Shown here: positions 1 to 64,000 of the stretch, piece by piece
How positions within the stretch are numbered: position 1 is the stretch's first letter
How the letters are laid out: each line of letters opens with the position of its first letter
DNA from: Candidatus Zixiibacteriota bacterium
GTDB taxonomy: Bacteria > Zixibacteria > MSB-5A5 > JAABVY01
Reading direction: 5' to 3'
DNA length: 64,000 nt
Assembly: GCA_011056555.1 (NCBI GenBank)
Contig: DSEQ01000027.1
Location: forward strand, 1 to 64,000
Position numbers and translations under genes: made by a program
Notes under the pieces: model-generated
Database searches by the model: none
What the model saw: only the letters and a program-made list of their open reading frames with translations
What the model was told of the DNA's origin: nothing

Positions 1-50
1 CCCTTTGGGATAAAACTGGACAAGCTAATATAAAATATGTATATAAAAAG

Positions 51-96
51 TGTAAACCATCTGCCCGGAATGAACTGTAAAGGATGTGCCCGGAAT
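51..96. repeat. two tandem 21-nt direct repeats, possible insertion-sequence end
   Basis: Two 21-nt units start at 51 and 76 (25-nt period). They begin TGTAAACCATCTGCCCGG and TGTAAAGGATGTGCCCGG, both end in AAT, and differ at three positions only. Short tandem units of this kind are typical of the multiple transposase-binding sites at the ends of some insertion sequences. The rest of the element would lie left of the window. The tRNA-Tyr gene ends 13 bases away. No transposase is visible here, so the assignment is an inference. Confidence 0.35.
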
Positions 97-108
97 ATAC
101 CAATCAAA

Positions 109-190
109 TGGAGGGGGTAGGATTCGAACCTACGAAGGCTTCGCCGACAGATTTACAGTCTGTTCCCTTTGGCCACTCGGGAACCCCTCC
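109..190 (-). tRNA. tRNA-Tyr (anticodon GTA)
   Basis: The minus strand folds as a type II tRNA. The acceptor GGAGGGG pairs with CCCCTCC, the discriminator is A, and the anticodon arm ACAGA-CTGTAAA-TCTGT gives anticodon GTA. There is a long variable arm, as expected for bacterial tRNA-Tyr, and a normal T arm with GGTTCGAATCC. CCA is not encoded. It lies downstream of tRNA-Thr on the same strand, so the two are probably one transcript. Confidence 0.97.
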
Positions 191-293
191 ATAAATTTCT
201 TCCGGACCAGAAGACCGGTTCAAAGTTCAGCAAATATACGATTTTACCAGCTTCTAGCAAGCGGATTTTGAACCGCCTGAATAATAATATCAA

Positions 294-366
294 AGCCGGC
301 GAAGGGACTCGAACCCCCGACTGGCTGATTACAAATCAGCTACTCTACCAGCTGAGTTACGCCGGC
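294..366 (-). tRNA. tRNA-Thr (anticodon TGT)
   Basis: The minus strand folds as a 73-nt type I tRNA. The acceptor GCCGGCG pairs with CGCCGGC, and the anticodon arm GCTGA-TTTGTAA-TCAGC gives anticodon TGT (Thr). The T loop is GGTTCGAGTCC. CCA is not encoded. Its 5' end lies about 10 bases from a good promoter. The Thr-Tyr order is common in bacterial tRNA operons. Confidence 0.97.
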
Positions 367-376
367 CTGACTCGTT

Positions 377-404
377 AAATTAGTTTCCAACCCCCCATTG
401 TCAA
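377..404 (-). promoter_or_regulatory. promoter of the tRNA-Thr/tRNA-Tyr operon
   Basis: On the minus strand a perfect -35 TTGACA (plus 399-404) and a -10 TAATTT (plus 377-382) are separated by 16 bases. The predicted start is about 4 bases upstream of the mature 5' end of tRNA-Thr. Position and strength fit a stable-RNA promoter. Confidence 0.6.
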
Positions 405-525
405 GCTCTTTAATTCTATTATCTGAACTTTTTACGCAACCTTCAGTCCGGCATTTGATACACATAATATTTTTTTTGGAACCAAAAATTCCATTATTCA
501 GTAAAATTTCTTAATAAAAAAATGC

Positions 526-553
526 TTGATTTTTTGGTCAGGTTTTATACAAT
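526..553 (+). promoter_or_regulatory. promoter of the ABC exporter operon
   Basis: A -35 TTGATT (526-531), a 16-base spacer and a -10 TACAAT (548-553) sit just ahead of the ATG at 568. Transcription would start near 560, leaving a leader of about 8 bases. This excludes an upstream in-frame ATG at 526 and fits the absence of a visible Shine-Dalgarno. Confidence 0.45.
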
Positions 554-567
554 TACAATTTCATGTT

Positions 568-1506
568 ATGATAGAAGTACGAAATCTGACAAAATATTAC
601 GGGCCCGAGCTGGCGGTAAACGATATCTCCTTCACCGTCGAAAAGGGGCAGGTGGTCGGTTTCCTGGGTCCCAACGGCGCAGGGAAATCGACGACGGTCA
701 AGATCATAACCTGCTACCTGGCCCCGACCCGCGGTACATGCGTGGTCAACGGCTACGATATCTTCGAGGATTCTCTCGAGGTCCGCAAGCAGATCGGCTA
801 TCTTCCCGAAAATACACCGCTTTATTCCGATATGAATGTCTTCGATTACCTCAAGTTTTGTGTGGATATGCGCAAGGACGGATTAAGGCGCACAAAGCGT
901 GTGGGCGAGGTAATCGAAATTTGCGGCTTGAAGGATGTGCTCCAGAAAGATATCGGGGAATTATCCAAGGGCTTCCGTCAAAGAGTGGGTCTGGCGCAGG
1001 CCATGATTCATGATCCCCAGATTCTTATTCTGGATGAGCCCACAGTCGGGCTTGATCCGAACCAGATTGTGGAAATACGGAATCTGATCAAGGACCTCGG
1101 ACGCGAGAAGACAGTCATTCTCTGCTCTCATATTCTGCCCGAGGTGGAGGCGACCTGCAACCGTGTTTTGATTATAAACAAGGGGGAAATCGTTGCCGAT
1201 GGCACCGCCGATGAGCTGGGGGCCTCGGCCAAAGGCAAGGGACGCCTTGTTCTGAAGCTGAAGGATGCCCCATTAGAGAAGATAGAAAATATTTTTAATG
1301 TCTCAGGGATCGACAGGGTGGCCGAGGTTTCTGCGGCCGAGCCTGGTGTTTCCACTGTTGTGCTGGAGGTGCTCAAAGGCGCCGATCCCAGGGAGAATAT
1401 TTTCAGATATTGTGTCGAACATGATCTGATTTTGCTGGAGATGAGCAGGGAAAGGGTTTCACTTGAATCCGTATTCCGTCAACTGACCAGCGGGGAGGGA
1501 GTATAA
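568..1506 (+). CDS. ABC transporter ATP-binding protein, GldA type
   Basis: ATPase subunit of an ABC-2 type exporter that energises the membrane partners encoded next to it. The protein has Walker A GPNGAGKST (about residue 37), the signature LSKGFRQRVGLAQA, Walker B ILILDEPTVGLDP, and the switch His in CSHILPEVE. About 75 residues follow the nucleotide-binding domain, as in GldA and related ABC-2 ATPases. I chose the ATG at 568 (MIEVRNLTKYYG), which is where the family begins; the in-frame ATG at 526 lies inside the promoter. The gene is first in a tight operon with a permease, a GldG-like protein and a DUF4340 protein. In Bacteroidetes GldA/F/G supports gliding; in non-gliding relatives the substrate is unknown. 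Confidence 0.93.
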   Translation: MIEVRNLTKYYGPELAVNDISFTVEKGQVVGFLGPNGAGKSTTVKIITCYLAPTRGTCVVNGYDIFEDSLEVRKQIGYLPENTPLYSDMNVFDYLKFCVDMRKDGLRRTKRVGEVIEICGLKDVLQKDIGELSKGFRQRVGLAQAMIHDPQILILDEPTVGLDPNQIVEIRNLIKDLGREKTVILCSHILPEVEATCNRVLIINKGEIVADGTADELGASAKGKGRLVLKLKDAPLEKIENIFNVSGIDRVAEVSAAEPGVSTVVLEVLKGADPRENIFRYCVEHDLILLEMSRERVSLESVFRQLTSGEGV

Positions 1507-1507
1507 G

Positions 1508-2218
1508 TTGACTGCTGTCTGGGTACTGACAAAAAAAGAACTTAGATCATACTTCAGCTCTCCCATTGCATATATCGTAGCTGTTCTGTTTCTGGGAATT
1601 CTGGGCTTTTTCTACTCCAACAGCATATTCATGAGCAAGAGCGCCGATCTCCGGGCTCTCTTTTCAATTGCACATATCATCTATCTGGTTTTCATACCGG
1701 CGATTTCCATGAGACTGATTTCGGAGGAAAAAAGATCGGGGACCATTGAGGTGCTCGGCACCATGCCACTCACCGACTGGCAGCTGGTGCTGGGAAAATT
1801 CATTCCGGCTTTCATTCTGATGTTGATAACGCTCCTGTTCACCCTGATAAACTATTTCACCGTCTCGTTTCTGGGAGATCCGGATACGGGAGTGGTGCTT
1901 GGCGGCTATCTGGGCCTGGTTCTGCTGGCTGCGGCCTACCTTTCCATAGGTATCTTCACATCAAGCCTGACAAGCAACCAGATCGTGGCATTCATAACGT
2001 CATTTACAGTGATTCTGCTGTTCTTCGTGCTGAATCAATTGAAGTTCTATGTGGGCGGATTTCTGGCCTCGATACTGGAATTTATTTCCAGCGATTATCA
2101 TTTCCAGTCCATACAGCGCGGCGTCATCGACAGCCGTAACGTGATATTTTATGTCACTATAACTTTCCTGTTCATCTTTCTGACAGTACAGGTATTACAA
2201 AGCAGGAAGTGGCGATAA
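1508..2218 (+). CDS. ABC-2 type permease, GldF-like
   Basis: Integral inner-membrane subunit with about six hydrophobic segments. It opens with TKKELRSYFSSPIAYIVA, the usual start of GldF/NosY-type permeases. The conserved cytoplasmic stretch EEKRSGTIEVLGTMPLTDW follows the second segment and is the ATPase-coupling region of ABC-2 permeases. The start is TTG, one base after the stop of the ATPase gene, with a strong GGGGAGGGAG ribosome site inside the end of that gene. The stop overlaps the next ATG (ATAATG). It should form a complex with the products on either side; what it exports cannot be read from sequence. Confidence 0.9.
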   Translation: MTAVWVLTKKELRSYFSSPIAYIVAVLFLGILGFFYSNSIFMSKSADLRALFSIAHIIYLVFIPAISMRLISEEKRSGTIEVLGTMPLTDWQLVLGKFIPAFILMLITLLFTLINYFTVSFLGDPDTGVVLGGYLGLVLLAAAYLSIGIFTSSLTSNQIVAFITSFTVILLFFVLNQLKFYVGGFLASILEFISSDYHFQSIQRGVIDSRNVIFYVTITFLFIFLTVQVLQSRKWR

Positions 2219-3828
2219 TGGCAAAAGCGGTTAAGACAAAATCGGCGGCAGTTGTTAATATATTGATAGTGGTTCTGATTCTGGTGGTGGTCAATCTGCT
2301 CTCGATTAATATCTTCGCCAGGTGGGACCTGACCGAGGAGAATATTTACTCTATCTCGGAACCATCAAAAAAAATCATCTCCAGCCTTGATGACAGGCTT
2401 ACGGTCAAGGTTTTTTTCACCGAAGATCTGCCGGCGCCGCATAATACCGACAGGAGATACCTGAAAGATCTGCTGGATGATTTCAGGGCCTATTCCAACG
2501 GCAATATGGTCTATGAGTTTGTGGAAGATCCCCTGACCGAAAACAGGCAGGAAGCCTCAAGTTACAACCTCCAGCCGGTGCAGTTCAATGTCATGGGCTC
2601 CACCACCGCCGAACAGAAACTGGGATATAAAGCGCTGGTGCTTATTTACGGCGGGGAAAATGAGAAGATTCCTTTCATAAACAATATGGAGATGTTCGAG
2701 TACGACTTCATTCGGCTCGTGAAGAACCTCAGCGAACGTGGAAAGACTCATGTGGGATTCACCTTCGGACACGGGGAGCTTCCTCTCGACGGTCAGCTTA
2801 CCATCGCCAAACAGATCCTTCAGGAGGATTTCGAGGTAGTTCCGATTGATTTGAGGAAGGTGCCGGAGATTCCCGGCGATGTCGAGGCTCTCTTTATAGT
2901 GGCGCCCTCGGAGCGGTTTTCCGACCGTGCCCTGTATGTCCTGGATCAGTATATAATGCGTGGCGGAAAAGTCGGATTCTTTCTCAATCGCTTTAAGATG
3001 AATCAAAATATGGGCACGATTGACAGAGTCGATACCGGGCTGGACTCCCTGCTGCGTGCCTATGGGGTCGGGGTAAAACAGAATTTCGCGATTGATCAGA
3101 ACTGTTACACATATATGGATTTGAGACGAGTCGAGGGCGGATTTATGCCGGTCAATGTCAAGGTGCCGTTCTTTATCAACATCAATAATTTCAATGAAGA
3201 GAACCTGGTCACCAAATATCAGAAGACTATGAGCCTGATAGGTGCAAGTACTCTGGATACATCGGTACAAATCCCTGAGGGTGTGGAGCGGGAAATACTT
3301 TTTACCACCTCGGAGAAATCGGGGACGATCAGCGAAAACATTCAAGCCCGGCTCCAGCAGATAGATGATTTGGATTATGATCAGTTCTATCTCCCTCTGG
3401 CGGCAGTCTTAAGCGGTCAATTTGAATCCTATTTTGCCGATAAATTTGTGCCCGCAGCGGATTCGGCCGACACAGCTTTTGTACCGCCTGCCCAGGAAAA
3501 GCTCAACCGGGCCATAGAAAATTCCCGTCTGCTGGTAGTGGGAAGCGGCAATTTCTTTGACGATCAGGCAGCCCGCGACCGCAGCCGGAGATTCCAGCAG
3601 AATTTTGTATTCTTCCGCAATATCGCCGACTGGCTGGCCCAGGACGATGAGCTGATTACAATCCGTTCCAAGGGCAACATCTACAGTCCCTTCACAAGGG
3701 TCATCGACAGGGATATCGAGACAACAGTCAAGTTGATCAATATATTCGCTATGCCGGTGGTGATAATAATTTTCGGACTGATCAGGTGGCAGGTTAAACG
3801 TTCAGCCAAAAGGAGCAGAGCGGTATGA
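2218..3828 (+). CDS. GldG-like ABC-associated membrane protein
   Basis: A 536-residue protein anchored at both ends. One membrane helix follows the first 10 or so residues (VVNILIVVLILVVVNLLSIN) and another lies near the C-terminus (FAMPVVIIIFGLIRWQ). A large extracytoplasmic domain lies between them. The start of that domain, WDLTEENIYSISEPSKKII, is the hallmark of GldG and the ABC_transp_aux family, which has a Rossmann-like periplasmic domain. I prefer the ATG at 2218, which overlaps the permease stop and has AGGAAG 8 bases upstream; a GTG at 2209 is in frame but lies on that site. It probably modulates the exporter. No catalytic motif was seen. Confidence 0.85.
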   Translation: MAKAVKTKSAAVVNILIVVLILVVVNLLSINIFARWDLTEENIYSISEPSKKIISSLDDRLTVKVFFTEDLPAPHNTDRRYLKDLLDDFRAYSNGNMVYEFVEDPLTENRQEASSYNLQPVQFNVMGSTTAEQKLGYKALVLIYGGENEKIPFINNMEMFEYDFIRLVKNLSERGKTHVGFTFGHGELPLDGQLTIAKQILQEDFEVVPIDLRKVPEIPGDVEALFIVAPSERFSDRALYVLDQYIMRGGKVGFFLNRFKMNQNMGTIDRVDTGLDSLLRAYGVGVKQNFAIDQNCYTYMDLRRVEGGFMPVNVKVPFFININNFNEENLVTKYQKTMSLIGASTLDTSVQIPEGVEREILFTTSEKSGTISENIQARLQQIDDLDYDQFYLPLAAVLSGQFESYFADKFVPAADSADTAFVPPAQEKLNRAIENSRLLVVGSGNFFDDQAARDRSRRFQQNFVFFRNIADWLAQDDELITIRSKGNIYSPFTRVIDRDIETTVKLINIFAMPVVIIIFGLIRWQVKRSAKRSRAV

Positions 3829-4769
3829 GGCGGATACTTCTACCTCTGGTTATTCTTTTAGTCCTTATCGCAGCATACCTGTATGTGCAGAATCGTGAAA
3901 CCGAGTCGATCGCACCCGAAAAAATAGAGGAATATATAAGCTTCGACATGGAAAATGTGGACAGCGTCGTGGTGGAGAAGCCCCAGGATACACTGAAGTT
4001 CTACAGGCTCGATGACAGATGGCGCATAGTCGTCGATTCCAGACCTCGCCCCGCAGACACTACCCAGGTCAAACAGGTTGTCGAGATGATTTCGAGCATA
4101 GATGTCGGAAGTCTTGTATCTCAGAATCCCGAAAAGCAGCATCTTTACCGAGTCGATTCCCTAAACGGCACTCTGATAAGCGTTTACGGGCAGGATCAGG
4201 AGCTGGCCCGCTTCTATCTTGGCAAGAATGCATCAAATTATAATTATTCTTACATTCGCAAGGCTGGATCGACGGATGTCTATATGGCAGAAGATGTTAT
4301 GAGTTACCGTTTTGATAAGGCCGCCGAGGACTGGAGAGATAAATCAATAATCCAGGTCGATACTGCCACCCTTGTATCGATTGTCTTCCAGTATTCTGAT
4401 CAGGAGTTCTCGCTGGAAAGGCGCGACAGTCTCTGGTTTATAAGCGGGGACGGGGTCTCAGGTGAAGTCAAGGCATCCGCCGATACGGTTGAATTGTTAA
4501 AAAGGCTGGTGGCCAATTTGAGAGCTGAAGATTTCTACCAGCCCGCCGACTCGTCCTTTGTCGACCTTGAAAATCCGGAACTGAGGCTGACCTTCAACCA
4601 TATTGATGGCACCCGGGATGTCTTGCATGTATTGGGTGGCAACGACTCAAACACCCGTTATTACGTGCGTTTGCCGGAGCAGGAAGAGCCGTATGTGGTG
4701 CTGTTTGCCAAATATTCGGGCCTTACCCGGAAGCCAAATAATTTCATCACAACCGAAAAAAATGGTTGA
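3825..4769 (+). CDS. DUF4340 family protein of the Gld-type ABC cluster
   Basis: A 314-residue protein with one N-terminal membrane helix (ILLPLVILLVLIAAYLYVQN) and the rest outside the cytoplasm. It has two similar beta-rich halves, each with a WR/W(R/F)I segment and 'SVVVEK' or 'SIVFQY' strands. This is the pattern of DUF4340, whose genes regularly follow gldG-like genes. The ATG overlaps the upstream stop by 4 bases, so translation is probably coupled. It is the last gene of the operon, and a hairpin with a T tract follows. Its function is unknown beyond association with the exporter. Confidence 0.82.
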   Translation: MRRILLPLVILLVLIAAYLYVQNRETESIAPEKIEEYISFDMENVDSVVVEKPQDTLKFYRLDDRWRIVVDSRPRPADTTQVKQVVEMISSIDVGSLVSQNPEKQHLYRVDSLNGTLISVYGQDQELARFYLGKNASNYNYSYIRKAGSTDVYMAEDVMSYRFDKAAEDWRDKSIIQVDTATLVSIVFQYSDQEFSLERRDSLWFISGDGVSGEVKASADTVELLKRLVANLRAEDFYQPADSSFVDLENPELRLTFNHIDGTRDVLHVLGGNDSNTRYYVRLPEQEEPYVVLFAKYSGLTRKPNNFITTEKNG

Positions 4770-4825
4770 CAAAAATAGACCTGTTATATATTAATGAATT
4801 GCCCTTCATACACAGCCCTCTTATC

Positions 4826-4876
4826 AGGCGGTCGGCTTGGCATCTGACTGGTGCTGTAATTCCGACCGCTTTTTTT
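4826..4876 (+). terminator. rho-independent terminator after the ABC operon
   Basis: GCGGTCGG (4828-4835) pairs with CCGACCGC (4862-4869), extended by two outer pairs, and is followed by seven T's. The loop is long (26 bases), so the hairpin may be weaker than it looks. Confidence 0.6.
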
Positions 4877-4931
4877 ATTTCCCCGGATATCTGCGATGCG
4901 GTTTGCGGGCAACTATATGATTCTAATCTGC

Positions 4932-4959
4932 TTGACTTTACTGGCCAATAGTCTATAAT
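4932..4959 (+). promoter_or_regulatory. strong sigma70-like promoter of the lipoprotein gene at 5005
   Basis: TTGACT (4932-4937), a 16-base spacer and a perfect TATAAT (4954-4959). Transcription would start near 4966, about 40 bases before the ATG. Confidence 0.7.
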
Positions 4960-5004
4960 TAAACATTCAACATTCAAAAAACTTAGTTATTTGGAATATT
5001 TGAT

Positions 5005-5859
5005 ATGAGAGCATTCAAGCCCGTGGCAACTGAGCCATCTTTCTTTATTACAATTATTTTGATCATGAGCCTGATCATTGCCTGTTCATCCGATGAAACG
5101 GAGGAGAGGGGGGAGATATCCGAGGGCGAGAGCCAACAGGCGCTAGAACAGCAGAGACCGAAGTTCACGGATGCGGGACTTGCTGATCCCGGTTATGAAG
5201 GCTGGAAGCAGTATTTTGATGAATTCGTGATCGTCTATTTTCCTCCCGATTCCGCTCTCCAGGAACGCGTCCCGGCGATCGCAACGACAATCAAACGGGT
5301 CGTGATGGAGAACGCCTACCGGCTGCATGTCCGGCCCCCGACGCCGTTTGTCTTCTATTTATATAATAACACCACCGAGGTCGAGCAGCTTACGGATTGC
5401 AGCAATACGTGTGTGCGCGGCAATGTGATCCACTATATGACTCTCACACCTCTGGGCCAGCCTATCATGATAAGGCTGCTTCCGGAGTTTGATCCGGACG
5501 GCACGCCGTATAAATTTGTCTATGAGGGCATAGTGACCCTGCTCGACTACTCCCGCAGGAATTATGTCCAGAGGGCCTATATTGACCTTTACAACGGCGA
5601 GTTGCCGTCGATGGCGACTCTTCTGGAAAATGATGAATACATGGCAGTCGATTCCGCCACCCGTGTCCAGGCTGCGGCCTCCTTTCTGCAATATCTGACC
5701 CAACCGCCCTGGGCGCCCGACAGTGTTCTCTCGCTTTATAAGAGCGATAAAGCGCCGGATCAGGCATTGCTGGACATATTCGGGCGCACCCCTCAGGACC
5801 TGGAAGAGGGCTGGCATGAATATTTGAGAGAAAACAGCGGATTAGATGTGGAGTATTGA
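5005..5859 (+). CDS. lipoprotein with a degenerate peptidase-MA-like domain
   Basis: The signal peptide ends in lipobox LIIAC (Cys27), so the protein is lipid-anchored, followed by an acidic linker. The remainder has the order seen in peptidase-MA (gluzincin-like) proteins: a surface-binding region, a helix where the zinc motif normally lies, an 'LPSMATLLENDEY' segment, 'RVQAAASFLQYL', and a C-terminal 'DIFGRTPQDLEEGWHEYL'. The expected HExxH is replaced by VYEGIVTLLDY, so zinc catalysis is unlikely. The domain assignment rests on this motif order and is tentative. It has its own promoter. Its stop is one base from the next ATG, so it is probably co-transcribed with the citryl-CoA-lyase-like gene, although no functional link is evident. 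Confidence 0.65.
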   Translation: MRAFKPVATEPSFFITIILIMSLIIACSSDETEERGEISEGESQQALEQQRPKFTDAGLADPGYEGWKQYFDEFVIVYFPPDSALQERVPAIATTIKRVVMENAYRLHVRPPTPFVFYLYNNTTEVEQLTDCSNTCVRGNVIHYMTLTPLGQPIMIRLLPEFDPDGTPYKFVYEGIVTLLDYSRRNYVQRAYIDLYNGELPSMATLLENDEYMAVDSATRVQAAASFLQYLTQPPWAPDSVLSLYKSDKAPDQALLDIFGRTPQDLEEGWHEYLRENSGLDVEY

Positions 5860-5860
5860 T

Positions 5861-6634
5861 ATGGCAGAAGAAAGCTGGAAAACAAGTATTACCGATATCG
5901 GCCCGGGCAAAATCCGGGTGCGCGGTTTTGATGTTCCCGATTTGATGGAGAACGCATCCTTTGCAGAGGTCGTGTTCCTTGTTCTGAAAGGTGAACTGCC
6001 TTCCGAGCCCGAAGCGCGCATGATGGAAGCGATTTTGGTATCATCGGTGGATCACGGCGCCTCACCCCCCTCGGTTCTGGCAACCCGCACAATAATGTCC
6101 GCGGGAAATCCGTTGAATGCTTCGGTGGCCGCGGGCGTGATGGCCATCGGCGATGTGCATGGCGGCGCGATCGAGCAGGCTGCAAAGCATTTCCAGGAAT
6201 GGTCGGCCAGAGAAGGCGATATCAGTGTAAATGCAGGAAAACTCATTGATGACATGAAAGCACAGGGGCAACGCTTGCCGGGATTCGGCCATCGTCTGCA
6301 TACAACCGATCCGCGCACATTAAAACTGTTTGAAATAGCCGAAAAGCTCAATTTCTCGGGAAAAAATATCGAATTCTGCAAAGCCGTGGAAAAGGCCCTG
6401 GAGCAGAAGACGCGCCGAAGGTTGCCTATCAATGTCGATGGCGCTATTGCGGCGGTAATATCCGATATGGGATTTGACTGGAGACTCGGCAAGGGTTTCT
6501 TCATGATCTCGCGTCTGCCGGGACTTATTGCGCATGCCTACGAGGAGAAGACCACCCAGCGGCCGATGAGGAAGCTGGGCAACACAAACTATGAATATGA
6601 CGGCCCGGCCGAAAGGAAATATCCCTCGAAATAG
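5861..6634 (+). CDS. citryl-CoA lyase-like protein (citrate synthase superfamily)
   Basis: A 257-residue protein covering only the CoA-binding and catalytic core of citrate synthases. Recognisable are DVHGGAIEQ (first catalytic His region), GFGHRLHTTDPR (equivalent to the GFGHR...DPR signature) and PINVDGAIAAVISDMG (equivalent to the catalytic Asp segment). The short length and sequence match citryl-CoA lyase, which cleaves citryl-CoA to acetyl-CoA and oxaloacetate in the two-step citrate cleavage of some reductive TCA cycles. The start at 5861 has GGAG 7 bases upstream; an in-frame GTG at 5846 lies inside the previous gene. No citryl-CoA synthetase is in this window. A role in another acyl-CoA lyase reaction is possible. 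Confidence 0.72.
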   Translation: MAEESWKTSITDIGPGKIRVRGFDVPDLMENASFAEVVFLVLKGELPSEPEARMMEAILVSSVDHGASPPSVLATRTIMSAGNPLNASVAAGVMAIGDVHGGAIEQAAKHFQEWSAREGDISVNAGKLIDDMKAQGQRLPGFGHRLHTTDPRTLKLFEIAEKLNFSGKNIEFCKAVEKALEQKTRRRLPINVDGAIAAVISDMGFDWRLGKGFFMISRLPGLIAHAYEEKTTQRPMRKLGNTNYEYDGPAERKYPSK

Positions 6635-6691
6635 TTCTAATTTAAATGGAGTACAAAAACTGACGACTGTGCAGAGAAACCCATTCTAATC

Positions 6692-6765
6692 GTCATTCTG
6701 AGGGAACGAAGTGACCGAAGAATCTCTTATTTGTCTATTAGATTCTTCGCTGCGCTCAGAATGAC
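6692..6765. repeat. interspersed palindromic repeat, copy 1
   Basis: The unit begins GTCATTCTGAG and ends CTCAGAATGAC (perfect terminal inverted repeats). It contains the internal inverted pair 'GAAGAATCT ... AGATTCTTC' (second arm written ATTAGATTCTTC), so it can form a long hairpin. A related copy lies at 58192-58263 and a decayed one at 17529-17636. It fills most of the gap between two genes and does not code. Confidence 0.7.
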
Positions 6766-6813
6766 CATTGTCCCGAAAGCATTAACTGCAAGTCCATAAA
6801 GGGCAGGTATGGC

Positions 6814-7986
6814 ATGGATGATCTTTTAAAAGGAAAATCTGACCAGGCGATCGAAATCCTGCAGAAACAGGAAACCGATCTCTGGATAATCGCCGCCCGC
6901 GAATCGGCGGCCTCGCCGGATCCGTGTATGGATCTGGTGGTGGGCGGGGATGTGGTCTGGACCTCATTCTTCCTTTTTTCGGCCACAGGCAGAAAAATAG
7001 CTCTGGTAGGAAATTTCGACGCGCCGATGTTCGAGAAGCTGGGGCATTTTGATGAGGTCAGGGGTTACTCGAAAGGCGTGCGGGATGACCTGCTCTCGGT
7101 ATTGCACAAGCTCAAGCCAAAAAAGATAGCGCTAAACTATTCCACCGATTATCATATGGCCGATGGACTCAAGCACGGGCTGTATATATATATCCTCAGG
7201 CTTCTGAGCGGCACACCCTACGAGGGTATGCTGATCTCATCGGAAAACCTTCTGGGCGAACTGCGCGCTGTCAAGCTGCCCGAGGAACTGGATCGGATCA
7301 AAGAAGCCTGTAAGATAACCGAAAAGCTATTCGGCTCGATTAAAAGAAAGCTCCAGCCGGGGATGAGCGGAATAGAGGTATATGAATTTCTTGAAAAGAA
7401 AGTCAAAGCGCGCGGCCTGGAATTCTCCTTCGAACCCTCCATCAGCATTGGAACCAAATCCCCCCTGGGACATACAATCCGCACGGATGACATGCTCGAC
7501 AAAGGGGAACTCTTCCATATAGATTTTGGCGTGATTTACAAAAATTACTGCTCCGACATACAGCGCGTGATATACCTTCTGCGCAAGGGTGAATCCGAAC
7601 CGCCCGAGGAAGTCCAGACCGCCTTCGATACGGTCTCCGGCATAATAAAAGAATGCGCCCGTGAGGCCAAACCGGGCACGCCCGGCTTTGCAGTCGATGC
7701 TATAGCGCGTGATATGCTCAGGGAGAGGGGCTTCCCGGAATATCAGCATGCCCTCGGTCATCAGGTCGGCCGCTTCGTCCATGACGGGGGTGTGATCCTG
7801 GGGCCTAAATGGGAGCGCTACGGCAAAAGCCCGTATGGTCATCTGCAGGAAGGCAATGTCTTTACGCTGGAGCTGGAAATCGTGGTCAAAGATGTCGGTG
7901 TGGTCGGGCTGGAGGAGAATGTCGTCATCACCCCCAAAGGCGCCAAATTTCTGTCCAAACCTCAAAGGAGATTAGCCTGTGTTTAG
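6814..7986 (+). CDS. M24 family metallopeptidase (Xaa-Pro aminopeptidase-like)
   Basis: The N-terminal part (about residues 1-150) resembles the creatinase-like N domain, and the C-terminal part is a pita-bread metallopeptidase. All five metal ligands of the family are visible: Asp in HIDFGVIYKNY, Asp in CSDIQRV, His in HALGHQVGRFVHDGG, Glu in FTLELEIVV and Glu in VGLEENVVIT. It is predicted to remove N-terminal residues, probably before proline, in the cytoplasm; no signal peptide was seen. The start at 6814 follows a modest GGCAGG. The next gene overlaps the last 8 bases and has its ribosome site within this gene, so the two are coupled. Confidence 0.88.
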   Translation: MDDLLKGKSDQAIEILQKQETDLWIIAARESAASPDPCMDLVVGGDVVWTSFFLFSATGRKIALVGNFDAPMFEKLGHFDEVRGYSKGVRDDLLSVLHKLKPKKIALNYSTDYHMADGLKHGLYIYILRLLSGTPYEGMLISSENLLGELRAVKLPEELDRIKEACKITEKLFGSIKRKLQPGMSGIEVYEFLEKKVKARGLEFSFEPSISIGTKSPLGHTIRTDDMLDKGELFHIDFGVIYKNYCSDIQRVIYLLRKGESEPPEEVQTAFDTVSGIIKECAREAKPGTPGFAVDAIARDMLRERGFPEYQHALGHQVGRFVHDGGVILGPKWERYGKSPYGHLQEGNVFTLELEIVVKDVGVVGLEENVVITPKGAKFLSKPQRRLACV

Positions 7987-8803
7987 GTTAGCCAAGTATG
8001 TTGCACCAGCGTTGCTGCTTCTTTTGTTGTTAACAATAATCTTCTGCGCGCCTGCAAGGAAAAAGCCCGTGCCTGAAGGTATAGTGGCCCCTTCCGATCT
8101 GAAGGTGGAAACCGGTGACCGGAGCATGACCCTGTCATGGCGCACCAACCGTACCGAGGATATGATTATATCCGGTTATAATATTTATATCTCCGCCGAG
8201 CCGCTTGCGGATCCCGCGGATAACGGTTACCTGAGAGAAGACATAGAGCCATTCAATCCGGTTACATATCCGGGGGACGCCGACCCGCAGATCAGCTATG
8301 AAACCTATGAGGCTGCCGGCCTGATGAACGGCGTTCAATATTATGTCGCAGTAACCACCGTCTATCCCGGCGGCATTGAGTCGCTCCCGTCAAATATTGT
8401 AACCGCAACCTGCTACCCTCAGGGGACAGTCACTATAAAGGATCGCAGCATGGGCGATCCGGATGGATTCTCGTTCAGCACGCGGGAGTATGTGCAATAT
8501 AATTCCCTTGACAATGATCTGTATTTCATCGCCCGCGATATCGGCAACATGCTCGGTTCTCCCGACCGCAATGAGGGCGTGCTCAAGCATACCGAATTTG
8601 CCGAATTGAAGGCGGAGAACAGCCTGACCAATCGGCACGATTACAGGAATCTCAATTACAAAGACAGAACTTTTGTCGCCGAAGGTAATGTCTATATGGT
8701 GAGACTCAATGATGGTTCCACAGCCAAAATCCGCATCAAGCAGGTGGACAGTTCCGCCTATAAAAAGCAGGTAACATTCGATTATATATATTTCGGGCAG
8801 TAA
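7979..8803 (+). CDS. putative lipoprotein with a fibronectin type III domain
   Basis: A very hydrophobic N-terminal signal ends at Cys23 (TIIFCAP). The residue before the Cys is Phe, which is unusual for a lipobox. Residues of about 35-135 form an Fn3-like domain: APSDLKVETGDRSMTLSWR, then SGYNIYIS, then GVQYYVAVTTVYPGGIESLPSN. The remaining 130 residues are beta-rich and not recognised. The start is GTG with AGGAG 8 bases upstream, overlapping the M24 gene by 8 bases. It ends 12 bases before the helicase gene. A surface-binding role is an inference from the fold. Confidence 0.72.
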   Translation: MFRLAKYVAPALLLLLLLTIIFCAPARKKPVPEGIVAPSDLKVETGDRSMTLSWRTNRTEDMIISGYNIYISAEPLADPADNGYLREDIEPFNPVTYPGDADPQISYETYEAAGLMNGVQYYVAVTTVYPGGIESLPSNIVTATCYPQGTVTIKDRSMGDPDGFSFSTREYVQYNSLDNDLYFIARDIGNMLGSPDRNEGVLKHTEFAELKAENSLTNRHDYRNLNYKDRTFVAEGNVYMVRLNDGSTAKIRIKQVDSSAYKKQVTFDYIYFGQ

Positions 8804-8815
8804 GCCCCGGGTGAT

Positions 8816-11536
8816 ATGCCCCATTTTTATGAAAGGTATTTTTCCCTGGACCTCAAGAAGAGCGCCGATTTCGGGCCCTCTAAAGAGGTCTATACATTGA
8901 AGTGCCGCCTCGTATCCTACGGTGCTGTCAAGGACACACGGAACCTTCTTCTTACTCCCGGCGTCACCGAGAGAAAGAACTTCACCCAGTGGGCCTCTTT
9001 GAATGAAATGCTGCAGGACGCCAATGTTCTGATCTTCTCTTTTGATGACCTGCGCGCTTTCTTTCCCGCTCCTGATCTGGAAAGCCTGGTGGAGTCAATC
9101 AAAAAACGGAGCGTCGAGCTGAAGAAAATCTGCCAGCTTTTTATTTCCAGCAGGGATTTCTACTCCATCGAGGAACTCGATTTATGGCTCGATAATGTCC
9201 TGAATCTGAAACCGTCTGAAGAACAGCTTACAGCCGAGAGGGTTCTGGAGAAGCTCGGAAGGCTGGTGATCGGTTTTGATCCGGGTCTGAGGAAATCGAT
9301 TGTCAGCCTGCTGTCACCGGTTTATCCCCGGATCGCGGACTGGCTCGACAGCTTAAAAGAGAAAAAGCGCGAGCTGCCGCAGAAACTGGCAGATGAATTC
9401 CCGCTGCATTTTCTCAAGTTCAAAGAGGATAATCCCATAGAAAATGACCCCGATCCGGTCGAGCAGATATTTGCCGATGGCGGCAGGCTGGCAGGGCTTA
9501 TTGAAGATTACGAGTATCGGCCGGAGCAGGCCAAAATGGCGCGGATGTTCATGCGCGCCATCAAAAACGACGAGTTCTTTGTGGCCGAGGCCGGCACCGG
9601 CACCGGGAAGTCGCTGGCCTATCTTGTGCCGGCAATCTTATATGCATCTTCAAAGGGACATAAAGTAGTCGCGGCCACATATACAAAAACGCTTCAATCC
9701 CAGTTGCTTTTCAATGACCTTCCGCTGGCGGCTGGAGCCTGCGGACGGCAGCTGACTGCGGCATTGCTCAAGGGACGCAATAATTACCTGTGTCTATTGA
9801 AAAAGGCTATACTGAAATCCCGCGCCTCATCCGAGGTCTTACAGGAGGATTATTTCAGCCTTGCCAGGGTCGAGATCTGGGAGTCGCTCACCAAAAGCGG
9901 CGACCTGGCCGAGCTGGGGCTCGATAATCCAGTCGTCCTACGGGATATATATGCCGACGCCAATTTCTGCCTCAAGCAGGCCTGCCAGTTTTATAATAAA
10001 TGCTATTTTTTCAAGGCCCGCAAACAGGCTTCCAGGGCCATGCTGACAATAGTCAACCAGGCTCTGTTTTTTACCGATGTCCTGGCAGAAGGGTCCATAA
10101 TCGGCAACCGCAACCTGGCCATCTTCGATGAGGCCCATCGGCTCGAGAAAACCGCCACCTCGCATCTGGGCGGTGAGCTCGACCGTTTCTATCCGCTTTC
10201 GGTAATGAATGAACTCTATCTCCAGCGGGAAAAAGAGCAGTCCATATTGTTCAGGGTGCAGAATATGGTGGAGAGAATTGTAAAAGAAGAGGAAGATTTC
10301 CCCTTTTACTTATTCAAGCAGCTCCGGGAGGGAGCCGAGGGCGCGCGCAGCGATCTGGATGAACTTTTCAGAGACATAAAGAACTTCCGTCAGGAAAAGG
10401 GTTTCCGGGCCGAAACATTCAGTTTCAAAAAGATCTTCAAGGCCCGGGGGCAGTTTCACAGCCGAATCCTTCAGCCGCTGGAAGAGCTGCGGGTCTCCAT
10501 GCAGAAGCTGGTCTCCGGCCTGGGAGATCTTTATAACGCGGTCAGCTCGCTGGAACTGGAACAGAATTCGCAGATAATCGCCGAGGAGTTGAATCGTGTC
10601 AGCGGCCAGCTTACGGAAATCTACCGGCATGTTGACACTATTTACGATTGCGACAGCGAGCATTATGTCTTCTGGCTGGAAATCTCCGAGCGGGGATTCA
10701 GCAAGATAGCCTATGCTCCTCTTGATGTCGGCCCGCAACTGGAGGCGATGATATATAAACGGTATTCATCAATACTGTTTACCTCCGCCAGCCTGAGTGT
10801 CGAGGGTTATTTCGATTTCTTCGAAAGATCGGTGGGGCTGAATCTTCTTCCCGAGGGGAAGGTGATCCGTAAATCTTTCGGCTCATCCTTCGATTTCTTT
10901 TCGCAAATAGACTTCTTCTGCCCGGTCTATCTGCCCTCTCCGAAAACCGATTACTACTCGCGCTCGTTGGCCTCATTTATCAGCAAGATACTCCCGGCCA
11001 TAAGAAAGAAATCGCTTGTACTGTGCACATCAATTCAGCTCCTGGCCGATCTCTACCATCATACCGGCAACAACTTGCGCTCCTCGGGATTCGAGGTTTT
11101 GGGACAGTCGATCTCGGGCAACCCGGAATATGTGCTGTCCACATTCAAGAAATCTCCGCTGGGGGTAATCTTCGGCACCGACTCGTTCTGGGAGGGGATC
11201 GATCTGCCCGGCACACAACTGGAGGTGTTGCTGATCACCCGGTTGCCGTTTGCCACTCCCACCGATCCGATCGAGGCGGCCAGGATGGAGCAGATTCAGA
11301 AGGCCGGCAAAGATTCATTTGTAACTTATTCCATTCCCAATGCTGTCCTCAAATTTAAGCAGGGTTTTGGTCGGCTGATCCGGCAGAAAACGGATACCGG
11401 TATAATCATAGTCACCGACAACAGGCTTATCAAAAGCAATTATGGCCAGATCTTTCTAAATTCCCTCCCGACCGAACTCAATGTCATCTACAGCCAGGAT
11501 GAATTCCTGGACCGCCTGCGATCAATTCAGGCCTGA
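8816..11536 (+). CDS. DinG/XPD-family DNA helicase with a degenerate exonuclease-like N-terminus
   Basis: A superfamily 2 Fe-S helicase of 906 residues. The core has Walker A EAGTGTGKSLAYLVPA (about residue 260), Walker B IFDEAHRLEK (about 438), TDSFWEGIDLPG and GFGRLIRQKTDTG (motifs V and VI). Four cysteines between motifs I and II (in YLCLL, NFCLKQAC and NKCYF) match the iron-sulphur cluster of DinG/XPD. The first 200 residues align by pattern with the DnaQ exonuclease found in DinG of Gram-positives (SLDLKKS for DxETTG; FSFDDLRAFF; FYSIEELDLWL) but lack the acidic metal ligands. It probably unwinds damaged or R-loop DNA 5' to 3'. It lies close behind the Fn3 lipoprotein gene, probably by chance. 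Confidence 0.88.
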   Translation: MPHFYERYFSLDLKKSADFGPSKEVYTLKCRLVSYGAVKDTRNLLLTPGVTERKNFTQWASLNEMLQDANVLIFSFDDLRAFFPAPDLESLVESIKKRSVELKKICQLFISSRDFYSIEELDLWLDNVLNLKPSEEQLTAERVLEKLGRLVIGFDPGLRKSIVSLLSPVYPRIADWLDSLKEKKRELPQKLADEFPLHFLKFKEDNPIENDPDPVEQIFADGGRLAGLIEDYEYRPEQAKMARMFMRAIKNDEFFVAEAGTGTGKSLAYLVPAILYASSKGHKVVAATYTKTLQSQLLFNDLPLAAGACGRQLTAALLKGRNNYLCLLKKAILKSRASSEVLQEDYFSLARVEIWESLTKSGDLAELGLDNPVVLRDIYADANFCLKQACQFYNKCYFFKARKQASRAMLTIVNQALFFTDVLAEGSIIGNRNLAIFDEAHRLEKTATSHLGGELDRFYPLSVMNELYLQREKEQSILFRVQNMVERIVKEEEDFPFYLFKQLREGAEGARSDLDELFRDIKNFRQEKGFRAETFSFKKIFKARGQFHSRILQPLEELRVSMQKLVSGLGDLYNAVSSLELEQNSQIIAEELNRVSGQLTEIYRHVDTIYDCDSEHYVFWLEISERGFSKIAYAPLDVGPQLEAMIYKRYSSILFTSASLSVEGYFDFFERSVGLNLLPEGKVIRKSFGSSFDFFSQIDFFCPVYLPSPKTDYYSRSLASFISKILPAIRKKSLVLCTSIQLLADLYHHTGNNLRSSGFEVLGQSISGNPEYVLSTFKKSPLGVIFGTDSFWEGIDLPGTQLEVLLITRLPFATPTDPIEAARMEQIQKAGKDSFVTYSIPNAVLKFKQGFGRLIRQKTDTGIIIVTDNRLIKSNYGQIFLNSLPTELNVIYSQDEFLDRLRSIQA

Positions 11537-11794
11537 GGCAAACGCAATTTCTGCGAGAATTTTATAAGGGTAAAAAGCCAATAATTTTAACTTGCATTAT
11601 CTTAAGCATCTAATAATTTAGGTTTTTTTCGGAAACAAACTCTCCTGGAGTGTATTATCTATAATGGCTGGCGGCATTTCATGAGCTCCGGGGGCGCTTC
11701 AGATTTGCTTGAGATTTAAACGATTAACGTTTTCAGGCGTCAATTAATGGGAATATTAGCCATTCCTGTTTGTATAATGTCTGGAGGAAATAGA

Positions 11795-12049
11795 ATGGTT
11801 GATATAAACAAATGGCTGGGATACTTTTCTATCTCCATAGTGATGATAGTGGGTATCCTGATCGTAACAGGAATGGTTGGAGACTTCGATTGGAATATAC
11901 GTCTGCCGGTCGGGATTCTGGTCTTCACGTATGTTATTTTGCGGATACTGTTTATGCGCAGGAGCCACAGAAAACCTAAGACTTTTAGGGGTTTAGGAGT
12001 ACGAAGAGATTATGAAAAGCTGGACGAAAGCAAACCAAATAATACTTGA
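11795..12049 (+). CDS. small two-helix membrane protein, unknown
   Basis: An 84-residue protein with two membrane helices (YFSISIVMIVGILIVTGMVG and LPVGILVFTYVILRILF) and a basic, charged C-terminal tail (RRSHRKPKTF...). I chose the ATG at 11795 because GGAGG lies 8 bases upstream; an ATG at 11747 is also in frame. No family was recognised. The promoter of the next gene overlaps its stop codon. Confidence 0.6.
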   Translation: MVDINKWLGYFSISIVMIVGILIVTGMVGDFDWNIRLPVGILVFTYVILRILFMRRSHRKPKTFRGLGVRRDYEKLDESKPNNT

Positions 12050-12073
12050 CATTCAGCATGTAAAACATATTTT
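12046..12073 (+). promoter_or_regulatory. promoter of the TPR protein gene
   Basis: A perfect TTGACA (12046-12051), a 16-base spacer and TATTTT (12068-12073). The predicted start near 12080 leaves about 44 bases before the ATG at 12124 but only 8 before the ATG at 12088, which favours the later start. Confidence 0.5.
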
Positions 12074-12123
12074 AAAGGATTATTTTTATGAATGGTAAGC
12101 GATTAAAATACAAAGGATTCAGG

Positions 12124-13875
12124 ATGCAAAAGCTGGCGATTCTTGTCATCCCGCTCTTATTATTTTTCGGTGTGGAAATGGTTGTTGCGGAGGTTCCCTC
12201 CGACATACAGCAAGCCTACGATAGCAAAAATTACGATGACGCTATTCAGAAAATCGAGCAGGCCTTGAAGCGTGATAAACGCAATGAACAACTTTATTAT
12301 ATACTGGGCCTGAGTTATCTTGGAAAGCACGATACTACAAGCGCCATGGAAGCGATCGATAATGCGGTGCGGTTCGACAGCAAGTTTCATAATGCCCGCT
12401 ACCTTCTGGGTAAGCTCTATCTCGAAACCGGAAAGCTGGATAAAGCCAGGAATGCATTCGAGGATGGCCTGGACAAGGCCAAGGATAAGAAAGATAAGGC
12501 CCTGTTTGAAGATGGGCTTGGTTTATATTATCTGCAATCAGGTGATACTACCAGGGCGGATATAGAAGTTAGAAAGGCTCAAATAGACGATCCCGATAAC
12601 ATGACATATATCATGCATCAGGGCGATATAGCCTTTGCACAGGGAATTTATTCAGTGGCCTTGAATGCCTACAAAAAGGCCCTGGCCTCCGACTCGCTCA
12701 ATCCGGAAGTGCACTTTCGAATTGCCAAATCTTATCTGAATCAGAGGCAGTTCCGCGAGGCCCTGAGCTCCATTGAAAGAGCGCTTGAGCTGGATTCATC
12801 CTACCTCGAGGGCTACATCATCGGCGGCGACATCTATACATTATATGGCGTACAGCAGGCCGATAATCCCGAGGCCCAGCAGTCGCTGATGTCGAATGCG
12901 ATCTTTTATTACACCAAGTATCTGGAGATGAGCGGCGATTCCGGACGCGCCAACTACTATCGCGGCAAGGCCTACTTCACCTTCAATGATTTCGAAAAAG
13001 CGCTTGCTGATTTCGAAACCGCTCTGGAGCAGGGCTACGAAAAGGAAGATATTTTTTCCTTGATCGGGCGTTCATATTCCGGTCTGAAGCAGTATAATAA
13101 GGCGATTGAATTCCTGGATCAATACGAGAAATCGATCCTGCAGGCCGATCCGAATTATGAATGGACCGCCAGCGATGTTTCTCTCTTTCTCGAGAGAGCC
13201 AAGGCCAAGGCCGGAATCGGCGACAGCGCTTCGCGCCTGGAGGCCCGTCAGGATTTCGAAAAAGCGATCGAGCTGGATTCGACCGATGCCATGTCCTATT
13301 ACTGGGCCGGTTTGAACGAATATTATCTTAAGGCTTACGAGAGAGCCGTGGATTATCTCAAGAAACACCTCGAACTCTATCCCGAGAATCTCAGCGCTTA
13401 TATTAATATTGCCTATGCTTATCTGGCGCTTCAGGACTGGAATAATGCTTTGCTCTACCTGAATGAGGTTATCGAACGCGACTCGACATTTGTTGATACT
13501 TACAAGCTCAAGGCTAATGTCTTCTTCCAGAAGGAGGAATACGACAGCGCAATCGTGTATTACAAGAAATGGAAGGAGATGGAACCGGAGCTGTGCGAAC
13601 CCGACCGCTGGATCGGCTTGATATACCTGATAAAGAATGACGCCGATCCGCAGAGCTGCATCAGGCATCTTAAGCAGTATCAGAACTGCCTGCGCGCCAA
13701 GGGCGAAAATGTCTGTTCCGATAATGATGTCAATGTCTGGATCATGAAGGCCTATCAGATGGCCAATGATGCCAATAATGCCTTTGAATGGGCCGGGAAA
13801 TGTCTGAAGTGCGACCCCGCTAATGAGGAATGTCAGAAAGCTCGAGAAGAGCTTGAATTTGAAATCGACTTATAA
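12124..13875 (+). CDS. secreted tetratricopeptide-repeat protein
   Basis: The signal peptide (MQKLAILVIPLLLFFGVEMVVA) directs export, and most of the mature protein is TPR repeats. Units such as YYILGLSYLGKHDTTSAMEA, AFAQGIYSVALNAYKKAL and INIAYAYLALQDWNNALLYL recur from about residue 30 to 500. The last 90 residues hold eight cysteines (for example SCIRHLKQYQNCLRAKGENVC and CLKCDPANEEC), which suggests disulphides in the periplasm. The ATG at 12124 has AAAGGA 6 bases upstream and gives a clean signal peptide; an in-frame ATG at 12088 is possible. It leads the ExbB/ExbD/TonB cluster, so a scaffold role in that envelope machine is likely but unproven. Confidence 0.85.
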   Translation: MQKLAILVIPLLLFFGVEMVVAEVPSDIQQAYDSKNYDDAIQKIEQALKRDKRNEQLYYILGLSYLGKHDTTSAMEAIDNAVRFDSKFHNARYLLGKLYLETGKLDKARNAFEDGLDKAKDKKDKALFEDGLGLYYLQSGDTTRADIEVRKAQIDDPDNMTYIMHQGDIAFAQGIYSVALNAYKKALASDSLNPEVHFRIAKSYLNQRQFREALSSIERALELDSSYLEGYIIGGDIYTLYGVQQADNPEAQQSLMSNAIFYYTKYLEMSGDSGRANYYRGKAYFTFNDFEKALADFETALEQGYEKEDIFSLIGRSYSGLKQYNKAIEFLDQYEKSILQADPNYEWTASDVSLFLERAKAKAGIGDSASRLEARQDFEKAIELDSTDAMSYYWAGLNEYYLKAYERAVDYLKKHLELYPENLSAYINIAYAYLALQDWNNALLYLNEVIERDSTFVDTYKLKANVFFQKEEYDSAIVYYKKWKEMEPELCEPDRWIGLIYLIKNDADPQSCIRHLKQYQNCLRAKGENVCSDNDVNVWIMKAYQMANDANNAFEWAGKCLKCDPANEECQKAREELEFEIDL

Positions 13876-13904
13876 TTTTGAATATCTCTTCTAAAGGTGA
13901 ATTG

Positions 13905-14666
13905 ATGGCCAAAGAAAAAACAAAGAAGAAAAAGGAAGAAACTGAGGAGAATCTGGAGGAATCAAAGCCCTTAGACGAAACCACGCGTTTCAGGTATATC
14001 GGCTTTGATGTTTTCGGGAAGAAGTCCAAAGATTTTTTCAAATCGGAGGAAGAGCAAAAGGAGTACGAAAAATCGGTAGAGCAATACCGCTCCGGCCATA
14101 TTTCAACATTTCGTGAATTCACTGCAGTGAATCAGGATGTGCTTCCGATGCTTGATAAAATTGTCCTGACGATTTCCTCGCTGGTCCTGGTTATTTCCGG
14201 TTTCCTGCCCTGGCTGAGATTCGAATCAAACTGGACCAGTATGTCGTTCAGGGGTCTGACCGGGTATTTTCAGGTCTCCCAGTTTAGTGATGTTATCAGC
14301 CTGTTTAATCCAAATCTGATGATTTACGTTTATATTCCAACTCTTATGGCAGTTCTTGCGTTTATATTTGGAATAATTACGCTGGTATTTTTATGGCTGC
14401 CGGCCAAAACATTCGAGGCTTACCTGAAGCGGTTAAAACGTTTTATGAGCCTGGGCTGGTATGTACTGGCTGTCTGGCTGGCGTTCTTTATTGTCTCCGT
14501 GGTCGGTATAAGCCTGCCCTTCGGGGAGTGGATGGCCGAGAATTACGGCGTCAGGGGCGTCGGATCAAGTGTAAATATTGTGTCCTTTGCAACTCTCTCG
14601 GGCCTTGGTGTGTGGATGTCGATCGCAGCCTTTATCCTGAATTCCGTGAAGGCCAATGATCTTTAA
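13905..14666 (+). CDS. four-helix membrane protein of the TonB cluster, unknown
   Basis: The first 85 residues are highly charged (KEKTKKKKEETEENLEE) and probably cytoplasmic. About four membrane helices follow (IVLTISSLVLVISGFLPWL, YVYIPTLMAVLAFIFGIITL, WYVLAVWLAFFIVSVVGISL and FATLSGLGVWMSIAAFIL). I chose the ATG at 13905, with AAGGTG upstream, over a TTG at 13878. It sits between the TPR gene and exbB. No family was recognised. Its position suggests it belongs to the same envelope complex. Confidence 0.65.
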   Translation: MAKEKTKKKKEETEENLEESKPLDETTRFRYIGFDVFGKKSKDFFKSEEEQKEYEKSVEQYRSGHISTFREFTAVNQDVLPMLDKIVLTISSLVLVISGFLPWLRFESNWTSMSFRGLTGYFQVSQFSDVISLFNPNLMIYVYIPTLMAVLAFIFGIITLVFLWLPAKTFEAYLKRLKRFMSLGWYVLAVWLAFFIVSVVGISLPFGEWMAENYGVRGVGSSVNIVSFATLSGLGVWMSIAAFILNSVKANDL

Positions 14667-14722
14667 ATTTGAGTATACCTGAAAAAATTGTTTAATCTAA
14701 TATTGTTTAGGAGGAATAAGAG

Positions 14723-15454
14723 GTGAAGCAATCTGTATTTGTAACCCTGAACCTTATAATCTCGCTGGCGATCGGATTTTTCATCTGGACACGCCTTCCA
14801 GCATACCTGCAGGAGGGTGGACCGCTGGTGGCAGTCCTGATTGCGCTTTTGGTCATGCTGATTGCATTTATTATTGAAAGACTGCTTTCCCTGAACAAGG
14901 CCAAGGGCAAAGGGTCGCCGCAATCGTTTTTCAAAAAAATCGTGATGATGATCCAGGCCAACGATTTCAAGGGCGCCCTGGCCGCCTGCGACAAGCAGAG
15001 AGGTTCTCTGGCCAATGTGTTGAGGGCCGGCATCGAGCATTATAACTCGATCAAAGACAGCGACATGAATTCCGAAAAGCGTCTCGAGGAAACTCAGCGC
15101 GCGATCGAAGAGGCCAATGCTCTGGAAGTTCCGCTTCTTGAAAGAAACCTGATTGCACTTTCCACTATTGCTTCTATTGCAACCATGGTGGGACTTCTGG
15201 GTACAACTATTGGAATGATTCGTGCGTTTAACGCCACCGGTCATGCCTCCGGCGGTGTTATTGACGCTACCCAGCTGGCTATCGGTATTTCCGAGGCGCT
15301 GGTGAATACCGCAGGCGGATTGACCTCCGCTATCGTCGGTATTGTGGCATACAACTTTTTCGTCAACAAGGTTGACTCGTTTAACTATACAATTGATGAG
15401 GCATCCTATGAGGTATTGCAGCTCATCAAGAATAAGGAAGCCAAGAAGTCATGA
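14723..15454 (+). CDS. exbB: ExbB/TolQ/MotA family proton-channel protein
   Basis: Inner-membrane proton channel subunit that, with ExbD, drives TonB using the proton motive force. It has three membrane segments. The second and third carry the family signature (LSTIASIATMVGLLGTTIGMIRAF and ALVNTAGGLTSAIVGIVAYNFF). The start is GTG behind AGGAGG. The stop overlaps the exbD start by 4 bases. It is the only ExbB in the cluster although three ExbD and three TonB-like genes follow, so the channel may be shared. Confidence 0.9.
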   Translation: MKQSVFVTLNLIISLAIGFFIWTRLPAYLQEGGPLVAVLIALLVMLIAFIIERLLSLNKAKGKGSPQSFFKKIVMMIQANDFKGALAACDKQRGSLANVLRAGIEHYNSIKDSDMNSEKRLEETQRAIEEANALEVPLLERNLIALSTIASIATMVGLLGTTIGMIRAFNATGHASGGVIDATQLAIGISEALVNTAGGLTSAIVGIVAYNFFVNKVDSFNYTIDEASYEVLQLIKNKEAKKS

Positions 15455-16005
15455 AGATTAAGAAGAAAAGAAGAGTAAACATTGTGCTCGACATGACGCC
15501 TATGGTGGATATTGCTTTCTTGCTTCTGATTTTCTATATGGCTACAACGCAGTTTAAACCACCGGAGAAGAAGGAAGTGAGTCTGCCTTCATCCGGTTCG
15601 CAGATTAATCTGCCCGAACGAAACGTGTTCATGATTACCGTTCCCCCGGAAGATTCGGTTTTTATCGACTATGTCTCCAAGCGGAAGGTGACCCTGGAAG
15701 ACGGGACGGTTACCGAGAGGACCTTCAGGAATATTACCGCTATTCCTTTCGAGGAAGTCACCAGCACTGGTAAGGCGGTGCAGAATATGAGGGCAATTGA
15801 GTTGCGCAATGTCAACGACCTTTATCCGGGGGAGGCCAATAAGGAGATACGGAATTCCGCTAAAAAGGATGTTCTGGAAAGCCTTGTGGTGGTCAAGGGG
15901 GATAAAGAAGTTGAATATGGTATCATGGAACAGTTGATGAATTCTCTTCGCGATGAAGGTATTAACAGTTTCCAGGTAATAACCGAGCTTGAGCAGGAAG
16001 AGTAG
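15451..16005 (+). CDS. exbD: ExbD/TolR family protein (first paralogue)
   Basis: One N-terminal membrane helix carries the proton-carrying Asp in LDMTPMVDIAFLLLIFYM, followed by a periplasmic domain of about 140 residues. The periplasmic part contains a 40-residue insertion relative to short ExbD proteins (DSVFIDYVSKRKVTLEDGTV...). The ATG overlaps the exbB stop by 4 bases, so translation is coupled. It differs from the two other ExbD copies at 16023 and 18641, which resemble each other more closely. It is predicted to form the ExbB-ExbD motor. Confidence 0.9.
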   Translation: MKIKKKRRVNIVLDMTPMVDIAFLLLIFYMATTQFKPPEKKEVSLPSSGSQINLPERNVFMITVPPEDSVFIDYVSKRKVTLEDGTVTERTFRNITAIPFEEVTSTGKAVQNMRAIELRNVNDLYPGEANKEIRNSAKKDVLESLVVVKGDKEVEYGIMEQLMNSLRDEGINSFQVITELEQEE

Positions 16006-16022
16006 GAAAGGTGGTGATTTAG

Positions 16023-16655
16023 ATGGGCGCAGTTGATGTTCCCGAAGCTGGCGGCGGTGGAAAAGGCGGAAAAAAGAAAAAACGGCGAATAGCGATCCGT
16101 CTCGATATGACACCGATGGTGGATATTGCCTTTCTGCTCCTGATTTTTTACATGGTTACCACCGTGTTTGCGGCTCCACAGGCTATGGATATTAATCTGC
16201 CCAAGGAGACGGACGAGTCGGAGGAGATGGACGTGAAAAAGTCCAACCTGGCGGTCATCAGGGTTGATAGCACAGATACGTACTGGTGGAGTATCGGCGA
16301 TGAAAAAGGATCCAGTCGTCCTATAGATGATAAGAACCTTTTGGACTCTTTACTTGTTAATAATAGACAGAACTACTTCTTGTCAACGCTGGTGAAAATT
16401 CACCCCAAGGCCGATTTCGAGGCTTATGTTGATATCCTGGATGATTTTGCGCGTGTAGAAAACGCCTTCCAGAAGGATAGAGAGTTCGTTGAAGAGTATA
16501 TAGCCGAGAATAGAAGGGTTCTGGGAGAGGACAGGTTTACCGATACTACCTATAGTTATCGGTATACTACCGCACCCTGGAGCGATAGAAGAGATACAAG
16601 AATGCTTGAATTCTCACTGGATTCAATGCGAGCCAGAGGAGAGAGATTACCATGA
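16023..16655 (+). CDS. exbD: ExbD/TolR family protein (second paralogue)
   Basis: The N-terminus is glycine- and lysine-rich (GGGGKGGKKKKRR), followed by the membrane helix LDMTPMVDIAFLLLIFYMVT with the conserved Asp and a periplasmic domain. It shares TYWWS, TLVKIHP and TDTxYSYRYT segments with the copy at 18641, so these two are duplicates. AGGAAAGGTGG lies 8-18 bases upstream. Its stop overlaps the TonB start by 4 bases. ExbD/TonB pairing repeated twice suggests that each pair serves a different outer-membrane partner. Confidence 0.9.
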   Translation: MGAVDVPEAGGGGKGGKKKKRRIAIRLDMTPMVDIAFLLLIFYMVTTVFAAPQAMDINLPKETDESEEMDVKKSNLAVIRVDSTDTYWWSIGDEKGSSRPIDDKNLLDSLLVNNRQNYFLSTLVKIHPKADFEAYVDILDDFARVENAFQKDREFVEEYIAENRRVLGEDRFTDTTYSYRYTTAPWSDRRDTRMLEFSLDSMRARGERLP

Positions 16656-17404
16656 GTAATGGACAACAGTTCGCTCAGGCGCCCTACGGTGCATTTGAGC
16701 TGAAAAGATCCTACCAGAAGCATATGCTGATGGGAACTCTGATCTCATGTGCGCTGCCATTACTGGTCATGGCCGTAATCCTGCTGGTCGGATATATCAA
16801 GCAGATGGGTAGGGAAGAGGTGGCAGTGAACGCCGATGCGGCGCCTGTTTATGTCGATTTGACCCAGCTCCCTCCTCCCACTATCCAGAAGACGGTGAAG
16901 AAGCCGGAAATTCACAAGGAGAAAATCGAGCTGCCCAAGATCGGTATTCCTAATCCCGTTGCCGATGAAGAGGTTATGGAAGTCCAGGTGCTGGCCACCA
17001 ATCTCCAGAAGGTCGAGCTCTCCGCAGCTGATCTGGGAGAAGGCGGAGGCACCGATCTTTACGGCGACAATACAGTTGTTGATATTCTGGATGACATCCT
17101 TCCTCAACCGGATGAATTTGTCGCTTTTGATGAAGAGCCTCAGCTTCTGGTGGCTCCCGAACCGACATATCCTGAGATGGCCAAGAAGGCCGGTGTCACC
17201 GGGACGGTCTGGATTAAGGTGCTGGTGGACACGGAAGGTAATGTGCGCGATGCCCTTATTGTCAAAGAATCCGGTGTAAATGCCGGTTTCGAGGAAGCGG
17301 CTCTGGATGCGGCCTGGGAAAGGAAATACCGTCCGGCCATGCAGAACAACCAGCCGGTAGCTGTATGGGTGGCGTATAAGGTCAGGTTTACGCTCAAGAA
17401 TTAG
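16652..17404 (+). CDS. tonB: TonB family energy-transducing protein
   Basis: After a short cytoplasmic start (GAFELKRSYQKH) come one membrane helix (LMGTLISCALPLLVMAVILL), a proline-rich periplasmic linker, and a C-terminal TonB domain. The TonB domain (PTYPEMAKKAGVTGTVWIKV, GFEEAALDAAWERKYRPA, then PVAVWVAYKVRFTLK) contacts the TonB box of outer-membrane receptors. It is translationally coupled to exbD upstream and followed by a strong terminator, so it closes the operon that begins with exbB. The protein at 19267 is a close paralogue with the same N-terminal motif. Confidence 0.9.
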   Translation: MSNGQQFAQAPYGAFELKRSYQKHMLMGTLISCALPLLVMAVILLVGYIKQMGREEVAVNADAAPVYVDLTQLPPPTIQKTVKKPEIHKEKIELPKIGIPNPVADEEVMEVQVLATNLQKVELSAADLGEGGGTDLYGDNTVVDILDDILPQPDEFVAFDEEPQLLVAPEPTYPEMAKKAGVTGTVWIKVLVDTEGNVRDALIVKESGVNAGFEEAALDAAWERKYRPAMQNNQPVAVWVAYKVRFTLKN

Positions 17405-17433
17405 TTGAGCGGAAAGAATTTGCAGAAATAAGC

Positions 17434-17485
17434 AAATCCTCCTTGTTGGCGTCAAATGGTTGAACGTCAACCAGGAGGATTTTTT
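17434..17485 (+). terminator. rho-independent terminator after tonB
   Basis: AAATCCTCCTTGTTGGCGT pairs with ACGTCAACCAGGAGGATTT, with a few wobbles or mismatches, and a run of T's follows the second arm. This is a long, stable hairpin 30 bases after the tonB stop. Confidence 0.85.
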
Positions 17486-17528
17486 ATACCCATCTGTATG
17501 AAGGCTGCTGTAAAACGGGTCGAGTTTC

Positions 17529-17636
17529 GTCATCTGGAGGAGCGAGAGCTCTTGAGCTTGAGCGACGTAATGATCTCTGCGGCTGTTCTTAAAGGAACGC
17601 GGAGATTCCCACTGTTGTCCTCGCCTTCGGCCGGAC
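17529..17636. repeat. decayed interspersed repeat, copy 3 (intergenic 17405-17845)
   Basis: GTCATCTGGAGGAGCGAGAGC, then ACGTAATGATCTCTGCGG, and later GCGGAGATTCCCAC...TCCTCGCC resemble the left arm and the inverted middle (GTGGGAATCTCT) of the copy at 58192. The match is partial. The 440-base gap between the two TonB genes otherwise holds the tonB terminator and no convincing gene. Confidence 0.4.
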
Positions 17637-17845
17637 TTTTTCGGAATGGCGTTTCGCCACTTTTTTCGATTTCTGGATTTTTCAAAATGCCCGTACGCTT
17701 TTAGCAGGCTGACAGCATATCAAAGCTCAAATAAAGTACACGGTTTGATCACATTCGGTTCAGGCCATAACTCAAGATTACCCCTTTCAATTTCCGATTT
17801 TAATATTAGACGCGGGAAGTGGCAGGAGTTTTCAAAGGGCTTAGT

Positions 17846-18388
17846 ATGAGTAATCCAAAGAACAGTTACGCCCGGGCAATACCCCGGGCGGCGGGAGCCT
17901 GCGATTACCGAGATACCAGAAAGACACCCGGGGATTCGAATCCGACGAAGTATATGACATTTGTGCTGCTGGCGATTTTTCTGGTCTTCTGGACGCAGGA
18001 TCTGATTTCCGAGCCGCTGGAGAATAAACCGGTGGCGTATGTGGAGGAAAGCTCTGGCCAGGCGGATTCTGATAAGTCGCTGCCCGGTCCTGAGGACCCG
18101 GTGGCTGTTGACCGCCCCCCGGAACTGATAGAGGCCCCTGCTCCCGGTTATCCGCTCGATGCCCTGAAGGTCGGTAAATCCGGTACAGTCCGGGTGAAAG
18201 CACTGGTGGATACGAAAGGCAGGGTGAGGAAAGCAATCATAGAAAAACCATCTGGAGAAGAAATCGGCTTCGAGGAGGCTGCCCTCGAAGCTGCATTCAA
18301 GAGAATATACCGGCCGGCGGAATTCGAAAACAAACCGGTAGCGGTCTGGGTATCCTATGAGGTCAGCTTTGAGCTGAAAAACGAATGA
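17846..18388 (+). CDS. short TonB-like protein
   Basis: A 180-residue protein. About 30 polar residues precede a single membrane helix (YMTFVLLAIFLVFWTQDL). A short linker follows, then a TonB C-terminal domain (PAPGYPLDALKVGKSGTVRVKALVD, FEEAALEAAFKRIYRPA, VAVWVSYEVSFELK). It lacks the GAFELKRxYQK start shared by the two flanking TonB proteins. The ATG at 17846 has AAAGGG upstream; a GTG at 17819 is in frame with no good ribosome site. It stands between terminators, so it is probably a separate transcript. It could drive a distinct receptor or act as an accessory TonB. Confidence 0.78.
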   Translation: MSNPKNSYARAIPRAAGACDYRDTRKTPGDSNPTKYMTFVLLAIFLVFWTQDLISEPLENKPVAYVEESSGQADSDKSLPGPEDPVAVDRPPELIEAPAPGYPLDALKVGKSGTVRVKALVDTKGRVRKAIIEKPSGEEIGFEEAALEAAFKRIYRPAEFENKPVAVWVSYEVSFELKNE

Positions 18389-18423
18389 CCGGCAAAATTC
18401 GCTAATTTCCGCGCCTGATTGAA

Positions 18424-18479
18424 CACTCTCCCGTGTTCAGCCGTCATATAGACAAGACGGCAGACACGGGAGTTTTTTT
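18424..18479 (+). terminator. rho-independent terminator after the short TonB gene
   Basis: ACTCTCCCGTGTTC...GCCGTC pairs with GACGGC...GACACGGGAGT, followed by seven T's. It separates this gene from the next ExbD-TonB pair. Confidence 0.85.
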
Positions 18480-18640
18480 AGCTTCGCCCCGATATCACCG
18501 CTTGAGGCTTTTAGTTTGACCGCGAATGCGGCCGGAATTGCACAACACCTGAACCAGCAGCAGACCGAGAGAGTACGAGACGAATTCGATTGTTCTCAAG
18601 ACAATTGGCCGCAAGGAATTAACGGAAAGGAGCTGATGAC

Positions 18641-19270
18641 ATGGCGGGCGTAAATACAGACTCGCCTGGTAAGGAGGCCGGGAAGGGTAAGAAGGGGCCG
18701 AAAGGAAGGCTCAGGGTGTGGCTGGATATGACGCCGATGGTGGATATTGCGTTCCTGCTGCTGATATTCTATATGGTCACAACCGTATTCGCTGCGCCCC
18801 GGGCTATGGAGATAAATCTTCCGGCGGAAACGGGGCCGATCGATATGCCCCGTTCCAATATCCTTGTGATCAGGGTGGACAGCAGCGGGACATATTGGTG
18901 GAGCATGGGGGATGCCGGGGAGAATCTATACAAAATTGAGAAGAAGAACCTTAGCGATTCACTCGTATCCGCGAATCGACACAATATGCTCCTTTCAACT
19001 CTCGTAAAGATCCACCCCCGAGCCGAGTTTTCGGATTATGTCAATATTATCGACGAAATTGCGCGAACGGAGTCTATCCTGCAAAACGATCGGGAATATA
19101 TTGAGGATTATCTTGTAAAGAATACGGAAGCGCTGGGTCCGGAGAAATTTACTGATACCGCCTTCAGCTATAGATATACTCTGGATAGCTGGCATCCCGC
19201 AAAGGATGACATAACGATACAGCAGGCGATAAAAAGCAGGCAGGCCTTAAAAGAAAGGAGGAGGCCATGA
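18641..19270 (+). CDS. exbD: ExbD/TolR family protein (third paralogue)
   Basis: The basic N-terminus (GKGKKGPKGRLR) leads into the helix LDMTPMVDIAFLLLIFYMVT with the conserved Asp and a periplasmic domain close to that of the copy at 16023 (shared TYWWSMGD, TLVKIHPRAEF, DTAFSYRYT). GGAAAGGAG precedes the ATG. The stop overlaps the TonB start by 4 bases, as in the first pair. There is no ExbB next to it, so it presumably uses the one at 14723. The pair at 18641-20007 looks like a duplicated and diverged copy of 16023-17404. Confidence 0.88.
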   Translation: MAGVNTDSPGKEAGKGKKGPKGRLRVWLDMTPMVDIAFLLLIFYMVTTVFAAPRAMEINLPAETGPIDMPRSNILVIRVDSSGTYWWSMGDAGENLYKIEKKNLSDSLVSANRHNMLLSTLVKIHPRAEFSDYVNIIDEIARTESILQNDREYIEDYLVKNTEALGPEKFTDTAFSYRYTLDSWHPAKDDITIQQAIKSRQALKERRRP

Positions 19271-20007
19271 CGCATACACAAGCTTTTGCCCAGGGACCCT
19301 ACGGCGCTTTTGAGCTGAAAAGATGCTACCAGAAAAATATGTTCACCGGGACAGTAATTTCTGCATTGATTCCAATTGTGATATTTTTGATTCTGGCATT
19401 TATCAGTTATCTGACTCCCGCCCCTGTGACCGAGGTTGTCAAAGCGCCACCGGGTGGAGTCTATGATGATATTCCGCCGCCGATCGGTCTGAATGTGCCC
19501 CGGTCGGAAACGAGACTTAATGTCGACATAGGCAAATTCAAACCGGGTGCTATTCCCAATCCTGTCGATGCGACCGAAACATTCGAAACGGCCATGATTC
19601 CGACAAATCTTCAGAAAGTCGATATCGTGACTGCTCAGGCGAATCAACAGGCCGGCGGAATGGCGGGAGGGATATACGACGTGGAAGATATTGAAAGAAA
19701 TATCATTCCCGATCCCGGGACATTCATATACCGTACAGATGAGCCTTTCCTCCTGGATGCACCGGTGCCTGACTATCCTGGGATGGCGCGCGAGGCAGGT
19801 ATTGAGGGCCAGGTCTGGATGCAGATATTTGTTGATAAAGAGGGTGAGGTCGCTGATGTCAGGGTGCTCAAATCCTCGAATACAAGTGCCGGTTTTGAAG
19901 AGGCCGCAGCCGCCGCAGCATGGGGGAGAAGATACCGTCCCGCCATGCAGAACGATCAGCCGGTGGGGGTCTGGATTTCGTACAAGGTGAGCTTCAAGCT
20001 GAAATAA
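19267..20007 (+). CDS. tonB: TonB family protein (paralogue)
   Basis: The N-terminal motif GPYGAFELKRCYQKN is shared with the TonB at 16652. It is followed by a membrane helix (GTVISALIPIVIFLILAFIS), a proline-rich linker (VYDDIPPPIGLNVPRSE) and a TonB C-terminal domain (YPGMAREAGIEGQVWMQIFVD, GFEEAAAAAAWGRRYRPA, VGVWISYKVSFKLK). It is coupled to the ExbD upstream. It ends only 5 bases before the convergent isochorismatase-like gene, leaving no room for a separate terminator. It probably energises a receptor set different from the first TonB. Confidence 0.9.
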   Translation: MTHTQAFAQGPYGAFELKRCYQKNMFTGTVISALIPIVIFLILAFISYLTPAPVTEVVKAPPGGVYDDIPPPIGLNVPRSETRLNVDIGKFKPGAIPNPVDATETFETAMIPTNLQKVDIVTAQANQQAGGMAGGIYDVEDIERNIIPDPGTFIYRTDEPFLLDAPVPDYPGMAREAGIEGQVWMQIFVDKEGEVADVRVLKSSNTSAGFEEAAAAAAWGRRYRPAMQNDQPVGVWISYKVSFKLK

Positions 20008-20012
20008 CGGCT

Positions 20013-20648
20013 CTATTTCATTTGATCAATAATGTTCTCACTTAGCACGACCGGTGCGAATCCAAATGCGATATTTTTCAGCGCGGCCACATGCAGGTCC
20101 TCATTTGCCGTAGCTGTAGCATCGCAGACAAACTGTACCCGGTAATCCTTATTGAAGGCATACCGAGCAGTGGTCTCGCAGCATAGATTTGTCATCACTC
20201 CTGTTACGACAAGATCTTTTACGCCCAAAGTGCGCAGGGTGATTTCAAGATCGGTTCCCTCGAAGGCCGAGTAGCGGTGTTTATGTATCAGCTTCTCGCC
20301 TTTTGCCGGTTTTATCGGCTCGAATATTTCAGCATCAGCCGAACCCTCCTTGCAGTATTCCGCCCACCACCAGGTCAGGTTTCCGCCGTCAAATTCCGGG
20401 GATTTGTGCACATGGGAAGTGAAAATAATGGGGAGATTTTTTGCCCGAAACGCCTTCTGCAATTTCTGAATGTTCTTTATCGTGTATTGCGAATCCGGCA
20501 AATATGCCGGGCCGGTTTCATGCACGAAAAAATTCTGCATGTCAATAATCAGGAGCGCCGTATGTTCCCGGTCGAGTTCAAATGAATGTGTGTTGTAGGC
20601 CTCGATTTCCCGCAGCCATACCGCCGCTTTTGCATCTATGGCAGACAT
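20013..20648 (-). CDS. isochorismatase-family cysteine hydrolase
   Basis: A 211-residue alpha/beta hydrolase of the isochorismatase/nicotinamidase superfamily. The catalytic triad is visible as Asp36 (LLIIDMQNFF), Lys123 (LIHKHRYSAF) and Cys156 (VMTNLCCETTAR). Substrates in the family are amides or vinyl ethers; nothing here says which. AAGGAG precedes the ATG on the minus strand. The 276-base divergent region contains a possible promoter with a perfect inverted repeat in its spacer (20774-20789). It is convergent with the TonB gene. Confidence 0.88.
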   Translation of the reverse strand: MSAIDAKAAVWLREIEAYNTHSFELDREHTALLIIDMQNFFVHETGPAYLPDSQYTIKNIQKLQKAFRAKNLPIIFTSHVHKSPEFDGGNLTWWWAEYCKEGSADAEIFEPIKPAKGEKLIHKHRYSAFEGTDLEITLRTLGVKDLVVTGVMTNLCCETTARYAFNKDYRVQFVCDATATANEDLHVAALKNIAFGFAPVVLSENIIDQMK

Positions 20649-20773
20649 AAAAATCTCCTTATCCAGTTCTTACCGAATTATCATTTTTTCCAATAACCTC
20701 TTCAAGAGATGGAATAATGTACCATAATTAATCCCCTGCCGCAACCCCAAAATCATTTTGACTGCTTTAAGAT

Positions 20774-20789
20774 AATGACTTTAGTCATT
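20774..20789. promoter_or_regulatory. 7-2-7 inverted repeat, possible operator of the isochorismatase-like gene
   Basis: AATGACTTTAGTCATT is a perfect palindrome with a 2-base centre. On the minus strand it lies between a -35-like TTGCTA (plus 20793-20798) and a -10-like TTATCT (plus 20770-20775) spaced 17 bases apart. A repressor bound here would block RNA polymerase. The promoter boxes are only moderately good. Confidence 0.4.
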
Positions 20790-20860
20790 GAATAGCAACA
20801 TGATATGAATCGCTCCGGGAGCCTTGAGATATTTTTTCCAGATCCGATAATAAAAACTGC

Positions 20861-20889
20861 TTGACACCTGCACAAATGTGCAGTATATT
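20861..20889 (+). promoter_or_regulatory. strong promoter with a palindromic operator in its spacer
   Basis: A perfect -35 TTGACA (20861-20866), a 17-base spacer and -10 TATATT (20884-20889). The spacer contains the perfect 7-2-7 palindrome CTGCACAAATGTGCAG (20868-20883). A regulator bound here would occlude both boxes, so tight repression of the zinc-ribbon/helicase operon is expected. The repressor is unknown; a LexA-like or XRE-like factor, or the winged helix of the helicase itself, are candidates. Confidence 0.75.
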
Positions 20890-20924
20890 GGATTTGCTTC
20901 AAAAAAAGACAAGGAACGGAAATT

Positions 20925-21092
20925 ATGAAAACTTCAATTTTGAAAATCCAGGCAGGAAATCTCGTCTCTGAATTGCGGATTAACAGTGAGAAGAAACATC
21001 TCTATTTCTCCTGTCCCGATTGTGGATGCCGTCTGGTGCCGTCCTCGGGATGTGCCTACTGTCCCTGTTGCGGGTGGTCAGTTTGTTCTTGA
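20925..21092 (+). CDS. 55-residue zinc-ribbon protein
   Basis: A small ORF with a good ribosome site (AAGGAA) and a strong promoter 36 bases upstream. The first 27 residues are mixed polar, ending in KKHLYFS. The remainder is a zinc ribbon, CPDCGCRLVPSSGCAYCPCCGW, with two CxxC-type knuckles plus extra cysteines (9 in total). The ribbon resembles the small zinc ribbons at the C-terminus of class II ribonucleotide reductases, but no reductase is present. It ends 9 bases before the helicase ATG, and the helicase ribosome site overlaps its stop. A role as a nucleic-acid or protein-binding partner of the helicase is inferred from this layout only. Confidence 0.72.
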   Translation: MKTSILKIQAGNLVSELRINSEKKHLYFSCPDCGCRLVPSSGCAYCPCCGWSVCS

Positions 21093-21101
21093 GAGGACTT
21101 G

Positions 21102-23702
21102 ATGCGTATTGCTGAACTTGAAATATACGGTATTCCAAGGCTTCTGATAAAAAGCTGGCAGGAGAATGTAGGCTCAGAGCTTCTGCCGATGCAGGAAATT
21201 GCTGTCAGGGAGCATGGACTCCTGGAGAGGGGCAACCTGATCGTTTCAGCGCCCACCTCGTCGGGCAAGACCTTCTGCGCCGAGATCGCCATGGCACGGG
21301 CATTGCTGAATGGCCAGAAGGCGGTCTGCCTGGTCCCGCTCAAGGCGCTGGCCGAGGAACGATATCGGGAATTCAGCAGGAAATATGAACCGCTCGGTCT
21401 CAAGACGATTATTTCCACCAGCGACCGTAAAGAATTCGACAGATGCTTCAGCAAGGGCGATTTCAACCTGGCGATTGTCATCTTCGAGAAAATGAACCAG
21501 ATGCTGAGCAGCAATCTCGATCTTCTCTCTTATATCGATTTGATCGTAATCGATGAACTGCAGATGATTGCTGATCAATCGCGCGGCGCAGTTCTGGAAA
21601 TGTCCCTTTTAAAGATTATGCATTCAAAATACAAATGCCGCCTGCTGGGTCTCTCGGCCGTTTTATCGGGAGCAAAGAAGCTGGCCGCATGGCTTGATGC
21701 AGAGCTGTTTATTTACGGACATCGCCCGGTCGACCTGTACCAGGGAATTTTGTGGCGCGGTGAATACGCATACAGGAAGAAGAACAGCGGTGAACGCGGA
21801 AGCGAGCGCCTTCTCGATGATGAATCTCTTCTGCCCGAGGAACAGCTATTGGGGGTTGTCGATGAATTAGTCAGGCGGGGTGAGAAAGTGCTTGTTTTTC
21901 TCAAGAGCAAAGCGGCCTGCCGCCATTATGCCGGTCAGCTCTCGGAGAGAGTCGATTTACCGCCCGCCGAAAACGCCATTCAGAATCTCGGATTATGCAG
22001 TCAAACAGCCCTGAGCGGAGCGCTGGATGAACTTTTGCAGAGGGGAATAGCATTCCATCATGCCGACCTCTCCTTCGAACAGAGAAAAGAGATCGAGGAG
22101 GGATATCGAAATGATGAAATAAAGGTGCTGTTTGCCACCACAACACTCTCTATGGGATTGAATCTGCCTGCCACCACTGTTCTGCTGGAGCCGTTTAAAT
22201 TTGCGGGGGGCTGTTACAATCCCCGCGCTCTCCCTCAGCATCTAAGCTGGCCGGAGTACGAAAACATGTGCGGGCGGGCCGGGCGATTGAGATATGTCAG
22301 CAATCCGGGTAAGGCCATGATACTGGTGAACTCGGAGTTCGAAAAAGAGGTAATCTGGTCGAAATTTATCGAGGGGCGCCCACCTGGCCTTGAGGGGCAA
22401 CTGCATACCCGTGAGGTACTTGATATAGTGCTTGACCTGGTTTGCTCCGGATGTTGCCGCAGCGTAAATGATTTGAAAAATGTCCTGGCGCGAAGTTTCA
22501 GCGGAGATGAATATCTTGCGGGCAAAGTCGAGACTGCGGTAGTTGTCTGTCGCGATCATAAATGGATCGAATCTGAAGATGAGATCCTCGCGGGAACCGC
22601 GCTTGGATGTGTCATCTCTACTTTCGGGATCACTGCCAAATCCGCAGAAAAAGCAATTTCACTTTTGAGATCGGAACCGCCTATGGAGAGTATCTTGTGG
22701 CTATTTGAATTTGCTAATTCAGCCGAGGTTAACAGAAATTCATCCTCGATGCAGGGCAGAATCAATTCCGGCGCCATTTCAGAGCTAATAGGTGATTTTG
22801 AGCTAAAGGAATATCCGCAGTTCCGATTGAGCAAGATTATTTCGAATCCCGAGCTCCTGGATCATGCGGCCATGACCAGAATTGCACAGACATTGGCTTT
22901 GGCGGAATGGTGCAATGGGACTGCTGTATGTGAAATCGAGAACTGTTATCAGATATCAGCGGGCAGCCTCATGAGCCTTGCGGAAACCTGCGCCTGGCTC
23001 TCAGAGAGCACAGCAGCTATGGCACGCGTGTTTAATCTGCCGCGAAATATCCGGCTGTTTTTCAAGAGGCTTGCGTTCATGCTTCGCCATGGCCTGCGCT
23101 TTGAGCTGCGTTCAATCTGGAAGCTGGGCCACGAAATCCTGGGACGTGAAGATTATCCCAGGCTTAGCGCGCAAGGGATAAGGAATGCGAATGATCTGGT
23201 ATCCGCAAATCCCGACACACTTGAAAAAATTTTGGGTGCGATGAAAGCGGGGAAAATCCGCAAGAAGATTCAGGTCGCAAAAAATAAAAATAAGGAGGAC
23301 AAAATGAATGGTGAACTGGCATGTAAACTGGTTTTGGAGGGCAGGTCAAACCGTGACCGTCTGACCGTCAGGTTCTTCGGGCGGGAACTTCCCCTGACCC
23401 TCAAAAGCTTTAAATATTTAGCCAAGCTGGCATGTGCAAAATACCTGGATGCGCAAAACAACGGCTGGCTTCACAAAGATCAGCTTGAGCCGGGCTTCAA
23501 CCAGGCGCGTTATATCTATAATCTCAAGAAGGAATTGGGCTTAAGCAAGGATCAGGGCCTCCTGGAGAATAATCGCGGCGGTTATTACCGCCTTAATCTA
23601 AATCCGGATGAGATTCGACTCAATCTTGAAAACCTCAAACGGATCCAGGATTATGAGCTGAAGTCGATCGCAGAACGATATGAAAATCTTCAGGTTAGCT
23701 GA
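21102..23702 (+). CDS. Ski2/Hel308-like superfamily 2 helicase with a C-terminal winged helix
   Basis: An 866-residue helicase. The motor has Walker A APTSSGKT (50-57), the DExx box DELQ (151-154), LSA (motif III), TTTLSMGLNLPATT (motif V) and CGRAGR (390-395). The order and the GRAGR motif match Ski2/Hel308-type enzymes, which act on forked DNA or RNA. After the motor come helical domains and a helix-hairpin-helix-like segment (IRNANDLVSANPDTLEKILGA). The last 132 residues resemble an OmpR-type winged helix (RELPLTLKSFKYLAKLA, IYNLKKELG, LLENNRGGYYRL). A KNKNKEDK linker joins the two parts. I chose the ATG at 21102, with GAGAGG 5 bases upstream. It forms an operon with the zinc-ribbon gene. 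Confidence 0.87.
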   Translation: MRIAELEIYGIPRLLIKSWQENVGSELLPMQEIAVREHGLLERGNLIVSAPTSSGKTFCAEIAMARALLNGQKAVCLVPLKALAEERYREFSRKYEPLGLKTIISTSDRKEFDRCFSKGDFNLAIVIFEKMNQMLSSNLDLLSYIDLIVIDELQMIADQSRGAVLEMSLLKIMHSKYKCRLLGLSAVLSGAKKLAAWLDAELFIYGHRPVDLYQGILWRGEYAYRKKNSGERGSERLLDDESLLPEEQLLGVVDELVRRGEKVLVFLKSKAACRHYAGQLSERVDLPPAENAIQNLGLCSQTALSGALDELLQRGIAFHHADLSFEQRKEIEEGYRNDEIKVLFATTTLSMGLNLPATTVLLEPFKFAGGCYNPRALPQHLSWPEYENMCGRAGRLRYVSNPGKAMILVNSEFEKEVIWSKFIEGRPPGLEGQLHTREVLDIVLDLVCSGCCRSVNDLKNVLARSFSGDEYLAGKVETAVVVCRDHKWIESEDEILAGTALGCVISTFGITAKSAEKAISLLRSEPPMESILWLFEFANSAEVNRNSSSMQGRINSGAISELIGDFELKEYPQFRLSKIISNPELLDHAAMTRIAQTLALAEWCNGTAVCEIENCYQISAGSLMSLAETCAWLSESTAAMARVFNLPRNIRLFFKRLAFMLRHGLRFELRSIWKLGHEILGREDYPRLSAQGIRNANDLVSANPDTLEKILGAMKAGKIRKKIQVAKNKNKEDKMNGELACKLVLEGRSNRDRLTVRFFGRELPLTLKSFKYLAKLACAKYLDAQNNGWLHKDQLEPGFNQARYIYNLKKELGLSKDQGLLENNRGGYYRLNLNPDEIRLNLENLKRIQDYELKSIAERYENLQVS
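23291..23303 (+). promoter_or_regulatory. internal Shine-Dalgarno within the helicase gene
   Basis: TAAGGAGG followed by ACAAA and an in-frame ATG at 23304 lies exactly at the linker between the helicase and its winged helix. It is stronger and better spaced than the ribosome site at the gene's own start. Confidence 0.6.
23304..23702 (+). CDS. possible separately translated winged-helix domain (nested in the helicase gene)
   Basis: Starting at Met735 of the helicase, this in-frame product would be 132 residues: exactly the C-terminal domain that resembles an OmpR-type winged helix. The segments are LTVRFFGRELPLTLKSF (initial sheet), GWLHKDQL, ARYIYNLKKELG (recognition-helix position) and NNRGGYYRLNL (wing). 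The near-perfect Shine-Dalgarno at the domain boundary suggests it is also made alone, as in other nested genes where a domain is supplied in excess. It might bind DNA as part of the helicase complex or act on the palindrome upstream of the operon. This is a prediction without experimental support. Confidence 0.45.
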   Translation: MNGELACKLVLEGRSNRDRLTVRFFGRELPLTLKSFKYLAKLACAKYLDAQNNGWLHKDQLEPGFNQARYIYNLKKELGLSKDQGLLENNRGGYYRLNLNPDEIRLNLENLKRIQDYELKSIAERYENLQVS

Positions 23703-23837
23703 TGGAGAATTCTGATGACGGCCGGAGCGGCAGATAATTGTCATTTTATGAAATTAATGCTGTTAAGATCGTGAACAGTACCGATACATGTTATAAATGG
23801 CAATTTTTCAGTTAAGTCAAAAACATCTCGAGGTCGT

Positions 23838-26306
23838 ATGAGAAAAACTGCCGAGGGGAAAGCATATCCCGTTCTGCCTCTGCGGACAACTCTGATCTAT
23901 CCTAAATGTGTCGGTACCATACAGATCAACCGCCGCAGGTCCCTTAATCTTCTGCTCGACAACAAGGAATCTTCTGATGAGTTTATTCTGGCGCTCCTGA
24001 AAAGGCCCAACAGTAGCGAGGATTCCAGACCCGACAGTTTCTGCGACATCGTGGTCGCCGCCAAAATTATACAGGAAACAAAATTATCGTCAGATATCAT
24101 TTCGGTCACCTTTGAGGGTCTGCGCCGAATGCGTCTCGGAAGGTTCGTAATGGAGGAGCCGTATTTCATGGCCTATGCCGAGGATGTGGAAGAAACCTGT
24201 GATGTCAAAATTCCGCGCCAGGCCTTTATCGAAATAATTAAGTCTCTTAAAGAGATTACTTTAGAGGATAATTCGTATTCATCCGAGCTTTTGAATATTG
24301 CCGAGAAATCTATCAATGATCCCTCTTATTTTAGCGACTCTATCGCCGCCCACCTGCACCTTCCGCTTCTGACCCGGCAACGCATCCTGGAATCACTCGA
24401 CATTCCTGAACGGTTGACAGTTTTGAAACAGGCTATCGATGATGAGCTCAAACAGAATGAAATTCAATCCGAACTTGATTTGAAAGTAAGCCAGTCCATT
24501 CAGCGCAATAAAAAGGAAATCTACCTTCGGGAACAGCTCAAGCAGATATACAAGGAACTGGGTGAGGAGGATCCCACCGAGCGCCTGATCAAACATTTCA
24601 AGGACCAGGTGGCGGTCTCGGCGCACATTCCCGCCTATGTTAAGGATCGCCTCAATCTTGAGATCGAGAGATTGAAGCTTCTGTCGGTTGCCTCAGCCGA
24701 GTACGGTGCAACGAAAAACTATATCGAGCTTCTGCTGGAGCTGCCCTGGTCCAGGTACACCGAAGATGAAACTGATTTAAAAGAGATTGAGAAGACGATT
24801 GAGGGCGAATATTATGGTCCCGGGCGGATCAAGGAACGCATCCTTGAATATCTGGTGATCCGCAAACTCACAGCCGAGATCAGAAGTCCAATTTTATGCC
24901 TGGCGGGACCGCCCGGAACCGGGAAGAGCTCGCTGGCGGCGGCTATTGCCCGGGCCCTGGGACGCCAGTTGATCAATATCAACGCGGCCGGTCTTTCGAT
25001 TGTGGAAGAACTCAAGGGCGACATGCGTAATTTCCCGGGAGCGGTGCCGGGAAGAATCATGCGCGCACTGGCGGAAAAACAGTCTGCCAATCCGGTTGTG
25101 GTTATTGACGACTTGGACAAGATGTCCATGTATACCAGCAACATGTCCCTGCCCCTGGCCATGCTGGAGGTTCTCGACCCCAAGCAGAATAAGTCCTATA
25201 TCGATACCTATGTGGGAATTCCCTTCGATCTCTCCAAAGCGATCTTTATCACCACCGTGGAATCGCTGGAAGAGGTGCCTCCGCCCCTGACCGAGAGGAT
25301 GGAGGTGATTGAGTTTACGGGCTATATTGACTCGGAGAAAATCGAGATCGGTCAGAAATTTATCATCCCCAAGATCCGCAAAGCCCACAAGCTGACAGAG
25401 AAACAATTGAGCTTCACGGTTGGGGCGCTTCGTAAAATCATCCGGAATTATACCCTGGAGTCGGGACTGATCAATTTCAAGCGTGAAATCGAATTGATCT
25501 GCCGCAAAGCATCGCGTATGCTGGCAACTCAAAAGAGCAGGAAGAGCGTAAAGATCACCGAAAGAAATCTGGAGTCATTTTTGGGGCCGCAGGTATATAT
25601 TCCAGAGCTTGTCGAAACTTCTTCCGAAATCGGGATTGCCAACGGACTGGCATGGACGGGTTCCGGAGGCGATATCATGCTCATAGAGGGCATCAAAATG
25701 CGCGGCGGCGGGAATGTCATTTACACCGGCTCTCTCGGGGATGTAATGAAGGAATCCATCCAGGCCTCGCATTCTTATGTGCGCGCGAAAGCGGATATGT
25801 TGGGGATCGACTATGATGATTTTATAAACTATGATATCCATATCCATTTCCCGTCCGGGGCCATTCCCAAAGACGGTCCCTCGGCCGGGGTTACCATATC
25901 CACTGTCATCGCCTCATTAATGTCCGACCGCCCGATAGCCAGCGATATTGCCCTCACAGGGGAAGTCTCTTTGAGGGGCAAAGTATTGCAGGTGTCCGGC
26001 GTGAAGGAGAAGATTGCCGCCGCCCACAGGGCCGGAATCTTCAGGGTTATTCTTCCCAGGGATAACCAGAAGGATATAAAAGAGATGCCCCCGCAGATCA
26101 TAGAGGATATGGAGTTCATATTTGTGGAGAGCCTGGATGAAGTTTTTGCCCGCGCTCTTCTCGATTTTGAACCCCGGGAGTACGGTCTCGAAGCCATGCT
26201 CAAGCAGGAAATTGAGAAACTTAAGAATGAGGACAACAGGCCCCGGAGAGAGCGGCTGGTGGCCAAGAAAAAGAAGAAAAACAATACCCGCCGCCGCAAA
26301 AAATGA
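23838..26306 (+). CDS. divergent Lon-type protease with altered ATPase residues
   Basis: An 822-residue LonA-shaped protein: N-terminal substrate domain (YPVLPLRTTLIYPKCVGTI), coiled helical region, AAA+ module and C-terminal protease. The protease dyad is intact, Ser682 (KDGPSAGVTI) and Lys725 (GVKEKIAAAH), with the same 43-residue spacing as E. coli Ser679/Lys722. Walker A is normal (GPPGTGKSS, 357-365) and the arginine finger (TERMEVI) is kept. The Walker B Glu is Asp425 (VIDDLDKM), the sensor-1 Asn position is Glu475 (FITTVES), and the sensor-2 Arg is Ile (ESGLINFKRE). The pore loop reads MRNFPGAVPG. The C-terminus ends in a very basic tail (AKKKKKNNTRRRKK). It is probably a specialised Lon paralogue; ATP turnover may be slow. 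Confidence 0.88.
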   Translation: MRKTAEGKAYPVLPLRTTLIYPKCVGTIQINRRRSLNLLLDNKESSDEFILALLKRPNSSEDSRPDSFCDIVVAAKIIQETKLSSDIISVTFEGLRRMRLGRFVMEEPYFMAYAEDVEETCDVKIPRQAFIEIIKSLKEITLEDNSYSSELLNIAEKSINDPSYFSDSIAAHLHLPLLTRQRILESLDIPERLTVLKQAIDDELKQNEIQSELDLKVSQSIQRNKKEIYLREQLKQIYKELGEEDPTERLIKHFKDQVAVSAHIPAYVKDRLNLEIERLKLLSVASAEYGATKNYIELLLELPWSRYTEDETDLKEIEKTIEGEYYGPGRIKERILEYLVIRKLTAEIRSPILCLAGPPGTGKSSLAAAIARALGRQLININAAGLSIVEELKGDMRNFPGAVPGRIMRALAEKQSANPVVVIDDLDKMSMYTSNMSLPLAMLEVLDPKQNKSYIDTYVGIPFDLSKAIFITTVESLEEVPPPLTERMEVIEFTGYIDSEKIEIGQKFIIPKIRKAHKLTEKQLSFTVGALRKIIRNYTLESGLINFKREIELICRKASRMLATQKSRKSVKITERNLESFLGPQVYIPELVETSSEIGIANGLAWTGSGGDIMLIEGIKMRGGGNVIYTGSLGDVMKESIQASHSYVRAKADMLGIDYDDFINYDIHIHFPSGAIPKDGPSAGVTISTVIASLMSDRPIASDIALTGEVSLRGKVLQVSGVKEKIAAAHRAGIFRVILPRDNQKDIKEMPPQIIEDMEFIFVESLDEVFARALLDFEPREYGLEAMLKQEIEKLKNEDNRPRRERLVAKKKKKNNTRRRKK

Positions 26307-26426
26307 AGCTCCTATTGGAGTTGCTCGGCTTCCCAACATACAAAAATCTCCCGACCTTGCCTCACTTAAAGTAATGCTTTAAATCCTCGCTCAAATTCTT
26401 CTAATTTTAAGCCGGCCAGAATAATC

Positions 26427-26455
26427 TTGACAAATATGCGAGCAGATATTTAATT
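26427..26455 (+). promoter_or_regulatory. possible promoter of the BACON/dockerin gene
   Basis: A perfect TTGACA (26427-26432), a 17-base spacer and a weak TTAATT (26450-26455). The leader to the ATG at 26570 would be about 110 bases. The rest of the 263-base gap shows nothing further. Confidence 0.4.
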
Positions 26456-26569
26456 CTAAATGGACCTTATACTGTCTTTACAATATACAGTGGACATTTC
26501 TTTCCTGAAAGGTAAACCTTAGGATTTACTTCGATAACATGGAAAGTTTATAAAATTGGGAGGTGTTGA

Positions 26570-28882
26570 ATGTATCGGAAAGCTCTGTTTCTTTTATTCC
26601 TGATTATTTCTTTCAATGCGCCCCTTGTGGGGCAATTCGTGGATCCCGGCATCCCGGATACGATAAGAGTTGACTCGGTTCAGATAGATCCCGGGCCAGC
26701 GCCGGTGACGTTCAGTGTGGAGGTAACGCTTTTCAATGATGAGGAACTAGCGGCTGCCTCTCTTGGATTTTATTATGATTCTGATGATATTGAGATCGAC
26801 TCGATATCTCTTATAGGGGGAGCGGCTGAGCATCTTCCCAATCTGTCATTTGCCTCGCAGGATTCCAACCTGGCAGCGGTTGGATTCTATTGGCCGGGTC
26901 CCTTCTTTGATTACGTTTCTACCGGGGACAGCCTGCTGGCAACCTTATGGTTTACGCTGGCAGCAAATGCTGTCGACCAGACAATAAATATAGACTCAGG
27001 GTACTTCGCTCCCGCTGGTGATTTCATCCTAACTCCGACCACCGGAATAAGTCTGAAGCCCCAGTTTAAACCAGGCAAAGTCGTAATCGGGGAGGGAACT
27101 CCGCCACAGCCCGAGATCGGGCTCAACCCGACCTCTTTCAACTTCTATGCGGAGGTCGGAGGCTCCAATCCCACCCCAAAAGTCTTGAATATCGTTAATG
27201 TCGGGGATGGGACCCTGAACTGGACCGCATCATGGAGCTCATCCTGGTTAACCGTTTCGCCGTCAAGCGGGACAGCGCCCTCAAATCCGTCGGTCAGTAT
27301 TAATATTTTTGGTATGACGGCGGGCACTTATGAGGATACCATTACGATTGCCGATCCCAATGCGGTCAATTCTCCTCAATACGCGCCGGTTACACTTCAA
27401 TTAGTAAATCCCCCTCCGGAGATACAGCTGGTTCCGGACAATTTCTCTTTCATAGCTGTGCAGGACGGCGCCAATCCGCCCAACCAGCAGATGACAATCA
27501 ACGATGTCGGGGGAGGCACGCTTTCGTGGACAGCCTCGAATTCCAGCACATGGCTCACGCTCTCCAGCTACGCAGGCGGGCCCGGAGAGACTATCGATTT
27601 GATTATAGATATAACCGGGCTTACTTACGGCCTCTACTATGATACGATTGTGGTAAGCGATCCGGAAGCATCCAACTCGCCCCAACTGGCAGAGGTGGTG
27701 CTCGAGCTGGTAAGTTCATTCCCGGTTCTTGAGGTTCTGCCGGATTCGTTCGTGGTTGCGGGATCGGTCAGCGAGGATCCATACGATCATGTATTGAAAG
27801 TCATCAACGGCGGCGGGGGTACAATGAACTTTGAACTGACTGCCGATCAGCCCTGGATCAGCTTCAATCCGCAGACAGGTTCTACAACTGATACTGCCGA
27901 GGTTCTGGTGACCTTCCATTCTGCCGGGCTGCCGTTAGGATTTCAGTATGCTACCATAACGGTTTCCTCTGACAATGCCTCTGAATCGCCTCAAGAAGTA
28001 GGTGTGCAGTTGTGGGTCATGGAGGATCCGCCGGCCCTGGGAGTTTCTACCAACACTCTCAGTTTTAGCGGATTTCCGTGCCAGAACATCCCGCCTATCG
28101 CGGGTCAATCATTTGAGATCACCAATCCCAGCCCGAATGATCTGGTCTGGTCAGCAGAATGGGATGCGTCATGGTTAAGCCTTTCTCCTGCTTCTGGTTA
28201 TAGCGAGACAACCGTTAATGTTTTTGTGGATGAATTCGGTCTGGAACCCGGCACCTATGTGGATACGGTTAAGATTGATGCTGTCTGGTCCAGTACTCCG
28301 GACGAGTATATCGAGGTATCATTCACATTGGTTGAAAACCCCAGCCCGCCGGAATTGGTTTTGAGTACTGATTTTGTTGAGTTCATATTCCTGGCAGGCT
28401 ATGTGGGGGCTTCCTCGGCCAGTAAATTGTATATTGATAATGCGATAAGCGGATGCATGGACTGGTATATAACAGACCCTTACCCGTGGCTCAATTTCGA
28501 CAAGAATTCAGGTGTAGCTCCGGACAGCGTAATCAGTGCGGTCAATGGCGGTGGGCTGCCGCTGGGCATCACGCCGGGACAATTTACAGTTCACGCTCCG
28601 GGTTCATCCAACGATTCAATTGTTGTGAATTTCAATGTCTACATCGCGCAGCTGGGAGATGCCAACTGTAACGGCCAGATTAATATGTCCGATGTGGTAT
28701 ACATAGTAAATTATATTTTCGTGAGCGGTCCCACGCCTATTCCCAGAATGTGGGCGGGAGACGTGAACTGCGATTTCAGGGCCAACATCGAAGATGCGGT
28801 ATTGCTCGTCTCGTACATATTCGGTCTCGGGCTGGATATTTGCCAGTACAATCCGATAGTTAATCCGAATCCTGACAAGTAA
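26570..28882 (+). CDS. secreted BACON-repeat protein with cohesin-like N-domain and C-terminal dockerin
   Basis: After the signal peptide (ALFLLFLIISFNAPLVGQ) comes a domain with a cohesin-like pattern (VTFSVEVTLFNDEELAAASLGFYYDSDDIEIDS, up to about residue 165). Five or so BACON-like beta domains follow. Each has a phrase like GTLNWTASWSSSWLTVSPSSG or LSWTASNSSTWLTLSS and ends near 'GxYxDTITI.D'. Residues of about 700-765 form a dockerin-like pair of calcium loops (GDANCNGQINMSDVVYIVNYIF and GDVNCDFRANIEDAVLLVSYIF). GGGAGGTG precedes the ATG. It is a probable surface-exposed adhesin or binding protein. Having cohesin-like and dockerin modules in one chain is notable. No enzyme motif was found. 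Confidence 0.82.
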   Translation: MYRKALFLLFLIISFNAPLVGQFVDPGIPDTIRVDSVQIDPGPAPVTFSVEVTLFNDEELAAASLGFYYDSDDIEIDSISLIGGAAEHLPNLSFASQDSNLAAVGFYWPGPFFDYVSTGDSLLATLWFTLAANAVDQTINIDSGYFAPAGDFILTPTTGISLKPQFKPGKVVIGEGTPPQPEIGLNPTSFNFYAEVGGSNPTPKVLNIVNVGDGTLNWTASWSSSWLTVSPSSGTAPSNPSVSINIFGMTAGTYEDTITIADPNAVNSPQYAPVTLQLVNPPPEIQLVPDNFSFIAVQDGANPPNQQMTINDVGGGTLSWTASNSSTWLTLSSYAGGPGETIDLIIDITGLTYGLYYDTIVVSDPEASNSPQLAEVVLELVSSFPVLEVLPDSFVVAGSVSEDPYDHVLKVINGGGGTMNFELTADQPWISFNPQTGSTTDTAEVLVTFHSAGLPLGFQYATITVSSDNASESPQEVGVQLWVMEDPPALGVSTNTLSFSGFPCQNIPPIAGQSFEITNPSPNDLVWSAEWDASWLSLSPASGYSETTVNVFVDEFGLEPGTYVDTVKIDAVWSSTPDEYIEVSFTLVENPSPPELVLSTDFVEFIFLAGYVGASSASKLYIDNAISGCMDWYITDPYPWLNFDKNSGVAPDSVISAVNGGGLPLGITPGQFTVHAPGSSNDSIVVNFNVYIAQLGDANCNGQINMSDVVYIVNYIFVSGPTPIPRMWAGDVNCDFRANIEDAVLLVSYIFGLGLDICQYNPIVNPNPDK

Positions 28883-28910
28883 ATAACCTTCTATAGAACT
28901 TCTTGTTTCG

Positions 28911-28946
28911 GCGGTGACAGGGCATAACCGGTCACCGCCTTTTTTA
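28911..28946 (+). terminator. rho-independent terminator after the BACON/dockerin gene
   Basis: GGCGGTGAC pairs with GTCACCGCC around an 11-base loop, followed by six T's. Confidence 0.9.
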
Positions 28947-29079
28947 ATTGCCGGCACATTTCATAACACTAAAGCAAAGTAGTAATTCCCCCGAACTTAA
29001 ATAATGGAAACAAGTATAACTTTAGCAATGTTATAGGGTTAGAAAAACGCGATCTGATGCTGGTCAAGAGAGAATCAAA

Positions 29080-29107
29080 TTGACTTTTGGGGCTTTTCAG
29101 GTATATT
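29080..29107 (+). promoter_or_regulatory. promoter of the M1 peptidase gene
   Basis: TTGACT (29080-29085), a 16-base spacer and TATATT (29102-29107), giving a leader of about 120 bases. Together with the terminator upstream this accounts for the regulatory content of the 352-base gap; nothing else was seen there. Confidence 0.55.
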
Positions 29108-29234
29108 GTATCTGATCCGGCGGCAATTGAACAGAGCCATTTGATTCCGCCCGTACTGGCTAAGAATCCGCCATAAAGGTCTTTTTTTAAATCTATGAAT
29201 ACTCAGCTTTTTTTGTGAATGAATGGAGGTCCCT

Positions 29235-31520
29235 GTGAAATCAATTTACATCCTGGCTATAATTGCATCATTGCTTCTTGGGATTTCGACTGCTTCCGCT
29301 GATGGGCCGGAGGAAGCTCGGGCTTTTTTTGAAAAAATAAATGATAATGATTTGATCATCGAGGATATCTCCAGGCTCACACCTGAAGAATTGGATGAGA
29401 TGATTGAAACTACTCATGATTTCTGCCGTTACGGCAAAGCGCTGCGCCTGCAGGCTTATCGGGATATGGCCGATCAGGGGTTGATCAAAAGTGCAACTGC
29501 AGCTCAGAACGATTGGGATGCTTTATATTATGAACTGAATTTTGGAATCGATTTCGGTACAGAAATTATAGATGGCTATGTTGGCCTTCAGGCGGCAAGC
29601 CTGGTGCCCTCGCTTTCTTTCATCGAACTTGATTTTCTTGATAACATGATCGTTGATTCTGTCATCAAGGATGGCTCCCCGCTTACTTTTTCACATGCCG
29701 ACAACCTGATAACAATTACTCTGGACAACACCTACGACAGCTCCGAGACATTTAATTTAAAGGTTTATTATAACGGGCATCCTACCGAGGGCGGCTTCCA
29801 GGCCTTCGAATTTGGGTACCATGGTGCAACTCCGATAGTCTCAACTCTTTCCGAACCATATTTTGCGCGTTCATGGTGGCCATGCAAGGATTATCCCCAT
29901 GATAAAGCCGATTCGGTGGATATAATCATCACTCATCCCGATGAATATATCTGTGCCTCCAACGGTCTGGTACAGTCGATTGTTGATAATGGCGATGGTA
30001 CCAAGACGACGCACTGGAAGCACAATTATCCTATCACCACCTATCTGGTCGCCATCGGCGTTACCAATTATATAGAATTTGGTGACTGGTATGTTTCCGA
30101 ACCGGGCGACAGCATGCCGGTCAATTTCTATGTCTACCCGGAAAATTATTCGCAGGCGGTTTCATCTTTCCCGATCACTGTTGATATGATCGATACACTT
30201 TCGGCGATATTCGGAGAGTATCCCTTTATTGACGAGAAATATGGAATGTTGCATTTTGGCTGGGGCGGCGCCATGGAGCATCAAACCAATACTTCCATAA
30301 GTTCCAGCGCCTATTATCAGAGCATCATAGTCCATGAACTCGCTCATCAATGGTGGGGAGATATGATCACATGCGAGAACTGGCATGAGATCTGGATGAA
30401 TGAGGGTTTTGCAACTTATTCCGAGGCTCTCTGGTTCGAGGCTACCCAGGGTGATTCATTTTATCATGTCTATATGGACGACATGGCTTATACAGCGGGT
30501 GGTACAATCTGGTGTCAGGACACCACCTCGGTCTGGTCGATATTCACCTCGCGTGTTTACGACAAGGGCGCCTGGGTCCTGCATATGCTGCGGAACTGGG
30601 TGGGCGACAGCACTTTCTTTGAAATTCTGACGACCTATTATGATGATCCCAGATACAAATGGAAGACCATAAATACCGAGCAGTTTCGTGATCTCTGTAT
30701 CGAGGTCTCCGGGGACTCCCGCCTGACGGAGTTTTTTGAGGACTGGATTTTTGGCGAGTATTATCCCCAGTACAGGTTTTCGTATATTTTTGAGGAATAT
30801 CAGCCCGGGGATTACATCGTTTATCTCCATCTGCGCCAGACCCAGGCCACCAATCCCCAGGTTTTTGACATGCCCATCGAGTTGAGTTTCTTTGACGGTA
30901 CTAACTATCATGAGACCACGATTTACAACGACCAGAGGGAGCAGGACTTCATAGTTTATCTGGATGATCTGGCGAATGACCCATATCTTTTATGGCTGGA
31001 CCCGGACAACTGGATCCTGAAGAACTCCGCCATGGAGGCCTATGGCCTGAATTTAATTGATTCTCCTCTCGATACCGCCTACCAGTATCAGGACTATCAG
31101 GATTCTGTAATAGCGCGGGGCGGCACATCTCCGCTTACTTACTACCAGGTGGGCGGGAGCCTTCCCAGCGGTGTGGCCCTGTACCCGAATGGAAAAGTGC
31201 TTGGCACTCCGCTTTCATATGGGAGTTTCGATTTCAAGGTCAGGGTCGAGGATTCCGGTTATCCGACCAAAGTCGATACGCTGACTCAGAGTTTAACCGT
31301 TCTCGAGTTTGTGCCCCTTGTTGGTGATGCCAATTTCGACGGCCTGGTTAACGTTTCCGATGCCGTGCACATTATCAATTATGTTTTTATCGGCGGTGAT
31401 CCGCCTCAGCCGATTTTGGAAGTGGGGGATGTAAACTGCGATTCCACCGTGAATATCTCTGACGCGGTCTGGATTATAAATTACGTCTTCGTTGGCGGGC
31501 CTGCGCCGGGGGATTGCTGA
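29235..31520 (+). CDS. secreted M1-family metallopeptidase with Ig-like and dockerin modules
   Basis: The signal peptide is MKSIYILAIIASLLLGISTASA. The gluzincin core has HELAHQWWGD (zinc His367 and His371, catalytic Glu368), the third ligand Glu390 (MNEGFATYSE), and the transition-state Tyr in VYDKGAWVLHMLR. The substrate motif usually GAMEN reads GGAMEHQT. Residues of about 610-700 form a putative Ig (He_PIG-like) domain (GGTSPLTYYQVGGSLPSGVAL), and the end is a double dockerin-like module (GDANFDGLVNVSDAVHIINYVF and GDVNCDSTVNISDAVWIINYVF). I prefer the GTG at 29235, with GGAGG 5 bases upstream, to the ATG at 29223 that precedes the ribosome site. It should degrade peptides outside the cell or at its surface. 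Confidence 0.9.
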   Translation: MKSIYILAIIASLLLGISTASADGPEEARAFFEKINDNDLIIEDISRLTPEELDEMIETTHDFCRYGKALRLQAYRDMADQGLIKSATAAQNDWDALYYELNFGIDFGTEIIDGYVGLQAASLVPSLSFIELDFLDNMIVDSVIKDGSPLTFSHADNLITITLDNTYDSSETFNLKVYYNGHPTEGGFQAFEFGYHGATPIVSTLSEPYFARSWWPCKDYPHDKADSVDIIITHPDEYICASNGLVQSIVDNGDGTKTTHWKHNYPITTYLVAIGVTNYIEFGDWYVSEPGDSMPVNFYVYPENYSQAVSSFPITVDMIDTLSAIFGEYPFIDEKYGMLHFGWGGAMEHQTNTSISSSAYYQSIIVHELAHQWWGDMITCENWHEIWMNEGFATYSEALWFEATQGDSFYHVYMDDMAYTAGGTIWCQDTTSVWSIFTSRVYDKGAWVLHMLRNWVGDSTFFEILTTYYDDPRYKWKTINTEQFRDLCIEVSGDSRLTEFFEDWIFGEYYPQYRFSYIFEEYQPGDYIVYLHLRQTQATNPQVFDMPIELSFFDGTNYHETTIYNDQREQDFIVYLDDLANDPYLLWLDPDNWILKNSAMEAYGLNLIDSPLDTAYQYQDYQDSVIARGGTSPLTYYQVGGSLPSGVALYPNGKVLGTPLSYGSFDFKVRVEDSGYPTKVDTLTQSLTVLEFVPLVGDANFDGLVNVSDAVHIINYVFIGGDPPQPILEVGDVNCDSTVNISDAVWIINYVFVGGPAPGDC

Positions 31521-31547
31521 TTTCGGTATTATGACGAATCGATATTT

Positions 31548-31576
31548 AAGGGGTCTTCAAAGGCCCCTTTGCTTTT
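31548..31576 (+). terminator. terminator after the M1 peptidase gene
   Basis: AAGGGG pairs with CCCCTT around a short loop, followed by TGCTTTT. The T tract is interrupted, so efficiency may be moderate. Confidence 0.6.
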
Positions 31577-31615
31577 GTAGTTTTCCCGCATTTCCGGGCA
31601 CCAAAAGAGCAATTT

Positions 31616-31810
31616 TTGAGTTGCCCACCAAATAAAACATCATATCTTGAACGTATGTTTTTCGGCAATTTAATTCTGCTGATCGGGATTGTATTTTTGC
31701 TCAGAAACCTGGGCGTGATTCACGGTAATTTCTGGGGCTGGTTTATATCATTTGCTTTGATTCTGATTGGTATAAGCATGATTTTAAAACAGTTTAGAAA
31801 ACAGAAATAA
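31616..31810 (+). CDS. small membrane protein, LiaF/DUF5668-like transmembrane region
   Basis: Two membrane helices arranged as in the N-terminal part of LiaF/LiaI proteins: FFGNLILLIGIVFLLRNLGVI, then GNFWGWFISFALILIGISMIL and a basic end. The start is uncertain. The TTG at 31616 gives 64 residues; the ATG at 31655 gives 51 but begins directly at the first helix with no clear ribosome site. Stand-alone proteins of this type are common and their function is unknown; envelope-stress sensing is the usual guess. Confidence 0.55.
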   Translation: MSCPPNKTSYLERMFFGNLILLIGIVFLLRNLGVIHGNFWGWFISFALILIGISMILKQFRKQK

Positions 31811-31880
31811 AAATATAACAGGTTTTTACCCGGATAGTAATAAGAGTTTACTCGCATTTGACTTCCTCCCGGGATTTGAA

Positions 31881-33182
31881 ATGGAAAAGAAAAAGTTTTA
31901 CCTCGAGACATATGGTTGTCAGATGAATGAATATGATTCTCATCTAGTGGAATCACTTTTGACGGCCGCCGGTTTTGAAAAGACCGAAAGCGAAAGCAGG
32001 GCCGATATCGTCATTTTGAATACCTGTTCGGTTCGTCAGCATGCCGAAGAGCGTGCGCTGGGACGGATCAGGAGCGTCAGTGCCGCCCGCAAGCCGCGTG
32101 AAATAGCTGTTATCGGATGTATGGCCCAGCGCATGGGGGATGAGCTCCTGGCTGTTAACAAGGGTGTCAAGTATGTCCTGGGTACCGACAGTTTCTATAA
32201 GATTGCCGAAATCCTGAAATCCGGCAATGGCAATCAGGTGGTCGATATCTCCTGCCGGGATGAGCCCTTTGATTATGAAGCCAGGCCATCCGGCAAAAGC
32301 CTGTCCGATTATGTTACCATAATGCGAGGCTGTGATAATTATTGTTCCTACTGCATCGTCCCTTATGTGCGGGGACGGGAGCGCTGCCGTCCCCCCGAAC
32401 GAATTGTGGAAGAGATAAACAGGCTGGAACAAAACGGCTCCCGGGAAATCTGGCTGCTGGGACAGAACGTAAATTCATACAGATACAATTCCATGGATTT
32501 CCCGATTCTCCTCGAATATGTGCTCGAGAATACGGAAATTCCCCGGATCAGGTTCCTGACCTCGCATCCCAAAGATTTTTCGGAAGAGCTGATTTCTGCC
32601 ATGGCCTCCGATGACAGGATTTGCAGTGGCATACATCTGCCCATTCAATCCGGATCGGATAAGGTTCTGAAGAAAATGAATCGCAAATATACATCGGGTC
32701 AATACCTGGAGAAAATACTGGAGCTGCGGGAGGCTGTTCCCGGGGTCGTTATAACCACCGACATAATTGTCGGATTCCCCGGTGAAAGCGAGGATGATTT
32801 CAAACGTACCCTTGAAATGGTGGAAAAAATCGAATATGATTCTGCCTTCATGTTCAGGTATTCGGTGCGCACAGGGACGAAGGCCGAGAAATTCGGCGAT
32901 GATGTTCCGGAAGAGGTTAAGCTTTCGAGGCTGGACAGGTTAATACAGTTACAAAAGAAAATATCCGAGAGAAAAATGGCCTCGCAGGTTGGTGCAATTC
33001 AGACTGTGCTGCTGGAGGAGGCGGCCAAACATTCGAAAGATGATGCGCGCGGCAAAAATGACGGCGGTATAAATGTCGTAGCCAGAGGCGGCGCCGAACA
33101 TATAGGTAAATTTGTTGATGTAAAGATTATCTCATCGAGCTATTCGACGCTGGTGGGGGAAATCATTAATCGGCAGGAATAG
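31881..33182 (+). CDS. miaB: tRNA-2-methylthio-N6-dimethylallyladenosine synthase MiaB
   Basis: A radical-SAM methylthiotransferase that adds a methylthio group to i6A37 of tRNAs. The N-terminal UPF0004 domain has its three cluster cysteines in ETYGCQMNEYDS, NTCSVRQHAEERA and VIGCMAQRMG. The radical-SAM motif is MRGCDNYCSYCIVPYVRGRE (CxxxCxxC). The C-terminal 65 residues form a TRAM-like RNA-binding region. The length of 433 residues is normal. NTCSVRQHAEERA and YVRGRERCR favour MiaB over RimO or MtaB. The next gene starts 3 bases after the stop. Confidence 0.95.
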   Translation: MEKKKFYLETYGCQMNEYDSHLVESLLTAAGFEKTESESRADIVILNTCSVRQHAEERALGRIRSVSAARKPREIAVIGCMAQRMGDELLAVNKGVKYVLGTDSFYKIAEILKSGNGNQVVDISCRDEPFDYEARPSGKSLSDYVTIMRGCDNYCSYCIVPYVRGRERCRPPERIVEEINRLEQNGSREIWLLGQNVNSYRYNSMDFPILLEYVLENTEIPRIRFLTSHPKDFSEELISAMASDDRICSGIHLPIQSGSDKVLKKMNRKYTSGQYLEKILELREAVPGVVITTDIIVGFPGESEDDFKRTLEMVEKIEYDSAFMFRYSVRTGTKAEKFGDDVPEEVKLSRLDRLIQLQKKISERKMASQVGAIQTVLLEEAAKHSKDDARGKNDGGINVVARGGAEHIGKFVDVKIISSSYSTLVGEIINRQE

Positions 33183-33185
33183 ATT

Positions 33186-35555
33186 ATGAGTACAGCATAT
33201 TTGATTATCGAGATGTCTATCGCAGCGGCATTTGCTGTGTTGACTCTGGTATTTTCGGAGCGTTTTTTGGTGGCCGGTTTCAGGAGATGGGGCTGGCTGC
33301 TGGCCGGCTTTATATTAATCATAATCGGCGGAACAGTCGAAGCCGCTATTTCTGTTAAATCATTTGCCCAGCTCTTTGTGCCGGCGGTCAAAATTTATGC
33401 TGACGGATTTGCTCATGCGCTGCGGCTGCTGGGTTTTGCCTTCATACTTGTAACCTTACTGATTTCCGTACTGAACCTGTACAGGCAGAGAATTCATGAG
33501 CAGAAGAAGCAGGATAGGTTCAAACTGCTGGATATCATCAGGGAGACCGCCAGCCAGTCTCTGTCTCTGATCGAACTTGTAAATTTTTCTGTCCGGGAAC
33601 TGGTACGCGGCACCGATTCCAACGCGGGATGCATATTCATATATAACCCTAAACGTAAGCAGCTTGTGCTGGCCGCTCACCGCGATCTTCCGCGGCGGCT
33701 CGAGAAGAAGCTGGAGAGCCTCATGGACGATGGCTCAATATTTTTCAGGTCCCAGAAGAGCAGCCGCCCGCATGTTATCGGCAATATCTCCAACGCCGAC
33801 AGCGCCACCTCGTCCTTGCTTTCCGATTCCGATTATAAGTCCGCGGTTGCGGTGCCGCTGGTGGGAAGAAACGGATCTTTCGGGGTGGCAGCGTTGTTAT
33901 CCGAGGATGCATATTTCTATTCCACTGAAATAACCCAGTTGATAAACTCCGCCGCCAATATCCTCGGTCCGGCCGTGGCTTCCCTGAGACTTGAACGCGA
34001 ACTGCGGGAGGCCTCTCTGGTAACCAGACAGTCAAGAAAGTCCCAGCAGTTTATCTCCGGCCTTCTGGATATATGCGGACGTACCGGCAGTCCTGAAGCG
34101 CTGATTAAATCGTTGATCAGGTATTCTTCCGAATATCTCGGAATTCATAATGCTGAGATTTATCGTCTCGCAGGCAGCAAACTGGTTCCGGTCTATCCCG
34201 TCTCCGGCCCGATGCAGCAATCCACGCAGATAAGGGAGCATCTCCGCCGTGCGGTTGAGGAAAACAAGTCGCTTCTGGTGAGAACTGAATCGAATGGAGA
34301 CATAGAGCGGACTTTAATCATGCCGCTCAGGCGGCAGGACGGAAGATTTGCATGCCTGTTCGAGATAGATCCCAGGCGGCCCGATTTGAAGCAGGATGAT
34401 CTGGATAAGATCAAAGCCCTGTCGAAGGCTATTTCCATGCAACTGGGTATCCATGATGAGAAGAAGGCCCGGGCGGCAGGCGGTAGAGTCTCGGGTCTCA
34501 AGCTCGATGAACTCAACAACCTGAATAATATCCTGACCGGAATTCTGGGGAATGCGCAGCTTGTTGATGTCAGCCTGAAGCGGGAATCTTTTTCGGGACG
34601 AGAGCAGGTACTGGAGAATCTCAAAAGGGTAATCGACGAGACTTACGATGCCGGGCGCATGATAAAGGGTTTGCAGGAAAAACTCCAAGCGGTAAATCCT
34701 CCGGCGGTGGAAGACAATACGTTGGAAAGCGCGATCAAATCAATTGCTTATCCCGAGGGCGGTCCGGATAAAAATATCTATCGCTTGAAGCAGAACCCCT
34801 CTCTCCGGTTCGATCTTGCGGCTGCGCGCAATGGCGCCTTGGATCTCTCAACCGATCAGGTGGCGAAAATACTTACTCAGGTATTATCATGGATCGAAAA
34901 GGAATGGCGTCCCGATTCTGCTCTTTCCATGCGCCTGGTGAATACCGCTGAGGGTGTGAACCTGGTAGTCTCGGATTTTCCGCTCAGGGATAAAGAGCTC
35001 GATCTGGGCAGTATCGATTTAATGCCTCTCGAGCTCTTCCCGGAAGTTTCGATCGCCGATCTCAATTCAGACCTGGTGGATATAGATTATTATTATGAGG
35101 ACAGCGAGCAGGGTAGAGTCCTGATACTCAGATTTCCATCCTCCACGCCCACCGGCGGCATGATCCGCGGGCAGGAGCCTAAAAAGCCGAGGATACTGGC
35201 CATTGACGATCAGGAGATGATCAGGGAACTTTTGGCGAGTATGCTCGCCGAACTCAGATATCCGCACAAAATCTGCGCTGACGGCCATGAGGGTGTGCGG
35301 GCCTTCAAAGAGGATCATTATGATATACTCATCACTGATCTGGGCCTGCCGGACATAGACGGATGGGAAGTTGCCAGGCGCGCCAGAAGCATCAATCCCA
35401 ACCTGCCCGTTATCGTAATAACCGGGTGGGGAGTCAAGAATGACCAGGTGAGAGATAATCGCGACCTGGCCGATTATGTTCTGGCCAAGCCTTTCAGGAT
35501 GGAACAGCTTGAGGAGCTGATCAGGAAAGCCTCGGCTGTTAAGGCTTCAGGGTAG
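33186..35555 (+). CDS. GAF-domain pseudo-histidine kinase with C-terminal receiver domain
   Basis: Two or three membrane helices (residues 1-100) are followed by two GAF-like domains (about 115-260 and 285-425), a dimerisation helix, a degraded ATP-binding region and a receiver domain. The dimerisation helix reads LDELNNLNNILTGILGNAQL, so the phospho-accepting His of AHDFNN is Asn444. The ATP-binding part lacks recognisable N, G1 and G2 boxes. The receiver is intact, with Asp718 (LITDLGLPDIDGW), ITGW and Lys in LAKPF. It probably senses a signal and passes it by conformation, or receives phosphate from another kinase. It is coupled to miaB by a 3-base gap. The HDOD gene that follows carries a DHp-like helix with a His. 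Confidence 0.82.
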   Translation: MSTAYLIIEMSIAAAFAVLTLVFSERFLVAGFRRWGWLLAGFILIIIGGTVEAAISVKSFAQLFVPAVKIYADGFAHALRLLGFAFILVTLLISVLNLYRQRIHEQKKQDRFKLLDIIRETASQSLSLIELVNFSVRELVRGTDSNAGCIFIYNPKRKQLVLAAHRDLPRRLEKKLESLMDDGSIFFRSQKSSRPHVIGNISNADSATSSLLSDSDYKSAVAVPLVGRNGSFGVAALLSEDAYFYSTEITQLINSAANILGPAVASLRLERELREASLVTRQSRKSQQFISGLLDICGRTGSPEALIKSLIRYSSEYLGIHNAEIYRLAGSKLVPVYPVSGPMQQSTQIREHLRRAVEENKSLLVRTESNGDIERTLIMPLRRQDGRFACLFEIDPRRPDLKQDDLDKIKALSKAISMQLGIHDEKKARAAGGRVSGLKLDELNNLNNILTGILGNAQLVDVSLKRESFSGREQVLENLKRVIDETYDAGRMIKGLQEKLQAVNPPAVEDNTLESAIKSIAYPEGGPDKNIYRLKQNPSLRFDLAAARNGALDLSTDQVAKILTQVLSWIEKEWRPDSALSMRLVNTAEGVNLVVSDFPLRDKELDLGSIDLMPLELFPEVSIADLNSDLVDIDYYYEDSEQGRVLILRFPSSTPTGGMIRGQEPKKPRILAIDDQEMIRELLASMLAELRYPHKICADGHEGVRAFKEDHYDILITDLGLPDIDGWEVARRARSINPNLPVIVITGWGVKNDQVRDNRDLADYVLAKPFRMEQLEELIRKASAVKASG

Positions 35556-35684
35556 CTGCCCGACAGCCATAAAACTATCCCGGCGCTTCAAATAATGGTT
35601 CACATTCTTTTCTGACCTGCCGAAATCTCTTCGTGTCAATTTTTGAACCGTATCTGCCGATAAGCCAATAAGAAATAGAGGGAG

Positions 35685-37004
35685 ATGAATAGAAGACCCA
35701 TGTCCAGGATTGATATTTTAGCTAAATTAGACCAGGCGGATGAGATATTTTCATTGCCGGAAACACTGCTGGAAGTTCTCCAGGAAGTTGAAAGTGATGA
35801 TTGGTCGTCCAAATCCATGGCCGCCATAATAAACAGAGATAGCGGTCTGGCGGCAGGAGTACTGAGAATGGCCAATTCCAGTTACTACAACAGGGGAAGT
35901 CGGATTTCCACTGTCAACCGCGCTGTGGTCGTACTGGGTGCGTCGATGGTCAAATGCCTGGCGCTCTCGGCGGCAATTTTCAATCCGATTGACGAGATCA
36001 AAAGGAAACTGAATTTTGATATAAGGTCACTCTATACACATTATTTGAGCACCGCTGTCGCCGCCAGACAGCTGGCTGAGAAGTGCGGTTTTGCCAGGAC
36101 CGAAGAGGCCTTTACCGCGGGACTGATGCATGATCTCGGTATGATGTATATAATTAGAGTGGCGCCCGAGGAATATGTCGATCTTTTGGGGAGATATGAA
36201 GCCGGAGAAGATCTGGTCAAGATGGAGCGCGAATTATTCGACACCGATCATGCTGAAGTCGGATATCTTATCAGCCGCAGATGGAAACTTCCCGCCGGAA
36301 TTCAGAACGCCATTGGAAATCACCATCGCCTGACAAGCTATGACAATTTCGGCACTCACGAAAAACTGGATCAGATTGTGGCTCTTGCCAATCTGATTAA
36401 CAGGCATATTTTTTCTTCTTCGGGCTGTTATGTCGAGGAAAATATCCAGCAAGTCGCGAACCTGCGCCGGGTCCTTGATCTCGACCAGGATGCCATCACG
36501 GAAATCAATGATAAGAACCTGCAGGAAACCTTCAGGGCCGCCGAGCAGATCGGCATGGAAATTGGCGACCCGATGACGCTTCTGGAGAAAGCCAATCGCC
36601 AGATTATGAGATCATATCAAACTGTCGAGTCACTTTTCAAGGAGCGCCAGGAACTTTCCCGGCAGATCATCGAGGAAGGGCATAAGCTGGGAGCGATGGA
36701 ATCCAAGAATATTGCAGTGGCGACACTCTCTCACTATATCAATAATGCTGCATCTGCTATCTCCGGACGTATTCAGATAGTGGAAATGCTCTTGAAGAAT
36801 GATATGATCGTCGATAAGCAGGGCAAGCTGACCCCGGCCCTTGAGGTTATCGATACCTCACTGAAGAAAATCCTGGCGGTGCTGGCAGAACTGAAGTCAT
36901 TGACTTCTCTCGACGGTGTAAAGTTCCACAATGGCTCGAGCACCATCAATATCGATGAGAATATCTCACAGCGCATCAAGACGATGAAAAAAGTCATCTG
37001 TTAA
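35685..37004 (+). CDS. HDOD-domain protein with a C-terminal DHp-like helix
   Basis: Residues of about 15-215 form an HDOD domain (SLPETLLEVLQEVESDDWSSKSM, RDSGLAAGVLRMANSS, AVVVLGASMVKCLALS, AGLMHDLGMMYI), a non-catalytic relative of HD hydrolases used in signalling. Near the C-terminus, LSHYINNAASAISGRIQIVE matches the H-box of histidine kinase dimerisation domains, with His350 in place, but no ATP-binding domain follows. This is the reverse of the upstream gene, which lacks the His. The two could exchange phosphate or form a shared complex; this is an inference. The start could be 35685 or the ATG at 35700; GAGGGAG lies directly before the first. Confidence 0.8.
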   Translation: MNRRPMSRIDILAKLDQADEIFSLPETLLEVLQEVESDDWSSKSMAAIINRDSGLAAGVLRMANSSYYNRGSRISTVNRAVVVLGASMVKCLALSAAIFNPIDEIKRKLNFDIRSLYTHYLSTAVAARQLAEKCGFARTEEAFTAGLMHDLGMMYIIRVAPEEYVDLLGRYEAGEDLVKMERELFDTDHAEVGYLISRRWKLPAGIQNAIGNHHRLTSYDNFGTHEKLDQIVALANLINRHIFSSSGCYVEENIQQVANLRRVLDLDQDAITEINDKNLQETFRAAEQIGMEIGDPMTLLEKANRQIMRSYQTVESLFKERQELSRQIIEEGHKLGAMESKNIAVATLSHYINNAASAISGRIQIVEMLLKNDMIVDKQGKLTPALEVIDTSLKKILAVLAELKSLTSLDGVKFHNGSSTINIDENISQRIKTMKKVIC

Positions 37005-37034
37005 GAACCCCTGATTTATCAGATCCTCCCGTAA

Positions 37035-37169
37035 TTGGTCAACCGTTATTATAAGGGCTGCTGGGATACGATTATGGCCTTTGCCGATATCCTCGCAGAA
37101 GAGGGGTACAATGAATCCCGCTCTCGCTTCTTGCCAAATTTCCTCGCAGGTATTATTATACTATATTAA
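37035..37169 (+). CDS. possible 44-residue ORF or coding remnant
   Basis: A TTG-started frame reads VNRYYKGCWDTIMAFADIL and continues with acidic and aromatic residues to FLPNFLAGIIILY. The composition is protein-like, but there is no good ribosome site, and the pepA promoter (37131-37159) lies inside its 3' end. It may be the decayed end of a former gene. Confidence 0.2.
   Translation: MVNRYYKGCWDTIMAFADILAEEGYNESRSRFLPNFLAGIIILY
37131..37159 (+). promoter_or_regulatory. promoter of pepA
   Basis: TTGCCA (37131-37136), a 17-base spacer and TATTAT (37154-37159), about 35 bases before a GGAGG ribosome site and the pepA ATG. Confidence 0.5.
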
Positions 37170-37200
37170 GATTTACTTGAGAAACCAGTATGGAGGCTAA

Positions 37201-38697
37201 ATGAAGTTCAATTCACAGATTACAAAAATTTCACAAGTCAGCGCCGACTGCCTTGCAGTTCCTGTCTACCAATCCAGATTTGCCGATAACCCGCATCTCA
37301 AGCTCTTTCCCAAAGCGCTTAAAGATCATATTCAGGCTCTGTTCAAGGGCGATGTTATCACCGGCAGGGAGGGGGACGGGTATCTTCTCAGGGTCGGAGG
37401 AACGCATGGATTTGAATATTTATATCTAGCCGGCATCGGAAAAAAAGAGGATCTGGAGCATGATAGCATAAGAAGATTCGGCGGCAATCTGGCCTCCAGC
37501 TTAAAGGGCAAGAAATTCAAAGAGTTGGCCATCTGTGTTCCCGAATCATTCCAGCTGGATGATGATTGTTCGCTGGTCTCCCAGATGGCTGTGGAGGGGC
37601 TCCTGCTCGGCTCCTATGAACTGCTTAAATACAAGTCCGAGCCGTCAAAAAAAGCGATGCCTGCCAGGGTCAGTTTCATTCTGCCGGACAGCTGGGATAA
37701 GCGCAGATTCAATGCCGGTTTGAAAATCGGCGAGATAATGGCCTGGGGTCAAAATCTTTCCCGCGATCTGATCGGGCATCCCTCCAATTACCTGACACCC
37801 GTGGAATTGGCAAATACCGCCAGATCTATGGCACGTACATATGGCTTTAAGTGTGAGGTACTGAATAAGGCCCGGATGAAGAAGCTGCGAATGAATTGCA
37901 TCCTGGCGGTCAATTCCGGATCCAAAGAGCCGCCACAATTCATTATTATGCACTACAAGGGAGTGGGCTCGAAAAAGGACCCTGTCTGCCTAGTCGGGAA
38001 GGGGATAACATTTGATTCCGGCGGGATCTCGCTGAAGAAAGCGCAGGATATGGATCAGATGAAGGGCGATATGGGCGGGGCCGCCTGCGTGCTCGCGTCT
38101 GTAGCGGTTGCAGCCCGCTTGAAACTTCCCGTAAATCTGGTCGGCCTGATACCCGCCACCGAGAATCTCCCCTCCGGTTCGGCCTACAAGCCGGGGGATA
38201 TCCTGACAGCGATGAACGGCAAGACGATCGAGGTGCTGAATACCGATGCTGAGGGGCGGCTGGTTCTGGCCGATGCGCTTTCATATTCGCAGCGCCTTAA
38301 GCCGGCGGCCATCATCGATGTGGCCACACTGACCGGGGCTTCGATGGTAGCTCTGGGATATGTCAGCTCGGCCATGTTTACCAATGATGACAAACTGCGC
38401 AAGCTGATTATGTCTGGCTCACAGAAATCGAGCGAGAAGACCTGGGAGATGCCCTTGTGGAAGGAGTATCAGGAGCAGATCAAATCCTCGATTGCGGATA
38501 TCAAAAATACCGGCGGACGTCCGGCTGGTTCATGCACCGCGGCGGCATTCTTAAATAATTTTACCGCCGATTATCCCTGGGCTCACCTGGATATTGCCGC
38601 AGTTGACGTCGTTTTCGAAAAAGGTCCCTACAATCCCAAAGGTGCGAGCGGCTATGGAGTGAGGTTGATAAGCGAATTCCTGCGCGAATGGAAATAG
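37201..38697 (+). CDS. pepA: leucyl aminopeptidase (M17, cytosol aminopeptidase)
   Basis: A 498-residue two-domain enzyme that removes N-terminal residues from peptides in the cytosol, using two metal ions. The C-terminal catalytic domain shows VGKGITFDSGGISLKKAQDM (metal Lys and Asp), MKGDMGGAA and the signature NTDAEGRLVLADAL (metal Asp/Glu and catalytic Arg). The length is normal for M17. GGAGG lies 5-9 bases before the ATG. It has its own promoter and a bidirectional terminator shared with the convergent propeller gene. Confidence 0.95.
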   Translation: MKFNSQITKISQVSADCLAVPVYQSRFADNPHLKLFPKALKDHIQALFKGDVITGREGDGYLLRVGGTHGFEYLYLAGIGKKEDLEHDSIRRFGGNLASSLKGKKFKELAICVPESFQLDDDCSLVSQMAVEGLLLGSYELLKYKSEPSKKAMPARVSFILPDSWDKRRFNAGLKIGEIMAWGQNLSRDLIGHPSNYLTPVELANTARSMARTYGFKCEVLNKARMKKLRMNCILAVNSGSKEPPQFIIMHYKGVGSKKDPVCLVGKGITFDSGGISLKKAQDMDQMKGDMGGAACVLASVAVAARLKLPVNLVGLIPATENLPSGSAYKPGDILTAMNGKTIEVLNTDAEGRLVLADALSYSQRLKPAAIIDVATLTGASMVALGYVSSAMFTNDDKLRKLIMSGSQKSSEKTWEMPLWKEYQEQIKSSIADIKNTGGRPAGSCTAAAFLNNFTADYPWAHLDIAAVDVVFEKGPYNPKGASGYGVRLISEFLREWK

Positions 38698-38708
38698 AGA
38701 CTCGAGAA

Positions 38709-38742
38709 TAAAAAAAACCGCCCACTGCCGGGCGGTTTTTTT
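38709..38742. terminator. bidirectional terminator between pepA and the propeller gene
   Basis: AAAAAACCGCCC pairs with GGGCGGTTTTTT around a 6-base loop. A's precede and T's follow, so it works for both convergent genes. Confidence 0.92.
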
Positions 38743-38762
38743 ATGCTCATATATTCAATCCG

Positions 38763-39752
38763 CTATTTTGTCCAGGTTGGATTGGAGTCGTTACCGGGAC
38801 CGGAAATTCGTATCATTCCTGAACCATCCAGATTAACCGTATATATTGCACCATTGGATGTGCCGAAAGCGATTTTATTGCCGTCCGGCGACCACGAGGC
38901 CATACCGGTTATCCACAGACCCTCTTCCGGCTTGCAGACCAGTTTTTCTCCGCTCAGGTCGGCATTGGCGGTATAGACTCCTTCGCTTTGCAGGAAGAGA
39001 ATCTTGGTTCCATCAGGCGACCAGTCCGGAGAACTTCCGTCGGGATTGTTTGATGCGGTCTCGACCAGAACGTCAGTTGCGGGAAGTTCCCCCTCAAGCG
39101 GAAGCACAACCAGACCCAGCTTCTTCATTCCCGAGGACTGCAGTTCTCCCAGAACAAAACAGACCTTACTGCCATCCGGCGAAATGGACGGCATAAGAGG
39201 GAATAGCTGTTTTTCATCCTGGGGCATCTCCATATGGCTGAATGTCTCCGTCTCGGGATCATAAAAGCCGATAGAATATTCCGGCACGCTTGCGTCCACA
39301 ACATTTCCCATTCTATCGTATGTGAAGCAGATTGTTTTGCCATTATCGGACCAGTCGGGCGATTGTGACCCGAGAGTATTGGTGAAGCCCATCCAGAAAT
39401 TCTTCCTTTCCGGAAGGCTGTCCGGGAAGGCATAAAAAAGATCATATAAATAATGATATCCGCCGCCGCCTTCAGGAAATTTAATGTCAACTTTGCCCTG
39501 GCGGCTGAAGGCCAGCCGGCCGTTATCAGGCGCCCAGGACATACGGCCCTTGGCGTTGGAAATTCCCACCACGAAGGCCCTCTGGTCTGAGCCGTCCGGA
39601 TTCATGAGCCAGACATCGCCGTTACGTATAAAGGCTATCTGTTCCCCCATCGATTCGGATTCTGAACCCTGAGCATGAGAGGATCCGGCTAAATAAATAG
39701 AGGTCATTAATGTAAATACAAAAAACAAGGTTAATAAACTGAATCTCTTCAT
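38763..39752 (-). CDS. exported TolB-like (PD40) beta-propeller protein
   Basis: The signal peptide MKRFSLLTLFFVFTLMTSIYLAGSSHA is followed by about five WD40-like PD40 blades. Each blade carries a phrase such as DVWLMNPDGSDQRAF, MSWAPDNGRLAF, SPDWSDNGKTICF, SPDWSPDGTKILF or ASWSPDGNKIAF. TolB itself has an extra N-terminal domain that is missing here, so this is a TolB-like propeller, not TolB. I chose the ATG at 39752, with AAAGGA 7 bases upstream, over one 10 codons earlier. It probably acts as a periplasmic protein-interaction module. No operon partner is close. Confidence 0.82.
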   Translation of the reverse strand: MKRFSLLTLFFVFTLMTSIYLAGSSHAQGSESESMGEQIAFIRNGDVWLMNPDGSDQRAFVVGISNAKGRMSWAPDNGRLAFSRQGKVDIKFPEGGGGYHYLYDLFYAFPDSLPERKNFWMGFTNTLGSQSPDWSDNGKTICFTYDRMGNVVDASVPEYSIGFYDPETETFSHMEMPQDEKQLFPLMPSISPDGSKVCFVLGELQSSGMKKLGLVVLPLEGELPATDVLVETASNNPDGSSPDWSPDGTKILFLQSEGVYTANADLSGEKLVCKPEEGLWITGMASWSPDGNKIAFGTSNGAIYTVNLDGSGMIRISGPGNDSNPTWTK

Positions 39753-39871
39753 TTGCAGTCCTTTCGTTTCCCGTTTATACACTCATTCAGTCTCCCCGTT
39801 GCGCATTTTTTGGATTAAATCCGAGCTTTTAGATTCCTGTCGATTCCCAGCTAACTCATTGCAGTATAATC

Positions 39872-39899
39872 AAAAGGCAGCCATTATGACTGCCTTTTT
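39872..39899. terminator. bidirectional terminator after the PFOR gene
   Basis: AAAAGGCAG pairs with CTGCCTTTT around a 9-base loop, with A's on one side and T's on the other. It lies 25 bases beyond the PFOR stop on the minus strand. Confidence 0.85.
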
Positions 39900-39924
39900 G
39901 TTATCGGAAATATAATCAAGAACC

Positions 39925-42900
39925 TTATTCGCTTCCATTTCCGCTCATGCTGTAATCCATTGCGGCCATCTGCCTGTAAATGTTCCACCTGCGATTTGCA
40001 TCCTGCTGTGCCAGCTTCATCAGTTTTGCAGCTCTCTCGGGATCGGAGACCTTCAGTGTTCTCCATCTGTTCTCGCGGTAAGCGTACTCCTCGTATGGAA
40101 TAGAGGGCTCTTTGGAATCCAGTTGCAGCGGGTTTTTTCCCTGGTCGATCAGGGCCGGATTGTATCTGTAAAGAATCCAGTGTCCCGATTTAACCGCATT
40201 GGTCATCTCATCCAGACCGTTGGACATATTGAATCCGTGAGCTATACAGGTTGAGTAGGCGATGATTATCGAGGGTCCCGGGTAGGCTTCCGCCTCCATG
40301 AATGCCCTGACGGTCTGGTTATGGCTGGCGCCCATCGCCACCTGGGCGACGTAGACGTTGCCATATGCCATCAACATCATTCCCAGATCCTTCTTGGGGC
40401 CGGGACGGCCCGCGGCAGCAAACTGAGCGGTGGCGCCGCGCGGCGTGGCCTTCGACATCTGACCGCCGGTATTGGAATATACCTCTGTATCCAGAACCAG
40501 GACGTTGATGTCGCGGCCGGAAGCCATGACATGATCCAGGCCGCCGTAGCCGATATCGTAAGCCCAGCCGTCCCCTCCGACCGCCCAGACCGACTTCTTG
40601 ACCAGGTAATCGGCAATAGAATCCAAAATCATGGCGTGCTCGGAATCCATGCCCTTGAGTTTCTTTTTCAGGGTTTCAATACGCTCTCTCTGTTTTTCGA
40701 TCGCCACAGGATCGCTCTGGTCAGCATTGGCAATTTCCTCATACATATCCGGCACAACCTTCTGGAGAAGCTCACGGGCAAATTCCGACATCTTGTCGGC
40801 ATTCAAGCGCATTCCGAATGCGAACTCGGCGTTGTCCTCGAAAAGCGAGTTCGACCATGATGGTCCTCTGCCGTCAGCACGTTTGGTATAAGGTGTGGTC
40901 GGCAGGTTGCCGCCATAGATCGAGGAACACCCGGTAGCGTTCCCGATCAGGGCCCGATCCCCGAAAAGCTGTGAGAGCAGTTTGACATACGGTGTCTCAC
41001 CGCAGCCGGAGCATGCTCCCGAGAACTCGAACAGTGGTTTCACGAACTGGCTGCCCTTGACAGTTTTGATCTTGTATGTTGAGGGGTCGGTTTCCGGCAG
41101 AGTCAGGAAGAAATCCCAGTTCTCGGCTTCCTGTTTGCGCAGGGGAGCCTGGAGCGCCATGTTGATTGCCTGCTTGTCGGTTTTCTTGCCGTCGATCTTT
41201 TCAAAAGCGGGACAGACCTTGACACACAGCTCGCATCCGGTGCAATCCTCCGGCGCAACCTGCAGGGTATAAACCTCGCCGTTCTTGTAGCCTTTGGCCT
41301 CGATCGATTTGAATGTATCCGGGGCATTTTCCAGATACTTGGGATCGTAAACCTTGGGACGGATCGTGCCGTGCGGACAAACGATTGCGCAGATATTACA
41401 CTGTATGCAGATATCCGGCTCCCAGACCGGGATATCGACCGCAATATTACGCTTCTCGTACTGCGTGGTTCCGGTCATATAGGCGCCGTCAAACGGGAAG
41501 GCTGAAACCGGAAGCTCATGGCCCTTGCCCTTTATAATCTCAGCAGTAACATTCTTAACAAAATCCGGAGCATTTTCAGGTACCGTCGGGGGCATGCTGA
41601 TTTCGCTGGTGACCTCTTTCGGATAATCGACCTTATGATAATTCTTGAGCGCCGCATCGACCGCATCATAATTCATCTGTACGACCTTCTCGCCCTTGCG
41701 GCCGTAGGTCTTTTTGATAGCGTCTTTGATGGCCTTGACCGCCTGATCTTTGGGGAGAATCTCGGTGATTGCAAAGAAAGCTGTCTGCATGATCATATTG
41801 ATTCTCGCACCCAGTCCGAGCTCCTTGGCCAGGCCGATACCATCGATAACATAGAATTCCAGATTCTTGTCTATTATCTGTTTCTGCACTTCTTTGGGAA
41901 TCTTGTTCCAGACCTCGTCCGGGCCGTACATGCTGTTTAACAGAAATGTCCCACCCTCGATAATATTCTCGAGCATATCGATTTTCTCGAGAAATGTAAA
42001 ATTGTGACAGGCGATGAAGTTGGCCTTGGAAATCAGGTACGGACGCTGGATTTCACGCGGTCCGAAACGCACATGCGAGATAGTGATCGCGCCGGCCTTT
42101 TTGGAGTCATATACAAAATAGCCCTGGGCGTAGTTATCAGTGTTCTCGCCAATAATTTTAATCGAGTTCTTGTTCGCGCCCACCGTACCATCGGCGCCCA
42201 GGCCATAGAACATACCACGAAAGACATCTTCACCCTCGATGTCGAAGTCGCGATCAAAATCGAGACTGGTCATGGTGACGTCATCTTTAATACCGGCTGT
42301 GAAATGATCCTTGGGATCATCCTGTTTCAGGTTATCCAGCACGGACCTGGCCATAGCCGGATTAAACTCAGCCGAACCCAGACCGTAGCGGCCGCCCACA
42401 ATGACCGGCTTCTCTTTGAATTTAGTCCAGCCCTTGTGCATAGCTTCCACCACGCCGGTCTGGACATCGGTATAAAGCGGCTCACCTACAGAGCCGGGCT
42501 CCTTGGTTCTGTCCAGTACCGCTATTTTCTTTACTGTCGCGGGCAGGGCCTCAGCCATGGCCTTGACCGAGAATGGCCGATAGAGCCTGACCTTGATCAG
42601 GCCGACTTTCTCGCCCTGCTGATTGAGATAATCAACTGTCTCATGCATAGTTTCCGCGCCGGTACCCATTATAAAGACCACTCGCTCCGCTTCCGGATCT
42701 CCGAAGTAGTCGAACAGCTTGTACTTCCGTCCCACTATCTTCGCGAATTTGTCCATCTCTTTCTGGACGATTTCAGGGGCGACATCATAATATTTGTTTA
42801 CGGTTTCACGTGAGGTGAAGAATACATCGGGATTCTGGGAGGTGCCCTTCAGCACCGGATGTTCCGGATTCATGGCCCTGTCCCTGTGCCGTTTTACAAT

Positions 42901-43506
42901 CTCATAGGGAAGCATGGCGCGCATGTCGTCGAATGCGATTTCCTGCACTTTGGCCACCTCATGAGAGGTTCGGAATCCGTCGAAGAAATGCACGAACGGT
43001 ACCAGGCTCCTGAGTGACGCGGCCTGGGTGATGAGCGCCAGGTCCATGACTTCTTGCACCGAGCCGGACGCCATCAGGCCAAACCCGGTGGTACGGGTGG
43101 CCATAACATCGGAATGATCTCCAAATATTGAGAGAGCGTGTGTCGCTACTGCACGTGCCGAAACATGAAACACAACCGGTGTCAGTTCGCCGGCTATCTT
43201 GAACATATTCGGTATCATCAGAAGAAGGCCCTGGGAGGCGGTAAAGGTGGTTGTAAGCGCGCCGGTCGTGATAGCGCCGTGCACGGCGCCCGAGGCTCCG
43301 CCCTCGGACTGCATTTCAACCACAGTCGGTATCGTTCCCCAGATATTCCTTTCGCCTGCAGCAGATTTGGCATCGGCAAGCTCACCCATATTCGAAGAGG
43401 GAGTAATCGGATATATAGCAATTACCTCGTTTGTCGCATGCGCCACATAGGCGGCGGCAGTGTTGCCGTCTATCGTGACCATCCTGCGCTTCTTGTCGGA
43501 AGACAT
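39925..43506 (-). CDS. nifJ: pyruvate:ferredoxin (flavodoxin) oxidoreductase
   Basis: A single-chain homodimeric-type PFOR of about 1,190 residues that interconverts pyruvate and acetyl-CoA plus CO2 with ferredoxin. In order: pyrimidine-binding domain (TIDGNTAAAYVAHATNEVIAIYPITPSSNMGE), domains II and III (with YGLGSAEFNP), two ferredoxin clusters (CIQCNICAIVCPHGTIRP and CTGCELCVKVCPAF), and the TPP domain (CSGCGETPYVKLL, GDGWAYDIGYGGLDHV, NTGGQMSKATPRGA). I prefer the ATG at 43506, with GGAG 6 bases upstream and the usual N-terminal length; an ATG at 43545 adds 13 residues. The enzyme is oxygen-sensitive and implies anaerobic or microaerobic metabolism. Confidence 0.96.
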   Translation of the reverse strand: MSSDKKRRMVTIDGNTAAAYVAHATNEVIAIYPITPSSNMGELADAKSAAGERNIWGTIPTVVEMQSEGGASGAVHGAITTGALTTTFTASQGLLLMIPNMFKIAGELTPVVFHVSARAVATHALSIFGDHSDVMATRTTGFGLMASGSVQEVMDLALITQAASLRSLVPFVHFFDGFRTSHEVAKVQEIAFDDMRAMLPYEIVKRHRDRAMNPEHPVLKGTSQNPDVFFTSRETVNKYYDVAPEIVQKEMDKFAKIVGRKYKLFDYFGDPEAERVVFIMGTGAETMHETVDYLNQQGEKVGLIKVRLYRPFSVKAMAEALPATVKKIAVLDRTKEPGSVGEPLYTDVQTGVVEAMHKGWTKFKEKPVIVGGRYGLGSAEFNPAMARSVLDNLKQDDPKDHFTAGIKDDVTMTSLDFDRDFDIEGEDVFRGMFYGLGADGTVGANKNSIKIIGENTDNYAQGYFVYDSKKAGAITISHVRFGPREIQRPYLISKANFIACHNFTFLEKIDMLENIIEGGTFLLNSMYGPDEVWNKIPKEVQKQIIDKNLEFYVIDGIGLAKELGLGARINMIMQTAFFAITEILPKDQAVKAIKDAIKKTYGRKGEKVVQMNYDAVDAALKNYHKVDYPKEVTSEISMPPTVPENAPDFVKNVTAEIIKGKGHELPVSAFPFDGAYMTGTTQYEKRNIAVDIPVWEPDICIQCNICAIVCPHGTIRPKVYDPKYLENAPDTFKSIEAKGYKNGEVYTLQVAPEDCTGCELCVKVCPAFEKIDGKKTDKQAINMALQAPLRKQEAENWDFFLTLPETDPSTYKIKTVKGSQFVKPLFEFSGACSGCGETPYVKLLSQLFGDRALIGNATGCSSIYGGNLPTTPYTKRADGRGPSWSNSLFEDNAEFAFGMRLNADKMSEFARELLQKVVPDMYEEIANADQSDPVAIEKQRERIETLKKKLKGMDSEHAMILDSIADYLVKKSVWAVGGDGWAYDIGYGGLDHVMASGRDINVLVLDTEVYSNTGGQMSKATPRGATAQFAAAGRPGPKKDLGMMLMAYGNVYVAQVAMGASHNQTVRAFMEAEAYPGPSIIIAYSTCIAHGFNMSNGLDEMTNAVKSGHWILYRYNPALIDQGKNPLQLDSKEPSIPYEEYAYRENRWRTLKVSDPERAAKLMKLAQQDANRRWNIYRQMAAMDYSMSGNGSE

Positions 43507-43618
43507 CGCTTGCTCCAATTCTTTTTCTTTTGTTTCTGTACCCATATATCTGCTCTTTTCTGTTTATTTTATCTTTAATTAATGCCCTTCATCTGGCTTG
43601 TCAACTATATACGTGAGA

Positions 43619-44173
43619 TTAAAGTCGCGGAAGGGTAATATTTAACTGTTTCTGGTATTTTCCCTTTTTATCTTTATATGACGTCTCGCATTCCTCGTCT
43701 GCTTCGAGGAAAATTATCTGCGCGATTCCCTCGTTGGCATATATCTTTGCGGGGAGGGGGGTGGTGTTCGAGATCTCCAGAGTGGCATGACCCTCCCATT
43801 CCGGCTCGAAAGGTGTAACATTAACTATGATTCCGCAGCGGGCGTAAGTGGATTTTCCCAGGCAGATGGTCAGGATATTGCGTGGAATCTTGAAATACTC
43901 GACGGTGCGCGCCAGCGCAAATGAGTTGGGCGGCACCAGAATCGATTTGGCTTTGACGCTTTTCAGCATGTTGTTGGTAAATTTCTTGGGATCGACTATG
44001 TCCGAATTGACATTGGTGAAGATCAAAAACTCATCCGATACTCTGATATCATATCCATATGAAGAGAGACCGTAAGATATCCGATTGTCACGAACCTGCT
44101 TGTTCGAGAATGGTCTGATCATCTCTGCCTTTCTGGCCATCTTCCTGATCCATCTGTCAGATTTAATCGGCAT
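43619..44173 (-). CDS. dcd: dCTP deaminase
   Basis: Deaminates dCTP to dUTP for thymidylate synthesis. The 184-residue trimeric-dUTPase fold shows [17 protein letters not shown], Arg112 in [17 protein letters not shown] and the catalytic Glu133 in [20 protein letters not shown]. The length is normal and there is no fused dUTPase part. It lies between the Rrf2 regulator and PFOR genes on the same strand, 55 bases from the regulator gene and 73 bases from the PFOR ATG at 43545, so a shared transcript is possible. Confidence 0.95.
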
Positions 44174-44227
44174 ATTCCTCCTATCGATATTTTCTGGTGG
44201 TTGTGATCCTGTGTCCTGAGGATGATA

Positions 44228-44662
44228 TTATTTTGTATCTGCTATCAATTCAGGATTTTTCTTCCACTCCAGCATATCGGCCAGAGTGTATTTCTGAAAA
44301 TGATCCAGGATTAAGGAGAGCGTCATGGTCAAAAGGTGCCTTACCGGGCAGTTTTCGCTTTTGTCACACTCTCTGTGATCGTGAACGCATTTAGCCAGGA
44401 AATATGGACCCTGAATTGTTTCCACCAGTTCTCTTACGGTGATCTCCTCGGGCGGCCTGGCAAGGGTGAATCCACCCTTAACACCTCGATGCGATTTTAC
44501 TATGCCGGCCTTGGAGAGAGACTGGAAAATCTTTGCCAGGAATTTCTCCGGAACATCTTGTTCTCTGGATACCTCAGATAACGGCACCACCCGGCCGTCT
44601 TCCTGTTCGGCCAGGTAGAGGACTCCGTACAAACCGTAATCTTCAGCTTTTGTAAATCTCAT
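44228..44662 (-). CDS. Rrf2-family transcriptional regulator with Fe-S cysteines
   Basis: A 144-residue winged-helix regulator. The N-terminus MRFTKAEDYGLYGVLYLAEQ and the helix VPEKFLAKIFQSLSKAGIVKSHRGVKGGF are typical of Rrf2/IscR proteins. Three cysteines, Cys92, Cys99 and Cys105 (KCVHDHRECDKSENC), have nearly the spacing of the cluster ligands of IscR (92/98/104), so a [2Fe-2S] sensor is likely. It is not in an isc operon. A perfect 8-1-8 inverted repeat lies within its own probable promoter, which suggests autoregulation. The downstream minus-strand genes dcd and PFOR may be part of its regulon. Confidence 0.88.
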   Translation of the reverse strand: MRFTKAEDYGLYGVLYLAEQEDGRVVPLSEVSREQDVPEKFLAKIFQSLSKAGIVKSHRGVKGGFTLARPPEEITVRELVETIQGPYFLAKCVHDHRECDKSENCPVRHLLTMTLSLILDHFQKYTLADMLEWKKNPELIADTK

Positions 44663-44713
44663 AAGTTCCCCTAATTCAGTCAGCTGTCCTAACAGCTCGT
44701 TGTCAAAAATTTA

Positions 44714-44742
44714 ATTCAAAAAAGTACGAATCGTACTTGCAA
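44714..44742 (-). promoter_or_regulatory. promoter and palindromic operator of the Rrf2 gene
   Basis: On the minus strand a -35-like TTGCAA (plus 44737-44742) and a -10-like TTGAAT (plus 44714-44719) are spaced 17 bases apart. The perfect inverted repeat AAGTACGAATCGTACTT (44722-44738, 8-1-8) covers the spacer. It is the best operator candidate for the Rrf2 protein. The rest of this 263-base divergent gap is AT-rich, with a weaker TTGAC-N9-GTCAA repeat at 44799-44817. Confidence 0.55.
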
Positions 44743-44925
44743 TATCATTGAGCAAAACTATATTCCACTCAGCTTACGCTAAATAAAGAATATATATTTT
44801 GACTTGTTTTGTGTCAAGCAAATGTTTGATAATTCTTTCACAAACATTTCCATGTACTTTGTTGAAATTGTATCAGTTAACGATATTTCATAAATTTAAT
44901 TCATATATTATACGTATTCCTTGTA

Positions 44926-47667
44926 ATGAAACGCAGAATCATAAATCAGCTTGCATCGATTATCGGGTCCGGCAATATCCTGACTTCCACTGCCGAGCTG
45001 GAGGCCTATGCCTCCGATGCCTCCATTTACAAGGCCTATCCCCGGGCCGTACTCATTCCGACAACTTACAGACAGCTCAGAAACGCCGTAAACGTGCTCA
45101 GGAAACACGGTCTGGCATTTACCCCGCGCGGGGGAGGTTCGGGGCTTGCGGGGGGTGCTGTATCCGACAGCGTCTTAATAGATTTCTCCAGGATGAATCG
45201 CGTGCTCTCCTGCGACCTTCACGCCCGGACTGTCGACGTCGAGTGTGGAATTGTCTATGACCGTCTGAACCGCTATCTTCTGGGCAAGGGGCTTTTCTTT
45301 CCGCCCGATCCCTCTTCAGGCGATACCTGCCAGATAGGGGGCATGCTGGGCAATAACTCCTCGGGTGCAAGATCTGTAAAATATGGTACTACTCGAAAGT
45401 ATGTGCAGGAACTCCATATACTTCTCCCCGATGGACGCGAGCTGATCGCACGCGATTTCAAAATCGGTTCAAAAGAAATAGAGCAGCTGTTTTTGGAGTA
45501 TCCGCAGCTTGGGAATATTTATCGCCTGATATCCGGGAATAGAGATGAGATTCTGAAAGCCTATCCCAGGCTCAGGAAAAATGTCTGCGGGTATGACCTG
45601 AGGACGATGGTGGAGAAACTGGACCAGGGCATATTCGCTCTGCCTCAGTTGTTTATTGGCTCAGAGGGGACCCTGGGATTATTCGTATCGGCAAAGTTGA
45701 GATTGCTGCCTCTTCCCGGAGAGAAGCTTACTTCCTTGATTCTATTTGAGAAACTGGATCAGGTTGGCGATGCCGCCCTGGATTTCCTCAGGCTCGAACC
45801 GGCCGGGCTGGAGCTGATCGACGGCAATACGCTTGACCTGATCGGTCGGGAGCGTTTTGATCTGCCGCCCTCGGCCGAGGCGATGCTGATTGTCGAATTC
45901 GATGATCCGCCGTTTGATGAAAAGGTTTCCGCGCTGAAAGATTATCTCAAGAAATATAGTTTATCGAGCGAACCGGTGTTCGAGACCGACCCGAAGAAAC
46001 AGGCAGCATTATGGGGGGCCCGCAAGGCGATTGTGCCGACTTTATACCGGCTCGACAAAAACGCGCGTCCATGGGGCTTTATCGAGGATGCCGCCATTCC
46101 CTCAGAAAAAATGCCTGAATTTATCCGGTTTCTAAATCGGATTTTTAACGAAAACGGCCTCACATGCGGTATATTCGGTCATATCGGTGATGGCAACCTG
46201 CATGTCCGCCCGGCCATCAATCTCGCCTCAGAGGGGGGCCAGAGGCTCGCCAGGAGCCTTTTTGACCGGGTTTATGACAGAATTTTCGAGCTGGGCGGGT
46301 CAGCCACCGCCGAACACGGGGATGGCCATCTGCGGGCGGAAGTTATCCCCAGAATGTATGGCGATAAGATCTACAATCTCTTTCTCCGGATTAAGGAGCA
46401 GCTCGATCCCCAATACAGGTCGAATCCAGAGGTTTTATTGTCTAAACGCAATTTCCTAGAAAATATAGATTTTGAAAAAGTCGTGCGTGAATGCGCCGCC
46501 TGCGGAAAATGTAATAATTACTGCCCCAGTTTTGAAGTCCACAAAAGTGAGAATATGGCCGCCCGGGGATGGGTGCGGGTCATGCTTGCGGAGAACTTCA
46601 GCCGCAGGGACGCAAAAAAGGAGCTGGCGGGGTGCTTGAACTGCAAATCCTGTTTGATCGTCTGCCCCGCGGGGGTTGATGTCTCGCGGTATATTATTCA
46701 GCGGCGCAGTGAACATCCCGGCTTCTGGGGCAAGCAGATTTTCGGCCTGATGCGAAATCAAAAACGATTTGAGGAGATCGCCGGATTCAGCGGCGGGCTT
46801 CTACGGTTGTTTGATAATAGAGCCATGCGGCCGTTGCTGGAATTGGCCTCGATGCCCTTTGCAAGAATTGACAGAGAAAGAATCCTGCCCTCGTTTACAA
46901 AGAAAACGCTGCGGCAAAAATACCCTCAGCTTGCAAGTGATAACGGGGGAGATGTCGCCTATTTCTATGGTTGCGCAGATAATCTGCTCGATTCAAATAC
47001 TGGACCATCTCTGATAAATGTGCTTCAGAAGCATGGCTTCTCGCTTTCATTGCCCGAGCAGAAATGCTGCGGCATGCCCCAGCAGACTTATGGATTTTTT
47101 GATTATGAAAAAGAAAATGCGGTATATAATCTGGAATCACTCGATCGCTACAAGTATATCGTCTTCAGCTGCGCCACCTGTCTGGGTCAGGTGCTTTCAT
47201 ATCCGCACCTGTTCAAGGAGGGCGAGCGTTATTATGATACAGCTAAGTCGGTGGCATCGAAATGCTATGATATCTCGGAATTCATCCTCAGATTTGTCGA
47301 TTTGAAATTGAACTCGAACAGTCAGCCGCTTAAAAGAATCACCTTCCATCAGCCCTGCCATCTGCGTGAAGCCGGCCGTCAGGAGCAAGCTGAAGAGCTC
47401 CTACAGAACCTTCCGGGTACAAGATATGTGCAGATGGAGGATGCCGATTTCTGCTGTGGATCGGCAGGGACATACAATATTTTTCACTATGAAGACTCAA
47501 TGAAAATATTTGAGCGTAAAAAGCGGGCGGTGAAAAAGATCAATCCCGATCTGATCCTCAGCAACTGCCCCACCTGCATTATGCAGTTTCAGGATGGTCT
47601 CAAGTCCCGGGAGATTGCGTGTCACTCGGTGGAACTGATAAATCATCTCTGTGTTCTGGATGAGTAA
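44926..47667 (+). CDS. FAD-linked oxidase fused to Fe-S/CCG domains (GlcD/Dld-type)
   Basis: A 913-residue fusion that probably oxidises a 2-hydroxy acid such as D-lactate or glycolate. Residues of about 30-230 are an FAD_binding_4 domain (TPRGGGSGLAGGAV, PPDPSSGDTCQIGGMLGNNSSGA), followed by the C-terminal oxidase domain (GHIGDGNLHVRP, EHGDGHLRAE). Two ferredoxin-like motifs (CAACGKCNNYCPS and CLNCKSCLIVCPAGVD) and a pair of CCG domains (CCGMPQQTYGF, CHLREAGRQ, CCGSAGTYN) come next. The architecture matches single-chain GlcD-GlcF-type enzymes. Electron transfer is probably to quinone or a ferredoxin-type carrier. No clear Shine-Dalgarno precedes the ATG. The cobO gene follows after 15 bases. 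Confidence 0.9.
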   Translation: MKRRIINQLASIIGSGNILTSTAELEAYASDASIYKAYPRAVLIPTTYRQLRNAVNVLRKHGLAFTPRGGGSGLAGGAVSDSVLIDFSRMNRVLSCDLHARTVDVECGIVYDRLNRYLLGKGLFFPPDPSSGDTCQIGGMLGNNSSGARSVKYGTTRKYVQELHILLPDGRELIARDFKIGSKEIEQLFLEYPQLGNIYRLISGNRDEILKAYPRLRKNVCGYDLRTMVEKLDQGIFALPQLFIGSEGTLGLFVSAKLRLLPLPGEKLTSLILFEKLDQVGDAALDFLRLEPAGLELIDGNTLDLIGRERFDLPPSAEAMLIVEFDDPPFDEKVSALKDYLKKYSLSSEPVFETDPKKQAALWGARKAIVPTLYRLDKNARPWGFIEDAAIPSEKMPEFIRFLNRIFNENGLTCGIFGHIGDGNLHVRPAINLASEGGQRLARSLFDRVYDRIFELGGSATAEHGDGHLRAEVIPRMYGDKIYNLFLRIKEQLDPQYRSNPEVLLSKRNFLENIDFEKVVRECAACGKCNNYCPSFEVHKSENMAARGWVRVMLAENFSRRDAKKELAGCLNCKSCLIVCPAGVDVSRYIIQRRSEHPGFWGKQIFGLMRNQKRFEEIAGFSGGLLRLFDNRAMRPLLELASMPFARIDRERILPSFTKKTLRQKYPQLASDNGGDVAYFYGCADNLLDSNTGPSLINVLQKHGFSLSLPEQKCCGMPQQTYGFFDYEKENAVYNLESLDRYKYIVFSCATCLGQVLSYPHLFKEGERYYDTAKSVASKCYDISEFILRFVDLKLNSNSQPLKRITFHQPCHLREAGRQEQAEELLQNLPGTRYVQMEDADFCCGSAGTYNIFHYEDSMKIFERKKRAVKKINPDLILSNCPTCIMQFQDGLKSREIACHSVELINHLCVLDE

Positions 47668-47682
47668 GTAAGAGGAGGATTG

Positions 47683-48231
47683 ATGAGCGAGGAGAAACAG
47701 GAAACCAGGGGACTGGTGATCGTTTACACCGGTCATGGGAAAGGCAAGACTACGGCTGCCCTGGGTATGTGCATACGCGCCGCCGGTTACAAGAAGAAAA
47801 TCAAAATAATCCAGTTCATCAAGGGTACCTGGAAGTACGGTGAGATGGACGGTATCAAGCTGCTCGAGCCTTACGTGGAGATGGAGCAGCGCGGCAGGGG
47901 ATTTGTAGGCATAGTCGATGACAAAGAGGATATCTCCACGCATATCCGCGCCGCCGGGGAGGCGCTGGAATATTCCCGGGAGGCCATGAATTCCGGCAAA
48001 TACGATCATCTCATTTTGGATGAGATCAATGTCGCCATAAATCTGAAACTGATCAAGGTTGAAGATGTTGTTCAGATGATAAAAGAAAAGCCGGAGAAGC
48101 TGCATTTGATTTTGACCGGGCGGGATGCTCCTCAGGAAATCATAGATATCGCTGATCTGGTTACGGAGATGCGCGAGATAAAGCATCCCTTCCGGAAGGG
48201 AATACTGGCTCAACAGGGAGTTGACTATTGA
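47683..48231 (+). CDS. cobO: corrinoid adenosyltransferase (CobO/BtuR type)
   Basis: Transfers adenosyl from ATP to cob(I)alamin or a corrinoid precursor. The P-loop is GHGKGKTTAALGMCIRAAGY, as in CobO/CobA/BtuR, with IIQFIKGTWKYGE and the Walker-B-like LILDEINVAINLKL also family-specific, as is LILTGRDAPQEIIDIADLVTEM. I chose the ATG at 47683, with AGGAGGATTG upstream; the preceding TTG is less likely. It suggests cobamide use or salvage; no other cobalamin gene is in the window. It is likely in one transcript with the FAD/Fe-S enzyme. Confidence 0.93.
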   Translation: MSEEKQETRGLVIVYTGHGKGKTTAALGMCIRAAGYKKKIKIIQFIKGTWKYGEMDGIKLLEPYVEMEQRGRGFVGIVDDKEDISTHIRAAGEALEYSREAMNSGKYDHLILDEINVAINLKLIKVEDVVQMIKEKPEKLHLILTGRDAPQEIIDIADLVTEMREIKHPFRKGILAQQGVDY

Positions 48232-48294
48232 TTTTGGAACTTGAGAGTGTATATTTAGCCAGGAAATATTGAGAAAGCAAAAGGAGATGGTTTG

Positions 48295-49239
48295 ATGAGT
48301 GTTGATTACGACATTATCATAATCGGCGGAGGTCCCGGCGGGCTGACTGCGGGTCTCTATGCCGCACGCGCCAATATGAGGGCGATACTGCTCGAAAAAG
48401 CATTACCGGGGGGTCAAATTGCGAATACACACGAGGTCGAGGATTATCCCGGCTTCGAACATATAGGCGGGCCTGAGCTGGCCTCACGGATGGAGAACCA
48501 TGCCAGGAAATTCGGCCTCGAGGTAGTAACCACAGGGGCCGAGGAAGTATGGTGCGAGGGGGATGAGCGAGTGGTCAGGACCTCAGACGGGAAGGAACTG
48601 CGCGCCTACGCCATAATTCTGGCCACCGGTGGCTCGCCCAATCTCCTGCATGTCCCGGGCGAAAATGAGCTTTCCGGGCTGGGGGTGTCGTATTGTGCGA
48701 TTTGCGACGGCGCCTTTTTCAAGGACCAGATTATAGTGGTTGTGGGCGGAGGCGATGCCGCGGTTGAAGAAGGTATCTTCCTGACCAGGTTCGGTTCCAG
48801 GGTAATCATAATCCATCGGCGTGATGAGCTGCGTGCTGCCAAAATCATTCAAAAGCGCGCGTTCGCTAATCCTAAAATTGAATTCGTTTGGGACTCGGTT
48901 GTTGAGAAAATCAACGGTGATCAGAAAGTCACATCGGTCTCCGTGAAGAATGTAAAGACAGGCCAGAAGTCCCTGATCGAATGCGGGGCAGTATTTATCT
49001 TCATAGGCTTCAAGCCCAACAGCGATCTCGTGCGCGAGGAAATGGAAAAAGATGCGGGTGGTTATATTATCACCAACGAGAGAATGGAAACATCGGTCCC
49101 GGGTATTTACGCCTGCGGAGACGTCCGTCATCAACTGGTAAAACAGATTACCAATGCGGTGGGTGACGCTACCACCGCGGCCGTGGCCGCCGAGAAATAT
49201 ATCGAGGCCATCCATGATAAGGAACTCATCAATCAATAA
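48295..49239 (+). CDS. trxB: thioredoxin reductase
   Basis: An NADPH- and FAD-dependent enzyme that reduces thioredoxin. It shows the FAD site IIIIGGGPGGLTAGLYAARA, the redox pair SYCAICDGAFF (CxxC), the NAD(P) site VVVGGGDAAVEEGIFLTRF, and the C-terminal FAD motif GIYACGDVRHQLVKQITNAVGDATTAAVAAEKYI. The length of 314 residues is normal. The ATG at 48295 has AAGGAG 9 bases upstream; a TTG 3 bases earlier is in frame. The NADP site has IIIHRRDELRA, with the HRR motif that favours NADPH. Confidence 0.95.
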   Translation: MSVDYDIIIIGGGPGGLTAGLYAARANMRAILLEKALPGGQIANTHEVEDYPGFEHIGGPELASRMENHARKFGLEVVTTGAEEVWCEGDERVVRTSDGKELRAYAIILATGGSPNLLHVPGENELSGLGVSYCAICDGAFFKDQIIVVVGGGDAAVEEGIFLTRFGSRVIIIHRRDELRAAKIIQKRAFANPKIEFVWDSVVEKINGDQKVTSVSVKNVKTGQKSLIECGAVFIFIGFKPNSDLVREEMEKDAGGYIITNERMETSVPGIYACGDVRHQLVKQITNAVGDATTAAVAAEKYIEAIHDKELINQ

Positions 49240-49267
49240 GCGAATTTAATATTTTAGATAATAGTTG

Positions 49268-49297
49268 CGCCGGAAGATGACTCCGGCGTATATTTTT
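49268..49297 (+). terminator. terminator-like hairpin after trxB
   Basis: CGCCGGA pairs with TCCGGCG around AGATGAC, followed by TATATTTTT. The tract is imperfect, and lipA begins 22 bases further on. Confidence 0.55.
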
Positions 49298-49319
49298 GCG
49301 AGACAGGTTTTAGAAAAAT

Positions 49320-50207
49320 ATGCCCCGGAAGATCGAAAAAGACAATATAAGGAAGCCGGAATGGTTCAAGATAAAAGCCCCTCTCGGTACAAATTACCGC
49401 GAGGTGCGCAGCCTCATGGAGTCATATGGGCTGCACACTGTCTGCCAGGAAGCCAATTGCCCCAATCGGGCCGAGTGCTACGGTGCCAGAACCGCAACTT
49501 TTCTAATTCTGGGTGATATATGTACGCGCGGCTGCACATTTTGCAACGTCAGAAGGGGCAGACCCCGGGAGGTTCTTCAGAATGAACCTGAACGAGTGGC
49601 CGAGGCGGCCGGGAAACTCGGATTGAAATATGTCGTGGTGACCTCGGTAACGCGGGATGACCTGCCCGATGGAGGGGCTTCTCTCTTTGCGGATACTATC
49701 GAGGCTGTAAGGGCGGTCAATCGGGGATGCAGGGTCGAGGTCCTGATTCCTGATTTCCGGGGAAATTTCGAGGCGCTGAAAACCGTGCTGGACGCGAAGC
49801 CGGATGTTTTGAATCACAATATCGAGACTATAGAACGTCTCTATCCCGCCGTCAGAAAGGGCGCTGACTATAAACGCTCGCTGGAACTAATTTCGCGGGT
49901 AAGGTCATACTCACCGGGGATTCCGACTAAATCAGGATTGATGGTAGGATTAGGCGAAATGTTCGATGAGATCAGAAAGGCCCTTGAAGATTTACATCAA
50001 GCGGGTTGCAGGCTGCTGACGATCGGCCAGTATCTCTCACCCTCAAAAAAACATCATCCCGTAATTGCTTACTATTCTCCCGAGGAATTTGATGAGCTCA
50101 AAAAAATGGCGCTTGAGATTGGATTCGACGGCGTGGTCTCCGGCCCCCTGATAAGATCATCTTACCGGGCCTCGATGATGTATAGTAATTCCGGGTCAAA
50201 ACACTGA
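49320..50207 (+). CDS. lipA: lipoyl synthase
   Basis: A radical-SAM enzyme that inserts two sulphurs into octanoyl groups on lipoyl domains. The auxiliary cluster cysteines are in CQEANCPNRAEC (CX4CX5C), the radical-SAM cluster is CTRGCTFC (CX3CX2C), and the C-terminal RSSY motif is present (LIRSSYRASMM). The length of 295 residues is normal. The ATG at 49320 has only a weak ribosome site. It implies lipoate-dependent complexes (for example glycine cleavage or 2-oxoacid dehydrogenases) elsewhere in the genome. Confidence 0.95.
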   Translation: MPRKIEKDNIRKPEWFKIKAPLGTNYREVRSLMESYGLHTVCQEANCPNRAECYGARTATFLILGDICTRGCTFCNVRRGRPREVLQNEPERVAEAAGKLGLKYVVVTSVTRDDLPDGGASLFADTIEAVRAVNRGCRVEVLIPDFRGNFEALKTVLDAKPDVLNHNIETIERLYPAVRKGADYKRSLELISRVRSYSPGIPTKSGLMVGLGEMFDEIRKALEDLHQAGCRLLTIGQYLSPSKKHHPVIAYYSPEEFDELKKMALEIGFDGVVSGPLIRSSYRASMMYSNSGSKH

Positions 50208-50212
50208 TCCTG

Positions 50213-50755
50213 CTATTTGAATTCCTTCAGGCTCTTCCTGTAGAAATCTATTTCACCTTTTAAGAATCTGATGCGGTGCTGAAACGCAAGCCGTTCCCCT
50301 TTGGACATATCTTGCGTTCCGGTTTCCTTGGCGCGGAAATCGTTCTGGACCGCCTCCAGGCGGCTTTTTAGAAAAGCGATTCTATTTTCGATCATTGCCT
50401 TAACCTGTTTCCCGGAGATTTCCAGGCGCCGGGCGAGCCCTATGATCAGGTCAAAGGGAAAAAACTGCTCGCCTGAGATGAGCTCATTATCATCCTGGAG
50501 CCCGTCCAGCAGCTTGAGCGCCTGATCGGTCAGAGAGTAAATTTTCTGAGCCGGTTTTGATTTAACCGACTTAATCTCCACTGAAACAAGACCGTTTTCT
50601 TTCAGCCTCCTGAGCGAATAATATATGTGCGGGATAGAATACTGAATCCACGAATCCACTTTGTCTTCTTTCAATTTATCGGACAACTTATAGACATGCA
50701 TAGGGGCGCTTTTAAGATAGGCCATTATTATGTAATCGGTTGGATTCAGTTTCAT
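50213..50755 (-). CDS. PadR-family transcriptional regulator
   Basis: A 180-residue regulator. The N-terminal winged helix (TDYIIMAYLKSAPMHVYKLSDKL, SIPHIYYSLRRLKENGLVSVE) is of PadR type, and the C-terminal half is a long coiled-coil dimerisation region (MIENRIAFLKSRLEAVQNDF, FQHRIRFLKGEIDFYRKSL). I chose the ATG at 50755 because the -10 box covers the alternative GTG at 50764. It is convergent with lipA and divergent from the HD-GYP regulator gene. PadR proteins usually repress a neighbouring transporter or stress gene; no such gene is adjacent, so the target may be itself or the divergent gene. Confidence 0.85.
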   Translation of the reverse strand: MKLNPTDYIIMAYLKSAPMHVYKLSDKLKEDKVDSWIQYSIPHIYYSLRRLKENGLVSVEIKSVKSKPAQKIYSLTDQALKLLDGLQDDNELISGEQFFPFDLIIGLARRLEISGKQVKAMIENRIAFLKSRLEAVQNDFRAKETGTQDMSKGERLAFQHRIRFLKGEIDFYRKSLKEFK

Positions 50756-50763
50756 ACTACCCA

Positions 50764-50790
50764 ATTATAGCTGTTTTATAAGTATGTCAA
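50764..50790 (-). promoter_or_regulatory. promoter of the PadR gene, implying a leaderless mRNA
   Basis: On the minus strand a perfect TTGACA (plus 50785-50790) and a perfect TATAAT (plus 50764-50769) are separated by 15 bases. The -10 box ends 8 bases before the ATG, so transcription would begin at or next to the start codon. Confidence 0.55.
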
Positions 50791-50918
50791 GCAGTGTTTG
50801 TAGGGCGCTTTTATGTTCAAAAATCACACATAACAAAAGCCTGAAGTGTGCCGAAAACTACCTAAAGACGGGCGTTCGTAAACACAAAAAGTTTGCTCTG
50901 ACAGAAGATAGAATTATA

Positions 50919-52451
50919 ATGGATTCAGATAATAAAGCATCGGAAAAATATAATCTCGTCGTTGTCGACGACGAGAAATTTATTTGTGAGATCGTGAAGG
51001 AAGTTCTCTCCGACGATGACAGATACTCAGCACGTTATTTCTCGTCCCCCTCCCGGGCCTTAAATTACATCAACACCCATCCGGTCGATCTGGTCCTGAC
51101 TGATTTCTTCATGGGCCAGCACAGCGGAATGGATATTCTCGAGGCCACGCGCAAACGTCATCCGGAAGCCATTGTGATCATGATGACCGGCCACCCCACG
51201 ATCGAAAATGTGATCTCTGTCCTGAAGCTGGGAGCTTATGATTACATCGTAAAACCATTCAAGCTGGATACGCTTAAGCTCACGGTTGAGAGGGGCCTTA
51301 AGGCTCAGCGGCTGGCCAAGGAGAATATGCACCTGAAAAGCCTGATTTCGCTCTATCAGATCTCCGAGGCGATGGGCTCTACGATTCATCTTGACTCCCT
51401 CCTCAACCTGGTGCTTCAGTCTATAGTCAATGAATTCAATGCCGACCTGGTCTCGATCTCTCTCTGGGATCCGCATCGGGACTGCCTGGCGCTGGAGGCC
51501 TTTTATGGCGATGCGGAACAGATTAAACAGAATCCGCTCCTGTCCGGCAAGTCGGAAATAAACTACAAAGTCTTGAAGGACGCCAAACCGCAGGTGCTGA
51601 ATGAACTTGAGGATTCGCAGGAGAGCGAGGGCACATCCTACACCTCCCTGGTCTGCCATCCGCTGCTGGTGCAGGGCAAAGTCATCGGGACTTTGAATCT
51701 CCTGCGGAACGGGCAGTTCGATATCTTCGGGCTGGGCGATATTCATATGCTCTGGATCCTGGCTTCCAAGGCGGCCACAGCCATCGAGCACTCCCGCCTC
51801 TACAGTGAGCTGGAGCAGGCCTATATCGGCACTATAAGAGCCTTTGCAAATGCGGTCGAGGCCCGTGACAACTACACCCGCGGTCATACCGAGAGGGTCT
51901 ACAGGATCGCCTCAATGATCGTCCGGGCGCTGGGCTGGTCCGAGGAACAGATGAAGAATCTCTACATGGGCTGCATACTTCACGATATCGGTAAAATCGG
52001 TGTGCCCGATTCAATCCTCAATAAGCCGGGACGTCTCAATGACGAAGAACGCAGTATCATGCAGATGCATCCCGAGACGGGAGTGAAGATGCTGGAGGGC
52101 ATTCCCATGCTGGAACCGGCCTTGCCCTATATCCTCTATCATCATGAGCAGTACGACGGCAGCGGCTACCCGCTGGGGCTCAAGGGCGGCAATATTCCTA
52201 TCGAGGGGAGAATCCTGGCCATAGCCGATACTGTCGATGCCATCCTGACCAATCGTCCCTATCGCAGAGGCGCTTCACTCGAGAAGGTTTCCCGGGAACT
52301 TATCGAGTGCAGTTCCGGGCAATTCGATCCGGAATTGGTCAAGATTTTCCTGAATGTGCTCGGGGAACATAAGGATGAACTTACCGCGATTTACGGCACC
52401 CTGCAGGAGCACGAAAACAATATTCTAACACCCCAGTCCGCCGCCCAGTAA
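50919..52451 (+). CDS. response regulator with GAF and HD-GYP domains (c-di-GMP phosphodiesterase)
   Basis: The receiver domain has Asp62 (LVLTDFFMG), MMTGHPT and Lys in IVKPF. A GAF-like domain (about residues 150-290) and an HD-GYP domain follow. The HD-GYP motifs are complete: HTERVYRIA, HDIGKIGVPDSILNKPG and HHEQYDGSGYPLGL, so hydrolysis of cyclic di-GMP is expected. I chose the ATG at 50919, which gives the usual short lead into the receiver; a longer frame extends upstream without support. It lies divergent from the PadR gene. No histidine kinase is adjacent. Confidence 0.9.
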   Translation: MDSDNKASEKYNLVVVDDEKFICEIVKEVLSDDDRYSARYFSSPSRALNYINTHPVDLVLTDFFMGQHSGMDILEATRKRHPEAIVIMMTGHPTIENVISVLKLGAYDYIVKPFKLDTLKLTVERGLKAQRLAKENMHLKSLISLYQISEAMGSTIHLDSLLNLVLQSIVNEFNADLVSISLWDPHRDCLALEAFYGDAEQIKQNPLLSGKSEINYKVLKDAKPQVLNELEDSQESEGTSYTSLVCHPLLVQGKVIGTLNLLRNGQFDIFGLGDIHMLWILASKAATAIEHSRLYSELEQAYIGTIRAFANAVEARDNYTRGHTERVYRIASMIVRALGWSEEQMKNLYMGCILHDIGKIGVPDSILNKPGRLNDEERSIMQMHPETGVKMLEGIPMLEPALPYILYHHEQYDGSGYPLGLKGGNIPIEGRILAIADTVDAILTNRPYRRGASLEKVSRELIECSSGQFDPELVKIFLNVLGEHKDELTAIYGTLQEHENNILTPQSAAQ

Positions 52452-52460
52452 ATCCCGCGT

Positions 52461-53564
52461 TCACTGAACTATCACAAACTTCAAGGGAATCGGAATGAAG
52501 GTCAAGATGAACAGCGCGATCGAGACCCAGCCCAGGATTACTCGCTTCTGATCCAGCTCGACCTCGTCGTTCATGGTGGGCGGATGCTTCAATTTTATAA
52601 TGACCACAGCCAAAAAGCCCCACACAAACCAGCCCGGCCAGAAGAAGCCCATAACCACCAAACCTGCTACGATAATCCAGGCCAGGTAAAACTGCAGCTT
52701 CCTCCCGAAAAGGGCGTAGGTTATGTGACCGCCGTCGAGCTGTCCCACCGGCATTAGGTTTATCATGGTCACGAACAGCCCCACCCATCCGGCAAATATG
52801 GTGGGGGACATGATGAGCGTATAGCCCTCGGGTATGGGGGGCACTATCAATATTTTCAGGAAATAATAGACCAGCGACTGACCCATCAGGAGATGCCCCG
52901 TTCCGAGGGGCTGGTCGCCGATGTTGATGATCTGCGCATTGGAAAAACCAATCGCCAGGATTATCACCGCCGGTACGAAACCGGCCAATGGTCCGGCCGC
53001 GCCCACATCAAAAAGCTCGCGCCGGGTCTTGAAGGGAGAGCGGGATTTAATGATCGCCCCCAGGGTGCCGATCAGGGTCGGGGCGGGGATAAAATAGGGC
53101 AGGCTGACATCAGCCTTGTTTCTGCGCGCAGCCAGGTAATGACCGAACTCATGGAAGAGCAGGATGGGCATCAGGGCGAGCGCAAACTTGATTCCCTCCG
53201 CCATAAGGCCGAAATCCCGGAAGATCTCGGATTCGTATTTGATATAACCGTAGGCGATTATCATGGAGGCCAGGGTCAGGACGAAGAGCAGGATGTTGAG
53301 CCAGGGTATTTTGGTGCCCTGGGGCCGGATATCTTTGGCCACGATCAGGAGCGAATCGCCGTCCTGAAAAAATGCCAGGTAAAAACCGGCTTCGAAGGCC
53401 TGTTTGGAGAGCTTGTCCTGGAAATCCTCCAGGGGCACTTTAGGAACGGTTTTGAAGATAAGGTCCTCGCCGCGGTGATAGATTGCTTCCACGGCCACAT
53501 ATTCTCTGAAGATGGGGTAGAGCAGCTTGCCCGCTTTGCGGAGTTCTTCGTTATTGTCCGGCAT
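52461..53564 (-). CDS. site-2 protease-like membrane metallopeptidase (M50)
   Basis: An intramembrane zinc protease of about 367 residues with seven or eight membrane helices. HEFGH (138-142) provides two zinc ligands, and NLMPVGQLDGGHITYALFG provides the third (Asp). The soluble N-terminal 80 residues are followed by helices, and GAAGPLAGF is the conserved family loop. The architecture resembles the EGY/S2P subgroup more than RseP, since no PDZ domain was seen. It would cleave membrane-bound regulators or signal remnants. It runs convergent with the HD-GYP gene, only 9 bases apart. Confidence 0.87.
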   Translation of the reverse strand: MPDNNEELRKAGKLLYPIFREYVAVEAIYHRGEDLIFKTVPKVPLEDFQDKLSKQAFEAGFYLAFFQDGDSLLIVAKDIRPQGTKIPWLNILLFVLTLASMIIAYGYIKYESEIFRDFGLMAEGIKFALALMPILLFHEFGHYLAARRNKADVSLPYFIPAPTLIGTLGAIIKSRSPFKTRRELFDVGAAGPLAGFVPAVIILAIGFSNAQIINIGDQPLGTGHLLMGQSLVYYFLKILIVPPIPEGYTLIMSPTIFAGWVGLFVTMINLMPVGQLDGGHITYALFGRKLQFYLAWIIVAGLVVMGFFWPGWFVWGFLAVVIIKLKHPPTMNDEVELDQKRVILGWVSIALFILTFIPIPLKFVIVQ

Positions 53565-53602
53565 AGAGGTATCGGTTCCAGGTTAAAAAATCAAATCTAA
53601 GC

Positions 53603-53639
53603 AAAAAAAAAGGGAAAGCAAGCAAAACTTGCTTTCCCT
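53603..53639 (-). terminator. terminator of the PQQ-propeller/dockerin gene
   Basis: On the minus strand AGGGAAAGCAAG pairs with CTTGCTTTCCCT around a 5-base loop, followed by nine T's. Confidence 0.92.
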
Positions 53640-53660
53640 GAATCTATCAGAATCGATGAA

Positions 53661-56600
53661 TTACCTGACAACCCAGTCGCCCATCGGCAGCGGACCGCCC
53701 ATGAACAGATAGTTGAACAGATAATCAACGTCTAATTGATCGACAGCGCCGTCAGCATTGACATCGCCCAGATACAGGAACGGATGCGGGTAGCAGCCGC
53801 AGCCTGCAACATAGCAGTTCAGCACGCAGAGGTCGAGGATGTTAATGACATTGTCGTCATTGACATCGCCGCGGCCAAAGCCTGCGAACTTGTTGGCGAA
53901 GTTCATGACTGCGCCTATGTCAGCGCCGGGTGCGGTGGCATCGTTAAATCCGAAGACCACAATACCGCCCTTAAGCACGGCGTCGCCATCAACGAACTGC
54001 TTGTCCGCAACCAGAATGCCTGACATATCCTGACCGGGATTGACACCCACTTCGGTGCCAGGATAGTAGCAGTCTGTATACGGCGGGCAGTCGTCGATGA
54101 AATTGAAGAATGAGTCGGTAATTATGCCGTCATAGACCACAGGATCGTTGGCGATAGCAAATGTTCCATAGGCGCCCATGGTGGGACTGCCGTCTGTGAA
54201 CAGGTTGCCTGCCATCGGAACTGCACCGCAGCCGTACTGGTATTCCGGAGCGGTGTTGTCGAACATCCTGTAGGCGCTGAGGCCGTCACCGATCAAACCA
54301 ACCTGGACGTTTGCGCCATAGTCAGCGATATCCCAATCTGCGTAGGTACCCCAGTACAGATCGGCCGGAACAGGATCGGAACCGCGATTCTGCAGTTCAA
54401 CATAGATATACTTGAAGTTGTTGAAGAGCACATCGTGTCCGCCATACTCCTTGACAAACATTTCCAGACCGATGGTAGCGTCAGGATCAAAAGCACCGCC
54501 GGCATCCTTCAACGAGTCAATAAAGGATCCGCTGAAGCGGTCGCCGCTGATGGTCCTGTCGAGACCGGTGGCATTGTAAATGTCAGCCGTGAATGTACCA
54601 AAGTCACAGACGCTATTGGGCTCGAAACCGTTAATGCCGCTCACCTCATCCAACCAGGCAATATGATCATCTTCATAACCATAGAACCAGGAATAATGAT
54701 AGGCGAAGTCCGTCAGGCCGTCAATTGAGAAGGCATCCGAAGGACCGGCATCGGACATCCAGCCGTCGTTGTTGACATAGGATGTGTTCTGGAGCGCATC
54801 GCCGAAGTCAATATAGCCGTCACAGAATGCAAAACCCTTCACGGCTACGACTGTAACCGAGGTCTGGGGTGAGGCATGCGGATAGGGCGAATTGTCTTCG
54901 GGATTGAAGTCAGGATCATCCGAGTCGATAGTGACCTCGAAGGGATTCGGACCGCGTTCCATCAAAGCGGGATCGAGTACGAACTCCTGGTTGTGAACGG
55001 CGCCTGCAGGCAGTACGCCTGAGGCGGTCGTAGCGCCACCGGGGAATCTGACAAATTCAGCAGCTCTGGAAATATTGCCCAGGCTGTTGTCTTTGCCCTC
55101 GAATACGTCGTTCACGAGACCCTGCGCAATCATCTCCGCCTGGTATTTCTCGTTCTCGAACACTTCCGGGTACTTGGCGGGACCGCTGCCTATGTCTGCC
55201 AGGATACCGTCTTTAGCCGTGACGATCTCTATATCCCAGGTAAGCGGAGCGCTGCCTGTATTCTCAAACAGATCTCCGAATCTGGAAATAGGATAGGTGT
55301 CAATGAATGACACGGCGTCAAGCAAAACGACAGGTTCCGGAACATGCAGACGAGGACGATCCGGGCCGATATAGAAGCAGAATACCTTACCGTTTTCGTT
55401 ACCGTAGTCGGAATCGATGGTGGCAACGATTACGTAATCCTGGTCGGCATATTCGGCCACGGCGTTACCAAGCACGCCGCCCGAGAAGCGATACTTCAGG
55501 AGAACGTTACCGTTCATGGCATTAATAACTCTCCAGGTTCCCTGGCTCCAGATGTAACCCGCAAACAGATAGGGGTCGCATGTGCCTGCAAAGGAGTTAC
55601 TGGAAATTGCCCATCTGTCGCCGACATGGTTTACGAAATCGCCATACCAGGCCAGCGCACCGCCGAGAGAGAAGTTTCTGGTCGAGCAGTACTGATAGTT
55701 AGCCGGCGAATATGGTCCCCATGCGGCCTGACCGGGGGTCGCCGCGCCGCCCACCGTGATTCTGTTCCACGGCTGAGGCATAACGACAGGGGTAACATAG
55801 ACAGGGGCATGGATCAGGTTCCAGCTGGCCCAGAGCGGAGTCATGTCGGCAGCATTTACCTTCATCAACAGGGCCTGGGTCGCACCGACAAATGTCGGAA
55901 TTGTACCGGCCACATAGAGGGCGTCCTCTTCTGAGTTGTAGACCGGAGCGACATCGAACCACTCATTACCGGCACCACCTTCGTAGCCGGCCCATGTGGC
56001 AATTGTCGAACCGTCAAGAGCCGAAATCTTGTAAACCGTACCACCGGGACCAGCCCCGGCATCGGACGTGCCTACAAACAGGTCGGTTCCGTCTGAACTC
56101 GGTGAGAACACGATTCCCTGGTCGAGCATCACATTCCAGACATCAGCGCCGGTCAATTTATCCAAAGCGTATAAAACGCCGAAGCTGGTGCCGAAATAGA
56201 CGTTATCGCCCAGGATCACAGGTACGGTGTACTGCATTTCACCGGTCATACCGCTGATGCCGCCCGGCAGCGGACTGCCCAGATCGGCATGGCGGACCCA
56301 GATGGTGTCGCCGGTAAATGCATCAGCACAAACAATACCTTCGTTTAACGATGAGCGGCCGGTGCCGAAGTAGATTCTTCCATCTTCAACTGTCGGCGTA
56401 GTGACCATATAGTTGTTGGCATTGCCCATGAATACCTGATAATCCGGATGGAATCCGGCCACAGGGTTACCTGTCTGCCAGACCAGAGCACCGGTATAGA
56501 TATCCAGAGCAACGATCTCATCGTAAGTGGCGATGTAGACTAATTCGTTAGCGATCACGGGATGGCCGTAGGCAATCAGGTTGTCACCCTGCCACTCCCA

Positions 56601-57458
56601 GAGTTTTCCGAAGTTGGTAAGATCGCCGATGATGTTGGTAGAATAACCTGTTCTGCCATAGTTCTGGCCATGAGTGGGCCATTCCTGATTAGCCGGACAG
56701 GTGTAGGCGGGAACCTCACAGCAGATCTCAGCGAAAAGCTGCCAGTTGATAGCATCATCCACATCCATATTCAGGTAGGCATGATAACCGGCAGGCGCGT
56801 AGTATGCTAATCCTCTTCCTTCTACTTCATCAGGACAGGTGCCGCCATTGGCCACGAGCACGTCCTCGGTCAGAGCACCGAATGCTTCCGCCGGGTCAAT
56901 GGGTTCCACAGCCACAAATACATCTTCTTCCTGATTAAATGTCACGCCTCCGGCGGGCCATCCAGGAAGAGCCGATGCTGTGATGATATTAGGATAGAAG
57001 ACGAGATCGCTCTGTGCAACTTCCAGTTCAAATATACGGCCGCCATCAACCGGATTCATATCATCAGGATAATCATCGTATACAGGATCTTCCCGATAGA
57101 CAACAATCCTGACGCCCTGGGTAAGAGCACCCAGGTCGAGAAGGTAGAATTGTATGTCGTTAATATAGCACATCTCGGTCGTGGTCGGGCTGAATCGAAC
57201 CATGAAGTCCTGGATTGCGCCCGTCCCCTGTATTGTGAAATAGTATGTAGGACCGCTGCATGTGTAGTCCTGAACGGCACAATCGGTATCACTCGGTACC
57301 TTGTAAGGGGCAGGTGGAACAGGATTCGGAATCAGTGCGCCAGCGTCAGTATCCAGAATCACATCTTCTTTCACAGGAGGATTACCAGTATCGGCTAATG
57401 CAAAGTTACCAACTACAAAACTCAAAGCAACTAATGCAATCAAGAGTTTTTTAATCAT
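53661..57458 (-). CDS. large secreted PQQ-like beta-propeller protein with C-terminal dockerin
   Basis: A 1,265-residue exported protein. The signal peptide is KLLIALVALSFVVGNFALA. About residues 75-255 are a beta-rich domain. Residues of about 275-690 contain PQQ-like propeller repeats (ANELVYIATYDEIVALDIYTG, DGRIYFGTGRSS, GDNVYFGTSFGVLYALDKLTG, DLFVGTSDAG). Beta-sandwich domains follow. The end is a two-loop dockerin-like module (GDVNDDNVINILDLCVLNCY and GDVNADGAVDQLDVDYLFNYLF) with an unusual cysteine-rich insert (CYVAGCGCYPHP). AAGGAGG precedes the ATG. It is likely a surface or extracellular binding protein. PQQ cofactor ligands were not seen, so enzyme activity is not claimed. Confidence 0.85.
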   Translation of the reverse strand: MIKKLLIALVALSFVVGNFALADTGNPPVKEDVILDTDAGALIPNPVPPAPYKVPSDTDCAVQDYTCSGPTYYFTIQGTGAIQDFMVRFSPTTTEMCYINDIQFYLLDLGALTQGVRIVVYREDPVYDDYPDDMNPVDGGRIFELEVAQSDLVFYPNIITASALPGWPAGGVTFNQEEDVFVAVEPIDPAEAFGALTEDVLVANGGTCPDEVEGRGLAYYAPAGYHAYLNMDVDDAINWQLFAEICCEVPAYTCPANQEWPTHGQNYGRTGYSTNIIGDLTNFGKLWEWQGDNLIAYGHPVIANELVYIATYDEIVALDIYTGALVWQTGNPVAGFHPDYQVFMGNANNYMVTTPTVEDGRIYFGTGRSSLNEGIVCADAFTGDTIWVRHADLGSPLPGGISGMTGEMQYTVPVILGDNVYFGTSFGVLYALDKLTGADVWNVMLDQGIVFSPSSDGTDLFVGTSDAGAGPGGTVYKISALDGSTIATWAGYEGGAGNEWFDVAPVYNSEEDALYVAGTIPTFVGATQALLMKVNAADMTPLWASWNLIHAPVYVTPVVMPQPWNRITVGGAATPGQAAWGPYSPANYQYCSTRNFSLGGALAWYGDFVNHVGDRWAISSNSFAGTCDPYLFAGYIWSQGTWRVINAMNGNVLLKYRFSGGVLGNAVAEYADQDYVIVATIDSDYGNENGKVFCFYIGPDRPRLHVPEPVVLLDAVSFIDTYPISRFGDLFENTGSAPLTWDIEIVTAKDGILADIGSGPAKYPEVFENEKYQAEMIAQGLVNDVFEGKDNSLGNISRAAEFVRFPGGATTASGVLPAGAVHNQEFVLDPALMERGPNPFEVTIDSDDPDFNPEDNSPYPHASPQTSVTVVAVKGFAFCDGYIDFGDALQNTSYVNNDGWMSDAGPSDAFSIDGLTDFAYHYSWFYGYEDDHIAWLDEVSGINGFEPNSVCDFGTFTADIYNATGLDRTISGDRFSGSFIDSLKDAGGAFDPDATIGLEMFVKEYGGHDVLFNNFKYIYVELQNRGSDPVPADLYWGTYADWDIADYGANVQVGLIGDGLSAYRMFDNTAPEYQYGCGAVPMAGNLFTDGSPTMGAYGTFAIANDPVVYDGIITDSFFNFIDDCPPYTDCYYPGTEVGVNPGQDMSGILVADKQFVDGDAVLKGGIVVFGFNDATAPGADIGAVMNFANKFAGFGRGDVNDDNVINILDLCVLNCYVAGCGCYPHPFLYLGDVNADGAVDQLDVDYLFNYLFMGGPLPMGDWVVR

Positions 57459-58125
57459 TTACTTCCTCCTTAAAGACTTAGGAATATAGATTGTGTGTTA
57501 ACCATAAACCTTTTACGGCTATCAAACCGAGAGCAAATTGTTAGCTGCATTAGGACTAAAATCCAATCTCAGCTTGTGGGGCCAATTCTTCATTCTTGTC
57601 TAGGGAATTTGAATCGGCACTCCAGGTTAACAACTTTACTTCCTAAATTACGGAGTCGGGATAGGCTGCAGAGTTCACACTCTTCAGATTTTCCCATTTG
57701 GTCAGAATTCAAAGCTTTTCAACGATTCTTTTATCATCTCAAATCCTCAGATAATTCCTCCTTAAAGGATTAATAATAGACTAATTACTCATTACAGCTA
57801 GTAGTTATGATAAAAGAAATTGAGGTAAAGAAAAGAAGTAGATATAATTGTACCCACTTACCCGATTCAGTTTTTGGGTGCGTCAGTAACAATTGTATCA
57901 AAGAAAGAAGAGTAACTGTTTTTCGGCATAAATTCAAGCCACTAAACCTATACCGATTTTCTCAAGCCGCTAACATGGTAATAGATATTATTTTTTTGTC
58001 AAGCTAAAAATAAATAGAATTTTTTAAAAAACCAATAAAATCAAGGCCTCACGGGGAATCTCTGCTCAAAATCTGAACAACAAGGAGCATTTTTTGAGGT
58101 CCGAAACGGCGCCAAACCGGTTAAT

Positions 58126-58176
58126 TGTCGAGCGAGGTCTTGATTCACCGGAGGCGCATTGTGACCTCGCTCGACA
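58126..58176. repeat. perfect 14-bp inverted repeat
   Basis: TGTCGAGCGAGGTC (58126-58139) and GACCTCGCTCGACA (58163-58176) are perfect inverse copies around a 23-base loop. There is no T tract, so it is not an obvious terminator. It lies 15 bases before the interspersed repeat and may be part of the same mobile unit. Confidence 0.7.
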
Positions 58177-58191
58177 GGAAAGTCAGGAATC

Positions 58192-58263
58192 GTCATTCCG
58201 AGGAAGTCCCGCCGTGGGAATCTCTTATAAGACAAAAAGATTCTTCGCGTCGCTCAGAATGAC
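58192..58263. repeat. interspersed palindromic repeat, copy 2
   Basis: It begins GTCATTCCGAG and ends CTCAGAATGAC, with AATCTCTTATAAGACAAAAAG in the middle, close to the AATCTCTTATTTGTCTATTAG of the copy at 6692, and the same ATTCTTCGC...CGCTCAGAATGAC right arm. The left arm has diverged (GAAGTCCCGCCGTGGG). Confidence 0.7.
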
Positions 58264-58400
58264 AATTTCATTTGATGCACTTTTCAAACAAGTTCAGAGG
58301 CCCGGAAGCTCCTGGTGACATCTTGTTAGACCGCAGTTTATTACGAGAAAGCAGAGATTAAATCATTGCATAATCATCCCAGCGGAATATATTAAAAGCC

Positions 58401-60791
58401 ATGATAATCAGGCATCTGTCGATCAGAAATTTTCGCAAATACCGGCATCTCGACCTGGTCTTCCCGGACGGTGTCATCGGAGTGGTGGGCCGCAATGGTT
58501 CCGGCAAATCCACTCTGCTGGAGATCTTCGCCTGGCTTTTATATGGCTCTAATGGCTTGAAAACCAAGAATATACAGATATACCCCGATTTTGCCGAGGA
58601 CCGGGGGGAAACCGAAGGGGAGCTGGATTTCAGGATCGGGGAGCAGGATTTCCGCATAAAGAGAGGTTTCAAAAAACCGGCAAAAAGCACCGCGGAGCTT
58701 TACGCCGAAGATAAGATCCTGGCCGCTGGCACCAAGGATGTCAATCGGGAGATCGAGAAGCTCTCCGGCATGGACTGGAAAGCCTTCCAGACCTCCTTCT
58801 ATACCCGCCAGAACGAGCTGAACCTCCTGGGCAGCCTGCAGCCGGCCGAGAGAAGCAAGCGCCTGGAGGAGATGCTGGGTCTTGAAAAGACGAATATTAT
58901 TATTAATAATATAAAGGGCGATCTGAGGTCACTTGAGGGCGAGATAAAAGGCCTCGAGCAGCTTGTCGGCAGGGAACAGGAATACAGGCTCCTGCTCCAC
59001 AAAAAAGAGCAGGAGAAAGAAGCTATTGCCAAATCTGTCAATGATTTGGAGGTGGAATTCGGGGCTCTAGACGAGCTCCTGAAGAAGCTCAAAATATCAT
59101 TTGCAGAGAGCGAGAAGAAGCGCGAGGAATATCAGAAAATCACTTCCGCTCTCGAACTGCAAAGGCATGATCTAAAAAAATCTGAGGAGGACAAAAGCAG
59201 GATCGAAACCCGGATAACGGCGATAGAGGCCCAACGCGACCATTTTGAGGCTCTAAGACAGGAGATTAAGGAGCTTCCGGATGTCCGGCAGGAGCTTAAC
59301 CTGCTTGAAAAACAACAAATTAAGTTCGAGAGCAAAAAGCAGAAGGAAAAACTCCTGACTCAATTGAACCAGTCGCTTCAGTCACAGGTCGTGCGGGGTA
59401 AAGCCCTGAGCGAAACGATCGAGGAGCTCAAAAGCCGGGCCGGGGACATAGATATTATTATTAATAATATTAAGTCTGTCAGCAGCAATCTGGAGCGCTT
59501 ACGGGAGGAGGTCTCCACGCTGCGGGTCGAGAAGGCCGGATTTTCATCCCAGCTGGAGAGGCTGAAAAAGCAGATGGATGATATAGAAGAGCTTGGGCCC
59601 GATGCGGTTTGCAGTTTCTGCCTGAGGCCGTTTGAGGGGGAGATGACCGATATCCAGCAGCATTTCAAGCTGGAGATAAACCGGCTGGAAGTTTCATGGA
59701 AACTGACTTCCGAGAAGCTGGAGGCGAAAGAGCTGAAATTGAGAGAGGCTCAGGCCGAGAAGAAGAAGCTCGAGGATAGCCGCAGCAAGACTCAGGACGT
59801 ACTGAACAAGATTTCCAGCGCGGAGGGGGAGAGGAAGAACCTGCGGGAGAATTTCCGGCAGGGCCAGAACCAGAGAGAGGAACTGGAGGAGGAGCTCAAA
59901 GCATTGGGACAGAGCGACTTCGATCCGGATAAGTATGCCCTGGTTAAGTCCCGGTTCGAGGAGCTGCAGAAGAAAAATACCGAATATGCCGGCCTCAGGG
60001 AGCGTATGGCCAGCCTCGATAATCTCAGGAAAGAACAGGGCGAGCTGGCTGATAGAATCGTTATTATTAATGATAATATCCGGAAACTGGATGAGCAACT
60101 GACGGAGATAGGTTTTGACCGCAATCTCTATCTGCAGGAAAAAGATACGCTTGAAAAGCAAACCCGCGAAAGAGAAATCGCCCGGGACAACCTGTCCAGC
60201 GCGCGCGAGAACCTGGCCGGACTCATGGCCGAGACGCGGGGATATGAGGATCAGTTGAAAAACATTGAAGAGGCCAAAAGCAGGGCCTCAGAAATTACGA
60301 CTGATAAATTCTATCTGGAAAGCCTGATAGAACTGTTGAGGGAACTGAAAACAGAACTTGCTTCCCGCATACGTCCTTTGCTGATAAAGATTTCCAGCAA
60401 CCTCCTGGACCGTATGTCGGACGGCAAGTTCAGCGAACTGGACCTGAACGAGGATTATGAGATATCGATTCGGGATTATGGCGAATTGCAGGAGTTGAAC
60501 CGCTTTTCCGGGGGAGAGCAGGATCTGGCCAACCTCAGCCTGCGTCTGGCGATTTCCAGGCTTCTGGCCCAGTCCTCGCGTTTAGAAGCCGGCTTTTTGA
60601 TCCTGGACGAGGTTTTCGGCAGCCAGGACAGCTTACGGAAGGAGAACATACTGGGCGCAATCGCCGGCCTGCAGGACTTTTTCCGCCAGATTTTTATGGT
60701 GACCCACGTGGAGGATGTGAAAGAAGCGGTGCAGACGTTGATGACTGTCGAAGAGAACAGTGACGGTTCCAGCTCGATCATAGTCGATTAG
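58401..60791 (+). CDS. SbcC/Rad50-like ATPase
   Basis: A 796-residue SMC-like protein. The N-terminal ATPase half has Walker A VGRNGSGKST and the Q-loop region TSFYTRQNELNLLGSLQPAER. Two long coiled coils flank a zinc hook CSFC (Cys404/Cys407, VCSFCLRPF). The C-terminal half has signature RFSGGEQDLANLSLRLA and Walker B GFLILDEVFGSQD. It should pair with an SbcD/Mre11 nuclease to open hairpins and process DNA ends. No such gene is adjacent; the next gene is a thermonuclease homologue. The ATG at 58401 has no strong ribosome site. Three AT-rich palindromes are embedded in the coding sequence. Confidence 0.88.
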   Translation: MIIRHLSIRNFRKYRHLDLVFPDGVIGVVGRNGSGKSTLLEIFAWLLYGSNGLKTKNIQIYPDFAEDRGETEGELDFRIGEQDFRIKRGFKKPAKSTAELYAEDKILAAGTKDVNREIEKLSGMDWKAFQTSFYTRQNELNLLGSLQPAERSKRLEEMLGLEKTNIIINNIKGDLRSLEGEIKGLEQLVGREQEYRLLLHKKEQEKEAIAKSVNDLEVEFGALDELLKKLKISFAESEKKREEYQKITSALELQRHDLKKSEEDKSRIETRITAIEAQRDHFEALRQEIKELPDVRQELNLLEKQQIKFESKKQKEKLLTQLNQSLQSQVVRGKALSETIEELKSRAGDIDIIINNIKSVSSNLERLREEVSTLRVEKAGFSSQLERLKKQMDDIEELGPDAVCSFCLRPFEGEMTDIQQHFKLEINRLEVSWKLTSEKLEAKELKLREAQAEKKKLEDSRSKTQDVLNKISSAEGERKNLRENFRQGQNQREELEEELKALGQSDFDPDKYALVKSRFEELQKKNTEYAGLRERMASLDNLRKEQGELADRIVIINDNIRKLDEQLTEIGFDRNLYLQEKDTLEKQTREREIARDNLSSARENLAGLMAETRGYEDQLKNIEEAKSRASEITTDKFYLESLIELLRELKTELASRIRPLLIKISSNLLDRMSDGKFSELDLNEDYEISIRDYGELQELNRFSGGEQDLANLSLRLAISRLLAQSSRLEAGFLILDEVFGSQDSLRKENILGAIAGLQDFFRQIFMVTHVEDVKEAVQTLMTVEENSDGSSSIIVD

Positions 60792-60813
60792 GGAAGGTTA
60801 TTATTAATAATAA
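58893..60813. repeat. four similar AT-rich palindromes in and after the sbcC-like gene
   Basis: Copies related to ATTATTATTAATAATAT lie at 58893-58912, 59452-59472, 60061-60079 and 60798-60813. The first three encode IIINNI, IIINNI and VIINDNI in the coiled coil. The fourth is intergenic and is a perfect 16-base palindrome. Elsewhere this gene uses varied Ile/Asn codons (ATC, AAC), so the repeated all-AT codons stand out. Confidence 0.6.
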
Positions 60814-60814
60814 T

Positions 60815-61483
60815 ATGGGACGCAGAAGATCGAAATCATCCGGTTCTATTCTCAGGCTGGCCCTGTTGATCTTGATTTTGACCTCGCTTTATTTTCTTTA
60901 CCACGAGGTCTGGCAGGAGCAGCCGGCTGAGCCGCGAATAACCGGGCTGAGGGCGGTTGAAATAATAGACGGGGACACCTTTGTCGATTCCGATGGCGAG
61001 CAGATTCGACTTCTGGGAATAGATACTCCCGAAGCGGGGGAGGTTTTCTATATGGCCGCCTCGAGGGCGCTGGACAGCCTGCTGGAGGGCAAGACTATTC
61101 GCTATGAATTTGATTCGCGCAAGCGGGACAGGTATGAGCGCCTTCTGGTTTATGTCTTCACAGGCCAGGATTTTGTCAATCAGGCCATGGTGCGTTCCGG
61201 CCTCGCTTCAGTATATATTTTTCCGAAGGATATGAAAAACGATTATTACCGTGCAGCCCTGATCGAAGCCCAGGATTATGCCCGCAGCAATAACCTGGGT
61301 ATCTGGGCGCTGGAGCCGCCCGATCCGGAGAGCTTCTATGTCGGCAACAAAAAAACATACCGATTCCATCGGCCCACCTGTTTTTCGGTGGAACGTCTGG
61401 ATCAATCCGCAAAAATCATCCGGCAGAGCAGGGATGATTTTCTGGATCTCGGCTATTCGCCCTGCCGTAACTGCAATCCCTGA
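60815..61483 (+). CDS. membrane-anchored thermonuclease (SNase-like) with C-terminal cysteine motif
   Basis: A basic start and one membrane helix (ILRLALLILILTSLYFLYHEV) anchor the protein. The staphylococcal nuclease domain (about residues 45-165) shows VEIIDGDTFV, IRLLGIDTPEA, FDSRKRDRYERLLVYVF and VNQAMVRSGLASVYIF; the calcium Asp and both catalytic Arg positions appear present. The last 45 residues (KTYRFHRPTCFSVERLD...YSPCRNC) match the small Ada-like metal-binding module found at the end of such nucleases. It should cut nucleic acids outside the cytoplasm. The ribosome site GGAAGG is 17 bases from the ATG, separated by an AT palindrome. It lies 23 bases after the sbcC-like stop. Confidence 0.88.
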   Translation: MGRRRSKSSGSILRLALLILILTSLYFLYHEVWQEQPAEPRITGLRAVEIIDGDTFVDSDGEQIRLLGIDTPEAGEVFYMAASRALDSLLEGKTIRYEFDSRKRDRYERLLVYVFTGQDFVNQAMVRSGLASVYIFPKDMKNDYYRAALIEAQDYARSNNLGIWALEPPDPESFYVGNKKTYRFHRPTCFSVERLDQSAKIIRQSRDDFLDLGYSPCRNCNP

Positions 61484-61977
61484 GGCTGCTCTTCAATCGT
61501 GAAGTCTAATTTGATATCCTTGCCGGTCTTGGCGACAGCCGCAATCAGGAATGGCTGGGTCACGACCTGTAACACTATCCGATCCTCCGAGGGACCGGCA
61601 TTTGCGGTGAGCGCTATGATCTGCTCGTCCCCGGCGACATAGACCGAGTCGAGTCGCACCCAGTAACCGGTGGTGGGCTGCTCCCCGCGAAAAACTCCGA
61701 TAACGATCTCCTCATCGAAATCGATATCCGGGGGCTCCGGATTAATGCTCAGGTACGAGTAGTGTTTCTGCCAGATCGAATCCAGCTGCTGCTCCGATTC
61801 GATTATCAGGTCTACAGGTTCGGTAATTCCGGATTGCGCTCCGCTGGCCAGGAGTTCGTAGTAGAGCGTTTGCGTCTCGGCGGTCTTTTCTGCTGTCTCT
61901 TCAGCATTGGAGTCCTCTCCCTGGCAGGCGAAGAAAAACAGGGACGCTACGAAGATCGAAATAGAAACCTTATGCAT
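61453..61977 (-). CDS. lipoprotein with a PrcB-like C-terminal domain
   Basis: The lipobox FFAC (Cys18) marks a lipoprotein, followed by a short acidic linker. The last 95 residues show the pattern of the PrcB C-terminal domain: IDFDEEIVIGVFRGEQPTTGYWVRLDSV, a variable loop and VLQVVTQPFLIAAVAKTG. PrcB stabilises the PrtP protease in Treponema; in other bacteria the role is unknown. Its 3' end overlaps the 3' end of the convergent nuclease gene by 31 bases. Confidence 0.72.
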   Translation of the reverse strand: MHKVSISIFVASLFFFACQGEDSNAEETAEKTAETQTLYYELLASGAQSGITEPVDLIIESEQQLDSIWQKHYSYLSINPEPPDIDFDEEIVIGVFRGEQPTTGYWVRLDSVYVAGDEQIIALTANAGPSEDRIVLQVVTQPFLIAAVAKTGKDIKLDFTIEEQPQGLQLRQGE

Positions 61978-62256
61978 CTGATCTCCTCTCTTGCTGCTCT
62001 TTTATCTTCATTGCTTTTTCCCAGGTTTATAGGGAGTAATGCAGAAAAGCTATTGAAAACATGAAATTTAGTCAAGCACTTTGAGGGGATTATAAGAAGC
62101 TGTTTCACTCTATGACAGCCTGATTCAGAATGACAAAAATATTGAGACTGCTGCGTATTTGAAGCAAATTTGAGCAGGCAATCGTGTTTAGCTCTCTGAA
62201 AAAATGTCGATATAAAGCATGTCAGGAAGCAAAAAAACGTATGCCGAAGGGTTGTT

Positions 62257-63630
62257 ATGTCCTCTGTATTGGTAATTGATGATAAAGAATCGATCCGCAA
62301 GATGCTGAGTCAGACTTTGGTGGCGGAGGGCCATGAAGTGGAATCGGCTGCTAACGGATTTGAGGGAATAAAGAAATCCAAGTCCAAACAGTATGATGTC
62401 GTTCTAACGGATCTTAAGATGCCCGATATGGACGGGATCTCAGTTCTGTCAGCGGTTAAAGAGGAGAATCCCGATGCCTCGATTATTGTGATGACCGCCT
62501 ACGGTACTATCGAGACCGCTGTGGAGGCCATGAAACGCGGGGCTTTCGATTTTCTAACCAAGCCATTTGATACCGACCATCTGAATGTTCTGATCAAACG
62601 CGCGCTGGAGACCCGTCAACTAATGAACGAGAATATGATGCTCAAGGAAGCCTTGAAGCTGAATCTTGGTGAAGGCAGGATTATCGGGACTTCGGAGAAG
62701 GTGAAGGAAGTTCTCCAGCTGGTTCAAAAGGTGGCGCCCTCCGACACCTCTGTTTTATTGATAGGGGAGTCCGGTACCGGTAAGGAGCTTTTTGCAAGAG
62801 CAATTCATCAGCTTTCCAGCAGGAAAGATAACCCGTTTGTGGCGATCAATTCCGCCGCCATTCCCAGTGAACTCCTGGAAAATGAGCTGTTCGGCTCTGA
62901 AAAGGGAGCCTTCACCTCATCCCATTCGCGCCATATAGGCAAATTCGAGATTGCCGAGGGGGGCACGATTTTCCTGGACGAGATCGGAGATCTACACGTC
63001 GCCCTGCAGGCCAAGATTCTGCGCGTGCTGCAGGAAAAACAGATTGAGCGTCTGGGCGGCTCGCAGACCGTTCCGGTGGATGTCCGCGTGGTGGCGGCAA
63101 CAAATATGGACCTGCAGGCGGCCATCGAAAACAAGGATTTCCGCGAGGACCTTTATTACAGGCTGTCGGTTTTCCCCATCACTATTCCGCCCTTGAGAGA
63201 GAGGCCCGAAGATATAGAAGCGCTGGCGGAGTATTTCGTGGATAGATTCTGCAAGGAGATGAAGAAGCCCCTGAAAAAGATCTCCCGTGACGGTATCAAA
63301 CTGATGGAGCGTTATCACTGGCCCGGTAATGTACGCGAGCTGGAGAATACGGTTGAGCGTGCGATAATTCTGTGCGAGGGTAAAAGAATTAAACCGGATC
63401 ATCTGGCAATACGGGTCCAGACCCCCGAGGAAATCCGCCTGCGGGAAGGTGCCGGATTGCGTGAGGTGGGGCAGCATGCCCAGATGCAAGCCGAACGCGC
63501 ACTGATACTCAGGGTACTCTCCCAGACACGCGGCAATAAACGCAAAGCCTCGGAGGCGCTGAAAATAGATTACACTACTTTATTCGAAAAGATAAAGAAA
63601 TACAAGATCGATCCGAATAAGGAAATATAG
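62257..63630 (+). CDS. NtrC-family response regulator with a non-canonical GAFTGA loop
   Basis: The receiver domain has Asp52 (VVLTDLKMPDMDG) and Lys in FLTKPF. The AAA+ domain has GESGTGKELFARAIHQLS (Walker A), GGTIFLDEIGDL (Walker B) and PPLRERPEDIE. The C-terminal Fis-type HTH reads RGNKRKASEALKIDYTTLFEKIKKYKI. The loop that contacts sigma54 is GAFTSS (217-222) instead of GAFTGA, so coupling to sigma54 may be altered or absent. GAAGGG precedes the ATG. No histidine kinase is adjacent in the window. Confidence 0.9.
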   Translation: MSSVLVIDDKESIRKMLSQTLVAEGHEVESAANGFEGIKKSKSKQYDVVLTDLKMPDMDGISVLSAVKEENPDASIIVMTAYGTIETAVEAMKRGAFDFLTKPFDTDHLNVLIKRALETRQLMNENMMLKEALKLNLGEGRIIGTSEKVKEVLQLVQKVAPSDTSVLLIGESGTGKELFARAIHQLSSRKDNPFVAINSAAIPSELLENELFGSEKGAFTSSHSRHIGKFEIAEGGTIFLDEIGDLHVALQAKILRVLQEKQIERLGGSQTVPVDVRVVAATNMDLQAAIENKDFREDLYYRLSVFPITIPPLRERPEDIEALAEYFVDRFCKEMKKPLKKISRDGIKLMERYHWPGNVRELENTVERAIILCEGKRIKPDHLAIRVQTPEEIRLREGAGLREVGQHAQMQAERALILRVLSQTRGNKRKASEALKIDYTTLFEKIKKYKIDPNKEI

Positions 63631-63707
63631 GTTAACTCCTTAACTAAAGAAGTTCAGGCTATGAGCAAGATCAGGCCGATTGTGAAATCCGCCTGGTTTT
63701 TTTTGCA

Positions 63708-63734
63708 AAAAAAGCGGCTGCAAGAGCCGCTTAA
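63708..63734. terminator. bidirectional terminator between the NtrC-type and dockerin genes
   Basis: AGCGGCT pairs with AGCCGCT, with A's on the left (T's for the minus strand) and a T-rich tract on the right. It serves the convergent minus-strand gene at 63740 and probably the plus-strand regulator. Confidence 0.85.
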
Positions 63735-63739
63735 TTTTT

Positions 63740-64000
63740 TTAATTTCCGGGATCATATCCGGGCGGGGCAGGGGCGCCCGCAATAAATATGAAGTTGATT
63801 AAAAAGACCGCATCGGATACATTGACCTCACCGTCATTATTGGCGTCTCCCGCCTCCAAAACAGGCTGAGGAGAATCCCCGTCCACGAAAGCATAATTAA
63901 TAATATAGACCGCATCGGAGATATTGAAGGTGCCGTCAAAGTTGGCGTCACCCTGCAAATAGTCAGGTACATACATATAGCTCATGGCGCCGATGACATC
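63740..64000 (-). CDS. 3' end of a secreted dockerin-containing protein (partial)
   Basis: The frame is open to the window edge, so this is the C-terminus of a longer protein. It consists of a two-loop dockerin-like module (GDANFDGTFNISDAVYIINY and GDANNDGEVNVSDAVFLINF), almost the same as that at the end of the M1 peptidase at 29235, closing with APAPPGYDPGN. The preceding residues (DVIGAMSYMYVPDYL) do not identify the catalytic or binding part, which lies beyond 64000. A terminator follows. Confidence 0.85.
   Translation of the reverse strand, partial: DVIGAMSYMYVPDYLQGDANFDGTFNISDAVYIINYAFVDGDSPQPVLEAGDANNDGEVNVSDAVFLINFIFIAGAPAPPGYDPGN

Follow-up and report, generated by a model that had tools for sequence, protein, structure and literature searches.

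Several bacterial helicases, UvrD, DinG and the mycobacterial Lhr among them, are regulated by the SOS response or by DNA damage, and the repressor LexA cleaves itself, with no need of Lon for its removal. The LexA box of Fibrobacter reportedly takes the form TGCNC-N4-GTGCA. The helicase Hel308/HELQ has been described from archaea and metazoans (PMC3905894). Among open-licence papers we found no report on the SOS response in Zixibacteria, nor on a bacterial Hel308 under SOS control.

Here we analysed a 64,000-nucleotide stretch of DNA from a Zixibacteria genome (the window), in which a promoter containing a palindrome is followed on the same strand by genes for a zinc ribbon, a helicase and a Lon-type protein. 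All of these elements, with the gaps of 9 and 135 bases between the genes, were recovered where a preliminary description had placed them (Table 1). Taken as a whole, the locus is probably a damage-induced, LexA-repressed operon encoding a Hel308-type helicase for replication-fork or recombination repair. The inducible genome-maintenance unit proposed earlier is thereby supported and sharpened, its operator now being a predicted LexA box shared with the lexA promoter.

Table 1. Features of the ribbon–helicase locus (positions in the window)
Feature	Position	Strand	Basis or remark
Sigma-70-type promoter, TTGACA-17-TATATT (17 bp between TTGACA at 20861 and TATATT at 20889)	20861..20889	+	11/12 consensus matches; tops all promoters in the region
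Predicted LexA (SOS) operator, CTGCACAAATGTGCAG	20868..20883		Within promoter spacer; second exact copy at lexA promoter
Zinc ribbon, 55 aa, CxxC-x9-C-x2-C-x2-C-x4-C	20925..21092	+	NrdJ-tail homology (hhalign); six invariant Cys
Hel308-type SF2 helicase, 866 aa (ATG at 21102, 9 bases past ribbon ORF; stop at 23702)	21102..23702	+	NCBIfam PRK02362, E 6e-100, residues 2-736; Hel308 fold match
C-terminal OmpR/PhoB-type winged helix of helicase, residues 742-866	23325..23699	+	Model pLDDT 88.9; fold matches
Lon paralogue, eroded AAA+ motifs, intact Ser-Lys dyad (start 135 bases past helicase stop)	23838..26306	+	Motif comparison, tree, linkage; neighbour, not core

A predicted LexA operator and its conservation

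The sequence between the −35 and −10 elements of the ribbon–helicase promoter is a perfect 6+6 palindrome, and its pattern, CTGCAC-N4-GTGCAG, occurs just twice in the 3.58 Mb genome, versus about 0.2 copies expected by composition. One copy is the site described here and the other lies in the lexA promoter, TTGACAA[CTGCACATGTGTGCAG]TTATAT, where the box again occupies the −35/−10 spacer; the LexA encoded downstream has 204 aa and carries LexA-type cleavage and catalytic motifs. Within this genome the promoter-embedded motif TTGACNNCTGNNCNNNNGNNCAGT was found free of mismatches only at lexA and the helicase operon, with about 0.03 occurrences expected by composition. The helicase operator matches the lexA operator of its own genome and overlaps the core promoter, and the palindrome is, judging by sequence, very probably a LexA (SOS) operator; as a LexA box, it implies that the inducer should be DNA damage. 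No other strong LexA target was found in this genome besides these two. A wider exact regulon was considered and rejected, the third-best promoter-embedded site (C2:56126, one mismatch) lying inside a pilin-like gene and being ascribed to chance.

The recA gene of the same genome has no LexA box, which would make the SOS network unusual. Across the recA loci of the class (L142–L168) the box was not recognizable in most, with CTGAACAAATGTTCAG-type boxes in family f3 only. We also observed a second LexA-family gene (G000:C7:119984-120571; L141), itself without a box, such that the genome has two LexA proteins.

The box is widely retained among relatives. It was present with at least 10 of 12 positions matched in 39 of the 45 Zixibacteria helicase loci that had enough upstream DNA, and in 38 of the 45 it was preceded by TTGAC and followed by TAT, leaving a few of the scanned loci with no recognizable box; in control segments, any box of at least 10/12 was seen in 39 of 724. 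The idea, in the preliminary description, of an operator-controlled helicase bearing a winged helix, here a C-terminal OmpR-type domain, holds good. The named genomes of the clade are all metagenome assemblies, several of them fragmented.

The lexA promoters of the relatives also display the TTGAC-box-TAT layout found at the helicase. In one genome (G022) the helicase box is CTGAACATCCGTTCAG and the lexA box TTGAACATCCGTTCAG, in another (G051) they are CTGCTCAAATGAGCAG and CTGCCCGAATGAGCAG, respectively, and in the f3 genomes AAC...GTT forms occur at the helicase, lexA and recA. When helicase boxes were paired with the lexA boxes of their own genomes (27 genomes, with shared ancestry left in the comparison), the pairing was better than in all 20,000 shuffles; at the level of sequence, the helicase box covaries with the lexA box across lineages. 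Using phylum-specific patterns, we identified CTGAA-N6-TTCAG in Hydrogenedentota at lexA (7/7), recA (6/6, one mismatch) and the helicase (7/7, zero to one mismatch), and a CGAAC-N4-GTTCG-type box in Armatimonadota at both the helicase and lexA (3/3 each). A promoter scan of the Sumerlaeota helicase homologues revealed no recognizable LexA-type box. As the boxes in Zixibacteria, Hydrogenedentota and Armatimonadota match those of their own lexA genes, the helicase family appears to carry each phylum's own LexA box at the same promoter position.

Two further observations concern these upstream regions. At two loci (L045 and L046; G004:C154 near 39752 and G005:C261 near 20) the ribbon–helicase operon has a divergent neighbour, a gene for a RecA-fold protein that may be ImuA-like, and an additional LexA box between the two hints at SOS control from a common region. 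Upstream of some ribbons the peptide LTPAQMCSI seemed to be conserved, but it was discarded, being the promoter and operator translated in frame and no protein.

The zinc ribbon and the helicase

The six cysteines of the ribbon were the sole fully invariant columns among 26 aligned homologues, and their spacing is that of the six-cysteine tail of the clade's own NrdJ. Comparison with NrdJ tails of the same clade (hhalign probability 98.9 %, E 3e-17) gave a similarity that spans only the last 31 residues or so, and in sequence the ribbon looks like the tail of a class II ribonucleotide reductase (NrdJ) that has become a protein of its own. In a studied NrdJ the C-terminal tail binds zinc and electron transfer depends on all six of its cysteines, and in some NrdJ the tail is a separate gene (PMC5704485). 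We therefore weighed whether the ribbon might act on ribonucleotide reductase instead of the helicase, as an SOS-induced extra electron-shuttle tail that raises dNTP supply and is merely co-transcribed. However, the NrdJ of this genome is already tailed, the similarity covers a short segment, and the ribbon proteins of several lineages carry a further ribbon at the N-terminus, absent from the NrdJ tails compared; we consider such a role unlikely.

A small ribbon ORF lies upstream of the helicase in 29 loci, including that of the window, and the ORFs collected by a loose two-CxxC criterion all fit the strict six-cysteine pattern as well. In 12 loci a box is found 36–199 bases before the helicase with no ribbon, and the ribbon is therefore best seen as an accessory, common but dispensable. 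The pairing of ribbon and helicase expected by the preliminary description thus holds in the former loci and breaks down in the latter; that description had named helicases lacking ribbon and palindrome as counting against its proposal, and in these 12 loci the ribbon is indeed missing, yet the palindrome box is kept. For the ribbon, the probable part is that of a zinc/dithiol accessory protein, which would be co-induced with the helicase.

The helicase contains, in order, two RecA domains, a winged helix, a ratchet, a helix-loop-helix and the C-terminal OmpR-type winged helix. Its AlphaFold model (pLDDT 87.6) aligned with Hel308 structures at TM 0.84–0.89 (by target length) over about 740 columns, and the fold match covered all five domains of the Hel308 core (RecA1, RecA2, winged helix, ratchet and helix-loop-helix). 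The sequences of Hel308 crystal structures matched as well, whilst the scores stayed below the curated Hel308 cut-offs (NF040935, 256 bits vs 1200; best model PRK02362, 335.6 vs 887). The helicase motifs are intact, with motif II reading DELQ, not DEIH/DExH; elsewhere, it is DExQ in most of the Zixibacteria sampled and DELE in Hydrogenedentota. Within the class, 56 of 58 relatives possess a homologue, C-terminal winged helix included.

This C-terminal domain is itself conserved and is preceded by a disordered linker at about residues 730–739. In fold searches its top PDB matches were nearly all DNA-binding domains of the OmpR/PhoB family, at a modest E of about 0.02. The Pfam model Trans_reg_C scored above its cut-off on this region in the Hydrogenedentota and Armatimonadota homologues, and those of Sumerlaeota match or reach the cut-off; the C-terminal region of the window helicase had no Pfam match of its own. 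In a tree whose alignment included the extra domain, the fused forms made up one group (98/93) that includes neither the Hel308 proteins of archaea nor the other Hel308-like proteins of bacteria. On sequence and modelled fold, we assign the window helicase as Hel308-type with an added OmpR-type winged helix. A stand-alone relative of this winged helix was observed in a phage-like region (G000:C20:38080-40375; L091:5079-7375), beside a HerA-like ATPase.

As Ski2-like helicases can act on RNA, DNA is a presumed substrate here, and we considered an SOS-induced Ski2-like RNA helicase working on damage-related RNA or R-loops. The Ski2 group does include RNA helicases, and the DELQ of motif II, together with a weak Suv3 DEXQ match, would fit such an enzyme. 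Nevertheless, the full-length fold match ranks the Hel308 DNA helicases first and then the Pol theta helicase, ahead of Brr2, and domain 4 matches the archaeal Hel308 type, making an RNA-directed function quite improbable.

The Lon paralogue and surrounding genes

The Lon of the window was identified by NCBIfam TIGR00763 (over cut-off) and is one of three in its genome. Compared with the two other Lons of that genome and with orthologues, its Walker B carries DD, not DE, and its sensor-1 Asn is replaced by E, whilst the protease dyad is kept (Ser682, in PKDGPSAG, and Lys725); by sequence it thus lacks the Walker B and sensor-1 residues of an active ATP-dependent Lon and retains the Ser-Lys dyad. 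Helicase-adjacent Lons outside families f1 and f2 mostly have ED in Walker B and R or Q at sensor-1. We also noted a clade of Lon paralogues, widespread in Zixibacteria independently of the operon, whose AAA+ motifs are eroded while the protease dyad is intact (L284–L291, L294–L295).

A three-gene inducible unit, with the ribbon as partner of the helicase and Lon removing a repressor or effector, was the original proposal for this locus. It gains from the shared strand and short gaps, and from the 17 loci, the window among them, in which Lon adjoins the helicase (families f1, f2, f6, f8 and f17), these adjacent Lons forming one tree group (100/97 support) nested in a wider eroded-Lon clade. 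However, eroded relatives are unlinked to the helicase in f3, f10, f12 and f15, the gap between helicase and Lon, counted from the open frame, varies from 63 to 1866 bases across loci, and none of the helicase-adjacent Lons was found to have a convincing LexA box upstream. As Lon is adjacent in some families only and is without a LexA box, we do not count it as part of the core; the three-gene module of the preliminary description is not supported, and Lon is not the constant neighbour that it asked about. Removal of a repressor by Lon found no supporting evidence; LexA, which cleaves itself, does not require it. As an explanation of the locus, the three-gene unit strikes us as very doubtful.

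The preliminary description had also allowed for a defence unit. Hachiman is a helicase paired with a nuclease (PMC12278908), and although PADLOC models of its helicase HamB match the helicase core (E 4e-33), an anti-phage helicase of this kind is extremely improbable, given that these are core-helicase cross-matches, that the Hel308-type models of NCBIfam give a much stronger match, and at full length, that the neighbours are a zinc ribbon and Lon with no HamA-like nuclease or other effector gene in the operon, and that nearly every genome of the class has the gene, which is under predicted LexA control in three phyla.

Beyond the ribbon and Lon, the surroundings hold an isochorismatase-family gene, which is the divergent neighbour of the operon (20013-20648, minus strand), and a BACON/dockerin protein. 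Two TonB-type genes and an ExbD gene lie upstream (window 16652-20648).

Proposed mechanism and comparison with known systems

In the LexA-repressed operon that we favour, LexA bound to the palindrome between −35 and −10 would block the promoter. DNA damage would then lead to RecA filaments and self-cleavage of LexA, upon which ribbon and helicase would be made; release of LexA repression by damage is, on the strength of the operator, very likely at this operon. The helicase would most likely load where forks have stalled or broken, on single-stranded DNA, and translocate 3'-5', remodelling forks or intermediates of recombination; its extra winged helix would grip the duplex or the junction of the substrate. 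Operator identity, covariation with lexA, helicase family, intact motifs, domain fusion and conservation can all be read from the sequences, whereas repression as such, a DNA substrate, repair at forks and the part played by the ribbon are what we infer. From family and regulation taken together, it seems reasonably likely that the protein acts much as Hel308 does, at damaged forks or on intermediates of recombination. A more elaborate scheme, which we hold to be improbable, would combine a detached NrdJ electron-shuttle tail with the Hel308-type helicase under SOS control, such that damage induces fork remodelling along with either a dNTP boost or a redox-sensitive zinc switch on the helicase, with tail and helicase jointly forming the bacterial equivalent of the HELQ/Pol theta helicase repair branch.

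Three phyla with different LexA boxes thus share a bacterial relative of Hel308 that bears an additional DNA-binding domain and is predicted to be controlled by LexA. Its gene is therefore a candidate for the SOS core, apparently absent from the usual model organisms. Through this gene, damage tolerance could be tested in phyla that have not been cultivated, and its product offers a model, in bacteria, of how HELQ and the Pol theta helicase function.

Several known systems bear comparison. The site in the window, TGCAC-AAAT-GTGCA, fits the Fibrobacter-type LexA box exactly, whereas among the relatives the boxes have diverged, CTGAAC...GTTCAG being one of several forms. With the cysteine-rich C-terminal domain of its clade's own NrdJ the ribbon shares the six-cysteine array and its spacing; unlike that tail, it is a stand-alone small protein in a helicase operon. 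The Lon shares full domain order and the Ser-Lys dyad with canonical Lon, but it has lost the Walker B and sensor-1 residues and neighbours the helicase in some families only. UvrD, DinG and mycobacterial Lhr exemplify the damage-inducible helicase logic proposed for this operon; to our knowledge, they belong to other helicase families and have no OmpR-type winged helix. Archaeal Hel308/Hjm and metazoan HELQ and Pol theta helicase domains have the five-domain core and fold of the window helicase, and fork and recombination substrates are likely to be common to all of them. Compared with archaeal Hel308, the window helicase falls into a separate bacterial clade and is distinguished by its OmpR-type winged helix, its DELQ motif II and its predicted LexA control.
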